Source of the DNA: Candidatus Gastranaerophilales bacterium
GTDB taxonomy: Bacteria; Cyanobacteriota; Vampirovibrionia; Gastranaerophilales; Gastranaerophilaceae
Assembly (NCBI GenBank): GCA_947625495.1
Contig: CANQOQ010000015.1
Location: 1 to 35,454, forward strand
Direction: 5' to 3'
DNA: 35,454 nt
In this document: piece after piece, positions 1 through 35,454 of the stretch
Numbering within the stretch: position 1 is the first letter of the stretch
How the letters are laid out: the number at the start of each line of letters is the position of its first letter
Made by a program: the position numbers and the translations under genes
The notes under the pieces: generated by a model
The model's input: only the letters and a program-made list of their open reading frames with translations
Database searches by the model: none
What the model was told of the DNA's origin: nothing

Positions 1-62
1 TTAGCCGGCATAAAAAATAATGTGAATATAAAAAATATTAACAATAAAATTAACTTTTTCAT
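1..62 (-). CDS. N-terminus of an exported or membrane protein, cut by the window edge
   Basis: Reading leftwards from an ATG at 62 there are 20 sense codons with no stop before the window ends. The peptide starts MKKLILLL and continues as an almost unbroken hydrophobic stretch (I, F, L, T, M) to a Pro-Ala pair. This is the shape of a signal peptide or an N-terminal membrane anchor. It starts 31 bases after the thrS stop on the same strand, so it may be co-transcribed with thrS. No clear ribosome binding site is present. A TATAAT-like box (69-74) lies only 6 bases before the ATG, and an in-frame GTG exists at 68. The function cannot be told from 20 residues. Confidence 0.5.
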   Translation of the reverse strand, partial: MKKLILLLIFFIFTLFFMPA

Positions 63-93
63 ATTCACATTATAGCAGTGTTTTATATAAAGT

Positions 94-1875
94 CTATAAG
101 TTTAAATCCTGAGATTTAGAATGAATTTTATTTAATGCTTTTTGAACGAAGTCATCAACATTCATTGTTCCTGCTTCACCTATACCTCTGATTCTTACTG
201 CAACTTTATTATCATCTATTTCTTTATCGCCCATAACAAGTACATAAGGGATTTTATTACCTTGCAGTGCTTCTCTTATTTTATATCCCATACTTTCAGA
301 GCGGTCATCAAGTTTAACTCTTATACCAGCTGCAAACAGTTTATCATAAACCTGTTTTGCGTAATCATTATGGCGTTCTGAAATCGGAACTACGCAGACT
401 TGAACAGGGGCAAGCCACATCGGGAAGGCACCCGCATAGTGTTCAATTAAAATACCGTGGAAACGTTCCATAGAGCCGAATATTACTCTGTGGAGCATAA
501 CGGGTGTTTTCATCTGTCCGTCTTTATCCTGATACTTAATTTCAAATCTTTCGGGAAGATTAAAGTCTAACTGGATTGTAGCACACTGCCATGTTCTTCC
601 TATTGCATCTTTAACCTTGAAATCAATTTTAGGCCCGTAAAATGCTCCGTCACCTTCATTGATTTCATATTTCATTCCACGTTTATCCATGGCTTCTTTC
701 AGTCCTGCTTCTGCAAGCTCCCAATTTTTAAGGTCGCCTACGTAGCTTTCGGGCCTTGTTGATAGCTCTACTTCAAACTCCATATTGAAGATTTTCATTG
801 TATCAGCTACGAAGTCAATGATATTATTTATTTCATCAACCAATTGCTCGGGGGTGCAGAATATATGAGCATCATCCTGAGTAAAACCTTGTACACGTGT
901 TAAACCTGATAAAGCACCCGATTTTTCTTTTCTGTATACGGTTCCAAGTTCCGCCATTCTTAAAGGCAATGAACGGTATGAGTATCTGTTAGCCTGATAA
1001 ATCATTATATGGAAAGGACAGTTCATAGGTTTAACTATATACTGTTCATCATCTTCATTTTCTTTTTGAATAAAGAACATATTTTCTCTGTAGTGGTCGA
1101 TGTGTCCAGATAGCTCCCATAATTTTGATTTAGCGATTTGGGGAGTATGAACAATAACATAACCTCTTTTTCTGTGCTCTGATCTCCAATAATTTTCTAT
1201 TTCTTCACGAACAACAGCTAAATTCGGATGCCACAATACAAGACCTCCGCCTATTTCATCTCTGACAGAGAATAAATCAAGCTGAGTTCCGAGTTTTCTG
1301 TGGTCTCTTTTTTGTGCTTCTTCCAAGAAATTTAAGTATTTATCCAAATCTTCTTTTGTCCAAAATGCCGTTGCATAGATTCTTTGAAGCATTTTGTTTT
1401 TTTCATTGCCTCTCCAGTATGCACCTGCTACTTTTAACAGTTTTATTGCGTTACCTTTAATATAAGTGGTATTCGGAAGGTGAGGGCCTGAGCAAAGGTC
1501 ATTAAATAATACCTTTCCGTCTTTATCTTTTGTCAAATACAGTGTAGGATTATCATTTCTGTGTTCTTCAAGCAATTCGGCTTTATATATTTCACCTTGT
1601 GCTTTAAATTCATCTATTTGCTTTTGAACATCGGGAATTTGATATTTTTCAAATGTCAAATTTTGTTTAACGATATTTTTCATCTCGTTTTCAATATTAA
1701 CAAGGTCTTCATCCGTAAAAGAGTGGCCTTCCAAGTCAAAATCATAATAAAATCCGTTATCAATAGCGGGACCTATTGCAAGTTTTACATTCGGAAACAA
1801 ATTTTGTACTGCCTGAGCCATAATATGTGATGCCGAATGCCTTAGTATATATAGTGTTTCATTATTCTTTTCCAT
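94..1875 (-). CDS. thrS: Threonyl-tRNA synthetase lacking the TGS domain
   Basis: This cytoplasmic class II synthetase charges tRNA-Thr. The 593 residues start directly in the editing domain (HSASH at about 13-17, partner motif CSGPH near 130). The catalytic core follows, with the zinc Cys in MNCPFH near 285, motif 2 around RMAELGTVYRKEKSG, a zinc-ligand His in DDAHIF, and motif 3 around GSMERFHG. The anticodon-binding domain fills the last 100 residues or so. The usual N-terminal TGS domain of about 60 residues is absent, and it cannot be hidden upstream because the gap to the DUF4127 stop is only 62 bases. An AAAAGGA site precedes the ATG by 7 bases, which fixes the start. The 5' leader is too short for a T-box. 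Confidence 0.97.
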   Translation of the reverse strand: MEKNNETLYILRHSASHIMAQAVQNLFPNVKLAIGPAIDNGFYYDFDLEGHSFTDEDLVNIENEMKNIVKQNLTFEKYQIPDVQKQIDEFKAQGEIYKAELLEEHRNDNPTLYLTKDKDGKVLFNDLCSGPHLPNTTYIKGNAIKLLKVAGAYWRGNEKNKMLQRIYATAFWTKEDLDKYLNFLEEAQKRDHRKLGTQLDLFSVRDEIGGGLVLWHPNLAVVREEIENYWRSEHRKRGYVIVHTPQIAKSKLWELSGHIDHYRENMFFIQKENEDDEQYIVKPMNCPFHIMIYQANRYSYRSLPLRMAELGTVYRKEKSGALSGLTRVQGFTQDDAHIFCTPEQLVDEINNIIDFVADTMKIFNMEFEVELSTRPESYVGDLKNWELAEAGLKEAMDKRGMKYEINEGDGAFYGPKIDFKVKDAIGRTWQCATIQLDFNLPERFEIKYQDKDGQMKTPVMLHRVIFGSMERFHGILIEHYAGAFPMWLAPVQVCVVPISERHNDYAKQVYDKLFAAGIRVKLDDRSESMGYKIREALQGNKIPYVLVMGDKEIDDNKVAVRIRGIGEAGTMNVDDFVQKALNKIHSKSQDLNL

Positions 1876-1909
1876 AATTATTCCTTTTTTTTTTGGATGT
1901 TCTCATAAA

Positions 1910-1937
1910 ATTATACATCAAGCATAATAATTTTAAA
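1910..1937 (-). promoter_or_regulatory. Candidate thrS promoter
   Basis: On the minus strand a perfect TATAAT box (1910-1915) lies 16 bases after TTTAAA (1932-1937), inside the 62-base gap between the DUF4127 stop and thrS. The -35 match is poor. Predicted by eye only. It would give thrS its own short-leader transcript independent of the WYL-DUF4127 unit. Confidence 0.45.
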
Positions 1938-3308
1938 TTATAAATTTATTTCAATCTCAAAAAAACGGTTCCAAGGGAAACTATAAACAGGGTTTATATT
2001 TTTTGATTTTAATTTTTTTAAAATTACTGTTTCAAATGGTTTTATGTTTGATTTTAAAATATCGGAAGATAAATTTTCACGTTTTTCTCTGATTTTACTT
2101 CTGATATTAGCCTGATACGCCCAGTCATCAAGGAATCTTATAATTTGAAGTTTTATAAATTCGTTTTTATTGGGATTCTTTGCCTTAAAATATGTCATAG
2201 CACAGCTTATAGCGGAACCTAAAGTATTACCCGTTGTGTTCCAAGCGGCATAACCTAAGAAATTTTTCCAATCCCCGATTTCAAAAAGCTTATTAACAAA
2301 ATTATTATCGGCTCCGTTTGCATTTAAAATATCCGCAATAAAATAGGATTTATCAGGCAGTATTAAATCCCCTTCAAACAATGGTTCATACTTATTCATG
2401 ACAAGTTCGCCCTGCTCATTTTTAAAATTATTAACAAGTAATATTAAATCAGCATTATTTACATCGGATACAAAAGCACCTGCAAGTTCAATTTGGGTTT
2501 CAACTGCTTCTTTAACCGAAATATCTTCATACTTTGAAATTTTATTAATACTGTCAGGATTCATATACACAGGGGCTATCTTAATTTTCTTATCACTGTT
2601 AACGGCTCTTGAAAAAAGAACTAAAGGTATTTCATCTGCGCCTGTTTTAATAAAAACATTATCAATATTAAAAGACAATTTTTTAAGCTCCTCTGCCTCC
2701 ATAACATTTAAGCCGAACTCTGCGCAATCATCTTTTGAAAATACCAATGTGTCAAAAACACCCTGTTTTTTTAGTTCTATATAATACTTGTTCAGGTTAA
2801 AATTACGGTTTCTTGTATTAAGGTAATCATTTAGAATCCAAGAGGGGATATCATTTGAAGTCTTATTACCTGTTTTGTGGTACTTATAAGAATACTTAAA
2901 GATTTTTTCTCCGTATAAACTCCAGTACTCTTTTTCTTCTTCATTGACATTATTATTTGAAATGCGCATAATACTTGAAGATGCGAATACTTTTATATTT
3001 TTTTCTTTTATTATTTGCACAAATTTATCAATACGTGATTTAACGATATCAAAAGAATCAGTGCTTCTTCTTGAAGGAATAAGCCCGCCATAAGCTATTG
3101 TATCTAAAGAAGCTATTAGAAAATCAGTATTTTCAAGAGATTCAATCCAGTTAATTATACCGTTTATATCGGAATTTTTAGTTAATCCTCCCAATAAATC
3201 CTCAGGCGGCAGTGATAAATTTATATTTTTATCCGATAAAGCCGTTTGCTTAATTAAATCATAACATACAGGACGGTTATCAATAGGAACAACTGTAACA
3301 TTATACAT
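1938..3308 (-). CDS. DUF4127 family protein
   Basis: The family has no known biochemical function that I can name. The 456-residue protein opens with VVPIDNRPVCYD, followed by LPPEDLLGG and a DTIAYGGLIPSRRS segment, which are hallmarks of DUF4127. No signal peptide or membrane segment is visible, so it is probably cytoplasmic. The start at 3308 is chosen because AAGGAGG sits 8 bases upstream. A start at 3326 would overlap the previous gene and lack such a site. The gene begins 4 bases after the stop of the WYL regulator, with its ribosome binding site inside that gene's end. The two are therefore almost certainly co-transcribed, and DUF4127 may be a target or partner of the regulators. Confidence 0.85.
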   Translation of the reverse strand: MYNVTVVPIDNRPVCYDLIKQTALSDKNINLSLPPEDLLGGLTKNSDINGIINWIESLENTDFLIASLDTIAYGGLIPSRRSTDSFDIVKSRIDKFVQIIKEKNIKVFASSSIMRISNNNVNEEEKEYWSLYGEKIFKYSYKYHKTGNKTSNDIPSWILNDYLNTRNRNFNLNKYYIELKKQGVFDTLVFSKDDCAEFGLNVMEAEELKKLSFNIDNVFIKTGADEIPLVLFSRAVNSDKKIKIAPVYMNPDSINKISKYEDISVKEAVETQIELAGAFVSDVNNADLILLVNNFKNEQGELVMNKYEPLFEGDLILPDKSYFIADILNANGADNNFVNKLFEIGDWKNFLGYAAWNTTGNTLGSAISCAMTYFKAKNPNKNEFIKLQIIRFLDDWAYQANIRSKIREKRENLSSDILKSNIKPFETVILKKLKSKNINPVYSFPWNRFFEIEINL

Positions 3309-3312
3309 TGAT

Positions 3313-4224
3313 TTATCCTCCTTCAAGATTTTGGAGAATATCGTCCGTCAGTTCAATAAAGTCATCAATTGCATCTTGAGGTCTTTCTATTTTGCAATTT
3401 TCTCCGTATTTTAAAAGTCTTTTAAGTAAACCTTCCCTGTCATTTCCATAATTAGAAACAATCAGATATCCGTTTTCAAAATTAATCATTTTTTCGTCTT
3501 CTTTTAGCTTATATGATTTAGCGAGTCTGCCATATAGTTTAAATACAACAGAATTAGAGCATTCAACATTTTTTATTCTTGATGGCATTTGTTTTAATGA
3601 AATAATAGAATTGAGATATATTTTTCTGTTTCTATGTTTTGATAAATCATTACATACGATTTGGAAATTTCCGTTTTTTTCTGTTATATGCTTAAGTTCA
3701 ACAATAATAGTTTCAATTGTTTTGTTAGATTTTGAGTATGTAAGTGAAATTTGCTGTCCTTCTGAAATAAGTTTTTCAATATAACTTATAAGGTTATTGT
3801 GATCATCAAGGTTTTCTGAATTTTGATTTAAAGCATCCAGAATTTCATTTTGGTTTTTTTCAGGAAAGTATTTTAAAATTTTATAAAAGAAATTTCTTAA
3901 TTGTGTTTCAATTTCATTATTGTGAAGTATTCTTATATATTTAATAAATGAAATTAAAACATCTTTTTCTTCATTAGTAAGATTAATTTTATAAAAAGCA
4001 TTTCTGAGTTTATAAATATTTTTACTTTTTTCAATTTTAAATCCTAAAATTTCCAAAGTATTAAAATATTTAATAAAAGCTTCTGCCGTATAAATATTTG
4101 CAAATAAAGAATTATCTTTAACTTCTTCCATAAGGTCAAATTTAGATAAATCTTTTTCCAACAGGATTTTTAATATTTCAAAAATTCTTAAAGCTGTATC
4201 ATAACTTTTATCAGATTTAGTCAT
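3313..4224 (-). CDS. WYL-type transcriptional regulator, second of a tandem pair
   Basis: The protein is 303 residues long. Its N-terminal 80 residues look like a winged-helix DNA-binding segment (YDTALRIFEILKILLEK). A middle beta-rich section around KNGNFQIVCNDLSKHRNRKIYL resembles a divergent WYL sensor fold, and a C-terminal LLKRLLKYGENCKIERP stretch matches the WCX extension. The W-Y-L triad itself is not kept. The start at 4224 (MTKSDKS) is preferred over 4230 because GAAGGG is spaced 8 bases from it. It overlaps the upstream WYL gene by 8 bases (ATGACTAA), suggesting translational coupling and perhaps a heterodimer, as in actinobacterial PafB-PafC. Assignment rests on overall pattern and context, so it is less certain than for its neighbour. 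Confidence 0.7.
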   Translation of the reverse strand: MTKSDKSYDTALRIFEILKILLEKDLSKFDLMEEVKDNSLFANIYTAEAFIKYFNTLEILGFKIEKSKNIYKLRNAFYKINLTNEEKDVLISFIKYIRILHNNEIETQLRNFFYKILKYFPEKNQNEILDALNQNSENLDDHNNLISYIEKLISEGQQISLTYSKSNKTIETIIVELKHITEKNGNFQIVCNDLSKHRNRKIYLNSIISLKQMPSRIKNVECSNSVVFKLYGRLAKSYKLKEDEKMINFENGYLIVSNYGNDREGLLKRLLKYGENCKIERPQDAIDDFIELTDDILQNLEGG

Positions 4225-5167
4225 TAACATAACCCTTCTTAATCAGCTTAATTTTATCAATAAGTTTTTGTTTAAAGAAATCAGGTGAAATAATTTTAAA
4301 ATCACTGCCAAATAGCAACAATCTTTGAACGAACCAAAACTCTTGACTAACATTAGCCTTAACAATAATATAGTCATCGGTTTTTTCAAGAATTTCTTCA
4401 TTAATTTCCTGTTTAAAATCAGCTAAAGCATTACCGATTAATTTATAAACCACCTCATAAGAATCATAGAATTGAGAATTTTTAATAATACTGACCGAGT
4501 TAATTTTTAAAATTCTTTCAACATTAAGAATACTAAATTTTTGATATTTAAAAACGTAGCACCATAAATAAAGTTTACCGTTTTCATAAACAACTCTTTG
4601 AGGAATAATATCAAGAATTTCGTTATCAAATTTAGGCGAGGAATAAAGAACCGAAACTTTTTTCCCGACTAAATTAGGATTAGATAATTCTTTATACAGT
4701 TTTTTTAAATTTTCCATAGGCGCAGAATCATGAACTTTATCAATAAGAACTTGATTTTCCGTCAGTTTCATAATTTTATCCAAGAGACTGTTAAGTATAT
4801 AAATATCTTCAATTTTAATATCCTGACTATATCTGTTTCTTAAATTAATAATTAAATCAATAACCTCTTCCGTAGAATTAAGAGTAAATGGCATATTTAA
4901 AAGTTCATATTTAAAATTATTTGAAGAACAGGGTCTTGAAATGTCGCAGCCTGCCATTCTTAGAGTTTTAATTGTCAGCCTGACTGTATCATCAGAGAAT
5001 GATTTAGACGTAATTTTATTGGTTTTTAAAATATCGGCGAGTTCTTGAACGGTTCTTCCTTTTTCAAGAAGAAGCGCAAAAACTAATAGGATTCTATATC
5101 CCGTAATACTAACCCATACTTTTTCGTTCTCTTTTAAGTTATTATTTATATTCTCAATCAAATGCAT
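4217..5167 (-). CDS. WYL-domain transcriptional regulator, first of a tandem pair
   Basis: This 316-residue protein has an N-terminal helix-turn-helix (about 22-90, with RILLVFALLLEKGRTVQELA), a WYL domain (about 165-225, with RVVYENGKLYLWCY and FSILNVERI) and a C-terminal WCX-like section (about 265-310, LLLFGSDFKIISP). Proteins of this layout sense a ligand, in some families nucleic acid, and control transcription. WYL pairs such as PafBC govern DNA-damage responses in actinobacteria. Whether this pair does the same is inference. It is the first gene of a minus-strand unit with the second WYL gene and DUF4127. An 18-bp palindrome 29 bases upstream is a plausible site for autoregulation. No strong ribosome binding site is visible before the ATG. 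Confidence 0.85.
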   Translation of the reverse strand: MHLIENINNNLKENEKVWVSITGYRILLVFALLLEKGRTVQELADILKTNKITSKSFSDDTVRLTIKTLRMAGCDISRPCSSNNFKYELLNMPFTLNSTEEVIDLIINLRNRYSQDIKIEDIYILNSLLDKIMKLTENQVLIDKVHDSAPMENLKKLYKELSNPNLVGKKVSVLYSSPKFDNEILDIIPQRVVYENGKLYLWCYVFKYQKFSILNVERILKINSVSIIKNSQFYDSYEVVYKLIGNALADFKQEINEEILEKTDDYIIVKANVSQEFWFVQRLLLFGSDFKIISPDFFKQKLIDKIKLIKKGYVND

Positions 5168-5195
5168 ACAGTAATATTTTATACAAATTTCCCAT

Positions 5196-5213
5196 AAAGT
5201 ATAAATACTTTAC
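5196..5213. promoter_or_regulatory. 18-bp palindrome in the divergent WYL / dCMP deaminase promoter region
   Basis: TAAAGTAT-AA-ATACTTTA is a perfect inverted repeat with 8-base arms, centred in the 114-base gap between two divergent transcription units. Its position 29 bases before the WYL gene start and its symmetry suit a dimeric regulator, most simply the WYL pair itself. No clear -35/-10 pair could be fixed on either strand, although a TGTATAAAAT stretch on the minus strand (5178-5187) is a possible -10 region. Operator role is inferred. Confidence 0.5.
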
Positions 5214-5281
5214 AATTCATAAATCTATATATGAAGATGTGAAAGAGTCTGTTAATATATAAATAAAGATAGGCGGATAAA

Positions 5282-5737
5282 ATGGTAAAAGAGTGGTGTG
5301 AATATTTTCTTGAAATAGCAAAAACCTGCTCAACAAGGTCAAATTGCTTAAGAGCACATGTGGGAGCTGTTATAGTTGGTGAAGATAAAAAAATAAAAGC
5401 AACCGGATACAATGGAACTCCTTCAAAGGTAATTTCCTGCTACGAAACAGGCAAATGTTACAGGATAGAAAATAATATTCCATCAGGCACTCAATATGAA
5501 ACATGCCGCAGTATCCACGCAGAACAAAATGCAATTATTCAAGCCGGACAAGACAGATGTAAAGATGCAACAATGTATATTTACGGTCATAATTTCATCT
5601 GCATTTTATGTAAAAGATTTATTGTCCAATCTGGGATAAAAGAAGTTTATTTGAGAAAAGATGATAATTCACCCATAGAACATATATCAGTTGAAGATAT
5701 AAGAAATGAATTATCAAAACAAGTTAATTTGAAATAA
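5282..5737 (+). CDS. dCMP deaminase-like zinc protein (ComEB family)
   Basis: Deoxycytidylate deaminase converts dCMP to dUMP for thymidylate synthesis in the cytoplasm. The 151 residues contain CSTRSNCLRAHVGAVIV (16-32), TGYNGTP (41-47), the metal and catalytic HAE (H79, E81) and CILC (C107, C110), so all zinc ligands and the proton-shuttling Glu are present. The residue before C107 is Ile where the family usually has Pro. Length fits the family. The ATG at 5282 follows AGGCGG by 5 bases. It lies 2 bases upstream of the lipoate-ligase-like gene and must be co-transcribed with it. It diverges from the WYL unit. A related riboflavin- or tRNA-type deaminase is less likely because of the dCMP-specific spacing of motifs. 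Confidence 0.88.
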   Translation: MVKEWCEYFLEIAKTCSTRSNCLRAHVGAVIVGEDKKIKATGYNGTPSKVISCYETGKCYRIENNIPSGTQYETCRSIHAEQNAIIQAGQDRCKDATMYIYGHNFICILCKRFIVQSGIKEVYLRKDDNSPIEHISVEDIRNELSKQVNLK

Positions 5738-5739
5738 AT

Positions 5740-6423
5740 ATGGCTAAATTAATAGAATACAGCGTAAATACAGGCATGGTAAACATGGCAGAAGATTCAA
5801 AGCTTTTGGATAATGCCATTAAAAACAATGAAAAAGAACCGATTATACGTTTTTACGGCTGGAAACCAAGGTGTGTTTCACTCGGAAGAAATCAATCCGA
5901 AAGCTCTGTAAATAAGAAATATTGCGATGAAAATAATATTGATATTGTAAGGAGAATAACAGGCGGCAGAGGTTTATTACACGACTGTGAAGTTACTTAT
6001 TCTTTTATATGTCCGGTAAATTTTTTAAAAAACGGAGAAAGCATAATACATTCATACAAAGAAATTTCTTCCGCAATCATTTTTGGGTTTAAAGAATTAG
6101 GTTTAGAACTCAATATAGGACAAAAACAAAGAGGAAAAAATAGTTTTGAATATTGCATGTCACTGTCAACAGGTGCTGACTTATGTTACGGAAGTAAAAA
6201 ATTAATAGGTTCCGCTCAATACAGAAAACAAAACTATATACTTCAGCATGGTTCGATTTTATTCGATTATAATCCGAATATTATTGAAAAAATTTTTAAT
6301 GAGAAAACCTGTACAAATTCTGTAACCTGTATAAAAGAAATTAATCGGCAACTAAATTACAAAGATATAATAGAATGTATGCAAAAAGGATTCAGTGAGT
6401 ATTTTTCTATCGTTTATGTCTGA
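5740..6423 (+). CDS. Lipoate/octanoate transferase, LipM-like
   Basis: The protein belongs to the biotin/lipoate A/B ligase superfamily, which attaches octanoyl or lipoyl groups to 2-oxoacid dehydrogenase and GcvH proteins. In its 227 residues one sees RFYGW (37-41), RRITGGRGLLH (71-81), Cys139 in EYCMSLS, GSKKLIGSAQ (151-160, with candidate acyl-binding Lys153/154) and LQHGSI (168-173). A Cys just before that GSAQ block is the feature separating LipM-type octanoyltransferases, which use an acyl-Cys intermediate, from ATP-dependent LplA. The domain that LplA carries at its C-terminus is missing. It follows the dCMP deaminase by 2 bases, and its 3' end overlaps the opposing gene by 17 bases. 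Confidence 0.85.
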   Translation: MAKLIEYSVNTGMVNMAEDSKLLDNAIKNNEKEPIIRFYGWKPRCVSLGRNQSESSVNKKYCDENNIDIVRRITGGRGLLHDCEVTYSFICPVNFLKNGESIIHSYKEISSAIIFGFKELGLELNIGQKQRGKNSFEYCMSLSTGADLCYGSKKLIGSAQYRKQNYILQHGSILFDYNPNIIEKIFNEKTCTNSVTCIKEINRQLNYKDIIECMQKGFSEYFSIVYV

Positions 6424-6811
6424 ATTTAGCACTATAAAACATATCACTTTTGCTCAAGATGTTATGAATTTTCTTCTCATCTTCATCCGTAGCAGCAGTA
6501 AGAAAAAATCTTTCCTGAGTTTCTCTTGGGTTAACAAAGAAATTAACTTTAGTTAGTTTAACTTTTTTTGAACCTTTCGGCAATTCATTTTTATATAATT
6601 TATCAAGTCTTTCTGCAAAATTCATTGCAGCATTATGAACAGTGCCGTCAATATCCTCACTAAACGAAACCGTATCAGTTAAATTATATTCTTTCAGATT
6701 AGAATTATTATTAAAAGCAGTTTGCATTATAAAAGGTACCGGAGCTTTAGGTTTGCCGTCATTCAATGTAAAGACCATTAAAGATTTAAATGAAACGGGG
6801 TTTATATTCAT
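6407..6811 (-). CDS. Small protein of unknown function with an NPVSFK N-terminus
   Basis: I do not recognise a described family. The 134-residue product starts MNINPVSFKSLMVF, carries a helical middle part (AAMNFAERLDKLYKNEL) and ends in a basic tail (SAKFRHKR). There is no signal peptide or membrane segment. From memory, short INPxSF-like starts recur in hypothetical proteins of gut Melainabacteria, but this is recollection and not shown here. The start at 6811 is chosen because AAGGA lies 6 bases upstream. An ATG at 6817 would be too close to it. The gene is monocistronic and overlaps the end of the opposing LipM-like gene by 17 bases with no terminator between. Confidence 0.7.
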   Translation of the reverse strand: MNINPVSFKSLMVFTLNDGKPKAPVPFIMQTAFNNNSNLKEYNLTDTVSFSEDIDGTVHNAAMNFAERLDKLYKNELPKGSKKVKLTKVNFFVNPRETQERFFLTAATDEDEKKIHNILSKSDMFYSAKFRHKR

Positions 6812-6896
6812 AAACATTCCTTTTTGTAGGGTTACATTAATATAAAACTCAAGAAAAAAAAATTTGCGCTTATAATTATGAAAAAGCTGTAAAATC

Positions 6897-6905
6897 TGCT
6901 ACAAT
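6897..6905 (+). promoter_or_regulatory. Candidate extended -10 promoter of the M16-CsaB run
   Basis: TGCTACAAT (6897-6905) is an extended -10 element, 34 bases before the chosen start of the first M16 gene. A weak -35 (TTATGA, 6876-6881) is 18 bases upstream. It is the only good candidate in the gap between the divergent NPVSFK gene and this operon. The TATAAT at 6871-6876 is another possibility. Confidence 0.4.
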
Positions 6906-6938
6906 ATATAGGTAAATATGAAGTACAGAGGTCTAATA

Positions 6939-8291
6939 ATGGCAAAAGAAAAAATAAAAAAAAATTTAATTAAATATCCATATTTGGAAAGACCTGTTGA
7001 AATATATGAAAGAGAAAACGGACATAAAATTGTATTTGCATATAAACGAGGAAGCTTAATAAATATAAGCAGCTGGGTTAAAACAGGCTCTATAAACGAG
7101 AATGATGAAAATAACGGTATATCTCATTTTCTTGAGCATTTAATGTTTAAAGGTACATCAAAACATAAAGCGGGAGAATTTGACAGGACACTTGAATCAA
7201 GAGGAGCAATAGTTAATGCCGCTACTTGGAAAGATTACACTTTTTATTATGTAACTATTCCAAAAGGTATTGATAGTAAAAATTTTAATGACACGCTTAA
7301 ATTGCATGCCGATATGATGCTTGATCCAATTATCCCCGCTAATGAAATAGGAGACCCTTTCAATTTAAACGATAAAAAAATTACTACAAAACGTGAAAGG
7401 CATGTTGTAATTGAAGAAATAAGAATGCGTAAAGACCAGCCTTGGACTAAAGTTTATAATCAGTGCAACAACGATTTATATACTTCTCACCCTTATAAAA
7501 GAGACGTTATTGGTAACGAGCAGATAATTTCAACAATAAAAAGAGAAACAATTCTTGATTATTATAAAAAATTCTATACGCCAAATAATATAACAACAAT
7601 AATAGTCGGAGATTTAAAAGCGGAAGAAATTATTCCTAAAATAATAAAAGAATTTGATTTTAAAGGAAGAAAAAACACAATATTAAAAGAAAATAAACCC
7701 GATAAACAAATAAAGGGCGGTAAATATTCAGAAGTATATTCGGATATAAATACGGGATTTCTTATGTTCGGATATTTAGGTTCTAAAGCCGGTGATATAA
7801 AAACTTCGACAATATTGGAAATGATATGTTTAATACTGGGACAGGGGCAAAGTTCAAGACTGTATCAGGAATTGATTGAAAAATCAAAAAAAACAATATT
7901 TAATATAGTCTCTACCGATTACTATCATTTTAGAGACGGCGGAAACTTATTTGTACAAGCGAATTTCATTCCCGATGAAAAAGAAAATGCTATTAAATTA
8001 ATAAAAAATCAAATAGAAAAACTATATAATCAAGGTATAGATGAAAAAGAGCTGAATAAAGCCAAGAAAAAGTTAAAATCGGCATTTGCGGAAAACTCTG
8101 AAACCGTATCTGATATTGCTGAAACAATAGGTTTTTATATGACTGTTTGCGATAAACTTGATTGTGTTGAAGAATATATAAATGTCATAGATAAAATAAC
8201 AGTTAAAGACATAGAAGTGACTGCCAAAAAGTTTTTAAACACAAAAAATGCCGTAATATCGGTATTAATGCCTCAAAAGTATAAAAAATAA
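6939..8291 (+). CDS. M16 family zinc peptidase, active subunit
   Basis: A pitrilysin-type metallopeptidase of 450 residues with the inverted zinc motif HFLEH (63-67) in GISHFLEHLMFKGT and the third ligand in VVIEEIRM about 75 residues on. The C-terminal half has the usual second M16 fold but a degenerate LxEKxGLAY segment (IEKSKKTIFNIV). The loop before the third ligand is longer than usual. The start at 6939 is chosen because CAGAGG lies 7 bases upstream, while the ATG at 6918 has only a weak site. Its partner starts 11 bases after it. In M16B enzymes an active HxxEH subunit commonly pairs with an inactive subunit bearing an Arg-Tyr pair, and these two genes fit that. No signal peptide is visible. 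Confidence 0.93.
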   Translation: MAKEKIKKNLIKYPYLERPVEIYERENGHKIVFAYKRGSLINISSWVKTGSINENDENNGISHFLEHLMFKGTSKHKAGEFDRTLESRGAIVNAATWKDYTFYYVTIPKGIDSKNFNDTLKLHADMMLDPIIPANEIGDPFNLNDKKITTKRERHVVIEEIRMRKDQPWTKVYNQCNNDLYTSHPYKRDVIGNEQIISTIKRETILDYYKKFYTPNNITTIIVGDLKAEEIIPKIIKEFDFKGRKNTILKENKPDKQIKGGKYSEVYSDINTGFLMFGYLGSKAGDIKTSTILEMICLILGQGQSSRLYQELIEKSKKTIFNIVSTDYYHFRDGGNLFVQANFIPDEKENAIKLIKNQIEKLYNQGIDEKELNKAKKKLKSAFAENSETVSDIAETIGFYMTVCDKLDCVEEYINVIDKITVKDIEVTAKKFLNTKNAVISVLMPQKYKK

Positions 8292-8302
8292 CAGGTGAAA
8301 TT

Positions 8303-9544
8303 ATGAAAAAAATAATATTGAATAACGGAATTGAAGCAATAATAAAAAAGAATAAAAATACACCGAGAACCGCAGTAGTAATATATGTAAAATTAAATAA
8401 AGATGAAGAAAAATGCGGATTATACCATTTGTTAACTCAACTGTTATTGCAGGGGACAAAAAACAGAACATCAGAAGAGCTTGCAGCCGAACTTGATGAA
8501 AACGCAATTGATTTTTGTTTTGAAAAAAAATCAGACTATATTCGGCTTAAGATGCAATTTTTAAACGAAGATTTAAATAAAGCTTTTGAACTTTTTCAAG
8601 ATGTAATTGAAAATTCTACTTTTAATGATTACAAAAAAGAAATTCAAAAAATCAAAGGAGAGCTGACTGCAGATTTAGATTCCGCCAAAATACAAGCTCA
8701 AGACGAATATTACAGAACTATATTTAAAAATCATCCCTACTCTATAGGCAGACAAGAAATTATAAATGAGATTAATTCCATAACAAAAAAGGACTTAATA
8801 AATACTTATAAAGAAATAAAAAATGTACTAAAGAAAAATATAGCAATAATTGGGGATTTTGATGAAAATAAAGTCAAACCTGTTTTAGAAAAATATTTAA
8901 AAAATCTAAGCTGTAAAGAGAATAAAGAAGAAAGACAAAAAGTAAAAAAAATAGCTAAAAACAGGATATCAACAATAATAAAGGAAGATGCAAATCAGGC
9001 ACAAATATTTTTAGGCTGGCAGACTCCTACTATAAAAACAAAAGAATATCCCGTAATAATTCTGTTAAATACAATTTTAGGTGCATCAGGCTTATCTTCA
9101 AGATTATTTCTTGAATTAAGAGAAAAGAAAGGACTGGCATATACGGTAAGAAGTGTATATGAACCATATTTATTATGCGGAAACTTCTTTGTTTATATCG
9201 CAACCGAGCCTAAAAATATCAAGATTTCTATAGACGGATTTAAAAAAGAAATAGAAAAAATAATGACAGAACCAATATCTGAAGAAGAATTACATAATGC
9301 AAAAAATAATGCTATAGGAAAACGTCAGTTTTATCAGGAAACAAATATGCTTGAAGCCGCATTAAAAGGGAATTATGAATATTTAGGACTCGGATATGAT
9401 TATGAAGAAAAGCTAAATAAATTAATAAGTAAAGTAACAAAAGAAGAGATACAAGATACGGCAAAAAAATATTTTTCACAACCAAATGCCTTATGTGTAC
9501 TGGCGCCTAAAAAATATCTAAAAGAAGCCGGATTAGTAAAATAA
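8303..9544 (+). CDS. M16 family peptidase homologue, inactive subunit
   Basis: This 413-residue M16 protein has lost the zinc site: the segment matching HxxEH reads H42-L-L-T45-Q46 in YHLLTQLLLQGT. It keeps the conserved LREKKGLAYTV block in its second half (R273, Y280), the Arg-Tyr feature of the non-catalytic M16B partner. It should form a heterodimer with the active subunit encoded 11 bases upstream and help hold peptide substrates. The substrate is unknown. Proposed roles for such pairs in bacteria include clearing misfolded or leader peptides. Its start follows a CAGGTG site by 6 bases. Confidence 0.92.
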   Translation: MKKIILNNGIEAIIKKNKNTPRTAVVIYVKLNKDEEKCGLYHLLTQLLLQGTKNRTSEELAAELDENAIDFCFEKKSDYIRLKMQFLNEDLNKAFELFQDVIENSTFNDYKKEIQKIKGELTADLDSAKIQAQDEYYRTIFKNHPYSIGRQEIINEINSITKKDLINTYKEIKNVLKKNIAIIGDFDENKVKPVLEKYLKNLSCKENKEERQKVKKIAKNRISTIIKEDANQAQIFLGWQTPTIKTKEYPVIILLNTILGASGLSSRLFLELREKKGLAYTVRSVYEPYLLCGNFFVYIATEPKNIKISIDGFKKEIEKIMTEPISEEELHNAKNNAIGKRQFYQETNMLEAALKGNYEYLGLGYDYEEKLNKLISKVTKEEIQDTAKKYFSQPNALCVLAPKKYLKEAGLVK

Positions 9545-9575
9545 TACATATTATGGTAAAATCGTCAGAGAAGAT

Positions 9576-11174
9576 ATGAATGACATCAATTTTGATAACA
9601 AGAAAATAAAAAAAGAAATAGATAAATTCCAAAAAACAGGAAACATTCAAAAAGCAATTGAAGCCTGTAAAGGTGCTTTATCTAAAGATGAAAACAATGC
9701 TGAGCTTCATATTAAACTCGGTGATTTATATATGGAATGGCATCTTGATATTCATCAAATAAAACAGTATGCTGATGAAGCCATAACCGAATATCAAAGA
9801 GCATTAGAGTCTTGTGTTAATTCCGCAGAAATATATTATAAAATAGCAATGGCTTTTTATTATAAACGAGAGCTTGATAAATCAATAAATTATTTTAAAC
9901 TGGCAATTGAACACAATCCCAAATTGTCTAATGCACACTATATGCTGGCTGAAATATTTATGAAAAAAGGTGATTTTATAGAAGCAGCAGAATCCGCCGA
10001 GCGTGCAATTGCAATAGCACCATTTTCTTCATCAAGAGCTAATTATTTAATATATTGTATTCAGTCTTTATCAAATAAAACAAAATGGTATAAAAAATTT
10101 TCAAAACTCATTATGTCAATATTAACACTGCCTTTTGACAAATATGCAATAAAAGAGGTAATAAAAAGACTATCATATTTGCAATTTCTACCGGTCTTAA
10201 TAAAAACATCAATATTGATATTTATGAACGGATTTAATCAGCAGCTTTTAGACTTATATAGAGAAACCATAGAAAAAGCACCGGGATTTGCTGAATTATA
10301 CATAAATTTAGGCAGAATATACTATGAGTTAAAAAGATATGAAGATGCAATCTGTGAATATAAAATGGCTATATGGCTAGATAGCCTTAATATAAGAGCA
10401 TATTACTATTTATGTTGTTTGTATGAAGAAATAAGAAATTTTGAAAGTGCAATAGATATATGCAAAAAAATGATAGAATTGCAGCCGCATTCCGCTGAAA
10501 TTCACTGCAGATTGGCACAGTATTTATACTTATGCGGAGAAATTGATGAAGCAATTGAGCATTATCAAACGGCTGTCACTTTAAATCCGAATCCGAAATG
10601 GACAAGCATTGTAGCACAAACTTTAGGATTTATATTTCAGGAAAATACAAAAGACTTGGATGCGGCTATATCATCATATCAAAATGCTTATAATTTAAAT
10701 TCAACCGACATTGACATATATTTAAATCTGGGGAATGTCTTTTTTGAAAAAGGTTCTTATGATAATGCTTTAATAGTATATCAAAAAGCATTGGAAGCTT
10801 CACCTCATAATGCCAGACTTCATTGTAATTTAGGATATTTATATTGGGGTAAAGGCAATACCGATGAAGCAATCAAAGAATATGAAAAAGCTATAAAATA
10901 TGATAATACCTATGATATAGCTTATAATAACTTGGGGGTTATATACTTAGATGATTTAGGCAGAGTACAAAAAGCTATAGAATTATTTGAAGAAGCAAGA
11001 AAATATAATCCTAATTACGCACTTGCACATTACAATTTAGCCCGTTCAATTGCAATAACAGGAGATAAAGTTGAAGCTGCAAAATTATATCAAATTGCTT
11101 TAGATATTAATAAATATACTATGGAGCTTGACCCTAAAGATATAGAAGAAAAAATACAGGATTTATTTACATAA
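9576..11174 (+). CDS. Large TPR-repeat protein
   Basis: The 532 residues are almost wholly tetratricopeptide repeats, with at least ten recognisable. They form two blocks (about 10-165 and 230-515) separated by a less regular section around 170-225 that contains hydrophobic helices (FLPVLIKTSILIFM). The repeats show the classic W/L-G-Y-A-P spacing, for example NLGNVFFEKGSYDNALIVYQ. Such proteins are scaffolds, and no catalytic domain is present. It follows the M16 pair by 31 bases. TGGTAAAAT (9554-9562) in that gap could be an internal extended -10. The ribosome binding site (GAGAAG) is weak. No signal peptide is seen. The partner proteins cannot be told from sequence. Confidence 0.85.
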   Translation: MNDINFDNKKIKKEIDKFQKTGNIQKAIEACKGALSKDENNAELHIKLGDLYMEWHLDIHQIKQYADEAITEYQRALESCVNSAEIYYKIAMAFYYKRELDKSINYFKLAIEHNPKLSNAHYMLAEIFMKKGDFIEAAESAERAIAIAPFSSSRANYLIYCIQSLSNKTKWYKKFSKLIMSILTLPFDKYAIKEVIKRLSYLQFLPVLIKTSILIFMNGFNQQLLDLYRETIEKAPGFAELYINLGRIYYELKRYEDAICEYKMAIWLDSLNIRAYYYLCCLYEEIRNFESAIDICKKMIELQPHSAEIHCRLAQYLYLCGEIDEAIEHYQTAVTLNPNPKWTSIVAQTLGFIFQENTKDLDAAISSYQNAYNLNSTDIDIYLNLGNVFFEKGSYDNALIVYQKALEASPHNARLHCNLGYLYWGKGNTDEAIKEYEKAIKYDNTYDIAYNNLGVIYLDDLGRVQKAIELFEEARKYNPNYALAHYNLARSIAITGDKVEAAKLYQIALDINKYTMELDPKDIEEKIQDLFT

Positions 11175-11185
11175 AGGACTTAAAT

Positions 11186-11596
11186 TTGGAATATATTCAA
11201 AACATAAGAATATTATACAGTGATACGGATTCATACGGTGTGGTCTGGCATGGAGCTTATACAAAGTGGTTTGAGGCTGCAAGAGTTGAATTGGTTGAAA
11301 AGCTCGGATTAAAACTTGATATGCTTGAAAAGAATAATATAATTTTCCCTGTTGTTGAATTAAACATAAGATACAAGTCTTCTGCTAAAATGAATGAAAG
11401 AATTGAAATAAAAACTCATATTAAAGAAGTAACTCCCGTCAGTATAACATTTGAGCATAATGTTTACGAAGAACAGACAGGGATATTAAGAGTAAATGCC
11501 CAAAGCACTATAGTTACCGTAAATTCAGAAACAGGGAAATTATATAGAAAAATCCCCGCAGATATATATAATAAGTTTTTATCGGGTATAAGTTAA
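11186..11596 (+). CDS. YbgC/4HBT-type acyl-CoA thioesterase, TTG start
   Basis: A hotdog-fold thioesterase of 136 residues. The active-site block YSDTDSYGVVWHGAYTKWFE near residues 11-30 matches the YbgC/4-hydroxybenzoyl-CoA thioesterase pattern, with the catalytic Asp in DTD and the conserved His-x-x-Tyr. Members hydrolyse short- or medium-chain acyl-CoA or acyl-ACP. In Proteobacteria ybgC sits with tol-pal, but there is no such context here. Translation begins at TTG: AAAGGA is 6 bases upstream of it and no ATG is available before the motif. It lies 11 bases after the TPR gene in the same operon. Confidence 0.87.
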   Translation: MEYIQNIRILYSDTDSYGVVWHGAYTKWFEAARVELVEKLGLKLDMLEKNNIIFPVVELNIRYKSSAKMNERIEIKTHIKEVTPVSITFEHNVYEEQTGILRVNAQSTIVTVNSETGKLYRKIPADIYNKFLSGIS

Positions 11597-11688
11597 TTGT
11601 ATATTGAACTTTAGATTAATAAATTTAAATCCATAGACTATATCATCCCGCGACAATATTCTTTAGAATTAAAATAGAAGGGGGATAT

Positions 11689-12444
11689 ATGGCAGGAAAT
11701 ACAATGAAAAAAACTGCAAAACAAATGCAGTTGAATTCTTTGGCAGAAAAATATTTCAATCTGGCTGAAGAATTGAGAAAAAATAATAAATATAAAGAAT
11801 CCGTTGAAAAATATCTCAATTCAATATTAATTGAAAGAAATAATGTTAAATCATATATAGGGCTTGCCGGTTCATATAAAAATTTAAAAGAATATGATAA
11901 AGCAATAAATAATTTAGAAAAAGCGGAAAAAATGGATTCCGATAATGCAGAAATACAAAAAGAAATTGCTTTATGCTTTATAATCAAAGGAGATTTTGAA
12001 AGCGGATTAAAACATTTAATGAAAGCAATCAAATTGGAACCTGATAATCCTGATATACAAATGCAGCTTGCTCTTGTGCATGAGATGATAGAAGAAGAAG
12101 ACATGGCACTTATGGTATATCAAAAAATAATTGAAACCTATCCTGACTATATCAGAGCATATATTCAAAAAGCAACATTATATATGCACATGGATGACTA
12201 TTTAAACTCTGCATTATTATTTAAAGAAATAATAAAAAAACAGCCTGATTATTACAGAGCATACCTTGCCATGGGAATTTGCTGTGAAAAGCTATCAAAC
12301 AGTAACGCCGCAAAAAGATATTATAAAAAGTATCTTAAACAAAATCCTCCTTCCGTTGACTATTTCGATATAAAATACAGAATAAACGAATTAAAGACAG
12401 AAAAACTAAGAAATAATAATAAATTAAAGATTGTAAAAAATTGA
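11689..12444 (+). CDS. TPR-repeat protein
   Basis: The 251 residues contain about five tetratricopeptide repeats (from about 20 to 235), for example YIGLAGSYKNLKEYDKAINN and LAMGICCEKLSNSNAAKRYY, with short basic ends. It is a cytoplasmic scaffold-type protein with no enzymatic domain. A strong AGAAGGGGG site precedes the ATG. The 92-base gap from the thioesterase gene may hold a separate promoter, but no convincing one was found. A second TPR protein in the same run hints at a multiprotein assembly, which is inferred. Confidence 0.82.
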   Translation: MAGNTMKKTAKQMQLNSLAEKYFNLAEELRKNNKYKESVEKYLNSILIERNNVKSYIGLAGSYKNLKEYDKAINNLEKAEKMDSDNAEIQKEIALCFIIKGDFESGLKHLMKAIKLEPDNPDIQMQLALVHEMIEEEDMALMVYQKIIETYPDYIRAYIQKATLYMHMDDYLNSALLFKEIIKKQPDYYRAYLAMGICCEKLSNSNAAKRYYKKYLKQNPPSVDYFDIKYRINELKTEKLRNNNKLKIVKN

Positions 12445-12489
12445 TAATTATAAAGCTTTCTGATAAACTTTAATTTTGGAAAGAATAAT

Positions 12490-13434
12490 ATGGACAAACT
12501 GGATATAATAACAATAGGTGAAAGTCTGATAGAGTTATCAACCTCTGAATCGATAGCACAAACGGATAAGCTGGATAAATATTACGGCGGAGATAATTTA
12601 ACAACAGCCATTACGGCACTTAGACTTGGTTCCAAAGTAGGTTTTATATCAAGAATAGGAATGGACTGCTTCAAAAATTATTTACTTGAAAGCTGGCAGG
12701 AAGAAGGACTTGATATTTCACATGTAAAACCTGTAAACGGAACAAACGGATTATATATACTATCAAGGGAACAAAACGCTGCCAATAAAGAATATTCTTT
12801 TTACAGAAAAAAAACAGCAGCTACAAATCTTTCCATAGAGGACATTTCAACGGAATATATTCAAAAAACTTCCCTGCTTTATTCAACAGGCATAACCCAA
12901 TCTCTTTCTCTATCGGCAAGAGAAGCCGTAAAACAAGCTTTTAAAATAGCAAAAGAAAATAATATACTAACTGCCTATGATCCTAATTATAATTCCAAAA
13001 TTTGGTCAGAAGATGAGGCAAAAGAGGCATTTTATGAAATTGCCGAATTTATTGATATATTATTTATAAACATAAAACATGATTCTAAAATAATAACTGA
13101 TTCATCATCTATAGATAACATAATAAAATACTTATGGGATAAAGGTATTTCAACAGTAATAATTAAATCATCTGTTGAAAAGGGTTATTACACCGGATAT
13201 CAAGGCAAGATAGAATTTACAAAATTTATCAGTGAAAATGTAATTGATAATACGGGTGCAGGAGATGCATTTAACGGCGGAGTAATTCATGCAATAGTAT
13301 CAGGCATGTCACCTTTTAGAGCAGTTAAATTAGGCGCTATTGTTGCAGGATTACAAATAAAAGGAATCGGTGCAATTAAATCTATACCTGATAAAGATGA
13401 AGTTTACAAAATTTTTAAAGGTCAAAATGACTAA
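12490..13434 (+). CDS. PfkB family sugar kinase, 2-keto-3-deoxygluconate kinase-like
   Basis: A ribokinase-fold kinase of 314 residues. It begins with ITIGESLIEL (7-16), has the substrate loop YYGGDNLTTAI (35-45) and the FYRKKTAATNLS segment typical of KdgK-type enzymes. The anion hole and catalytic base are in NTGAGDAFNGG (254-264, catalytic Asp259). It would phosphorylate a sugar or sugar acid with ATP. KDG is the best guess, fructose or another ketose the alternative. The ribosome binding site is GGAAAG. Its last 8 bases (ATGACTAA) are the start of csaB, so the two are translationally coupled. Confidence 0.85.
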   Translation: MDKLDIITIGESLIELSTSESIAQTDKLDKYYGGDNLTTAITALRLGSKVGFISRIGMDCFKNYLLESWQEEGLDISHVKPVNGTNGLYILSREQNAANKEYSFYRKKTAATNLSIEDISTEYIQKTSLLYSTGITQSLSLSAREAVKQAFKIAKENNILTAYDPNYNSKIWSEDEAKEAFYEIAEFIDILFINIKHDSKIITDSSSIDNIIKYLWDKGISTVIIKSSVEKGYYTGYQGKIEFTKFISENVIDNTGAGDAFNGGVIHAIVSGMSPFRAVKLGAIVAGLQIKGIGAIKSIPDKDEVYKIFKGQND

Positions 13435-14431
13435 ACAAATATGTATATCAGGCTATTATGGATTTAATAACTTCGGGGATGAAACTATCCTTAAAATATT
13501 AACCGAAAATTTAAGTCAATATGAAATAACAGTTTTTTCATCTAATCCCAAACAAACAAAAGATAACTTAAAACTAAACAGTATTTATACATTTGATATA
13601 TTAAAAGTAATAGAAGCCATAAAGAAATGTGATTGTCTAATCTCAGGCGGAGGAAGCCTGCTTCAGGATTCATCAAGTAAAAAAAGTTTAATTTACTATC
13701 TTTTTGTAATAGCTTCTGCTCTGTTTTTTAAAAAAAAGGTTATAATCTTCGCTCAAGGTATAGGACCCGTTAAAGATAAAATTCTTAAAAAAATAACTTT
13801 AAAACTGTTAAAACACGCAAAATATATAACAGTCAGAGATGAAAACAGTAAAACACTTTTGGATAATTATCAAATTAAATCAACTCTATGTTCAGACCCT
13901 GTTTGGAATTTAGAAAAAATAAATACCGAAAAAAATAATATTATTGGAATTCAGTTAAGGAATCACCCGAATTTAAATGATAAATTTATTGAATATTTGG
14001 CAAATAATATAAATCAATATTATCAAAATAAAAAAATACACATACTTGCTATGCAAAACAGTCAGGATTTAAACGTATGTAATAAATTAAGAGATAAACT
14101 GTTAAATATAAATCCTAATCTTAAAATAACGGTAAAAGAACATAATACAACAGAAGAAACCATAAAAAATATAGCAGGTTTAGATGAATTAATAGCAATG
14201 AGATATCATGCCTGCCTCATAGCAATAAAAAATGAAGTAAAAGTACTGCCTATAAATTACGATATAAAAGTTGAAGAGCTTGCAAAAGAATTTAATTTAA
14301 AATATATGAATTTGCCGGAAAATGAAAATAAAATTGCCGATTTTATAAGAACAGATATTAAATATGATAAAAATAAAATAAATCAAAAAAAATATAATTT
14401 TGAAGAATTAATAAAAGAAATAAATTTATAG
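13427..14431 (+). CDS. csaB: CsaB-type polysaccharide pyruvyl transferase
   Basis: CsaB transfers pyruvate from PEP to cell-wall polysaccharide, creating the acidic ketal that SLH domains bind. The 334-residue protein begins ICISGYYGFNNFGDE and continues with LISGGGSLLQD, IIFAQGIGPV, SDPVW and a C-terminal IAMRYHACLIAI, the expected motif order for this family. The start at 13427 is used because AAAGG lies just upstream and the N-terminal motif begins at once. It overlaps the kinase gene by 8 bases. The gene ends tail to tail with the FliA-type sigma gene, sharing 6 bases at the stops (TTATAG). SLH targets are not encoded in this window. Confidence 0.9.
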   Translation: MTKQICISGYYGFNNFGDETILKILTENLSQYEITVFSSNPKQTKDNLKLNSIYTFDILKVIEAIKKCDCLISGGGSLLQDSSSKKSLIYYLFVIASALFFKKKVIIFAQGIGPVKDKILKKITLKLLKHAKYITVRDENSKTLLDNYQIKSTLCSDPVWNLEKINTEKNNIIGIQLRNHPNLNDKFIEYLANNINQYYQNKKIHILAMQNSQDLNVCNKLRDKLLNINPNLKITVKEHNTTEETIKNIAGLDELIAMRYHACLIAIKNEVKVLPINYDIKVEELAKEFNLKYMNLPENENKIADFIRTDIKYDKNKINQKKYNFEELIKEINL

Positions 14432-15247
14432 AGAAGATTTTATTTTTTCAGATTTATTGGCATTAAGAATATTTCTAAGTTTCATAATAGCCTGAGCGTG
14501 GATTTGGCATACTCTGGATTCAGTAACATCAATACTTTCACCGATTTCTTTAAGAGTCATATTTTCATGATAATAAAGAACCATAACCATACGTTCACGT
14601 TCAGGCAGTTTTTTCAATGCAGCCTGAAGTTCGTTTTTTACATCTTTTTCTTCAAGTTTTTCCAAAGGATTAATATAATTAACATCCTCAATAGTATCGA
14701 TAAGCTCTATACCTTCATCACCGGAATATTTTTTATCATATAAAGAACCTACAGAAGTATCTTCCGAAAGAATAGATATAACTTTATCTTTTTCAATACC
14801 GAGATAATCAGCGATTTCTTGATTAGAAGGGATTCTGCCAAGCTTTTGTTTGAGCATTTCAGATGCCTGTTTAACATCTTTGATTTTTTTTCTTGTGCTT
14901 CTAGGCATCCAATCCTGAGAACGTATTTTGTCAATAATGGTTCCCTTAATTCTCATAATAGCATAGGTTTCAAAATGTGCACCCTTTTCAGGCATAAATT
15001 TTTCAACAGCATCAATTAAACCTTCAATACCAAAACTTGAGATATCATCAATTGCAATATTAGGGGGAAGATTTAATTTTATTCTTCCTATTACATATTT
15101 TGTCAGATATATATATTGAATAATAATTTGGTCACGAAGCTTTTTATTTGTTCTATCGGCAAGATAAGACAACCATAGTGTTTCAAGGTCGCTATCTGAT
15201 AGTCGTTTAATATTTCTGTAAGAATTGTATTTGATATCGTCAGTCAT
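14426..15247 (-). CDS. fliA: FliA/WhiG-type alternative sigma factor
   Basis: A group 3 sigma-70 factor of 273 residues with regions 2, 3 and 4. Hallmarks are the GAHFETYAIMRIKGTIIDK stretch followed by RSQDWMPRSTRKK in regions 2.3-3.0, and ESRVCQIHAQAIMKLR in region 4.2, which match flagellar and WhiG sigma factors rather than RpoD. It would direct RNA polymerase to a special promoter class. No flagellar, chemotaxis or anti-sigma (FlgM) gene is in the window, and no good FliA-type promoter was found, so its regulon is unknown. GGAG lies 6 bases before the ATG. The upstream gene may be co-transcribed, although a possible promoter lies between them. Confidence 0.92.
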   Translation of the reverse strand: MTDDIKYNSYRNIKRLSDSDLETLWLSYLADRTNKKLRDQIIIQYIYLTKYVIGRIKLNLPPNIAIDDISSFGIEGLIDAVEKFMPEKGAHFETYAIMRIKGTIIDKIRSQDWMPRSTRKKIKDVKQASEMLKQKLGRIPSNQEIADYLGIEKDKVISILSEDTSVGSLYDKKYSGDEGIELIDTIEDVNYINPLEKLEEKDVKNELQAALKKLPERERMVMVLYYHENMTLKEIGESIDVTESRVCQIHAQAIMKLRNILNANKSEKIKSSL

Positions 15248-15286
15248 TAACTGCTCCGTTATAAAAGCACAACATAACTAATATCA

Positions 15287-15313
15287 ATTGTAGTCATATA
15301 AGAGCAATATCAA
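15287..15313 (-). promoter_or_regulatory. Possible promoter of the FliA-type sigma gene
   Basis: On the minus strand TTGATA (15308-15313) and TACAAT (15287-15292) are each one mismatch from consensus but are separated by only 15 bases. A second pair (TTGATA/TATAAC) lies closer to the start but would give almost no leader. By-eye prediction in the 86-base gap. Confidence 0.3.
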
Positions 15314-15333
15314 ATCATATATATAAATGAGTT

Positions 15334-15906
15334 TTAACAGTTAATAAGAATCGGAGAATTTTTAATACGTTTTTGCCAGAAAGAAGATAACTCAATATTC
15401 ATAGAATAAGTTTCACCAAACATCTCCTGTTCATATTTGCTTTGATATTCTTCTTTACAAAAATCTTTATTAGTAATAAACTTTTTTATTTTATTTTTTA
15501 AAGCAATGGGAAATGAAAGATTTATCTTTAATATTTTATCAGTGGTATTGTAAAGGGTTTTTTCCGCCGCAATCTGAAACAAAGGATAAAAAATCTGTTC
15601 AAAATCAGAATTAACACCGGCATTGATATTTATAATATAAACACTGTCTTTGTATACTCTCAAATCCATACCGGCAGCAATGTTGCCCTTATCATCTTTT
15701 AAAACATATTTTTCGACATTATTTTTAGTTGAAAATTTTCTAAAAAGTCCTATGGATAATTGTTTACGACTAAACAAACTTTTTCTTTCCACTATAATAT
15801 CTTTAATTTTTTCCCACTTGGAAAATAAAAATGATTCATTTAAAAGATTTTCTAAAATAAGAGAACTTTGATCTTTTTTATCTGTTTTTGAAATTGTATT
15901 AATCAT
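15334..15906 (-). CDS. Unknown protein with a possible degenerate GNAT fold
   Basis: Not recognised with confidence. The 190 residues are basic and soluble. From about 65 to 170 the order of elements (KYVLKDDKGNIAAGMDLRVY, a strand with VYIININAGV, a long helix FYPLFQIAAEK, then LKINLSFPIALKNKIKKF and DFCKEEY) resembles an N-acetyltransferase core ending in the usual N-A...Y-x-x-x-G-F section. However, the acetyl-CoA pyrophosphate loop (Q/RxxGxG/A) is absent, so it may be inactive or a different fold. It is preceded by a strong promoter and followed by the FliA-type sigma gene on the same strand, 86 bases on. A role in that regulon is possible but unproven. Confidence 0.6.
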   Translation of the reverse strand: MINTISKTDKKDQSSLILENLLNESFLFSKWEKIKDIIVERKSLFSRKQLSIGLFRKFSTKNNVEKYVLKDDKGNIAAGMDLRVYKDSVYIININAGVNSDFEQIFYPLFQIAAEKTLYNTTDKILKINLSFPIALKNKIKKFITNKDFCKEEYQSKYEQEMFGETYSMNIELSSFWQKRIKNSPILINC

Positions 15907-16020
15907 ATAATAATAAATGCCCTTAACTTAATTAGACGAAGAAAATATAATTTTAAATATAGCGTTAAAATTCCGATTCGCCAGTCGTTAACTCTCCATA
16001 CTTACCAAGATAGTTAATTT

Positions 16021-16049
16021 ATTCTATATTCTAAAATAAAATAAGTCAA
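16021..16049 (-). promoter_or_regulatory. Strong promoter upstream of the unknown 190-residue protein
   Basis: TTGACT (16044-16049) and TAGAAT (16021-16026), each one base off consensus, are separated by exactly 17 bases on the minus strand. They sit just after the stop of the radical SAM gene. Predicted start of transcription is near 16014, giving a 5' leader of about 108 bases that is more GC-rich than its surroundings around 15972-16010. Confidence 0.65.
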
Positions 16050-16052
16050 TAA

Positions 16053-17090
16053 TTATTTACCTAAATATATCAAATTTTTATTACGTTGATTACATAAAAA
16101 TAAATAAATATTAAACAAAGGTTTAAATTCGATTAAAGAAGTCTTTTTAATATTTCTGTTTTTTAGAACATAAGAAAGGAAACTGTATATTAATAAATCT
16201 TTATCATATTTTTTAATTAATTTTTCAAAATAATCAACAAGCAGATATATATGAGGTGAGATAAATTTATTTTGAAGCTCTCTTGCATATAATACTTCAA
16301 TATCAAGAGCAATCTTTTTAACATTTAGTTTATTCATTAAATTAAAGAATTTATCAATCTCGTTAATATTATCATTAACTCCGGGAATAATTATATACTT
16401 GATAATAACGTTATCTGGGGTAGAAGAACTGTCTACATATTTTTTTATATTAGAACAAACAGTTTCAAAAGAATCAACACGTTTAATTTTTTTATATGTG
16501 TTTTTAGAAGCGGAATCAAGAGAAATAACAATTGTACCTTTATTTAAATTTAATGCTTTACTTACGGTATCACTGTATTTTATCCCATTGGAATGAATTC
16601 TGACCATTGTGCCGTTTTCAATAAACAGATCAACCAGTTCATCAAAATTAGGCATCAAAGTAGGTTCACCGCCCTGAAAAGTTGCTTCTCCTCCTGATTT
16701 ATAATAACCCTTTTCAATTAAATCCTTAATAACCGGATAAGTATTATATGAAGATTTTCTTGAATTATAATCAGAAGAACAATAAATACATTTGGCATTA
16801 CACATTCTAAAGTGTGAAAAATGGAATTCCGATATTTTTTTTTCATCGGTAAATTTAAAATCGTTAAGGTGATAACAACCTTCACATTCATAGATAGTAT
16901 TTTCTTTTTGTTTTTGGATGCGTTCTGATTTTTTAATAAAAAGTTGTTCCCAATCAATATACTCACCATTATAATTTTTGATTAAAACAGGTAATCCTCT
17001 GCCGTCATTGTGTGAAATACAGCAGTCACAAACTTTGTACAAATCAAAATTAATACCATATTGAAGAAAACTACAGCCTTGATTATTCAT
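16053..17090 (-). CDS. Radical SAM protein with a Cys-rich N-terminal domain
   Basis: The 345-residue enzyme has the 4Fe-4S/SAM motif CNAKCIYC (C97, C101, C104), the SAM-binding GGEPTL, and later strand motifs (IRIHSNG-like VRIHSNG, IVISLDS, YIIIPGVND). Before the core there is an unusual section with six cysteines (C6, C21, C23, C24, C69, C72), which could hold an auxiliary cluster. The C-terminus lacks the usual SPASM cysteines, so the extra cluster domain seems to be at the front. No precursor peptide or obvious substrate gene is adjacent. The start at 17090 is set by a TGGGGGC site 7 bases upstream. An upstream TTG at 17156 would read through the rpmA terminator. Expression probably depends on read-through from rplU-rpmA, as no promoter is visible. 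Confidence 0.85.
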   Translation of the reverse strand: MNNQGCSFLQYGINFDLYKVCDCCISHNDGRGLPVLIKNYNGEYIDWEQLFIKKSERIQKQKENTIYECEGCYHLNDFKFTDEKKISEFHFSHFRMCNAKCIYCSSDYNSRKSSYNTYPVIKDLIEKGYYKSGGEATFQGGEPTLMPNFDELVDLFIENGTMVRIHSNGIKYSDTVSKALNLNKGTIVISLDSASKNTYKKIKRVDSFETVCSNIKKYVDSSSTPDNVIIKYIIIPGVNDNINEIDKFFNLMNKLNVKKIALDIEVLYARELQNKFISPHIYLLVDYFEKLIKKYDKDLLIYSFLSYVLKNRNIKKTSLIEFKPLFNIYLFLCNQRNKNLIYLGK

Positions 17091-17114
17091 ATAACAGCCC
17101 CCAAGTACAAAAAA

Positions 17115-17148
17115 GAAAAAAGAACAACTAAAAAGCTGTTCTTTTTTC
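17115..17148 (-). terminator. Rho-independent terminator after rpmA
   Basis: A 15-base-pair stem with one mismatch (17115-17129 with 17134-17148) and a 4-base loop, with A-tracts before and T-tracts after on the minus strand (TTTTTTC then TTTTTT). It starts 15 bases after the rpmA stop and ends 25 bases before the radical SAM start, so it may act as a partial terminator that lowers expression of the downstream gene. Confidence 0.85.
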
Positions 17149-17162
17149 AAAATCAAAATAAA

Positions 17163-17417
17163 CTATTGAGCGTAGACACTAACTTGTTTTCTGTCACGTC
17201 TGTGGGGTTCAAATTTAACCACACCGTCAACTAAAGCAAAGAGAGTATAATCCTTGCCCATACCAACATTGTTACCGGGATGGAATTTAGTACCCTTTTG
17301 GCGAACAATAATATTGCCGACAGAAACAGACTCACCGCCGAATTTCTTAACGCCTAATCTCTTACTTTCGCTGTCGCGGCCGTTTTTACTTGACCCGACT
17401 CCTTTTTTATGTGCCAT
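17163..17417 (-). CDS. rpmA: 50S ribosomal protein L27
   Basis: L27 lies near the peptidyl transferase centre of the large subunit. The 84 residues begin [19 protein letters not shown] and end KQVSVYAQ, covering the full family length. The mature N-terminus is encoded directly. The short cleavable extension typical of Firmicutes is absent, arguing against that phylum. It lies 22 bases downstream of rplU, the usual gene order, and is followed at once by a strong terminator. GGAGAA precedes the ATG. Confidence 0.98.
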
Positions 17418-17439
17418 TTTAATATTCTCCTTAAATTAT

Positions 17440-17793
17440 TTATTCTTCGGTTGTATTTTCAACTGCTTCTGATTTTTTAGCAGTAGTTCTGATTTTATTA
17501 ATCATAACTCTTGTAAAATTTTGTCTGTGTCCTTGTTTTCTTCTGTAACCTTTTTTAGCTCTTTGTTTATAAACTAAAACTTTTTTTGTTTTGTCATTTT
17601 TAACAACAACACCTTCAACAGAAGCATTTTTAACATAAGGCTGCCCTATTTTTGATTTTTTACCGTTAACAAGCATAACGATATTTTCAAAAACGACTTT
17701 AGAATCTGCTTCATTATGAAGTAATTCAATATCAACGTAGCGGCCTTCCGAAACCTGATACTGTTTTCCGCCTGTTTCAATAATTGCGAACAT
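17440..17793 (-). CDS. rplU: 50S ribosomal protein L21
   Basis: L21 binds 23S rRNA in the large subunit. The 117 residues begin [17 protein letters not shown] and contain the conserved basic [17 protein letters not shown] near 80-96, followed by a short acidic tail rich in Glu (about 14 residues beyond the core). AAAGGA lies 7 bases before the ATG. The gene heads the rplU-rpmA unit and has a structured leader of about 86 bases with two hairpins, suggesting control at the RNA level. Confidence 0.98.
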
Positions 17794-17812
17794 TTTTTAT
17801 TCCTTTCATTTG

Positions 17813-17876
17813 AGGTATTTGCAGCATATAGCATTTAAAGCAAAATACCTATCTAAACACATGTACAATAGTACAT
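17813..17876 (-). promoter_or_regulatory. Structured L21 leader with two hairpins
   Basis: On the minus strand the predicted rplU leader holds a hairpin with ATGTAC/GTACAT arms and a 4-base loop (17861-17876). A second, longer stem pairs AGGTATTTTGC (17840-17850) with GCAAATACCT (17813-17822), 10 pairs with one bulged base and a 17-base loop, ending 12 bases before the AAAGGA site. In other bacteria L21 operons carry autoregulatory leaders, but I cannot align this one to the known L21 leader family by eye. The structure is seen; the function is inferred. Confidence 0.55.
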
Positions 17877-17885
17877 TATGAGTTA

Positions 17886-17914
17886 AGTTTACCCTGCACA
17901 AAAAGTAAAGTCAA
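17886..17914 (-). promoter_or_regulatory. rplU-rpmA promoter
   Basis: TTGACT (17909-17914) and TAAACT (17886-17891) are spaced by 17 bases on the minus strand, just beyond the rpsA stop. Transcription would start near 17879, directly before the first leader hairpin. The -10 matches consensus at four of six positions. Confidence 0.5.
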
Positions 17915-17941
17915 CAGCTTATACGAAATAATTTGAATTAA

Positions 17942-19000
17942 TTATTCTTCATTTTTAATACTTAAACTAATTCTTCTGTCATCAGGATTAAATTTAAGAA
18001 TAGTAGTAAGAATTTTATCACCGACTTTAAGAATAACATCTTTTTGATTTTGATATTCAATCAATTCATTGTTAGGTAAAAGCGCCTCAACACCCGGGCA
18101 TACTTCAACAAAAGCACCAAAATGTTTAATTCTGGTAACAATGCCTTCTACTTTATCACCGTCTTTAATTTTATCTTTTGCTTCAAGCCAAGGATCTTTT
18201 TCAAGATTTTTCAGACTCAAACTTATTCTTTGTTTATCTTGGTCAATAACAATAACTTCAACATTAATAACATCACCGACTTTTAAGATATCTGAAGGAT
18301 GGTCGACCCATCTCCAAGAGATTTGAGAAAGCGGTAATAAAGCATCAACACCGCCGATATCAATAAATGCACCGAAGTCAGTAATTCTAACCACTTCACC
18401 TTTAACAATCTGCCCGACTTCTATGGATTCAAACAAATCTTTTTTTGTTTCTTCTTTATCTTCGGAATAAACTTTTCTGTTTGATAGAATAAAATTACCC
18501 TGCTGAATATCCATAGTAAGGATTTTAAGTTCAAGTTTATCACCTATAGAAGCTTCACCTTGTTTCAATTTCAACTGGCTGGAAGGAACAAAACCTCTTA
18601 CACCTTTAACTTCAACAAGAACACCGCCTTTAACAATTGATACAATAACACCTTCAACTACGGCGTCTTCTGCTTTTAATTTTTCAAGTTCACGCCAGTT
18701 ATAAGCAAGAGCAACTTTTTTATAAGAGAGCATGAATCTTCCGTCTTCATCTTCTTCTCTGATTATAAGAAATTCATATTCCTGATTTTTTTTCAAAGTA
18801 TCTTCAAGCGAAACAGATTTATCAACAACAGCTTCTTTTGAGGGAACATAAGCAGATGTTTTAGCACCTATATCAACAATAACTCCAGTGGAGTCATAAG
18901 AACATACTATTCCTTTTACAAGATCTCCTTTTTGAAAACTATAATCATATTTATTGAGCAATGTCTCAAATTCAGCGTCCGTATACTTTTGTTCACTCAT
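17942..19000 (-). CDS. rpsA: Ribosomal protein S1-type RNA-binding protein with four S1 domains
   Basis: S1 helps the 30S subunit capture and unfold mRNA. The 352-residue protein has four S1 (OB-fold) repeats at about 24-95, 112-175, 193-262 and 278-348, seen from repeated patterns such as GDLVKGIVCSYDSTGVIVDI, GQIVKGEVVRITDFGAFIDI and GDKVEGIVTRIKHFGAFVEV. Each repeat ends in a RISLSLKN-like strand. Enterobacterial S1 has six repeats, while four-repeat versions occur in several other phyla. The start at 19000 is preferred because GGAG lies 8 bases before it; the ATG at 19024 has none. Good TTTACA/TACAAT boxes lie upstream. The gene stands between the rplU promoter and a non-coding stretch. 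Confidence 0.92.
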   Translation of the reverse strand: MSEQKYTDAEFETLLNKYDYSFQKGDLVKGIVCSYDSTGVIVDIGAKTSAYVPSKEAVVDKSVSLEDTLKKNQEYEFLIIREEDEDGRFMLSYKKVALAYNWRELEKLKAEDAVVEGVIVSIVKGGVLVEVKGVRGFVPSSQLKLKQGEASIGDKLELKILTMDIQQGNFILSNRKVYSEDKEETKKDLFESIEVGQIVKGEVVRITDFGAFIDIGGVDALLPLSQISWRWVDHPSDILKVGDVINVEVIVIDQDKQRISLSLKNLEKDPWLEAKDKIKDGDKVEGIVTRIKHFGAFVEVCPGVEALLPNNELIEYQNQKDVILKVGDKILTTILKFNPDDRRISLSIKNEE

Positions 19001-19042
19001 CTTTTTTACTCCGTAAACTATCATTAATTTTTTATAAAAAGT

Positions 19043-19071
19043 ATTGTACCTCTTAAACGCCTTTTTGTAAA
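19043..19071 (-). promoter_or_regulatory. rpsA promoter
   Basis: TTTACA (19066-19071) and TACAAT (19043-19048), each one base off consensus, are exactly 17 bases apart on the minus strand. They are 43 bases before the chosen rpsA start, giving a leader of about 36 bases. A clear match by eye. Confidence 0.7.
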
Positions 19072-19110
19072 TATTTTGAGATTTTAAATCTTAAAAAGAA
19101 TTATCATTAC

Positions 19111-19153
19111 TATGTTAGTCAGTCCTATAACAGATTTAAGCCTGACTAACATA
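19111..19153. repeat. 12-bp perfect inverted repeat in the rpsA / sigma-factor gap
   Basis: TATGTTAGTCAG (19111-19122) and CTGACTAACATA (19142-19153) are perfect complements with a 19-base loop. They lie in the 318-base region between rpsA and the RpoD-like sigma gene, upstream of the rpsA promoter. There is no immediate T-run on either strand, so it is not a standard intrinsic terminator. It could end the sigma transcript by another route or bind a regulator. Apart from this, the GC-rich segment at 19174-19327 and the rpsA promoter, I see nothing in this 318-base stretch. Confidence 0.6.
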
Positions 19154-19173
19154 ATAAATCACTTTGTATAATT

Positions 19174-19327
19174 ATATTTAATACAAAATTTAATCTAGTG
19201 TCGCACTCTACCACCGACTCCTCGTCGCTGTACGAGTGCTCACCTTTTCAATAACGTCACTCTCAAAATTTTACTCACACCACTTCGTGTCTTATCGTAA
19301 AATTTTGTTCGGACATATTTAATACAA
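19174..19327. repeat. GC-rich hairpin segment flanked by 13-bp direct repeats (MITE-like candidate)
   Basis: The 13-mer ATATTTAATACAA occurs at 19174-19186 and again at 19315-19327. Between them lie 128 bases that are clearly richer in GC than the flanks in their first half and carry three self-complementary elements: AGTG-TCG-CACT, CTCGT...ACGAG, and an 11-bp pair CAAAATTTTAC/GTAAAATTTTG enclosing a nested ACAC...GTGT. The second 13-mer contains the stop codon of the sigma gene. Identical flanks look like a target-site duplication from insertion of a small non-autonomous element at the gene's end. No terminal inverted repeats and no open frame were found. An interspersed repeat or a small RNA are alternatives. 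Confidence 0.5.
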
Positions 19328-20215
19328 GTAAGTATATCTTAAATTGAATGCACTATTATCTGTTTTAAGTTTATTAAGAGCTCTTGCTTCGGTTTGCCTG
19401 ATACATTCTTTTGTTACGCCATAAATTTTACCTATATCTTCCAGTGTTTGTTTTTGTCTGTCAAAAAGTCCAAAACGCATTATAATAACATTTTGTTCAC
19501 GGTCTTTAAGTTTATTAATCAAACCTAAAATATCTTTTTTCATAGATTCATATTCCAAATCATTTTGAAAAGATGATTTTTTATCTTCGATAATATCCGA
19601 TAATCTTACTTCGGAACCGTTATTAATTTCTATATCGGCATCAAGAGAAAGGGTTTGTTTATAAGCATTAAGGCAATTATTTATTCTGTCGTAATCAGTA
19701 TTCATTTTTTCTGCAATTTTCTCGGGATTAATATCAATACATCCTTGTTTTTCCAGTTCTGCTTTGATTTTTGAATATCTTGAAAGAGTTTCCTGAATAT
19801 AAACAGGAATTTTAAATGAATGCGATTGTTCTGAAATAGCTTTAAACATAGCCTGTTTAATCCACCAAGAGGCATAAGTTGAAAATCTGTATCCGAATTT
19901 CCAGTTAAATTTATCGACGGCCGCAATAAGTCCCAAATTACCTTCCTGAATCAAATCAATCATAGGAAGTTTGCTTGAGTGAATTACCTTTTTAGCAATA
20001 GTAATAACAAGTTTAAGATTTGCCTTTATTAATTTTTGTTTAGCTGCAATATTTCCCTCTTTAGCCAATCTTGCAGTTTCTTGTTCTTCTTCCAATGTAA
20101 GATTTTTGTATTTTGATATTTCTTTTATGTATGCATTTAAGTCTGCATCTGCAAATAAAGGATTGGAAACTACTTCTTTTTCCGTTTCCGATGAATAAAC
20201 ACATTTTAAAGCCAT
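19319..20215 (-). CDS. RpoD-like (group 2-type) sigma factor with altered region 2.4
   Basis: A sigma-70 factor of 298 residues with a short N-terminus, region 1.2 (LNAYIKEISKYKNLT), region 2 (DLIQEGNLGLIAAVDKF, then YRFSTYASWWIKQAMFKAI), region 3 and region 4.2 (TLEDIGKIYGVTKECIRQTEA). It lacks the large region 1.1 of primary sigma factors, suggesting a non-essential paralogue. In region 2.4 the usual QAITRAIADQ reads QAMFKAISEQ, so the Thr that helps read the -10 element is Phe. AGGAG lies 7 bases before the ATG. The leader is about 134 bases long with a 7-bp hairpin. Its stop lies inside one of the 13-bp direct repeats. It is divergent from the large helicase gene. Confidence 0.9.
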   Translation of the reverse strand: MALKCVYSSETEKEVVSNPLFADADLNAYIKEISKYKNLTLEEEQETARLAKEGNIAAKQKLIKANLKLVITIAKKVIHSSKLPMIDLIQEGNLGLIAAVDKFNWKFGYRFSTYASWWIKQAMFKAISEQSHSFKIPVYIQETLSRYSKIKAELEKQGCIDINPEKIAEKMNTDYDRINNCLNAYKQTLSLDADIEINNGSEVRLSDIIEDKKSSFQNDLEYESMKKDILGLINKLKDREQNVIIMRFGLFDRQKQTLEDIGKIYGVTKECIRQTEARALNKLKTDNSAFNLRYTYLY

Positions 20216-20272
20216 ATTAATACTCCTGATTTACTAAGTAATACACACAATTCCGCCAACGGCAGAGCAAAT

Positions 20273-20291
20273 AATGCCTATATGAGGCATT
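20273..20291 (-). promoter_or_regulatory. Hairpin in the sigma-factor 5' leader
   Basis: AATGCCT and AGGCATT form a 7-bp stem with a 5-base loop, about 58 bases before the start codon. It is followed toward the gene by a second small GC-rich foldback (CCG...CGG near 20253-20262). On the plus strand the first stem is followed by five T, but no plus-strand gene ends here, so a terminator role is unlikely. Possible post-transcriptional control; inferred. Confidence 0.35.
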
Positions 20292-20356
20292 TTTATATTA
20301 TGTTAAAAAGAGAACACTTATTTTTAAATAAATTTGTATATATTTTATATATCTTT

Positions 20357-20385
20357 AATATATCACTTTGTAATTTTTATTTCAA
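20357..20385 (-). promoter_or_regulatory. Promoter of the RpoD-like sigma gene
   Basis: TTGAAA (20380-20385) and TATATT (20357-20362) lie 17 bases apart on the minus strand, each one mismatch from consensus. The start of transcription would be near 20350. The left arm of the 11-bp inverted repeat begins 7 bases upstream of the -35 box. Confidence 0.55.
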
Positions 20386-20391
20386 TCCTTT

Positions 20392-20450
20392 TGTAAAGAC
20401 ATGTTAAGTTAAAATTCAAATACTAATGATTTTTGTAATATGTCTTTACA
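20392..20450. promoter_or_regulatory. Paired inverted sites between the sigma and helicase genes
   Basis: TGTAAAGACAT (20392-20402) and ATGTCTTTACA (20440-20450) are perfect 11-base complements 37 bases apart. One copy lies next to the sigma promoter and the other just upstream of the helicase promoter. The layout suits two binding sites for one regulator controlling both divergent genes, perhaps by looping. The arms could also pair as a hairpin if transcribed. Binding protein unknown. Confidence 0.5.
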
Positions 20451-20468
20451 TTATTATTCTAATAATAA

Positions 20469-20477
20469 TGATAAAAT
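20469..20477 (+). promoter_or_regulatory. Extended -10 promoter giving an apparently leaderless helicase mRNA
   Basis: TGATAAAAT is an extended -10 element whose last base is 6 bases before the helicase ATG. Transcription would start at or next to the A of the ATG, and no Shine-Dalgarno sequence is present. No well-placed -35 box was found. Confidence 0.45.
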
Positions 20478-20483
20478 AGTTTT

Positions 20484-23400
20484 ATGTTAGTTCAGGGAAG
20501 CATTAATTCACAAAAAGAAAAAATTCTTTTAAATAAATACAAAGAACTCATAAATTCGGGAGTTAATGCCGAAGAAATTTTAGTGCTTAAATTAAATCCT
20601 TATAAAAAAAATATATTTTATGAAAAATTAATTAAGGAAATTCCCGAAGATAAATTAAAAAATCACAAAATAATGACTCTGTACGGTTTAAGCTATAACA
20701 GCTTCTATGATAATAAAGAATACATAAAAAAATTAATAAAAACCGATGATGATAAAGAGATAAATTTATGCGGACTTGAGGTCTCCCAATATATATTTAA
20801 AAAAAGCATAAAAGAAGCTGATTTTTCCGACTACATATCAAAAGTAAATCTTCTTCACCAATTATTCAGAAGATATTCATTGATAGTACAGAATAATCTC
20901 AGTAATGAAGAAATAGTAAAACGTTCTTGCATATTAAAAGAATCGTTTTATAAAGATGCGCAAAAAGCAATTAATGATTATAAGGTTAAAACAATAGAAT
21001 ACAGAAGTTTCGATTATTTAAGACAACTTGCCATATTACCTTTAATTCAAAAGGATACCGATTACTTTAAAGGAATAAAATACTTAATGGCAGATGATGC
21101 GGATGAAATGCCTTATATATTATTTCAGTTTATATATAATCTTATTCCTCAGTTAAATGATTACATAATCATATACGATAAATACGGTTCAACCAGAAGC
21201 GGATACTTATGTGCATATAAGGGAGGAATTAATGAATTAAAAAAAAGATTCTCGCCGAAGGAAATAATTTTAAAAGACAATAGTCATTTTAAAAAAACAG
21301 CCCAAACATTATACGAAAATATAAAAGACGGCAAAAAAACCGATATATCAGAATTTAAATATATAAATACAACCAAACGATTGGAAATGGCAGATATTGT
21401 CATTGAGGATATTAAAAAACTGATAAGTTCGGGAGTAAAACCTGATAATATTGCTCTTATTACACCTGTTGCCGATGAGGTGCTTATTCAATATTTAACA
21501 AATAATAATTTTGGAATAAATTTTCAAGTTATTTCAGGTAATACAAAATTAGCGGAAATAAAAATAATAAAATATATTATTTCTCTGCTTAAAGTTGCAA
21601 ATTCAATAAAAATAAATGACTACGAATTAAAAAGTATACTTGTTGAATTTCTTAAGATACCTTATAGAAAATGTTTTAAGATAATAGAAAAGTATAAAAA
21701 AACAAATGAACTAATAAAATCAGAATTTGACAATGAAATATACAGTGAAAAGTATATAAAACTTTTGAGTATAATTAAATCTATAAATCCCGAAATACAC
21801 TCACTAACGGAACAAATTAAGATAATTCGCTCTAATTTATTGGAAATCGAAACAGAAGAAGAAATAAAGAAATATGATTTCTTCATAAAAGAAGCGCAAA
21901 GTTTTGAAACAGCATTTTCCTCTTCAAGTGAAAGCATAGTTAAGGATTTTATCAATCAAACGGAGAACAGTATAATAAGTGAAAACCCTGTAAATTCATT
22001 CTCATTAAAAGAAAACAGCGTTATATTAAGTTCAATTCAAAAATTATCCGATTATGAAATAAATACAGATTACCAAATGTGGCTTGATATATCTAATTGT
22101 GACTGGTTTAAACAAGACACGGGAACATTATATAATTCTTGGGTCTTTAATAAAGACTGGAATAAAAATACATATTCTGCAGAAGATTGTATTAAATTAA
22201 CAAGGGAAAAGACAGCTTCAACGGTTCGAAAATTAATATTATGTGCAAATAAAGAAATCAGATTTTACTCCAGTATATATGATAATTTCGGAAATGAGAA
22301 TTTTTCGGGGCTTTCTGATTATCTTGAAATAAGGAAACAAACAAAAAAAGAATATAACATAACTCCAAGGGAAGACCAAAAACCGGTATTGGAATATAAA
22401 GAAGGGAAAATGGCGGTAACGGCTGTTCCAGGGGCAGGTAAAACAACAATTTTACTTGCTTTAATAATAAAACTTCTAACATCCGGCGTAAATCCAAATA
22501 ATATATTCGTTTTAACCTATATGGAATCTGCCGCAAAAAACTTTAAAGATAAAATAAAGCAATATTTTGATGAATCAAATGTAATGCCAAATATTTCAAC
22601 AATCCACGGACTGGCTCTCAGAATTATTAAAGAGAACGGAAATTATATTAAAATTGGACTTGATGAAGATTTTGACATCTGTGACGACATTATTAAAGAA
22701 AAAATTATAAAAGAAATTTTCTATAAATTAAAAATTTCGGATGAAAAATATGAAAATTACTTAAAAAGCATTTCTATTGTTAAATTAAGCGGATTAAATA
22801 AGGAATTCAAATCAAAATACTCTGATATACAAGAGTTTTATAATTTTCTCAAATTATACAATCAAACACTAAAGCAAAAAAATTTAATAGACTATGATGA
22901 TATGCTTAAATATTCCGTTTTGATATTAAAGACAGATAAAGAAACAAGAGAATACTATCAAAATCTGTGTAAATATATAATTGAAGATGAAGCTCAAGAT
23001 TCAACGGATATTCAACAGTCATTAATCAATATTCTTTCACAAAAGCATAAAAATATAGTAAGGTGCGGAGATATAAACCAATCTATAACTTCTACTTTCA
23101 CAAATTCTAATATAGAAAGCTTTAGAAAATTTATAAATGAAAATAAAAAAGTAGAGATGATCTCATCTCAAAGATGTGCAAAGCCTATTTACGAGCTTGC
23201 AAATAAAATGATTAAAGCGGCACAGACAAATGAAAATACAAAAAACGCTTTTTATGATATATCCGTAAAAGGAACACCAAATAATCCAAAAGATACTAAA
23301 GAGCCTGAGTATATTGTTTTTGATAGTGAAAAAGAAGAAAAGACTTTTATTTTAAATAAGATTAAAGAAATAAAGAAAAATACCCCCTGCTCTTCAATCG

Positions 23401-24308
23401 CAATACTTACAAGATTAAATTCTCAAGTAAATGATTATAATGAATTTTTAAACTCTAACGGAATAAAAACTGCAGTAAGAACGGATTGTTTAGCTCAAAA
23501 AAGAATATATAAATACATATTTGCCGTATTAAAAATAATTGAAAATCCATTAAACAATGATTTAATAACAGATTTAATTGAATTATACTCAAATAATTAT
23601 GCGAAAAATATAAAAGAAGATGCACAGGAATATATAAAAACCCTCAAATCTCCGTTTATAAATATTAATGAAGATGACATACAGAACGAATTATTAGTAC
23701 AAATATACTGGGATATAAATTACTGGCTTAATAATTCAACCTTGCCGATAGATGAAACAGCACTAAAAATAGGATTATTTTATTCCAAAAATATAACAGA
23801 TAAATCTAATACATACCTTATTTCTACTTTTATTAAACGAATAAAAAGTGAAAATGAATCAACGGAAGAACTGTTAAAAAGATTAAATTATGATTCACAA
23901 AGACCTTTAAGCGCATACAAGTTTTTTGATGATAATTTGCAGGATGAAAATAACATTAATATAATGACAATGCATAAATCAAAAGGAGATGAATTTGATT
24001 ATGTATTTATTCCGCAATTAAATGAAGATAATTATTCCATAAGTAAAGAGAATGTAAAAATAAAAAGTTCGGGACATTTTTTAGAAGCAGTAAAAAATTC
24101 TATATATAAATGCGGAATAAAGCCCGTAGAACAATTAAAAAAAGAACAAACAGAAGAAACTTTAAGGCTTTTATATGTAGGAGTGACAAGAGCTAAAAGA
24201 GAGTTATATTTAACAACTGCCAAAAGATATCAAAAGCGTCGTAATACTTGTGAATGTGATTTTTTCATAAATTTATGTAACTATAGAAATAAAATTAATG
24301 TAATTTAA
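20484..24308 (+). CDS. Giant UvrD/PcrA-like helicase with a degenerate N-terminal helicase half
   Basis: The C-terminal half (about 625-1265) is a complete superfamily 1A DNA helicase: AVPGAGKTT (Walker A, near 647), STIHGLA, DYDDML, EDEAQD (Walker B, near 834), GDINQSI, SQRC, a motif V region with MTMHKSKGDEFDYVF near 1161 and LLYVGVTRAKREL near 1231. The N-terminal 600 residues look like a second, dead copy: MLVQGSINSQKEKILL where GxxGxGKT is expected, ADDADE in the Walker B place, and IIYDKYGSTRSGY where the GD-QSI motif would be. Such dead/live pairing recalls AddB-AddA, but no nuclease domain follows. The likely role is DNA repair or restart in the cytoplasm. The start has no ribosome binding site. 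Confidence 0.88.
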   Translation: MLVQGSINSQKEKILLNKYKELINSGVNAEEILVLKLNPYKKNIFYEKLIKEIPEDKLKNHKIMTLYGLSYNSFYDNKEYIKKLIKTDDDKEINLCGLEVSQYIFKKSIKEADFSDYISKVNLLHQLFRRYSLIVQNNLSNEEIVKRSCILKESFYKDAQKAINDYKVKTIEYRSFDYLRQLAILPLIQKDTDYFKGIKYLMADDADEMPYILFQFIYNLIPQLNDYIIIYDKYGSTRSGYLCAYKGGINELKKRFSPKEIILKDNSHFKKTAQTLYENIKDGKKTDISEFKYINTTKRLEMADIVIEDIKKLISSGVKPDNIALITPVADEVLIQYLTNNNFGINFQVISGNTKLAEIKIIKYIISLLKVANSIKINDYELKSILVEFLKIPYRKCFKIIEKYKKTNELIKSEFDNEIYSEKYIKLLSIIKSINPEIHSLTEQIKIIRSNLLEIETEEEIKKYDFFIKEAQSFETAFSSSSESIVKDFINQTENSIISENPVNSFSLKENSVILSSIQKLSDYEINTDYQMWLDISNCDWFKQDTGTLYNSWVFNKDWNKNTYSAEDCIKLTREKTASTVRKLILCANKEIRFYSSIYDNFGNENFSGLSDYLEIRKQTKKEYNITPREDQKPVLEYKEGKMAVTAVPGAGKTTILLALIIKLLTSGVNPNNIFVLTYMESAAKNFKDKIKQYFDESNVMPNISTIHGLALRIIKENGNYIKIGLDEDFDICDDIIKEKIIKEIFYKLKISDEKYENYLKSISIVKLSGLNKEFKSKYSDIQEFYNFLKLYNQTLKQKNLIDYDDMLKYSVLILKTDKETREYYQNLCKYIIEDEAQDSTDIQQSLINILSQKHKNIVRCGDINQSITSTFTNSNIESFRKFINENKKVEMISSQRCAKPIYELANKMIKAAQTNENTKNAFYDISVKGTPNNPKDTKEPEYIVFDSEKEEKTFILNKIKEIKKNTPCSSIAILTRLNSQVNDYNEFLNSNGIKTAVRTDCLAQKRIYKYIFAVLKIIENPLNNDLITDLIELYSNNYAKNIKEDAQEYIKTLKSPFININEDDIQNELLVQIYWDINYWLNNSTLPIDETALKIGLFYSKNITDKSNTYLISTFIKRIKSENESTEELLKRLNYDSQRPLSAYKFFDDNLQDENNINIMTMHKSKGDEFDYVFIPQLNEDNYSISKENVKIKSSGHFLEAVKNSIYKCGIKPVEQLKKEQTEETLRLLYVGVTRAKRELYLTTAKRYQKRRNTCECDFFINLCNYRNKINVI

Positions 24309-24317
24309 AATAAAAAG

Positions 24318-24326
24318 TGCTATAAT
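24318..24326 (+). promoter_or_regulatory. Promoter of the BlaI-type repressor gene
   Basis: TGCTATAAT (24318-24326) is a perfect extended -10 element in the 73-base gap after the helicase stop. A -35 match is weak. A transcript would have a leader of about 48 bases. No TACA...TGTA operator typical of BlaI is visible next to it. Confidence 0.6.
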
Positions 24327-24381
24327 AGTAGTAGTTAATTTTTTAAGAATTATAATAAAAATTTTATAAAAAGGAATAGAA

Positions 24382-24729
24382 ATGACATATAAACATGGAA
24401 GTCTCGAAAATGAGATATTAAATGCCGTATGGACTATGGAAGAAAACGGTGCTGCAGTAAAAAATATATCAGTAAGTGAAGTTCTTGATGAAATAAATAA
24501 TAACGGGAATATAAGAGCTTATACAACGGTTAAAACCGTAATGGACAGACTTGTTGAAAAGAATTTATTAAAACGACAAAAAAGCGGAAAAAAGTTTTGT
24601 TATAAATCGGTTGAATCACGTGAAGAAATGGCTAAAAATGCAATAAATAAACTTGCAAGACAATATTTTAACAATGATATAAGTTCATTAATGCGGGCAT
24701 TAGAAAAACAATGCAGCGTGAAAGTATAG
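24382..24729 (+). CDS. BlaI/MecI/CopY-family transcriptional repressor
   Basis: A winged-helix repressor of 115 residues. LENEILNAVWTMEENG (8-23) and TVKTVMDRLVEKNLLKRQKSG (54-74) are typical of BlaI and MecI, and the C-terminal helices serve for dimerisation. In classical systems a BlaR1-type sensor protease inactivates it, but none is encoded nearby. Nor is there a beta-lactamase or copper transporter. Orphan members of this family are common in cyanobacteria, from general knowledge. AAAGGAA precedes the ATG by about 7 bases. It overlaps the next gene by 19 bases. Confidence 0.88.
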   Translation: MTYKHGSLENEILNAVWTMEENGAAVKNISVSEVLDEINNNGNIRAYTTVKTVMDRLVEKNLLKRQKSGKKFCYKSVESREEMAKNAINKLARQYFNNDISSLMRALEKQCSVKV

Positions 24730-25088
24730 ATTATAAAGAACTGCGAAAAAAAGCAGCAGAACTATATGATAAAGTTATAAATAAACAGATGTCAGTCAGG
24801 AATGCTCTATCACAATTTCCGGCTGATTGTGAAGATGCCACACTGATAGCAGCTTGGCATGCATTGTGTCATTTTGAAGCTGACGAGGATATTCGTGCAA
24901 AAGATAGTTTATATAAAGAAGTTCAGGATGATTATATAAATTTTATAAGAGATACACTAAAAAAAGGAAATGAGCTTCCGAAAAATATTGTAAATAAATA
25001 TATTCCTTATCACGAAAAAGCACTCATACCAAATTCAAAGAGATTAAAGGGAATCTTTCAAACTCTAAAACGCTTTATAAATTGTTAG
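24711..25088 (+). CDS. Small helical protein of unknown function
   Basis: Not recognised. The 125 residues are predicted largely helical from composition, with an acidic first half (ELRKKAAELYDKVINK, FPADCEDATLIAAWHALCHFEADEDI) and a basic end (RLKGIFQTLKRFINC). There is no signal peptide or membrane segment. The ATG at 24711 lies inside the BlaI gene with no strong ribosome binding site, so translation is probably coupled to the repressor. The tight link suggests it works with the repressor, perhaps as a partner or effector, but no function is claimed. Confidence 0.72.
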   Translation: MQRESIDYKELRKKAAELYDKVINKQMSVRNALSQFPADCEDATLIAAWHALCHFEADEDIRAKDSLYKEVQDDYINFIRDTLKKGNELPKNIVNKYIPYHEKALIPNSKRLKGIFQTLKRFINC

Positions 25089-25092
25089 AATC

Positions 25093-25120
25093 TTTACAGA
25101 TTTATTAAATTTGATACAAT
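25093..25120 (+). promoter_or_regulatory. Promoter of the UPF0173-DUF3326-pilin operon
   Basis: TTTACA (25093-25098) and an extended -10 TGATACAAT (25112-25120) are 16 bases apart, directly after the previous stop codon. Transcription would start near 25127, leaving a leader of about 16 bases that contains the GGGGAG ribosome binding site. Confidence 0.7.
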
Positions 25121-25142
25121 TTAAGAACAGCGGGGAGAAATT

Positions 25143-25820
25143 ATGAGAAGATTAACATATATAGGACATAGTGCATTTTTAATAGAAAAGGACTGGGATT
25201 CAATCTTAATAGATCCATTTATAACAGGGAACCCGTCCGCAGATTTTGATTACCAAAAAAAGAGAATAAGTCATATAGTAGTTACTCATGCGCACCTTGA
25301 TCATCTGGGAGATGCCATAGCAATATCAAAGAATACGGGAGCGCCGATAATAGCAGTGGTCGAATTGGCACAGTACTGTGCACGTCAAGGAGCAAGAGCA
25401 ATAGGATTAAATATAGGCGGATGCTTAAAATTTAATTGGGGGAGCATTAGATTTTTGGGAGCAAATCACTCAAGTTCAAATCCTGATTTGGAATATGGCG
25501 GGCCGGCTGCGAGTGTTTTATTTGATATTGACGGAACAACAATCTTCCACGCCGGTGACAGCGGATTAATTAGTGAATACTCAATAATAGGAGAAATGTA
25601 TAATCCGTATTATGCCTTATTACCTATAGGCGGATATTATACAATGGATATAAATGAAGCCGCTATGGCTGCTAAAATGCTTTATGCAATGGAAATAATT
25701 CCTATGCACTATAATACGTTTAATAATATTAAAGCTGATGTTCAAAGTTTTAAAGATAGAATTGAAGCTCAAGGGCAAAAATGTCTGCCGTTAAAACCTA
25801 ATGAATATGTTGAATTATAA
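25143..25820 (+). CDS. UPF0173-type metallo-beta-lactamase-fold hydrolase
   Basis: This 225-residue protein has the full motif set of the UPF0173 (YtkL-like) group: YIGHSAFLIE (6-15), DPFITGNP (23-30), the metal-binding HxHxDH in THAHLDHLGD (50-59), HAGDSG, LPIGGYYTMD and PMHYNTF near the end. It should bind two metal ions and hydrolyse an unknown small substrate in the cytoplasm. GGGGAG lies 6 bases before the ATG. It overlaps the DUF3326 gene by 20 bases, so the two are translationally coupled. Confidence 0.93.
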   Translation: MRRLTYIGHSAFLIEKDWDSILIDPFITGNPSADFDYQKKRISHIVVTHAHLDHLGDAIAISKNTGAPIIAVVELAQYCARQGARAIGLNIGGCLKFNWGSIRFLGANHSSSNPDLEYGGPAASVLFDIDGTTIFHAGDSGLISEYSIIGEMYNPYYALLPIGGYYTMDINEAAMAAKMLYAMEIIPMHYNTFNNIKADVQSFKDRIEAQGQKCLPLKPNEYVEL

Positions 25821-26811
25821 ATATAATAATAAACAAATAATAGCAATGGTAGTACCTACGGGGATAGGAGCATCTATAGGCGGCTACGCCGGTGATGCTT
25901 CATCGGCTGCCCGTGAATTGAGTAAAGATTTTAAAGTTATCGTCAATCCTAATGTTGTTAACGCTGCTTGTTTTTCGGGAATAAACAGCAATATGCTCTA
26001 TACCGAAGGTTGGGCATTAACGGAACTTTTCAAAGGTAATTTATCATTAATTCCTTCATTAAATAATAAAATAGGCGTTATTTTTGATAAAGGTATATCT
26101 AAAGGTATACTAAATGTTCATATTAATACAATTAATGCCGTAAAAACAGTATATGGAGTTAATATAATCGGCTATGAAATAACAAAAGAAGAAGTCGGAG
26201 TGAAGTTTTTTAATACCTCAAGCGGAATTTCATCAGGCAGTGTAATAAACAATAAAACACTTATTGAAGCAGGAAAAAAGCTTATAGCAAAGGGAGCAGA
26301 AGTGCTTGCCGTGGTATGTAAATTTGATGAACCGCCTGAAGAGGACGGATATAAAGAAGGTAATGGCGTTGACATAGTTGGCGGTATTGAAGCTGTTATT
26401 TCTCATTATATGACAAGAAAACTCAAAGTTCCTGTTGTACATGCACCGGCGTTTGAAGATATAGATATTACAAAAGAATTAGTTGACTCTAAAGCAGCGG
26501 CGGAATACATAACTCCTACATTCCTTCCATGTTTACTAGTCGCACTTTCTAATGCACCGTTATATTCATTTGAAAAAAGGGAACAACATATAAATAATAA
26601 AAATATAAAAGCTTTAATAATGCCTTTTAATGCCCTTGGTTCCTCAATTGTTCTTGATGCCGTTAAAAATAATATAAAAGTATTTGCCGTAAAAGAAAAC
26701 AAATCAGTTTTAAAAATTACCAAAAATATTATTAATAAAAATGATATAATAGAAACAGACACTTATAATGATTGTCAAAAAATACTAAAGGAAGAATTTA
26801 ATGAGAATTAA
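25801..26811 (+). CDS. DUF3326 family protein
   Basis: The family is known mainly from cyanobacteria and plants and has no assigned activity that I know of. The 336 residues show its characteristic start VVPTGIGASIGGYAGD (17-32), followed by NPNVVNAACFSG, a central GNGVDIVGGIEAVISH and a C-terminal segment with KALIMPFNALGSS. The protein looks soluble. Presence of this family is one of the better lineage markers in the window. Start at 25801 or 25807 (both ATG) cannot be decided, as no ribosome binding site is clear and coupling to the hydrolase gene is likely. Its end overlaps the pseudopilin start by 11 bases. Confidence 0.88.
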   Translation: MNMLNYKYNNKQIIAMVVPTGIGASIGGYAGDASSAARELSKDFKVIVNPNVVNAACFSGINSNMLYTEGWALTELFKGNLSLIPSLNNKIGVIFDKGISKGILNVHINTINAVKTVYGVNIIGYEITKEEVGVKFFNTSSGISSGSVINNKTLIEAGKKLIAKGAEVLAVVCKFDEPPEEDGYKEGNGVDIVGGIEAVISHYMTRKLKVPVVHAPAFEDIDITKELVDSKAAAEYITPTFLPCLLVALSNAPLYSFEKREQHINNKNIKALIMPFNALGSSIVLDAVKNNIKVFAVKENKSVLKITKNIINKNDIIETDTYNDCQKILKEEFNEN

Positions 26812-27850
26812 GAAAAAAGGATTTACTTTAGCGGAAATTTTGATTGCAATGATGATAATAGGCGTTATAATGGCTTTATCATTACAATCAATAAGAATAG
26901 TTAAAACATCATATACGGCATTGGCATATTTTGCTTTTAAAAATATGCAGATTGCGACCAGAGATTTATATGGAGGACAAACAGCCAAAACAACGGCCGA
27001 AGATTCCGCAACTATTTTATGTCAAAAAAATAACGGCGTAAGTGTACATGTTCTTAAGCCTGACAGCGATATAAAATATACAAAACCTCCTAAATGTTCT
27101 GAATTACCTACAGATACTAATGATGCAGCCAAAAATTTATGCAGTTATATTGTAAAAGCATTAAATACATCCGGAAAAATAAACTGTACTAAACTTTATA
27201 CCGCATCAAAAGGAGAAGGCGGGGTTGATCCTGAAATAACTAATATTGATGTATTGAACCCGAATTTTGTAACGACAAACGGTCAAAGATATTTCTTAAC
27301 AACAAGAACATTTAGTGAAAATGTTTCAAAAGATTTTGGCTACAGGCTTTTAGCTGTAGATTTAAACGGAAAAAGTAAACCCAATATATCTAAAAAAGAT
27401 GGTAAAAAAATGCCTCCCGATATAGTTACTTTTATGTTGTTAGATAATGGAGAATTATACCCGCTTGGTGTTGCAGCCGATAATATGGAATTAAATCAAG
27501 ATACAAATATAAATTATATAAGTTCAAAGGCTAAAGGATATTATTATTCAGATAATAAAGGTCAAAACTCCGGAAATATACCAAAAGAATGTAATGTAAA
27601 AACAAAGTCCGGAATAAAACAAACGTGCGATTTTCGTGTTGTTTCTTTAAAAAGCAGTAAAAATAAATCCGTATATAGTTATAGAGAAGCATTATGTATG
27701 ACATTAGGCCAAAATGAGAAACTGACATTTGAAAATTATTGCTACAATGTATCAAGAAATCCTTTATGTCCGCCATCAAGCGAGCAGCAAAAATTTGATA
27801 CCTGCGAAGTAGAAACAATTAAACCAATGTTTAGATTTAATTTGAATTAG
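26801..27850 (+). CDS. Type IV pilin-like (pseudopilin) protein, Cys-rich
   Basis: The first 40 residues form a class III signal: basic MRIKKKG, cleavage expected after Gly7, then FTLAEILIAMMIIGVIMAL as the conserved hydrophobic helix with the usual Glu at +5. The remaining 310 residues would be outside the membrane and contain ten cysteines, an even number that suggests disulfides. No strong relationship to a defined pilin was seen there. It would be processed by a PilD-type peptidase and join a type IV pilus or type II secretion pseudopilus, whose machinery is not in this window. AAGGAAG precedes the ATG, and the gene overlaps DUF3326 by 11 bases. A strong terminator follows. Confidence 0.87.
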   Translation: MRIKKKGFTLAEILIAMMIIGVIMALSLQSIRIVKTSYTALAYFAFKNMQIATRDLYGGQTAKTTAEDSATILCQKNNGVSVHVLKPDSDIKYTKPPKCSELPTDTNDAAKNLCSYIVKALNTSGKINCTKLYTASKGEGGVDPEITNIDVLNPNFVTTNGQRYFLTTRTFSENVSKDFGYRLLAVDLNGKSKPNISKKDGKKMPPDIVTFMLLDNGELYPLGVAADNMELNQDTNINYISSKAKGYYYSDNKGQNSGNIPKECNVKTKSGIKQTCDFRVVSLKSSKNKSVYSYREALCMTLGQNEKLTFENYCYNVSRNPLCPPSSEQQKFDTCEVETIKPMFRFNLN

Positions 27851-27854
27851 ATAT

Positions 27855-27884
27855 AAAAAAACCGCTTTTATAAGCGGTTTTTTT
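27855..27884. terminator. Bidirectional terminator between the pilin and ileS genes
   Basis: A 7-bp GC-rich stem (ACCGCTT 27861-27867 with AAGCGGT 27872-27878) and a TTAT loop, flanked by six A on the left and six T on the right. It works for both converging transcripts and is the clearest intrinsic terminator in the window. Confidence 0.93.
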
Positions 27885-27887
27885 ATG

Positions 27888-30719
27888 TTATTGAGTTATT
27901 GCCTCATAGCAGTCATCACAAATAGTTTCATAGCCGCTATGATTACCTAAGGGTCTATATTTCCAGCAGCGTTCACATTTTTCTCCGAGTGCTTTTGTTA
28001 CATAGACTTTGTATTCATCTTCAAAGTACTCATTCATTACGTTATCAGGTTTTTCATTAACAATAAATGCCTGAGACGTAATAAATATGTTGCAGAGTTC
28101 TTTTTCATATTTTTTAAGCAGCTCTTTATTATCAGAAATTATATAAACAGCTGTTTCTAAAGAACTTCCGATAAGTTTATCAGCTCTTAAAGGCTCTATT
28201 GCTTTAGTAACAATTTCTCTGAGTTTAAGAATTTGAGTAAATTCTTCTTCCAATTGAGGATTATTCCATTCATTATTAACGCTGGGCCAATCGGATAAAA
28301 GAATACTCTCTAAGCCGTTTCTTTGGCACTCCGGCGTGTTTTGCCAAATGTCTTCCGCCTGATGAGGCATAACGGGAACTAATATTCTAGTGAGTGCCTG
28401 AGCTATTTCATATAACACGCTCTGGCATGCACGTCTTGAAAGTGATTTCTTTCCGCTTGTATATAATCTGTCTTTTACAATATCCAAATAGAATGAACTT
28501 AAATCAACCGCAGCAAAGTTTTGCAGGTATTGGAAATATCTGTAAAATTCATAAGATTCAAAAGCCTCTGTAACATTTTCAATTAAGGTATTTAATTTAT
28601 GAAGCGCAAATTTATCAATAGCTTTTAAATCATCATATTTTACATAATCTTTATCCGGATCAAAATCATAGAGATTACCGAGTAAAAATCTTGCTGTATT
28701 TCTTGTCTTTTTAAAGATTTCTGTAAGCTGTTTTATTATGTTATCACCGATTTTAACGTCGTTTCTGTAGTCTATCGATGCTGCCCAGAGTCTTAAAATA
28801 TCTGCTCCGTAGTTTTTAATAATATCATCGGGTCTGATGTAGTTACCCAGTGATTTAGACATTTTTCTTCCGTCTTCTCCGAAAACAAAGCCGTGAGTAA
28901 GAACTTGTTTATAAGGAGCCTTCCCTGTTGTAGCCACGGAGGTTAAAAGAGATGACTGGAACCAGCCTCTATGCTGGTCTGAACCTTCTAAATACATATC
29001 AACCGGAGTATGACCGAGTTCATCCGAACGGCAGTCAACAACTGCTCTCCAAGAAACACCCGAGTCAAACCAAACGTCCATAATATCTTTTTCTTTTCTA
29101 AAGTGAGTTTTTCCGCATTTAGGGCATTTAAAGCCTTTAGGCAGAAGTTCTTCAGCGCTGTGGTTAACCCAGGCATCAGAGCTTTCTTTTGAAAATATTT
29201 GTGCAATATTTTCGATAGTTTCGTCCGTGCAGATAACTTCACCGCAGTCCTCGCAGTAAAATACGGGAATAGGAACACCCCAAGCTCTTTGACGGGATAT
29301 ACACCAGTCGGTTCTTCCTTCAACCATGTTGCCTATTCTGCTTTCACCGCTTGAGGGAATCCATTTAACATTTTTTATGGCTTCCATGGCTTTATCTCTG
29401 AATTTATCAACTTTGACAAACCATTGAGGAGTAGCTCTATATATAACAGGATTTTTACATCTCCAGCAGTGAGGGTAGCTGTGGGTTATATCAGCTTTTT
29501 TAAGAAGCGCTTTATTTGCTTCCAGTTTTTGTATAACTATTTCATTACCTTTATAGTATGGAACTCCGATTAAATCAGCATCATCAAACATATCGGATTT
29601 CTGCCAAACACCTTTTGAATCAAGAGGAGAAAATGTCGGTATTGAGTATTTTTGGCAAACTTCCCAGTCTTCAAGACCGTGACCGGGGGCAGTATGAACA
29701 CATCCGGTACCTGCATCCAGTGTAACGTGATCGCCAAGAATCAATTTGCTTTCCCTGTTATATAACGGGTGCATTGCACTCATATTTTCAAGTTCAGCAC
29801 CTTTAAGAGTTGAAAGAACTTTTATTTCGGATTCTTCCCACTCTACATCTTTTAAAAATGCACTCATTAAGTCTGTTGCAACTATATAGTTATCATTTTT
29901 ATAACTGAACATTGTATATTCAAACCTTGCATTTAAGCATACAGCCAAGTTTGAAGGAATTGTCCATGGAGTCGTTGTCCAAATTACAACATATAAATCG
30001 TTTTCGGATTTTGCATTAACAAGATTATAAACTTTATTTTTATCCGTTTCATTTAACTTAAATCTCACATAGATACTTGTTGAGGTATGGTCAGCGTATT
30101 CAACCTCGGCTTCTGCGAGGGCTGTTTCACAAGAAGCACACCAATAAACAGGTTTTAATCCTTTTTCTATGAAGCCTTTTTTGTACATTTCGCCAAAAAC
30201 TCTTATTTGTTCGGCTTCATATTCAGGTGCAATAGTTAAATAAGGGTTAGCCCAGTTACCGAGGACGCCGAGTCTTTTAAATGCAGCTTCCTGACCTTTT
30301 AAGCTGTTTTGGGCATATTCTCTGCATTTTTGTCTTAATTCACCTTCCGTAACGGAATGTCTTCCGCCTTTAAGTGTTTTAACAACAGCATTTTCAATAG
30401 GAAGCCCGTGGGCATCATACCCCGGAACATAAGGTGCATAGCAGCCTTTTTGAGATTTATATTTGATAATAATATCTTTTAAAATTTTATTTAAAGCCGT
30501 TCCTACATGGATTTTATCGGAACTCAAATAAGGCGGGCCGTCATGCAGAACAAATTTATTTGTCTTGTCCCTTTTTTCTATATTTTTTTCATATATTTTA
30601 TTATCTTCCCAAAACTTTTGAGTCAGAGGTTCTTTTTGAGTCGCATTTGCTCTCATCTCCAGAGTAGTTTTAGGCAAATTTATACTGTCTTTATAATCTT
30701 TCTTCGTAGTCTCTGTCAT
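27888..30719 (-). CDS. ileS: Isoleucyl-tRNA synthetase with an atypical HIGH motif
   Basis: A class Ia synthetase of 943 residues that charges tRNA-Ile. The catalytic core is split by the editing domain (WTTTPWTIPSNLAV). It has KMSKS (near 617), the anticodon-binding region and a C-terminal zinc finger (CERCWKY...CDDC), as in bacterial-type IleRS. The first signature reads H71-V-G-T74 instead of HxGH, so the second His is Thr. The sequence around it (GPPYLSSDKI, ALNKILKD) is otherwise normal. The start at 30719 is chosen because AGGTGGA lies 4 bases upstream. A TTG at 30767 would add 16 unlikely residues. The leader is too short for a T-box. Confidence 0.97.
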   Translation of the reverse strand: MTETTKKDYKDSINLPKTTLEMRANATQKEPLTQKFWEDNKIYEKNIEKRDKTNKFVLHDGPPYLSSDKIHVGTALNKILKDIIIKYKSQKGCYAPYVPGYDAHGLPIENAVVKTLKGGRHSVTEGELRQKCREYAQNSLKGQEAAFKRLGVLGNWANPYLTIAPEYEAEQIRVFGEMYKKGFIEKGLKPVYWCASCETALAEAEVEYADHTSTSIYVRFKLNETDKNKVYNLVNAKSENDLYVVIWTTTPWTIPSNLAVCLNARFEYTMFSYKNDNYIVATDLMSAFLKDVEWEESEIKVLSTLKGAELENMSAMHPLYNRESKLILGDHVTLDAGTGCVHTAPGHGLEDWEVCQKYSIPTFSPLDSKGVWQKSDMFDDADLIGVPYYKGNEIVIQKLEANKALLKKADITHSYPHCWRCKNPVIYRATPQWFVKVDKFRDKAMEAIKNVKWIPSSGESRIGNMVEGRTDWCISRQRAWGVPIPVFYCEDCGEVICTDETIENIAQIFSKESSDAWVNHSAEELLPKGFKCPKCGKTHFRKEKDIMDVWFDSGVSWRAVVDCRSDELGHTPVDMYLEGSDQHRGWFQSSLLTSVATTGKAPYKQVLTHGFVFGEDGRKMSKSLGNYIRPDDIIKNYGADILRLWAASIDYRNDVKIGDNIIKQLTEIFKKTRNTARFLLGNLYDFDPDKDYVKYDDLKAIDKFALHKLNTLIENVTEAFESYEFYRYFQYLQNFAAVDLSSFYLDIVKDRLYTSGKKSLSRRACQSVLYEIAQALTRILVPVMPHQAEDIWQNTPECQRNGLESILLSDWPSVNNEWNNPQLEEEFTQILKLREIVTKAIEPLRADKLIGSSLETAVYIISDNKELLKKYEKELCNIFITSQAFIVNEKPDNVMNEYFEDEYKVYVTKALGEKCERCWKYRPLGNHSGYETICDDCYEAITQ

Positions 30720-30751
30720 AACATCCACCTGTTTATATTTTACCGAACAAC

Positions 30752-30780
30752 ATTGTAATATAAACAAGTTTAATAGTAAA
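30752..30780 (-). promoter_or_regulatory. ileS promoter
   Basis: TTTACT (30775-30780) and TACAAT (30752-30757) are 17 bases apart on the minus strand. The start of transcription would be near 30745, leaving a leader of about 26 bases to the chosen start. Confidence 0.55.
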
Positions 30781-30813
30781 AGCTAATTATAAAATCTTTA
30801 ATTTATATACCTC

Positions 30814-30842
30814 TTGTTATGTAATTATGTATTTAGTATCAT
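30814..30842 (+). promoter_or_regulatory. Promoter of the phosphohexomutase-PC4-priA operon
   Basis: TTGTTA (30814-30819) and TATCAT (30837-30842) lie 17 bases apart, with transcription expected near 30849 and an AAGGAG site before the ATG at 30870. Confidence 0.5.
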
Positions 30843-30869
30843 TATATAGATACGTTTAAGGAGATAGTT

Positions 30870-33140
30870 ATGACAGCCGAAACATTAGAACAGGAATTAT
30901 TTAAATCCGTAGAAAATAATACTCCCGATTACATCAAAAATAACAAATATATTGATATTGATAATAAAAATGAATTTGTTTTTGTTTTGAAAAAAGAACA
31001 TTTATTGCCCTATGATGAAACAAAAAATCCAGAGGGGTTAGACTTAAATAACTGGTTAAAAAATTATGAAAAAGAAGCTGCCGTTTCAACGGCTGGTATC
31101 AGAGGTCCGCAAAATATTTTATACCCTTATGATGTAAGATTTCCAATTAATATTATGGGAATTATGCTTGCAACATATGCTAAAGCTCTTGTCGCAAAAG
31201 AAAAATACAATGGTAAAAAGCTTTTAAAACTTGCAGGGCGGGAAGTAAGATATAATTCGGATAAATTTCTTGATTTAATAGCAAGAGTTCAGGCTGCTCA
31301 AGGCATTGAAACACTTACTACTTATGAAAGAAAAACAATGCCTATATGGCTTGCTTCTTTTTTATGTTTTAAGCTAGATTTACTAGGAGGAGAATATATA
31401 ACCTCCAGCCACGGTATCAGCGTAAAAAATGCAACAAAAGACCTTAACTCACAAGGCAGTCAGTATCTTCCCGAAGAATCCATGGAGTTTGTTAATAAGA
31501 TAAAAGAAATTTTTAATATTGTTCAAAAAGAAGGCAGATATGAAATAAAAATTGCAAAATCCGATGACAAACTCATAAACGAAAGCTTTATGAAAACTAT
31601 CAATAACGGCATTGATTTATATAGAGAGTATCTTGAACAAGGAGTTGCAAATAAAGAAAATATTGATTTAATAAAATCAGCTAAAAACAAAATTATAATA
31701 GAAAATGTAGGCGGAAGCGCATTTAATACTTTAAGTAAAATTTTAGAATCATTTAAAATAAGTGAAAAATTTGTATGGCAAAATATTGAAGAAGACCCGT
31801 TTTTCCACGGTATAGGGAAATATGATACAGACCCTAAAGGGAAAAAATGTTTCTATGATTACTCTGTTGATGCAACTGTTATAGCTAAAAATAAAGAAGG
31901 TAAAGCATATTTTCCCGTTATAGATACGCTTAATTATCAGGAAAAACTTAAAAATTACCCGATTGGTACAACGGTTTTAATAACAGACCCCGACCATGAC
32001 AGACTTACTGTTTGCCAGATTGAAGAAAAAGAGCAAATACCGTTTTTGGATAAAACGGGTATAAGTTACTCAATGCTTGACTCAAACAGAATCTTATGTG
32101 TTTATACGGCAAATCAATCATTTTTATTAATAATGGATTTTTGGGCAAAGCAATTAAAATCAGCTGATAAATGGAATAACCACCCGAGATTCATAATAAA
32201 AACAACAGCCAGTGCTAAATCTTGGGATGAATGGGCAAAATATAACGGAGTAAAGGTAGTTAATGTACCTGTCGGTTTTAAGGAAATCGCAAATATTATG
32301 AAGAAAACCGAACAGCAGGTGATAAATGCCCCCGAAAAAGACGTTATAATAACTGATGTCTTAGGAAACGACATAAATTTGGGCAAGAACCCGAGAATGC
32401 TGTTTGGCGGTGAAGAATCTGGCGGCATGATTATAGGAAGCGAGGAGCTGATAAAATCAAAATCCGGAAGAATTGCAATAGCCATGAGAGAAAAAAGTGC
32501 TTCTGAAGCAATAATTATAGCCTCCGCTATGGCAGCTAAGCTTGAAAATGAAAATAAAATGCTTTCTGTAGTTCTTGATGAAATATTTACGGCTAATAAA
32601 ATTATAGCTAAATATGATATGAGAGAAGATATTGCATACTATAATGAATCGGAACCCGATATAAATAAGCTAACACAGGCAAAAAAAGACGGGGAAGCAT
32701 TAAGAACAAAGAATGATTTATTCTATCTTACAATGGCTCTTGCTGAGTTTGACGGAATAATCTCGCTTAATCAGGTAAAATCCATATTAAAATCGACTTT
32801 TAAAACTCTCAATTTTGATAATTTAACCGATATTAAATTTGTAGGCGACGGAACATACCTTCAATTTACGGATAAATTTATAGAAATAAGACCGTCAGGC
32901 ACCGATGCTAAAACAAAAGCATACGGTTCAGGAAGCAACAGAAGTGATATATCTGAATTTGCAAGAATATTAGGTAATTATTCGGGTGACTTGAATGATG
33001 AATATCTTGCCTTAATTCCAAAAGATTATTACAATAATGCTAAAGAAAAATCCATGAAGGAATATTTAAAATTCACTGATAAAGACGCAGACAAAATAAT
33101 TTTTGAAATTCCTGATTATAATAAGACACTAAATATATAA
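30870..33140 (+). CDS. Large alpha-D-phosphohexomutase (phosphoglucomutase/phosphomannomutase family)
   Basis: These enzymes shift phosphate between C1 and C6 of hexoses through a phosphoserine. All four site loops can be found in the 756 residues: TAGIRG near 74, a catalytic loop TSSHG (Ser180 the likely phosphoserine), the metal loop DPDHDR (Asp373, 375, 377), the sugar loop GGEESGG (513-519) and the phosphate-binding RPSGTDAKTK (674-683). The protein is about 200-300 residues longer than usual, and the catalytic loop lacks the normal Asn-Pro after SH. The substrate (glucose or mannose phosphate) is not decided. AAGGAG is well placed before the ATG. The PC4-like gene follows 15 bases after its stop. 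Confidence 0.88.
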   Translation: MTAETLEQELFKSVENNTPDYIKNNKYIDIDNKNEFVFVLKKEHLLPYDETKNPEGLDLNNWLKNYEKEAAVSTAGIRGPQNILYPYDVRFPINIMGIMLATYAKALVAKEKYNGKKLLKLAGREVRYNSDKFLDLIARVQAAQGIETLTTYERKTMPIWLASFLCFKLDLLGGEYITSSHGISVKNATKDLNSQGSQYLPEESMEFVNKIKEIFNIVQKEGRYEIKIAKSDDKLINESFMKTINNGIDLYREYLEQGVANKENIDLIKSAKNKIIIENVGGSAFNTLSKILESFKISEKFVWQNIEEDPFFHGIGKYDTDPKGKKCFYDYSVDATVIAKNKEGKAYFPVIDTLNYQEKLKNYPIGTTVLITDPDHDRLTVCQIEEKEQIPFLDKTGISYSMLDSNRILCVYTANQSFLLIMDFWAKQLKSADKWNNHPRFIIKTTASAKSWDEWAKYNGVKVVNVPVGFKEIANIMKKTEQQVINAPEKDVIITDVLGNDINLGKNPRMLFGGEESGGMIIGSEELIKSKSGRIAIAMREKSASEAIIIASAMAAKLENENKMLSVVLDEIFTANKIIAKYDMREDIAYYNESEPDINKLTQAKKDGEALRTKNDLFYLTMALAEFDGIISLNQVKSILKSTFKTLNFDNLTDIKFVGDGTYLQFTDKFIEIRPSGTDAKTKAYGSGSNRSDISEFARILGNYSGDLNDEYLALIPKDYYNNAKEKSMKEYLKFTDKDADKIIFEIPDYNKTLNI

Positions 33141-33155
33141 AAGAGGGGAAAAACA

Positions 33156-33398
33156 ATGGCAGATGAAGCAAAAATACTCGCAACAATACCGAGAAACGCA
33201 ACGGAACAACTTCAAATCAGTATAAATTCATATAAAGAGAAGAAATATCTTGATTTAAGAATATACTACACAACTGATGACGGCGCAAATTGGCTTCCGA
33301 CAAAAAAAGGTGTAACAGTATCACCCGATAATCTTATGACATTAAAAGATGCGGTTGAACAAGCTATGCAAGAACTGTTAACAGTTGAAGAAGAATAA
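33156..33398 (+). CDS. PC4/p15-like single-stranded-DNA-binding protein
   Basis: A compact protein of 80 residues. Residues 21-62 (ISINSYKEKKYLDLRIYY, then GANWLPTKKGVTVSPD) follow the pattern of the PC4 transcriptional coactivator core: a curved sheet with a Y-x-D-x-R strand and a P-x-x-K-G-V turn, followed by a short helix. Bacterial PC4-like proteins bind single-stranded DNA as dimers. An AGAGGGG site precedes the ATG. Its stop overlaps the priA start by one base (TAATG), indicating coupled translation and possibly joint action at single-stranded DNA. Family assignment is by pattern only. Confidence 0.78.
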   Translation: MADEAKILATIPRNATEQLQISINSYKEKKYLDLRIYYTTDDGANWLPTKKGVTVSPDNLMTLKDAVEQAMQELLTVEEE

Positions 33399-35454
33399 TG
33401 AAAGAAAATAACAACAAGGAATTAAATACACTAGATAGGGGCATATCATATAAATATGCCCTTTGTCTTGTTGATGTAAAAAATCTAGGTACAAGAACGT
33501 TCTCATACCTTATTCCGGAGCATTTAAAAGAGAAAATAAGAGTCGGTCAAGCTGTTTGTGTTCCTTTCGGGAGAAGAAAACAAAATATTATTGCTTTTGT
33601 TACGGGATTTTCAAATTATCTTGAGGAAGGAATAAAGGCAAAAGAAATAATAAAAATAATAGACCGCAGAGCTGTTTTTACGCTTGATTATTTAAAATTG
33701 CTTGACTGGATAAGCAATTATTACTGCTGTGATATAAATACAGTACTGCAAGCGGCTGTTCCGATGAAATTTTTAAAAGAAAATTCTGGCAAAAATATAA
33801 AAGAAAAAACTCAAAAATATATAATCTTTAAACATAAAGAAAATGCACCGTCCCGCCAAATAAGGATTCTTGAGCTTATCGAAAATTATGGTGAATACCC
33901 TCTTATTGACTTTGAAAAAGAAGCAAAAACAACAAGAGCTACTATTCTTAAACTTAAAGAATCAGGATTTATTGATATTGAAGAAAGAGCTATATATAGA
34001 AATCCTCTGAATATATTTAAAAATATAGAAAAAGACGAATTTCCGCCTTTATCAACCGAGCAGCAAAAAGTATTTGATGAAATTTCAAGAAAAGCAGACA
34101 CAAAAGAAAAAAATCCGATATTATTAAACGGAATAACGGGTTCAGGTAAGACAGAGATATATTTTAGAACAATAAAAAAAATAATTGATGAAGGACGTAA
34201 CGTTTTATTTTTAGCGCCTGAAATAGCTCTGGCATCACAGCTTACATTAAGGTTAATAAAGCGTTTTGACCCTGAAATGATAGCTGTTTGGCACAGTTCA
34301 ATATCAGAAGGCGAAAAATTCGATGTCTGGAATAAATTAAGAGACAATAAGATAAGAATTATAATAGGAGCCCGCTCTGCAATTTTTGCACCGCTAAAAA
34401 ATATCGGGCTTGTAATAATAGATGAAGAACACGAGAACACTTATAAACAGACTTCTCCCGCACCAAGATACGATGCAAGAACCGTAGCTGAAAAAATCTG
34501 CGAAATAAATAATGCAGTTTTATTAAAAGGCAGTGCAACACCTGATGTTGTTTCATACTATAAAGCTCTGGCAACAGATAATTTACTAACGCTATCCGAA
34601 AGATATAAAGGAATAGACCTTGCAAAAGTAACAGTAATAGATATGAGAGAAGAATTCTACCGTGAGGCAAGAACATTATTTTCAAATACACTGGTAAACG
34701 CAATTAATGAAACTTTGAATAATAAAAAACAGACAATCTTGCTTATGAACAGGCGGGGATTTTATACAAGCATTCAGTGTCAAACCTGCGGAGAGGTTAT
34801 AAAATGTCCCAATTGCGATATACCTCTTGTTTATCACGCAGAGGATAAAACTTTAAAATGCCACTGGTGCAATATATCAAAGCCCGTTAGTGAGTTATGC
34901 CCCAAATGTTCTTCACCTGAATTAAAAATGGCAGGGGCAGGTACTCAAAGAATTGAGACAATAGTTCAAAAGTTATTTCCTAATGCAAAAATAGCAAGAA
35001 TAGACTCTGATGTTTTATCTTCAAAATATAAATATATTGATATACTTGATAAGTTCCAAAACGGGAAAACGGATATATTAATAGGTACTCAAATGATAGC
35101 TAAGGGGCTGGATAATAAAAATGTAACACTTGTCGGGGTGTTAGATGCTGATTTAAGTTTTTCCTTCCCCGATTACCGTTCAAGTGAACGGGGATTTCAA
35201 TTGTTAATGCAGGTAGCCGGTAGAGCCGGCAGGGGGGAATATGACGGCAGAGTTATATTCCAAACATACAACCCTAATCTTTACGCAATAGAAAATGCTA
35301 AATCACAAAATTATCAGAGTTTTTATAAAAATGAAATAATGAGAAGGGAAACGTTTGATTTTCCGCCGTTCTGCCAGATTATAAAAATACTTATTTCATC
35401 TAATGATGAAGCAAGAGCTGCCGTTTGTGCAAATGAAATAGCTCAAATGTTAAA
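33398..35454 (+). CDS. priA: Primosomal protein N' (replication restart helicase), 3' end cut by the window
   Basis: PriA rebuilds the replisome at stalled forks. An uninterrupted frame of 685 codons runs to the window end. It contains the 3'-end-binding domain (FSYLIPEHL, then VGQAVCVPFGRRK), a Walker A ITGSGKTEIYF near 250, DEEH at 342-345, LKGSATPD, eight zinc-binding cysteines in four pairs (CQTC, CPNC, CHWC, CPKC, about 460-505), IGTQMIAKGLD and QVAGRAGRG. Only the last part of the C-terminal domain is missing. The first 15 residues or so before the core are rich in Asn and Lys. The ATG shares its A with the PC4-like stop codon. Confidence 0.96.
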   Translation, partial: MKENNNKELNTLDRGISYKYALCLVDVKNLGTRTFSYLIPEHLKEKIRVGQAVCVPFGRRKQNIIAFVTGFSNYLEEGIKAKEIIKIIDRRAVFTLDYLKLLDWISNYYCCDINTVLQAAVPMKFLKENSGKNIKEKTQKYIIFKHKENAPSRQIRILELIENYGEYPLIDFEKEAKTTRATILKLKESGFIDIEERAIYRNPLNIFKNIEKDEFPPLSTEQQKVFDEISRKADTKEKNPILLNGITGSGKTEIYFRTIKKIIDEGRNVLFLAPEIALASQLTLRLIKRFDPEMIAVWHSSISEGEKFDVWNKLRDNKIRIIIGARSAIFAPLKNIGLVIIDEEHENTYKQTSPAPRYDARTVAEKICEINNAVLLKGSATPDVVSYYKALATDNLLTLSERYKGIDLAKVTVIDMREEFYREARTLFSNTLVNAINETLNNKKQTILLMNRRGFYTSIQCQTCGEVIKCPNCDIPLVYHAEDKTLKCHWCNISKPVSELCPKCSSPELKMAGAGTQRIETIVQKLFPNAKIARIDSDVLSSKYKYIDILDKFQNGKTDILIGTQMIAKGLDNKNVTLVGVLDADLSFSFPDYRSSERGFQLLMQVAGRAGRGEYDGRVIFQTYNPNLYAIENAKSQNYQSFYKNEIMRRETFDFPPFCQIIKILISSNDEARAAVCANEIAQML

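Follow-up and report, generated by a model that had tools for sequence, protein, structure and literature searches.

A mobile, scarless two-hairpin repeat family within one genus of Candidatus Gastranaerophilales

What is the segment that a perfect direct repeat encloses at the end of a sigma factor gene in Candidatus Gastranaerophilales, and how did it come to be there? In the window, by which we mean the whole stretch of 35,454 nucleotides analysed here, the 13-bp sequence ATATTTAATACAA at 19174-19186 recurs without a mismatch at 19315-19327 (plus strand, as are all parts of the element described below). A reading made from the letters alone had taken the enclosed segment for a possible MITE-like insertion of distinct base composition and had judged such a match rare by chance even in AT-rich DNA. 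Both observations stand: 13 or more bases were shared by only 9 of 20000 random non-overlapping pairs of AT-rich 40-mers drawn from the window, and the GC content is 0.422 at 19188-19315, higher than in the 200 nt on its left (0.255) and in the whole window (0.302). Folded as single-stranded DNA, the segment reaches -16.6 kcal/mol (z -4.3) and none of 200 shuffles folds as well, which holds for either strand; the fold has two main hairpins and a small one within the second loop, so that the earlier count of three was fair. The sigma-70 family gene (regions 1.2, 2, 3 and 4; 298 aa) lies at 19319-20215 on the minus strand, which places its stop codon inside the second 13-mer, as had been noted, with the element just past its 3' end. 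The next gene downstream, at 17942-19024 on the minus strand, encodes an S1 RNA-binding-domain protein of 360 aa. This gene adjoins the sigma gene in most of the sigma loci compared in 19 relatives, and at none of the 19 does the 5' end motif of the element occur. The intergenic region between the two genes also holds, just downstream of the element, an inverted repeat that can be read in the window at 19114-19156 (GTTAGTCAG...CTGACTAAC).

The segment is far from unique. A blastn search of its own genome (G000) returned 45 pieces, many of which were chance matches or several parts of a single copy, with flanks unrelated between places; the element occupies about 20 places there, and a covariance model built from 21 copies gives 20 matches. 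In a first survey 26 of 58 genomes had a match, all of them among the 35 of the same genus and none among the 23 of other genera, while the covariance model matches 36 of the 41 genus genomes once or more. Ten or more copies are present in 22 of these 41, one to nine in 14, and none in the remaining five (G002, G004, G020, G029 and G031); the matches number 91 in G023, 84 in G060, 75 in G007, 70 in G030, 29 in G063 and 22 in G032. The idea of a structured interspersed repeat, with further copies in the genome and its relatives, is thereby confirmed, and the contrary outcome, a single-copy segment conserved in all relatives as the 3' region of the sigma gene, did not occur. Many public contigs bearing the 5' end pattern are labelled Candidatus Gastranaerophilales, although the pattern alone also matches unrelated organisms by chance. 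Carriage by phages or plasmids was rejected, as the phage and plasmid collections held no match to the element; in IMG/VR, six of the 68 stretches with the 17-nt 5' pattern were hit by the model at E 1 or below, with no score above 24 bits. The position of the copies is mainly intergenic (2 of 75 assessable copies sit inside an ORF of 100 aa or more), the neighbouring genes show no clear preference of orientation, and local GC skew, a weak test, revealed no strand bias. A 'founder locus' in few-copy species was likewise rejected, as the copies adjoin different genes, with a few common to several species. Three species have one copy in common, at a shared locus and flanked by the same pair of genes (L274 in G059, L275 in G018 and L277 in G001), which indicates that some insertions are old and inherited.

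The mode of insertion can be read from close relatives that lack individual copies. The nearest of them, G026, is 93% identical to G000 at one locus and supplies empty sites. Eighteen G000 sites were compared with G026, and six comparisons were clean: the window site, L028, L035, L036, L037 and L003. With the unit taken as ATTTAATCTAG...GGACA, the joined G000 flanks at the last five equal the G026 sequence at 89, 89, 90, 88 and 88 of 90 positions, respectively. In a second pair, 18 of 20 G023 sites were matched in G060 and four provided usable empty sites: the joined flanks of L379 agree at 86 of 90 positions, and those of L373, L374 and L377 fit with more divergence (78 of 95, 75 of 90 and 75 of 90). 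Since joined flanks match empty orthologous sites, insertion as a rule entails neither duplication nor loss. All sites in both pairs were classified by eye; among the remaining G000 sites, L040 and L047 are degenerate or truncated copies absent in G026, L030, L034 and L043 are shared, L033 and L038 are without a match, and L031, L032, L039, L042 and L044 align unclearly, while among the remaining G023 sites, L375, L383, L386 and L390 lack an intact element in G060 and have diverged flanks, eight have an element or a relic in both genomes, one is in opposite orientation (L382) and one is unclear (L378). In the case of L382 the G060 element, L395, occupies the same place, and either a flip or an independent insertion would give this arrangement. 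In element-less relatives two genes at the site of L003 (G000:C2:17108; L302-L334 region) are separated by a stretch with a conserved palindrome, TGTCTAGACA (or ATCTAGAT), which is probably a regulatory site.

The window site behaves differently from this rule. Its joined flanks are 13 nt longer than the empty site in G026, where the 13-mer is single, so that the 13-bp repeat represents a real duplication made with the insertion at this place. A relative with one 13-mer and no insert, which the sequence-only reading had proposed to look for, thus exists in the nearest genome available. Over 74 aligned copies, the sharing between flanks does not exceed that of randomly paired flanks, the window copy being the one copy with a long flanking repeat, and the duplication is therefore an exception within the family. 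The proposal of a small mobile element with a target duplication holds as regards mobility, and as regards the duplication at this copy; as the family's mode of insertion, duplication has to be abandoned. Comparison with empty sites also redefines the mobile unit as the 128 nt at 19188-19315, ATTTAATCTAGTGTCGCA...TTCGGACA, in which the final A of CGGACA is at the same time the first base of the second 13-mer.

The unit opens with the conserved 5' end ATTTAATCTAG (19188-19198), followed by TGTC (19199-19202), the left half of a predicted closing stem; then come hairpin 1 (19203-19240, GCACTC...GAGTGC), the linker TCACCTTTTCAATAACGTCACTC (19241-19263), hairpin 2 with its small inner hairpin (19264-19308, CAAAATTTTAC...GTAAAATTTTG), and the conserved 3' end TCGGACA (19309-19315), whose GACA forms the right half of the stem. 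The 74 intact copies share the 5' end ATTTAATCTAGTGTCGCA and the 3' end TCGGACA, a conservation that is overstated because the set was collected by these motifs, in part with a pattern including TTTAAT; some copies collected by similarity have CATAAT, TCTAAT or TATAAT in its place. Units are about 116-129 nt long and reach about 290 nt with the modules described below. The consensus fold of 21 copies (RNAalifold) consists of the TGTC/GACA closing stem and the two hairpins, with 96.4% of cells paired over 25 consensus pairs and 13 of the 25 changed on both sides. The alignment scores 0.328 for covariation, a value that none of 500 shuffles reaches (0.128 after shuffling) and that drops to at most 0.053 when the pairing partners are slid. 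The closing stem is not proven by covariation, since TGTC and GACA hardly vary. The compensatory changes would fit RNA and single-stranded DNA alike and cannot tell one from the other.

What could be the mechanism of scarless insertion? The left flank outside the unit is not conserved in the 74 copies, whereas the right flank has the consensus ATTTAW, in which the fourth position is T in 64 of 74 copies and the others are weak, and this consensus resembles the ATTTAAT of the unit's own 5' end. One possibility is that folding or circularisation of an intermediate juxtaposes the two ends, CGGACA and ATTTAATCTAG-TGTC, for recognition by a recombinase acting in trans. The unit would then be exchanged with AT-rich DNA over an ATTTAAT-like overlap of about 7 nt, which is our best guess at how it moves, leaving an overlap on either side and no duplication. 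For the window copy, the left join would probably have fallen at ACAAA and the right join at ATTTAAT, about 12 nt away, duplicating the stretch between them. We regard such an overlap exchange as a tentative proposal, rather under an even chance, as short matches of the kind from which the overlap is inferred arise by chance in AT-rich sequence. L003 has the CATAAT of the target at its left junction and TTTAAT at its right one, so that the overlap looks exchanged between them, as though resolution had gone the opposite way. TTTAAT on the right is found in 5 of 22 copies with an atypical left end versus 5 of 87 others (p 0.027), a signal that is weak because several of the atypical-end copies share one variant. 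Elsewhere, in G026 (L348, C118:2900-3966), a shortened element comes directly after a full one, with CGGACAATTTAATGTCGCA at the join, and the sequence of this tandem junction resembles the end-to-end junction proposed above.

Orthologous copies of the unit also differ internally, through extra modules of about 60-98 bp that lie in the hairpins or between them, including 60-bp modules that other copies carry at the sites between CTC and A of the linker. L030 has in G000 a 98-bp block in the loop of hairpin 1 that is missing in G026; L034 has a 60-bp linker block in G000 only and a 37-bp block in hairpin 2 that is common to both. A similar block of about 60 bp precedes hairpin 2 in G060 and is missing in the G023 orthologues at L376, L384 and L387. 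The orthologues of L043 and L389 differ by internal deletions with both ends kept, and in one copy, L006, the loop of hairpin 2 is inverted. The loops and the linker (after CTC) might take up modules by insertion, or gene conversion might carry modules from copy to copy, two sources of difference that cannot be told apart. Outside the element, at G000:C2:139223-139555 (L363/L364), lies a cluster of GC-richer blocks that resemble the 98-bp module (GCTGTCTTGAAATTCCTTTTCGCTCAAGC...GGATTTCATCCGTACGGAATTTCGCT) and recur at a spacing of about 226 bp; this is a second repeat system, pieces of which turn up inside the element too. Taken as a whole, a non-autonomous mobile repeat with overlap exchange and modules is our best explanation of the family; it falls just short of an even chance, and the 13-bp duplication in the window needs an extra assumption.

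Several other explanations were weighed. The genome-wide scan covered Y1 transposases and tyrosine recombinases. The unit might be a PATE, in which only the ends of an IS200/IS605-type element are left, moved as a single strand by a Y1 transposase acting in trans, which would agree with its two hairpins, its scarless insertion without inverted ends and the presence of Y1 genes in 6 of 20 genus genomes (G004, G009, G011, G013, G016 and G019). Against this, G000, whose assembly is 97.4% complete, has no Y1 gene; 5 of the 14 Y1-negative genomes carry 12-75 copies (G005, G007, G010 and G017 among them), while the Y1-positive G011 and G016 have two copies each and G004 none. Copy number does not correlate with Y1 transposases in the 20 genomes (rho 0.02), the Y1 loci (L259-L270) lack the 5' end motif of the element, and the flanks show a single strongly conserved position, on the right, with no conserved tetra- or pentanucleotide on the left. 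Y1 as the mover was thus rejected as absent or unlinked, and a derivation of this type appears unlikely.

Mobilisation by host tyrosine recombinases of the XerC/XerD type, in the manner of Xer-exploiting elements or folded integron sites, is somewhat less likely still. A 7-nt overlap would suit exchange by a tyrosine recombinase, and these enzymes occur in all 41 genus genomes, with proteins of about 291 and 301-321 aa listed in nearly all; the many-copy genomes G060 (84 copies), G030 (70), G063 (29) and G032 (22) have two matches each and no more. The same genes, however, are present in the five zero-copy genomes, and dif is one site, while the insertions of the element are dispersed. A dedicated integrase was rejected as well, given the lack of correlation between copy number and tyrosine recombinases in the 41 genomes (rho -0.11). 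In the fetched loci a long transposon with the same ends was also rejected: pairs of ends more than 300 nt apart enclose ordinary genes or separate copies, and the long intervals examined between ends contain no transposase.

The real duplication at the window copy, single in G026, together with the complementarity of TGTC and GACA, could still point to a classical MITE, formed by deletion from an insertion sequence with a DDE transposase, whose inverted ends would be TGTC...GACA and whose target duplications would measure 12-13 bp. We find this improbable, as none of the five other exact empty sites and none of the other 73 of the 74 copies shows a duplication, and the complementary end bases number only four and lie inside the left boundary, which does not amount to true terminal inverted repeats. 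Least probable is that the segment is kept for its function, as a structured RNA gene or a regulatory element, and is not mobile, which would account for the strong covariation, the mainly intergenic position and the loci at which several species have a copy, but hardly for exact empty sites in close relatives, 0 to 91 copies within one genus, unrelated flanks and the lack of an Rfam match (in the window at the gathering score, and up to E 1 on the element in three loci); individual copies may have a secondary role.

With its many copies, exact scarless empty sites, conserved ends, two-hairpin fold and modules present or absent at orthologous sites, the segment almost certainly belongs to a mobile, scarless repeat family within one genus of Candidatus Gastranaerophilales. 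In the literature searched, which included few subscription journals, there is no report of such a family in Gastranaerophilales. A bolder reading, which we consider doubtful, is that of an undescribed transposition system in which a folded scarless element, exchanged over AT-rich overlaps by a host or unknown recombinase, acts as a platform for modules between CTC and A, giving rise to nested mosaics and to bursts of about 90 copies per genome. What is known of these non-photosynthetic animal-gut relatives of cyanobacteria comes mostly from assembled genomes, and a dispersed element that leaves neither scar nor duplication and has no visible transposase poses the testable question of which enzyme moves it. 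Full, empty and module-bearing orthologous sites in close relatives offer ready assays and population markers.

How does the family compare with known systems? BOX elements of pneumococcus are modular, with a constant frame and variable internal blocks, and the present element shares their modularity, albeit with unrelated sequence and with different modules at different positions of the frame. A possible short-overlap exchange and a folded single-stranded substrate recall Xer-exploiting elements and integron attC sites, from which the element differs in its dispersed, AT-rich targets and the lack of a linked integrase. REP/RAYT repeats (PMC3733652) are likewise dispersed, palindromic, covarying and extragenic; our element is much longer (116-129 nt, two hairpins) with both ends fixed, as ATTTAATCTAG and TCGGACA, carries no GTAG or CGTC tag at the hairpin foot, and no repeat-flanked RAYT gene was found at the Y1 loci L259-L270. 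On these tests it is not a REP, since no RAYT is linked to it. With PATEs (PMC7290912) it shares hairpin ends and the absence of inverted repeats and target duplication; it differs in the freedom of its hairpin sequences to vary provided that pairing is kept, in not inserting 3' to a fixed tetra- or pentanucleotide, and in having no linked or correlated Y1 gene, this gene being absent from G000, G005, G007, G010 and G017. On these tests it is therefore not a PATE, having no oligonucleotide target and reaching many copies in several genomes without a Y1 gene. Bacterial MITEs include Correia/NEMIS, RUP, ERIC and the Nezha elements of cyanobacteria, and they resemble our element (PMC3733652, PMC2229807) in being short, non-coding, dispersed, mostly intergenic, hairpin-forming and not self-mobile. 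In contrast to them, the element inserts without a scar, with neither true terminal inverted repeats nor regular target duplication, and no parent transposon appeared in the fetched loci. The lack of inverted ends and of a duplication rule means that, by the tests applied, it is not a classical MITE, so that the label 'MITE-like' fits its lifestyle as a short, multicopy, non-coding and mobile sequence and fails on the defining features. We file the family as a variant of the non-autonomous bacterial repeats, MITE-like by lifestyle, mechanism aside.

Follow-up and report, generated by a model that had tools for sequence, protein, structure and literature searches.

The pairing of a working helicase with a dead one is known from AddB-AddA, in which the two are separate subunits. 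Here, we report that a gut relative of the cyanobacteria (Candidatus Gastranaerophilales) encodes both in one 1,274-residue protein, a tandem of two UvrD-type SF1A helicase cores in which the C-terminal core keeps its motor motifs and the N-terminal core is predicted to retain the complete fold but is dead. Relatives encode the same two helicases plus an Fe-S PD-(D/E)XK nuclease, and together the three look like an unrecognized machine for processing broken DNA ends in the cyanobacterial phylum. Our preferred reading, to which we assign a probability of roughly 0.62, is that the protein is the helicase part of a split and re-fused AddAB-type DNA-end resection machine; this function is inferred.

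The window analyzed is a stretch of 35,454 nucleotides (GenBank assembly GCA_947625495.1, contig CANQOQ010000015.1, positions 1 to 35,454, forward strand). A sequence-only reading had claimed that the C-terminal half carries every SF1A motif, that the first 600 residues follow the same order of elements with ruined Walker A, Walker B, and motif III-like positions, and that the chain has no nuclease domain. Below, genomes, contigs, loci, families, and genera of our comparison set are numbered with the prefixes G, C, L, f, and g. The features are as follows.

20484..24308 (+): whole gene, 1,274-aa dead-live SF1A helicase fusion
20484..22343 (+): dead helicase half, residues 1 to 620, predicted complete UvrD-like fold
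20496..20519 (+): degenerate Walker A GSINSQKE, residues 5 to 12
21093..21107 (+): degenerate Walker B DDADE, residues 204 to 208
22344..24305 (+): live SF1A helicase half, residues 621 to 1274
19319..20215 (-): divergent neighbor, sigma-70 family factor

A live motor and a dead helicase fold in one chain

The C-terminal half (core at residues ∼625 to 1250) matches PF00580 at residues 631 to 886 (E value, 3.8e-45) and UvrD_C (PF13361) at residues 1113 to 1247 (1.1e-27), and it carries GAGKT, IIEDEAQDS, GDINQ, and VTRAK. We aligned 125 rows (the window plus fetched loci; 121 distinct sequences, as a few copies repeat), in which GKT, DE..D, and GD..Q of this half are present in all rows and motif VI TRA in all but one gap and one substitution. 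The chain ends about 35 residues after motif VI, and Pfam lists no nuclease domain in it.

Searched as a single sequence, the N-terminal half of the window protein hit no helicase family in Pfam, NCBIfam, or PADLOC; taken alone, therefore, the claim could not have been proven, and only relatives and profiles revealed the relationship. All 58 relatives searched have some match to the protein, and full-length orthologs of 1,220 to 1,380 aa occur in nearly all genera of the order, as also seen in a scan of genome contigs with order-specific patterns. One genome (G273) holds two copies of the fusion gene, on contigs C28 and C18 (L216). Of 29 orthologous N-halves, 13 hit PF00580 (best, 3.2e-10), and one relative's N-half hit ADDB_N below the cutoff (5.7e-5 in one search and 2.1e-4 in another). 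The N-half profile aligned collinearly with the C-half profile (hhalign probability, 97; the E value there is for one comparison), whereas a search of the N-half profile against PDB sequences gave only a weak match to Rep (E value, 1.3) that was useful only to register motifs.

The presence or absence of RecA-like folds in the N-half had been set in advance as the test of the claim, and the outcome supported it. An AlphaFold model of residues 1 to 622 (pLDDT, 89.7; pTM, 0.87), compared using Foldseek and VIA-align, matched UvrD, Rep, and PcrA (best Z, 30.4; rmsd, 4.8 over 473 residues), AdnB (Z, 24.7; rmsd, 4.5 over 575 residues), and AddB (Z, 22.5 to 23.1; rmsd, 5.4 to 5.8 over 562 to 577 residues) along its whole length. 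The alternative that the N-half has another fold is thus rejected by the model and its structural matches.

The degenerate motifs were confirmed by position. In other families of the order the N-half begins MYIEGPLKSGKT or MFIDAPLGSGKT, a textbook Walker A, so that GSINSQKE corresponds to GPLKSGKT/APLGSGKT in relatives. DDADE aligns with DEYQD of Rep; the catalytic Walker B glutamate is Asp in 122 of 125 rows and never Glu, and the motif III glutamine position is Gly in 125 of 125. The Walker A has decayed in steps: it is intact in families f2, f3, f4, and f7, is reduced to lysine/arginine-threonine without the glycine in most f1 genera, and is lost in f6 and in much of the window's genus. However, the N-half is nearly as conserved as the C-half (mean column identity, 51% versus 55%) and has many invariant residues, and so it is not a decaying remnant. 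The observation made from the sequence alone is therefore confirmed.

Longer versions of the protein in G132, G285, and G243 at first resembled inteins but carry an inserted DUF559 domain. In L206, L207, and L217, this endonuclease domain (PF04480; 1.7e-36 for L206) is inserted in frame at the same place of the dead half in two genera (residues about 255 to 275), flanked by stretches such as LTPPPNPLPQGAG. Similar LTPHPN-type inserts sit in the small nucleases, described below, of L122 and L126.

A linked nuclease in relatives

A PDDEXK_1 search of the relatives revealed a stand-alone gene of ∼225 aa directly downstream of the fusion in several families. In 73 distinct loci it is the next gene, and in 69 of these it overlaps the helicase stop, usually by 4 to 11 bases. 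The product carries GxxxH, an invariant D, DxK, QxxxY, and four cysteines arranged C + CX2CX5C, as in AddB; these are like the AddB/Cas4 iron-sulfur staple (PMC3466216). A model of one member (pLDDT, 86.8) matched the AdnA nuclease (Z, 16.2), the Cas4-family protein ACE1 (Z, 15.2), and the AddB nuclease (Z, 12.8). Elsewhere in the order the gene is unlinked, and in L198, L199, L202, L204, L209 to L211, and relatives (genera g34, g35, g38, and g40) it matches the profile only to about position 163 to 201 of 225, so that its C-terminal Cys region may be shortened or lost. The six order members without the helicase (G037, G049, G052, G172, G336, and G341) also lack the nuclease.

None of the genomes of the window's genus that we examined has a stand-alone copy. 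The absence of a nuclease noted from the sequence alone is thus true here but is a derived, local loss; in most of the order the next, usually overlapping, gene is this AddB/Cas4-type Fe-S nuclease. The only PDDEXK_1 gene of the window's own genome encodes a 1,025-aa UvrD-nuclease chain. This single chain (L152, positions 2250 to 5324, contig C47; 1,024 aa in the locus listing) combines a UvrD-like helicase with a C-terminal PD-(D/E)XK nuclease ending in a CX2CX5C motif, a second possible end-processing enzyme in this genome.

The sigma-70 family gene stands divergently beside the helicase gene in the window (19319 to 20215; assigned by Pfam) and, judging from ORF tables, apparently also in three other families (L148, 8775 to 9698; L151, 7243 to 8175; L159, 8962 to 9921), with a ribosomal protein S1-like gene beyond it in the window and L148. 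This setting bears on whether the genes could be an anti-phage defense module, either Gabija-like (UvrD plus nuclease) or Cas4 linked. In PADLOC, the C-half hit many GajB models and the small nuclease hit Cas4 models, but the helicase hits were generic. No GajA or cas gene was recognized beside the window gene, whose neighbors are the sigma-70 factor and a penicillinase-repressor-type regulator; the other window ORFs read as housekeeping genes. Given this and the near-universal conservation across the order, we consider a defense role very unlikely.

Origin of the fusion

In other Cyanobacteriota, the dead half exists as a separate protein of 656 to 709 aa with Walker A at its N terminus, which aligns to the N-half over full length (hhalign E value, 9.5e-46), far closer than the N-half is to the C-half (3.2e-11). 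Although the two halves are homologous and collinear and the loss of Walker A is progressive between lineages, the stand-alone orthologs and the conservation of the N-half refute a tandem duplication inside the gene with one functionless, decaying copy. Rather, the dead half is a separate protein family, found across the phylum (to which searches with its profile were confined), that became fused to its partner.

The live half falls in a clade (support, 100/100) with one UvrD-like protein per examined cyanobacterium, separate from PcrA/UvrD. In one outgroup genome (G107), the dead helicase, the live helicase, and the nuclease are three consecutive genes overlapping by 4 and 13 bases, in the order seen in the fusion operon. 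In G092 the live helicase and nuclease overlap, and the dead helicase is on another contig. So fusion followed an older three-gene state. In cyanobacteria proper, the three genes are unlinked where checked (G176).

Distribution relative to RecC and AddB

RecC (PF04257) was found in none of the 58 relatives, although the control rang in Escherichia coli, and it is absent from the order. Across 292 genomes of the phylum, 40 have RecC, 35 of them in a single cyanobacterial family (f35). None of those 35 appears among the matches for the dead helicase or the nuclease, while most other cyanobacterial families show both. Because f35 is one family, this complementary distribution counts as little more than one evolutionary event, and the five further RecC genomes (in f12 and f26) do not follow it cleanly, four of them having a weak dead-helicase match. 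ADDB_N scored over the cutoff in 5 of 58 relatives, one being the class-level outgroup G057, which has a canonical AddB-AddA pair instead (L224, 7577 to 14091); no AddB was found in G000.

Proposed role

We propose that the dead helicase, live helicase, and nuclease form an AddAB-type end-resection machine whose parts were reshuffled. In this view, the C-half would be an ATP-driven 3′-to-5′ single-strand motor that unwinds DNA from a broken end, and the N-half, having lost the residues for ATP hydrolysis, would act like the AddB N-terminal domain, receiving the strand from the motor, guiding it, and possibly reading its sequence. In most relatives the small nuclease would trim the strand leaving this channel, as the C-terminal nuclease of AddB does. 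In the window's genus, where the nuclease gene has been lost and the dead half has decayed further, the protein probably unwinds ends and leaves cutting to another nuclease, or it has been reduced to an unwinding or strand-scanning role. Inactivated helicase domains of AddB and RecC are thought to scan single strands for Chi (PMC4824097), and AddB still binds ATP at a second site that modulates Chi recognition (PMC4824097), which would explain why several families keep Walker A in the dead half. Our analysis establishes the predicted fold, the state of the motifs, the fusion, the operon, and the joint distribution, whereas complex formation, polarity, substrate, and sequence reading are inferred without biochemical or genetic data. 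The interpretation offered by the sequence-only reading, a dead/live helicase pair comparable to AddB-AddA but in one chain, is supported, whereas the DNA-reading role that it suggested for the dead half remains an inference.

Two other roles appear less likely. The protein could be an accessory replication/repair helicase with a UvrD/PcrA/Rep-like job, such as clearing stalled forks or transcription complexes, in which the dead half is only a regulatory or dimer-mimicking domain. The C-half is most similar in profile to PcrA/UvrD, UvrD-type helicases can act as dimers, and the window's genus has no linked nuclease. Yet, PcrA/UvrD-type paralogs are also present in the same genome, the C-half falls in its separate clade, and the overlap with, and joint absence of, the nuclease in relatives argue otherwise. 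Alternatively, the dead half could be a nucleotide-sensing or protein-docking domain without any DNA role, given that Walker A is kept in several families while the catalytic residues are gone. We consider this unlikely because the whole SF1A fold, with both RecA domains and inserts, is kept and because AddB and RecC provide precedents for DNA binding there (PMC4824097).

More tentatively, and with somewhat less than even odds, the trio of dead SF1A helicase, live non-PcrA SF1A helicase, and Cas4/AddB-type Fe-S nuclease may be the RecBCD/AddAB equivalent of most Cyanobacteriota, including model cyanobacteria reported to lack recB, recC, or recD; in gut Gastranaerophilales it would have been fused and, in one genus, stripped of its nuclease. 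Searches of the open-access literature found no paper describing a fused AddAB or this cyanobacterial trio. The locus and its relatives thus point to a concrete candidate made of three genes, two of which are missing from the cyanobacterial family that has RecC. They also offer a natural series of a dead helicase domain in different stages, with Walker A intact, partly degenerate, or lost and with the nuclease linked, unlinked, or lost.

Comparison with known systems

Like AddAB of Bacillus subtilis, the system pairs a dead SF1A domain (AddB, which keeps a nucleotide site) with a live SF1A motor (AddA) and, in relatives, an Fe-S PD-(D/E)XK nuclease with four cysteines. It differs in that the two helicases form one chain in Gastranaerophilales and are separate only in outgroups, the motor carries no C-terminal nuclease as AddA does, and the Fe-S nuclease is not in the chain of the dead helicase, being a separate protein in relatives. 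The score against the NCBIfam AddA equivalog TIGR02785 is also only 102 bits (cutoff, 707.65). With mycobacterial AdnAB, the system shares the superposition of the N-half model on AdnB and of the small nuclease, its best match, on the AdnA nuclease, but AdnA and AdnB are separate chains, each with its own motor and nuclease domain, and the window protein is a single chain without one. RecBCD likewise pairs a dead helicase (RecC, which also has a dead nuclease) with a live one in end processing, but the RecC family is absent from all 58 relatives, and the RecC-bearing family f35 lacks the dead helicase and nuclease found here. PcrA, UvrD, and Rep share the fold and motifs of the C-half, which nonetheless scores 166.7 bits against an equivalog cutoff of 911.2 and falls in a separate clade. 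Finally, the small nuclease of relatives shares the Fe-S cysteines and PD-(D/E)XK core of Cas4 family nucleases but is encoded with helicases rather than with cas genes, and its TIGR00372 score of 55.7 is under the cutoff of 65.
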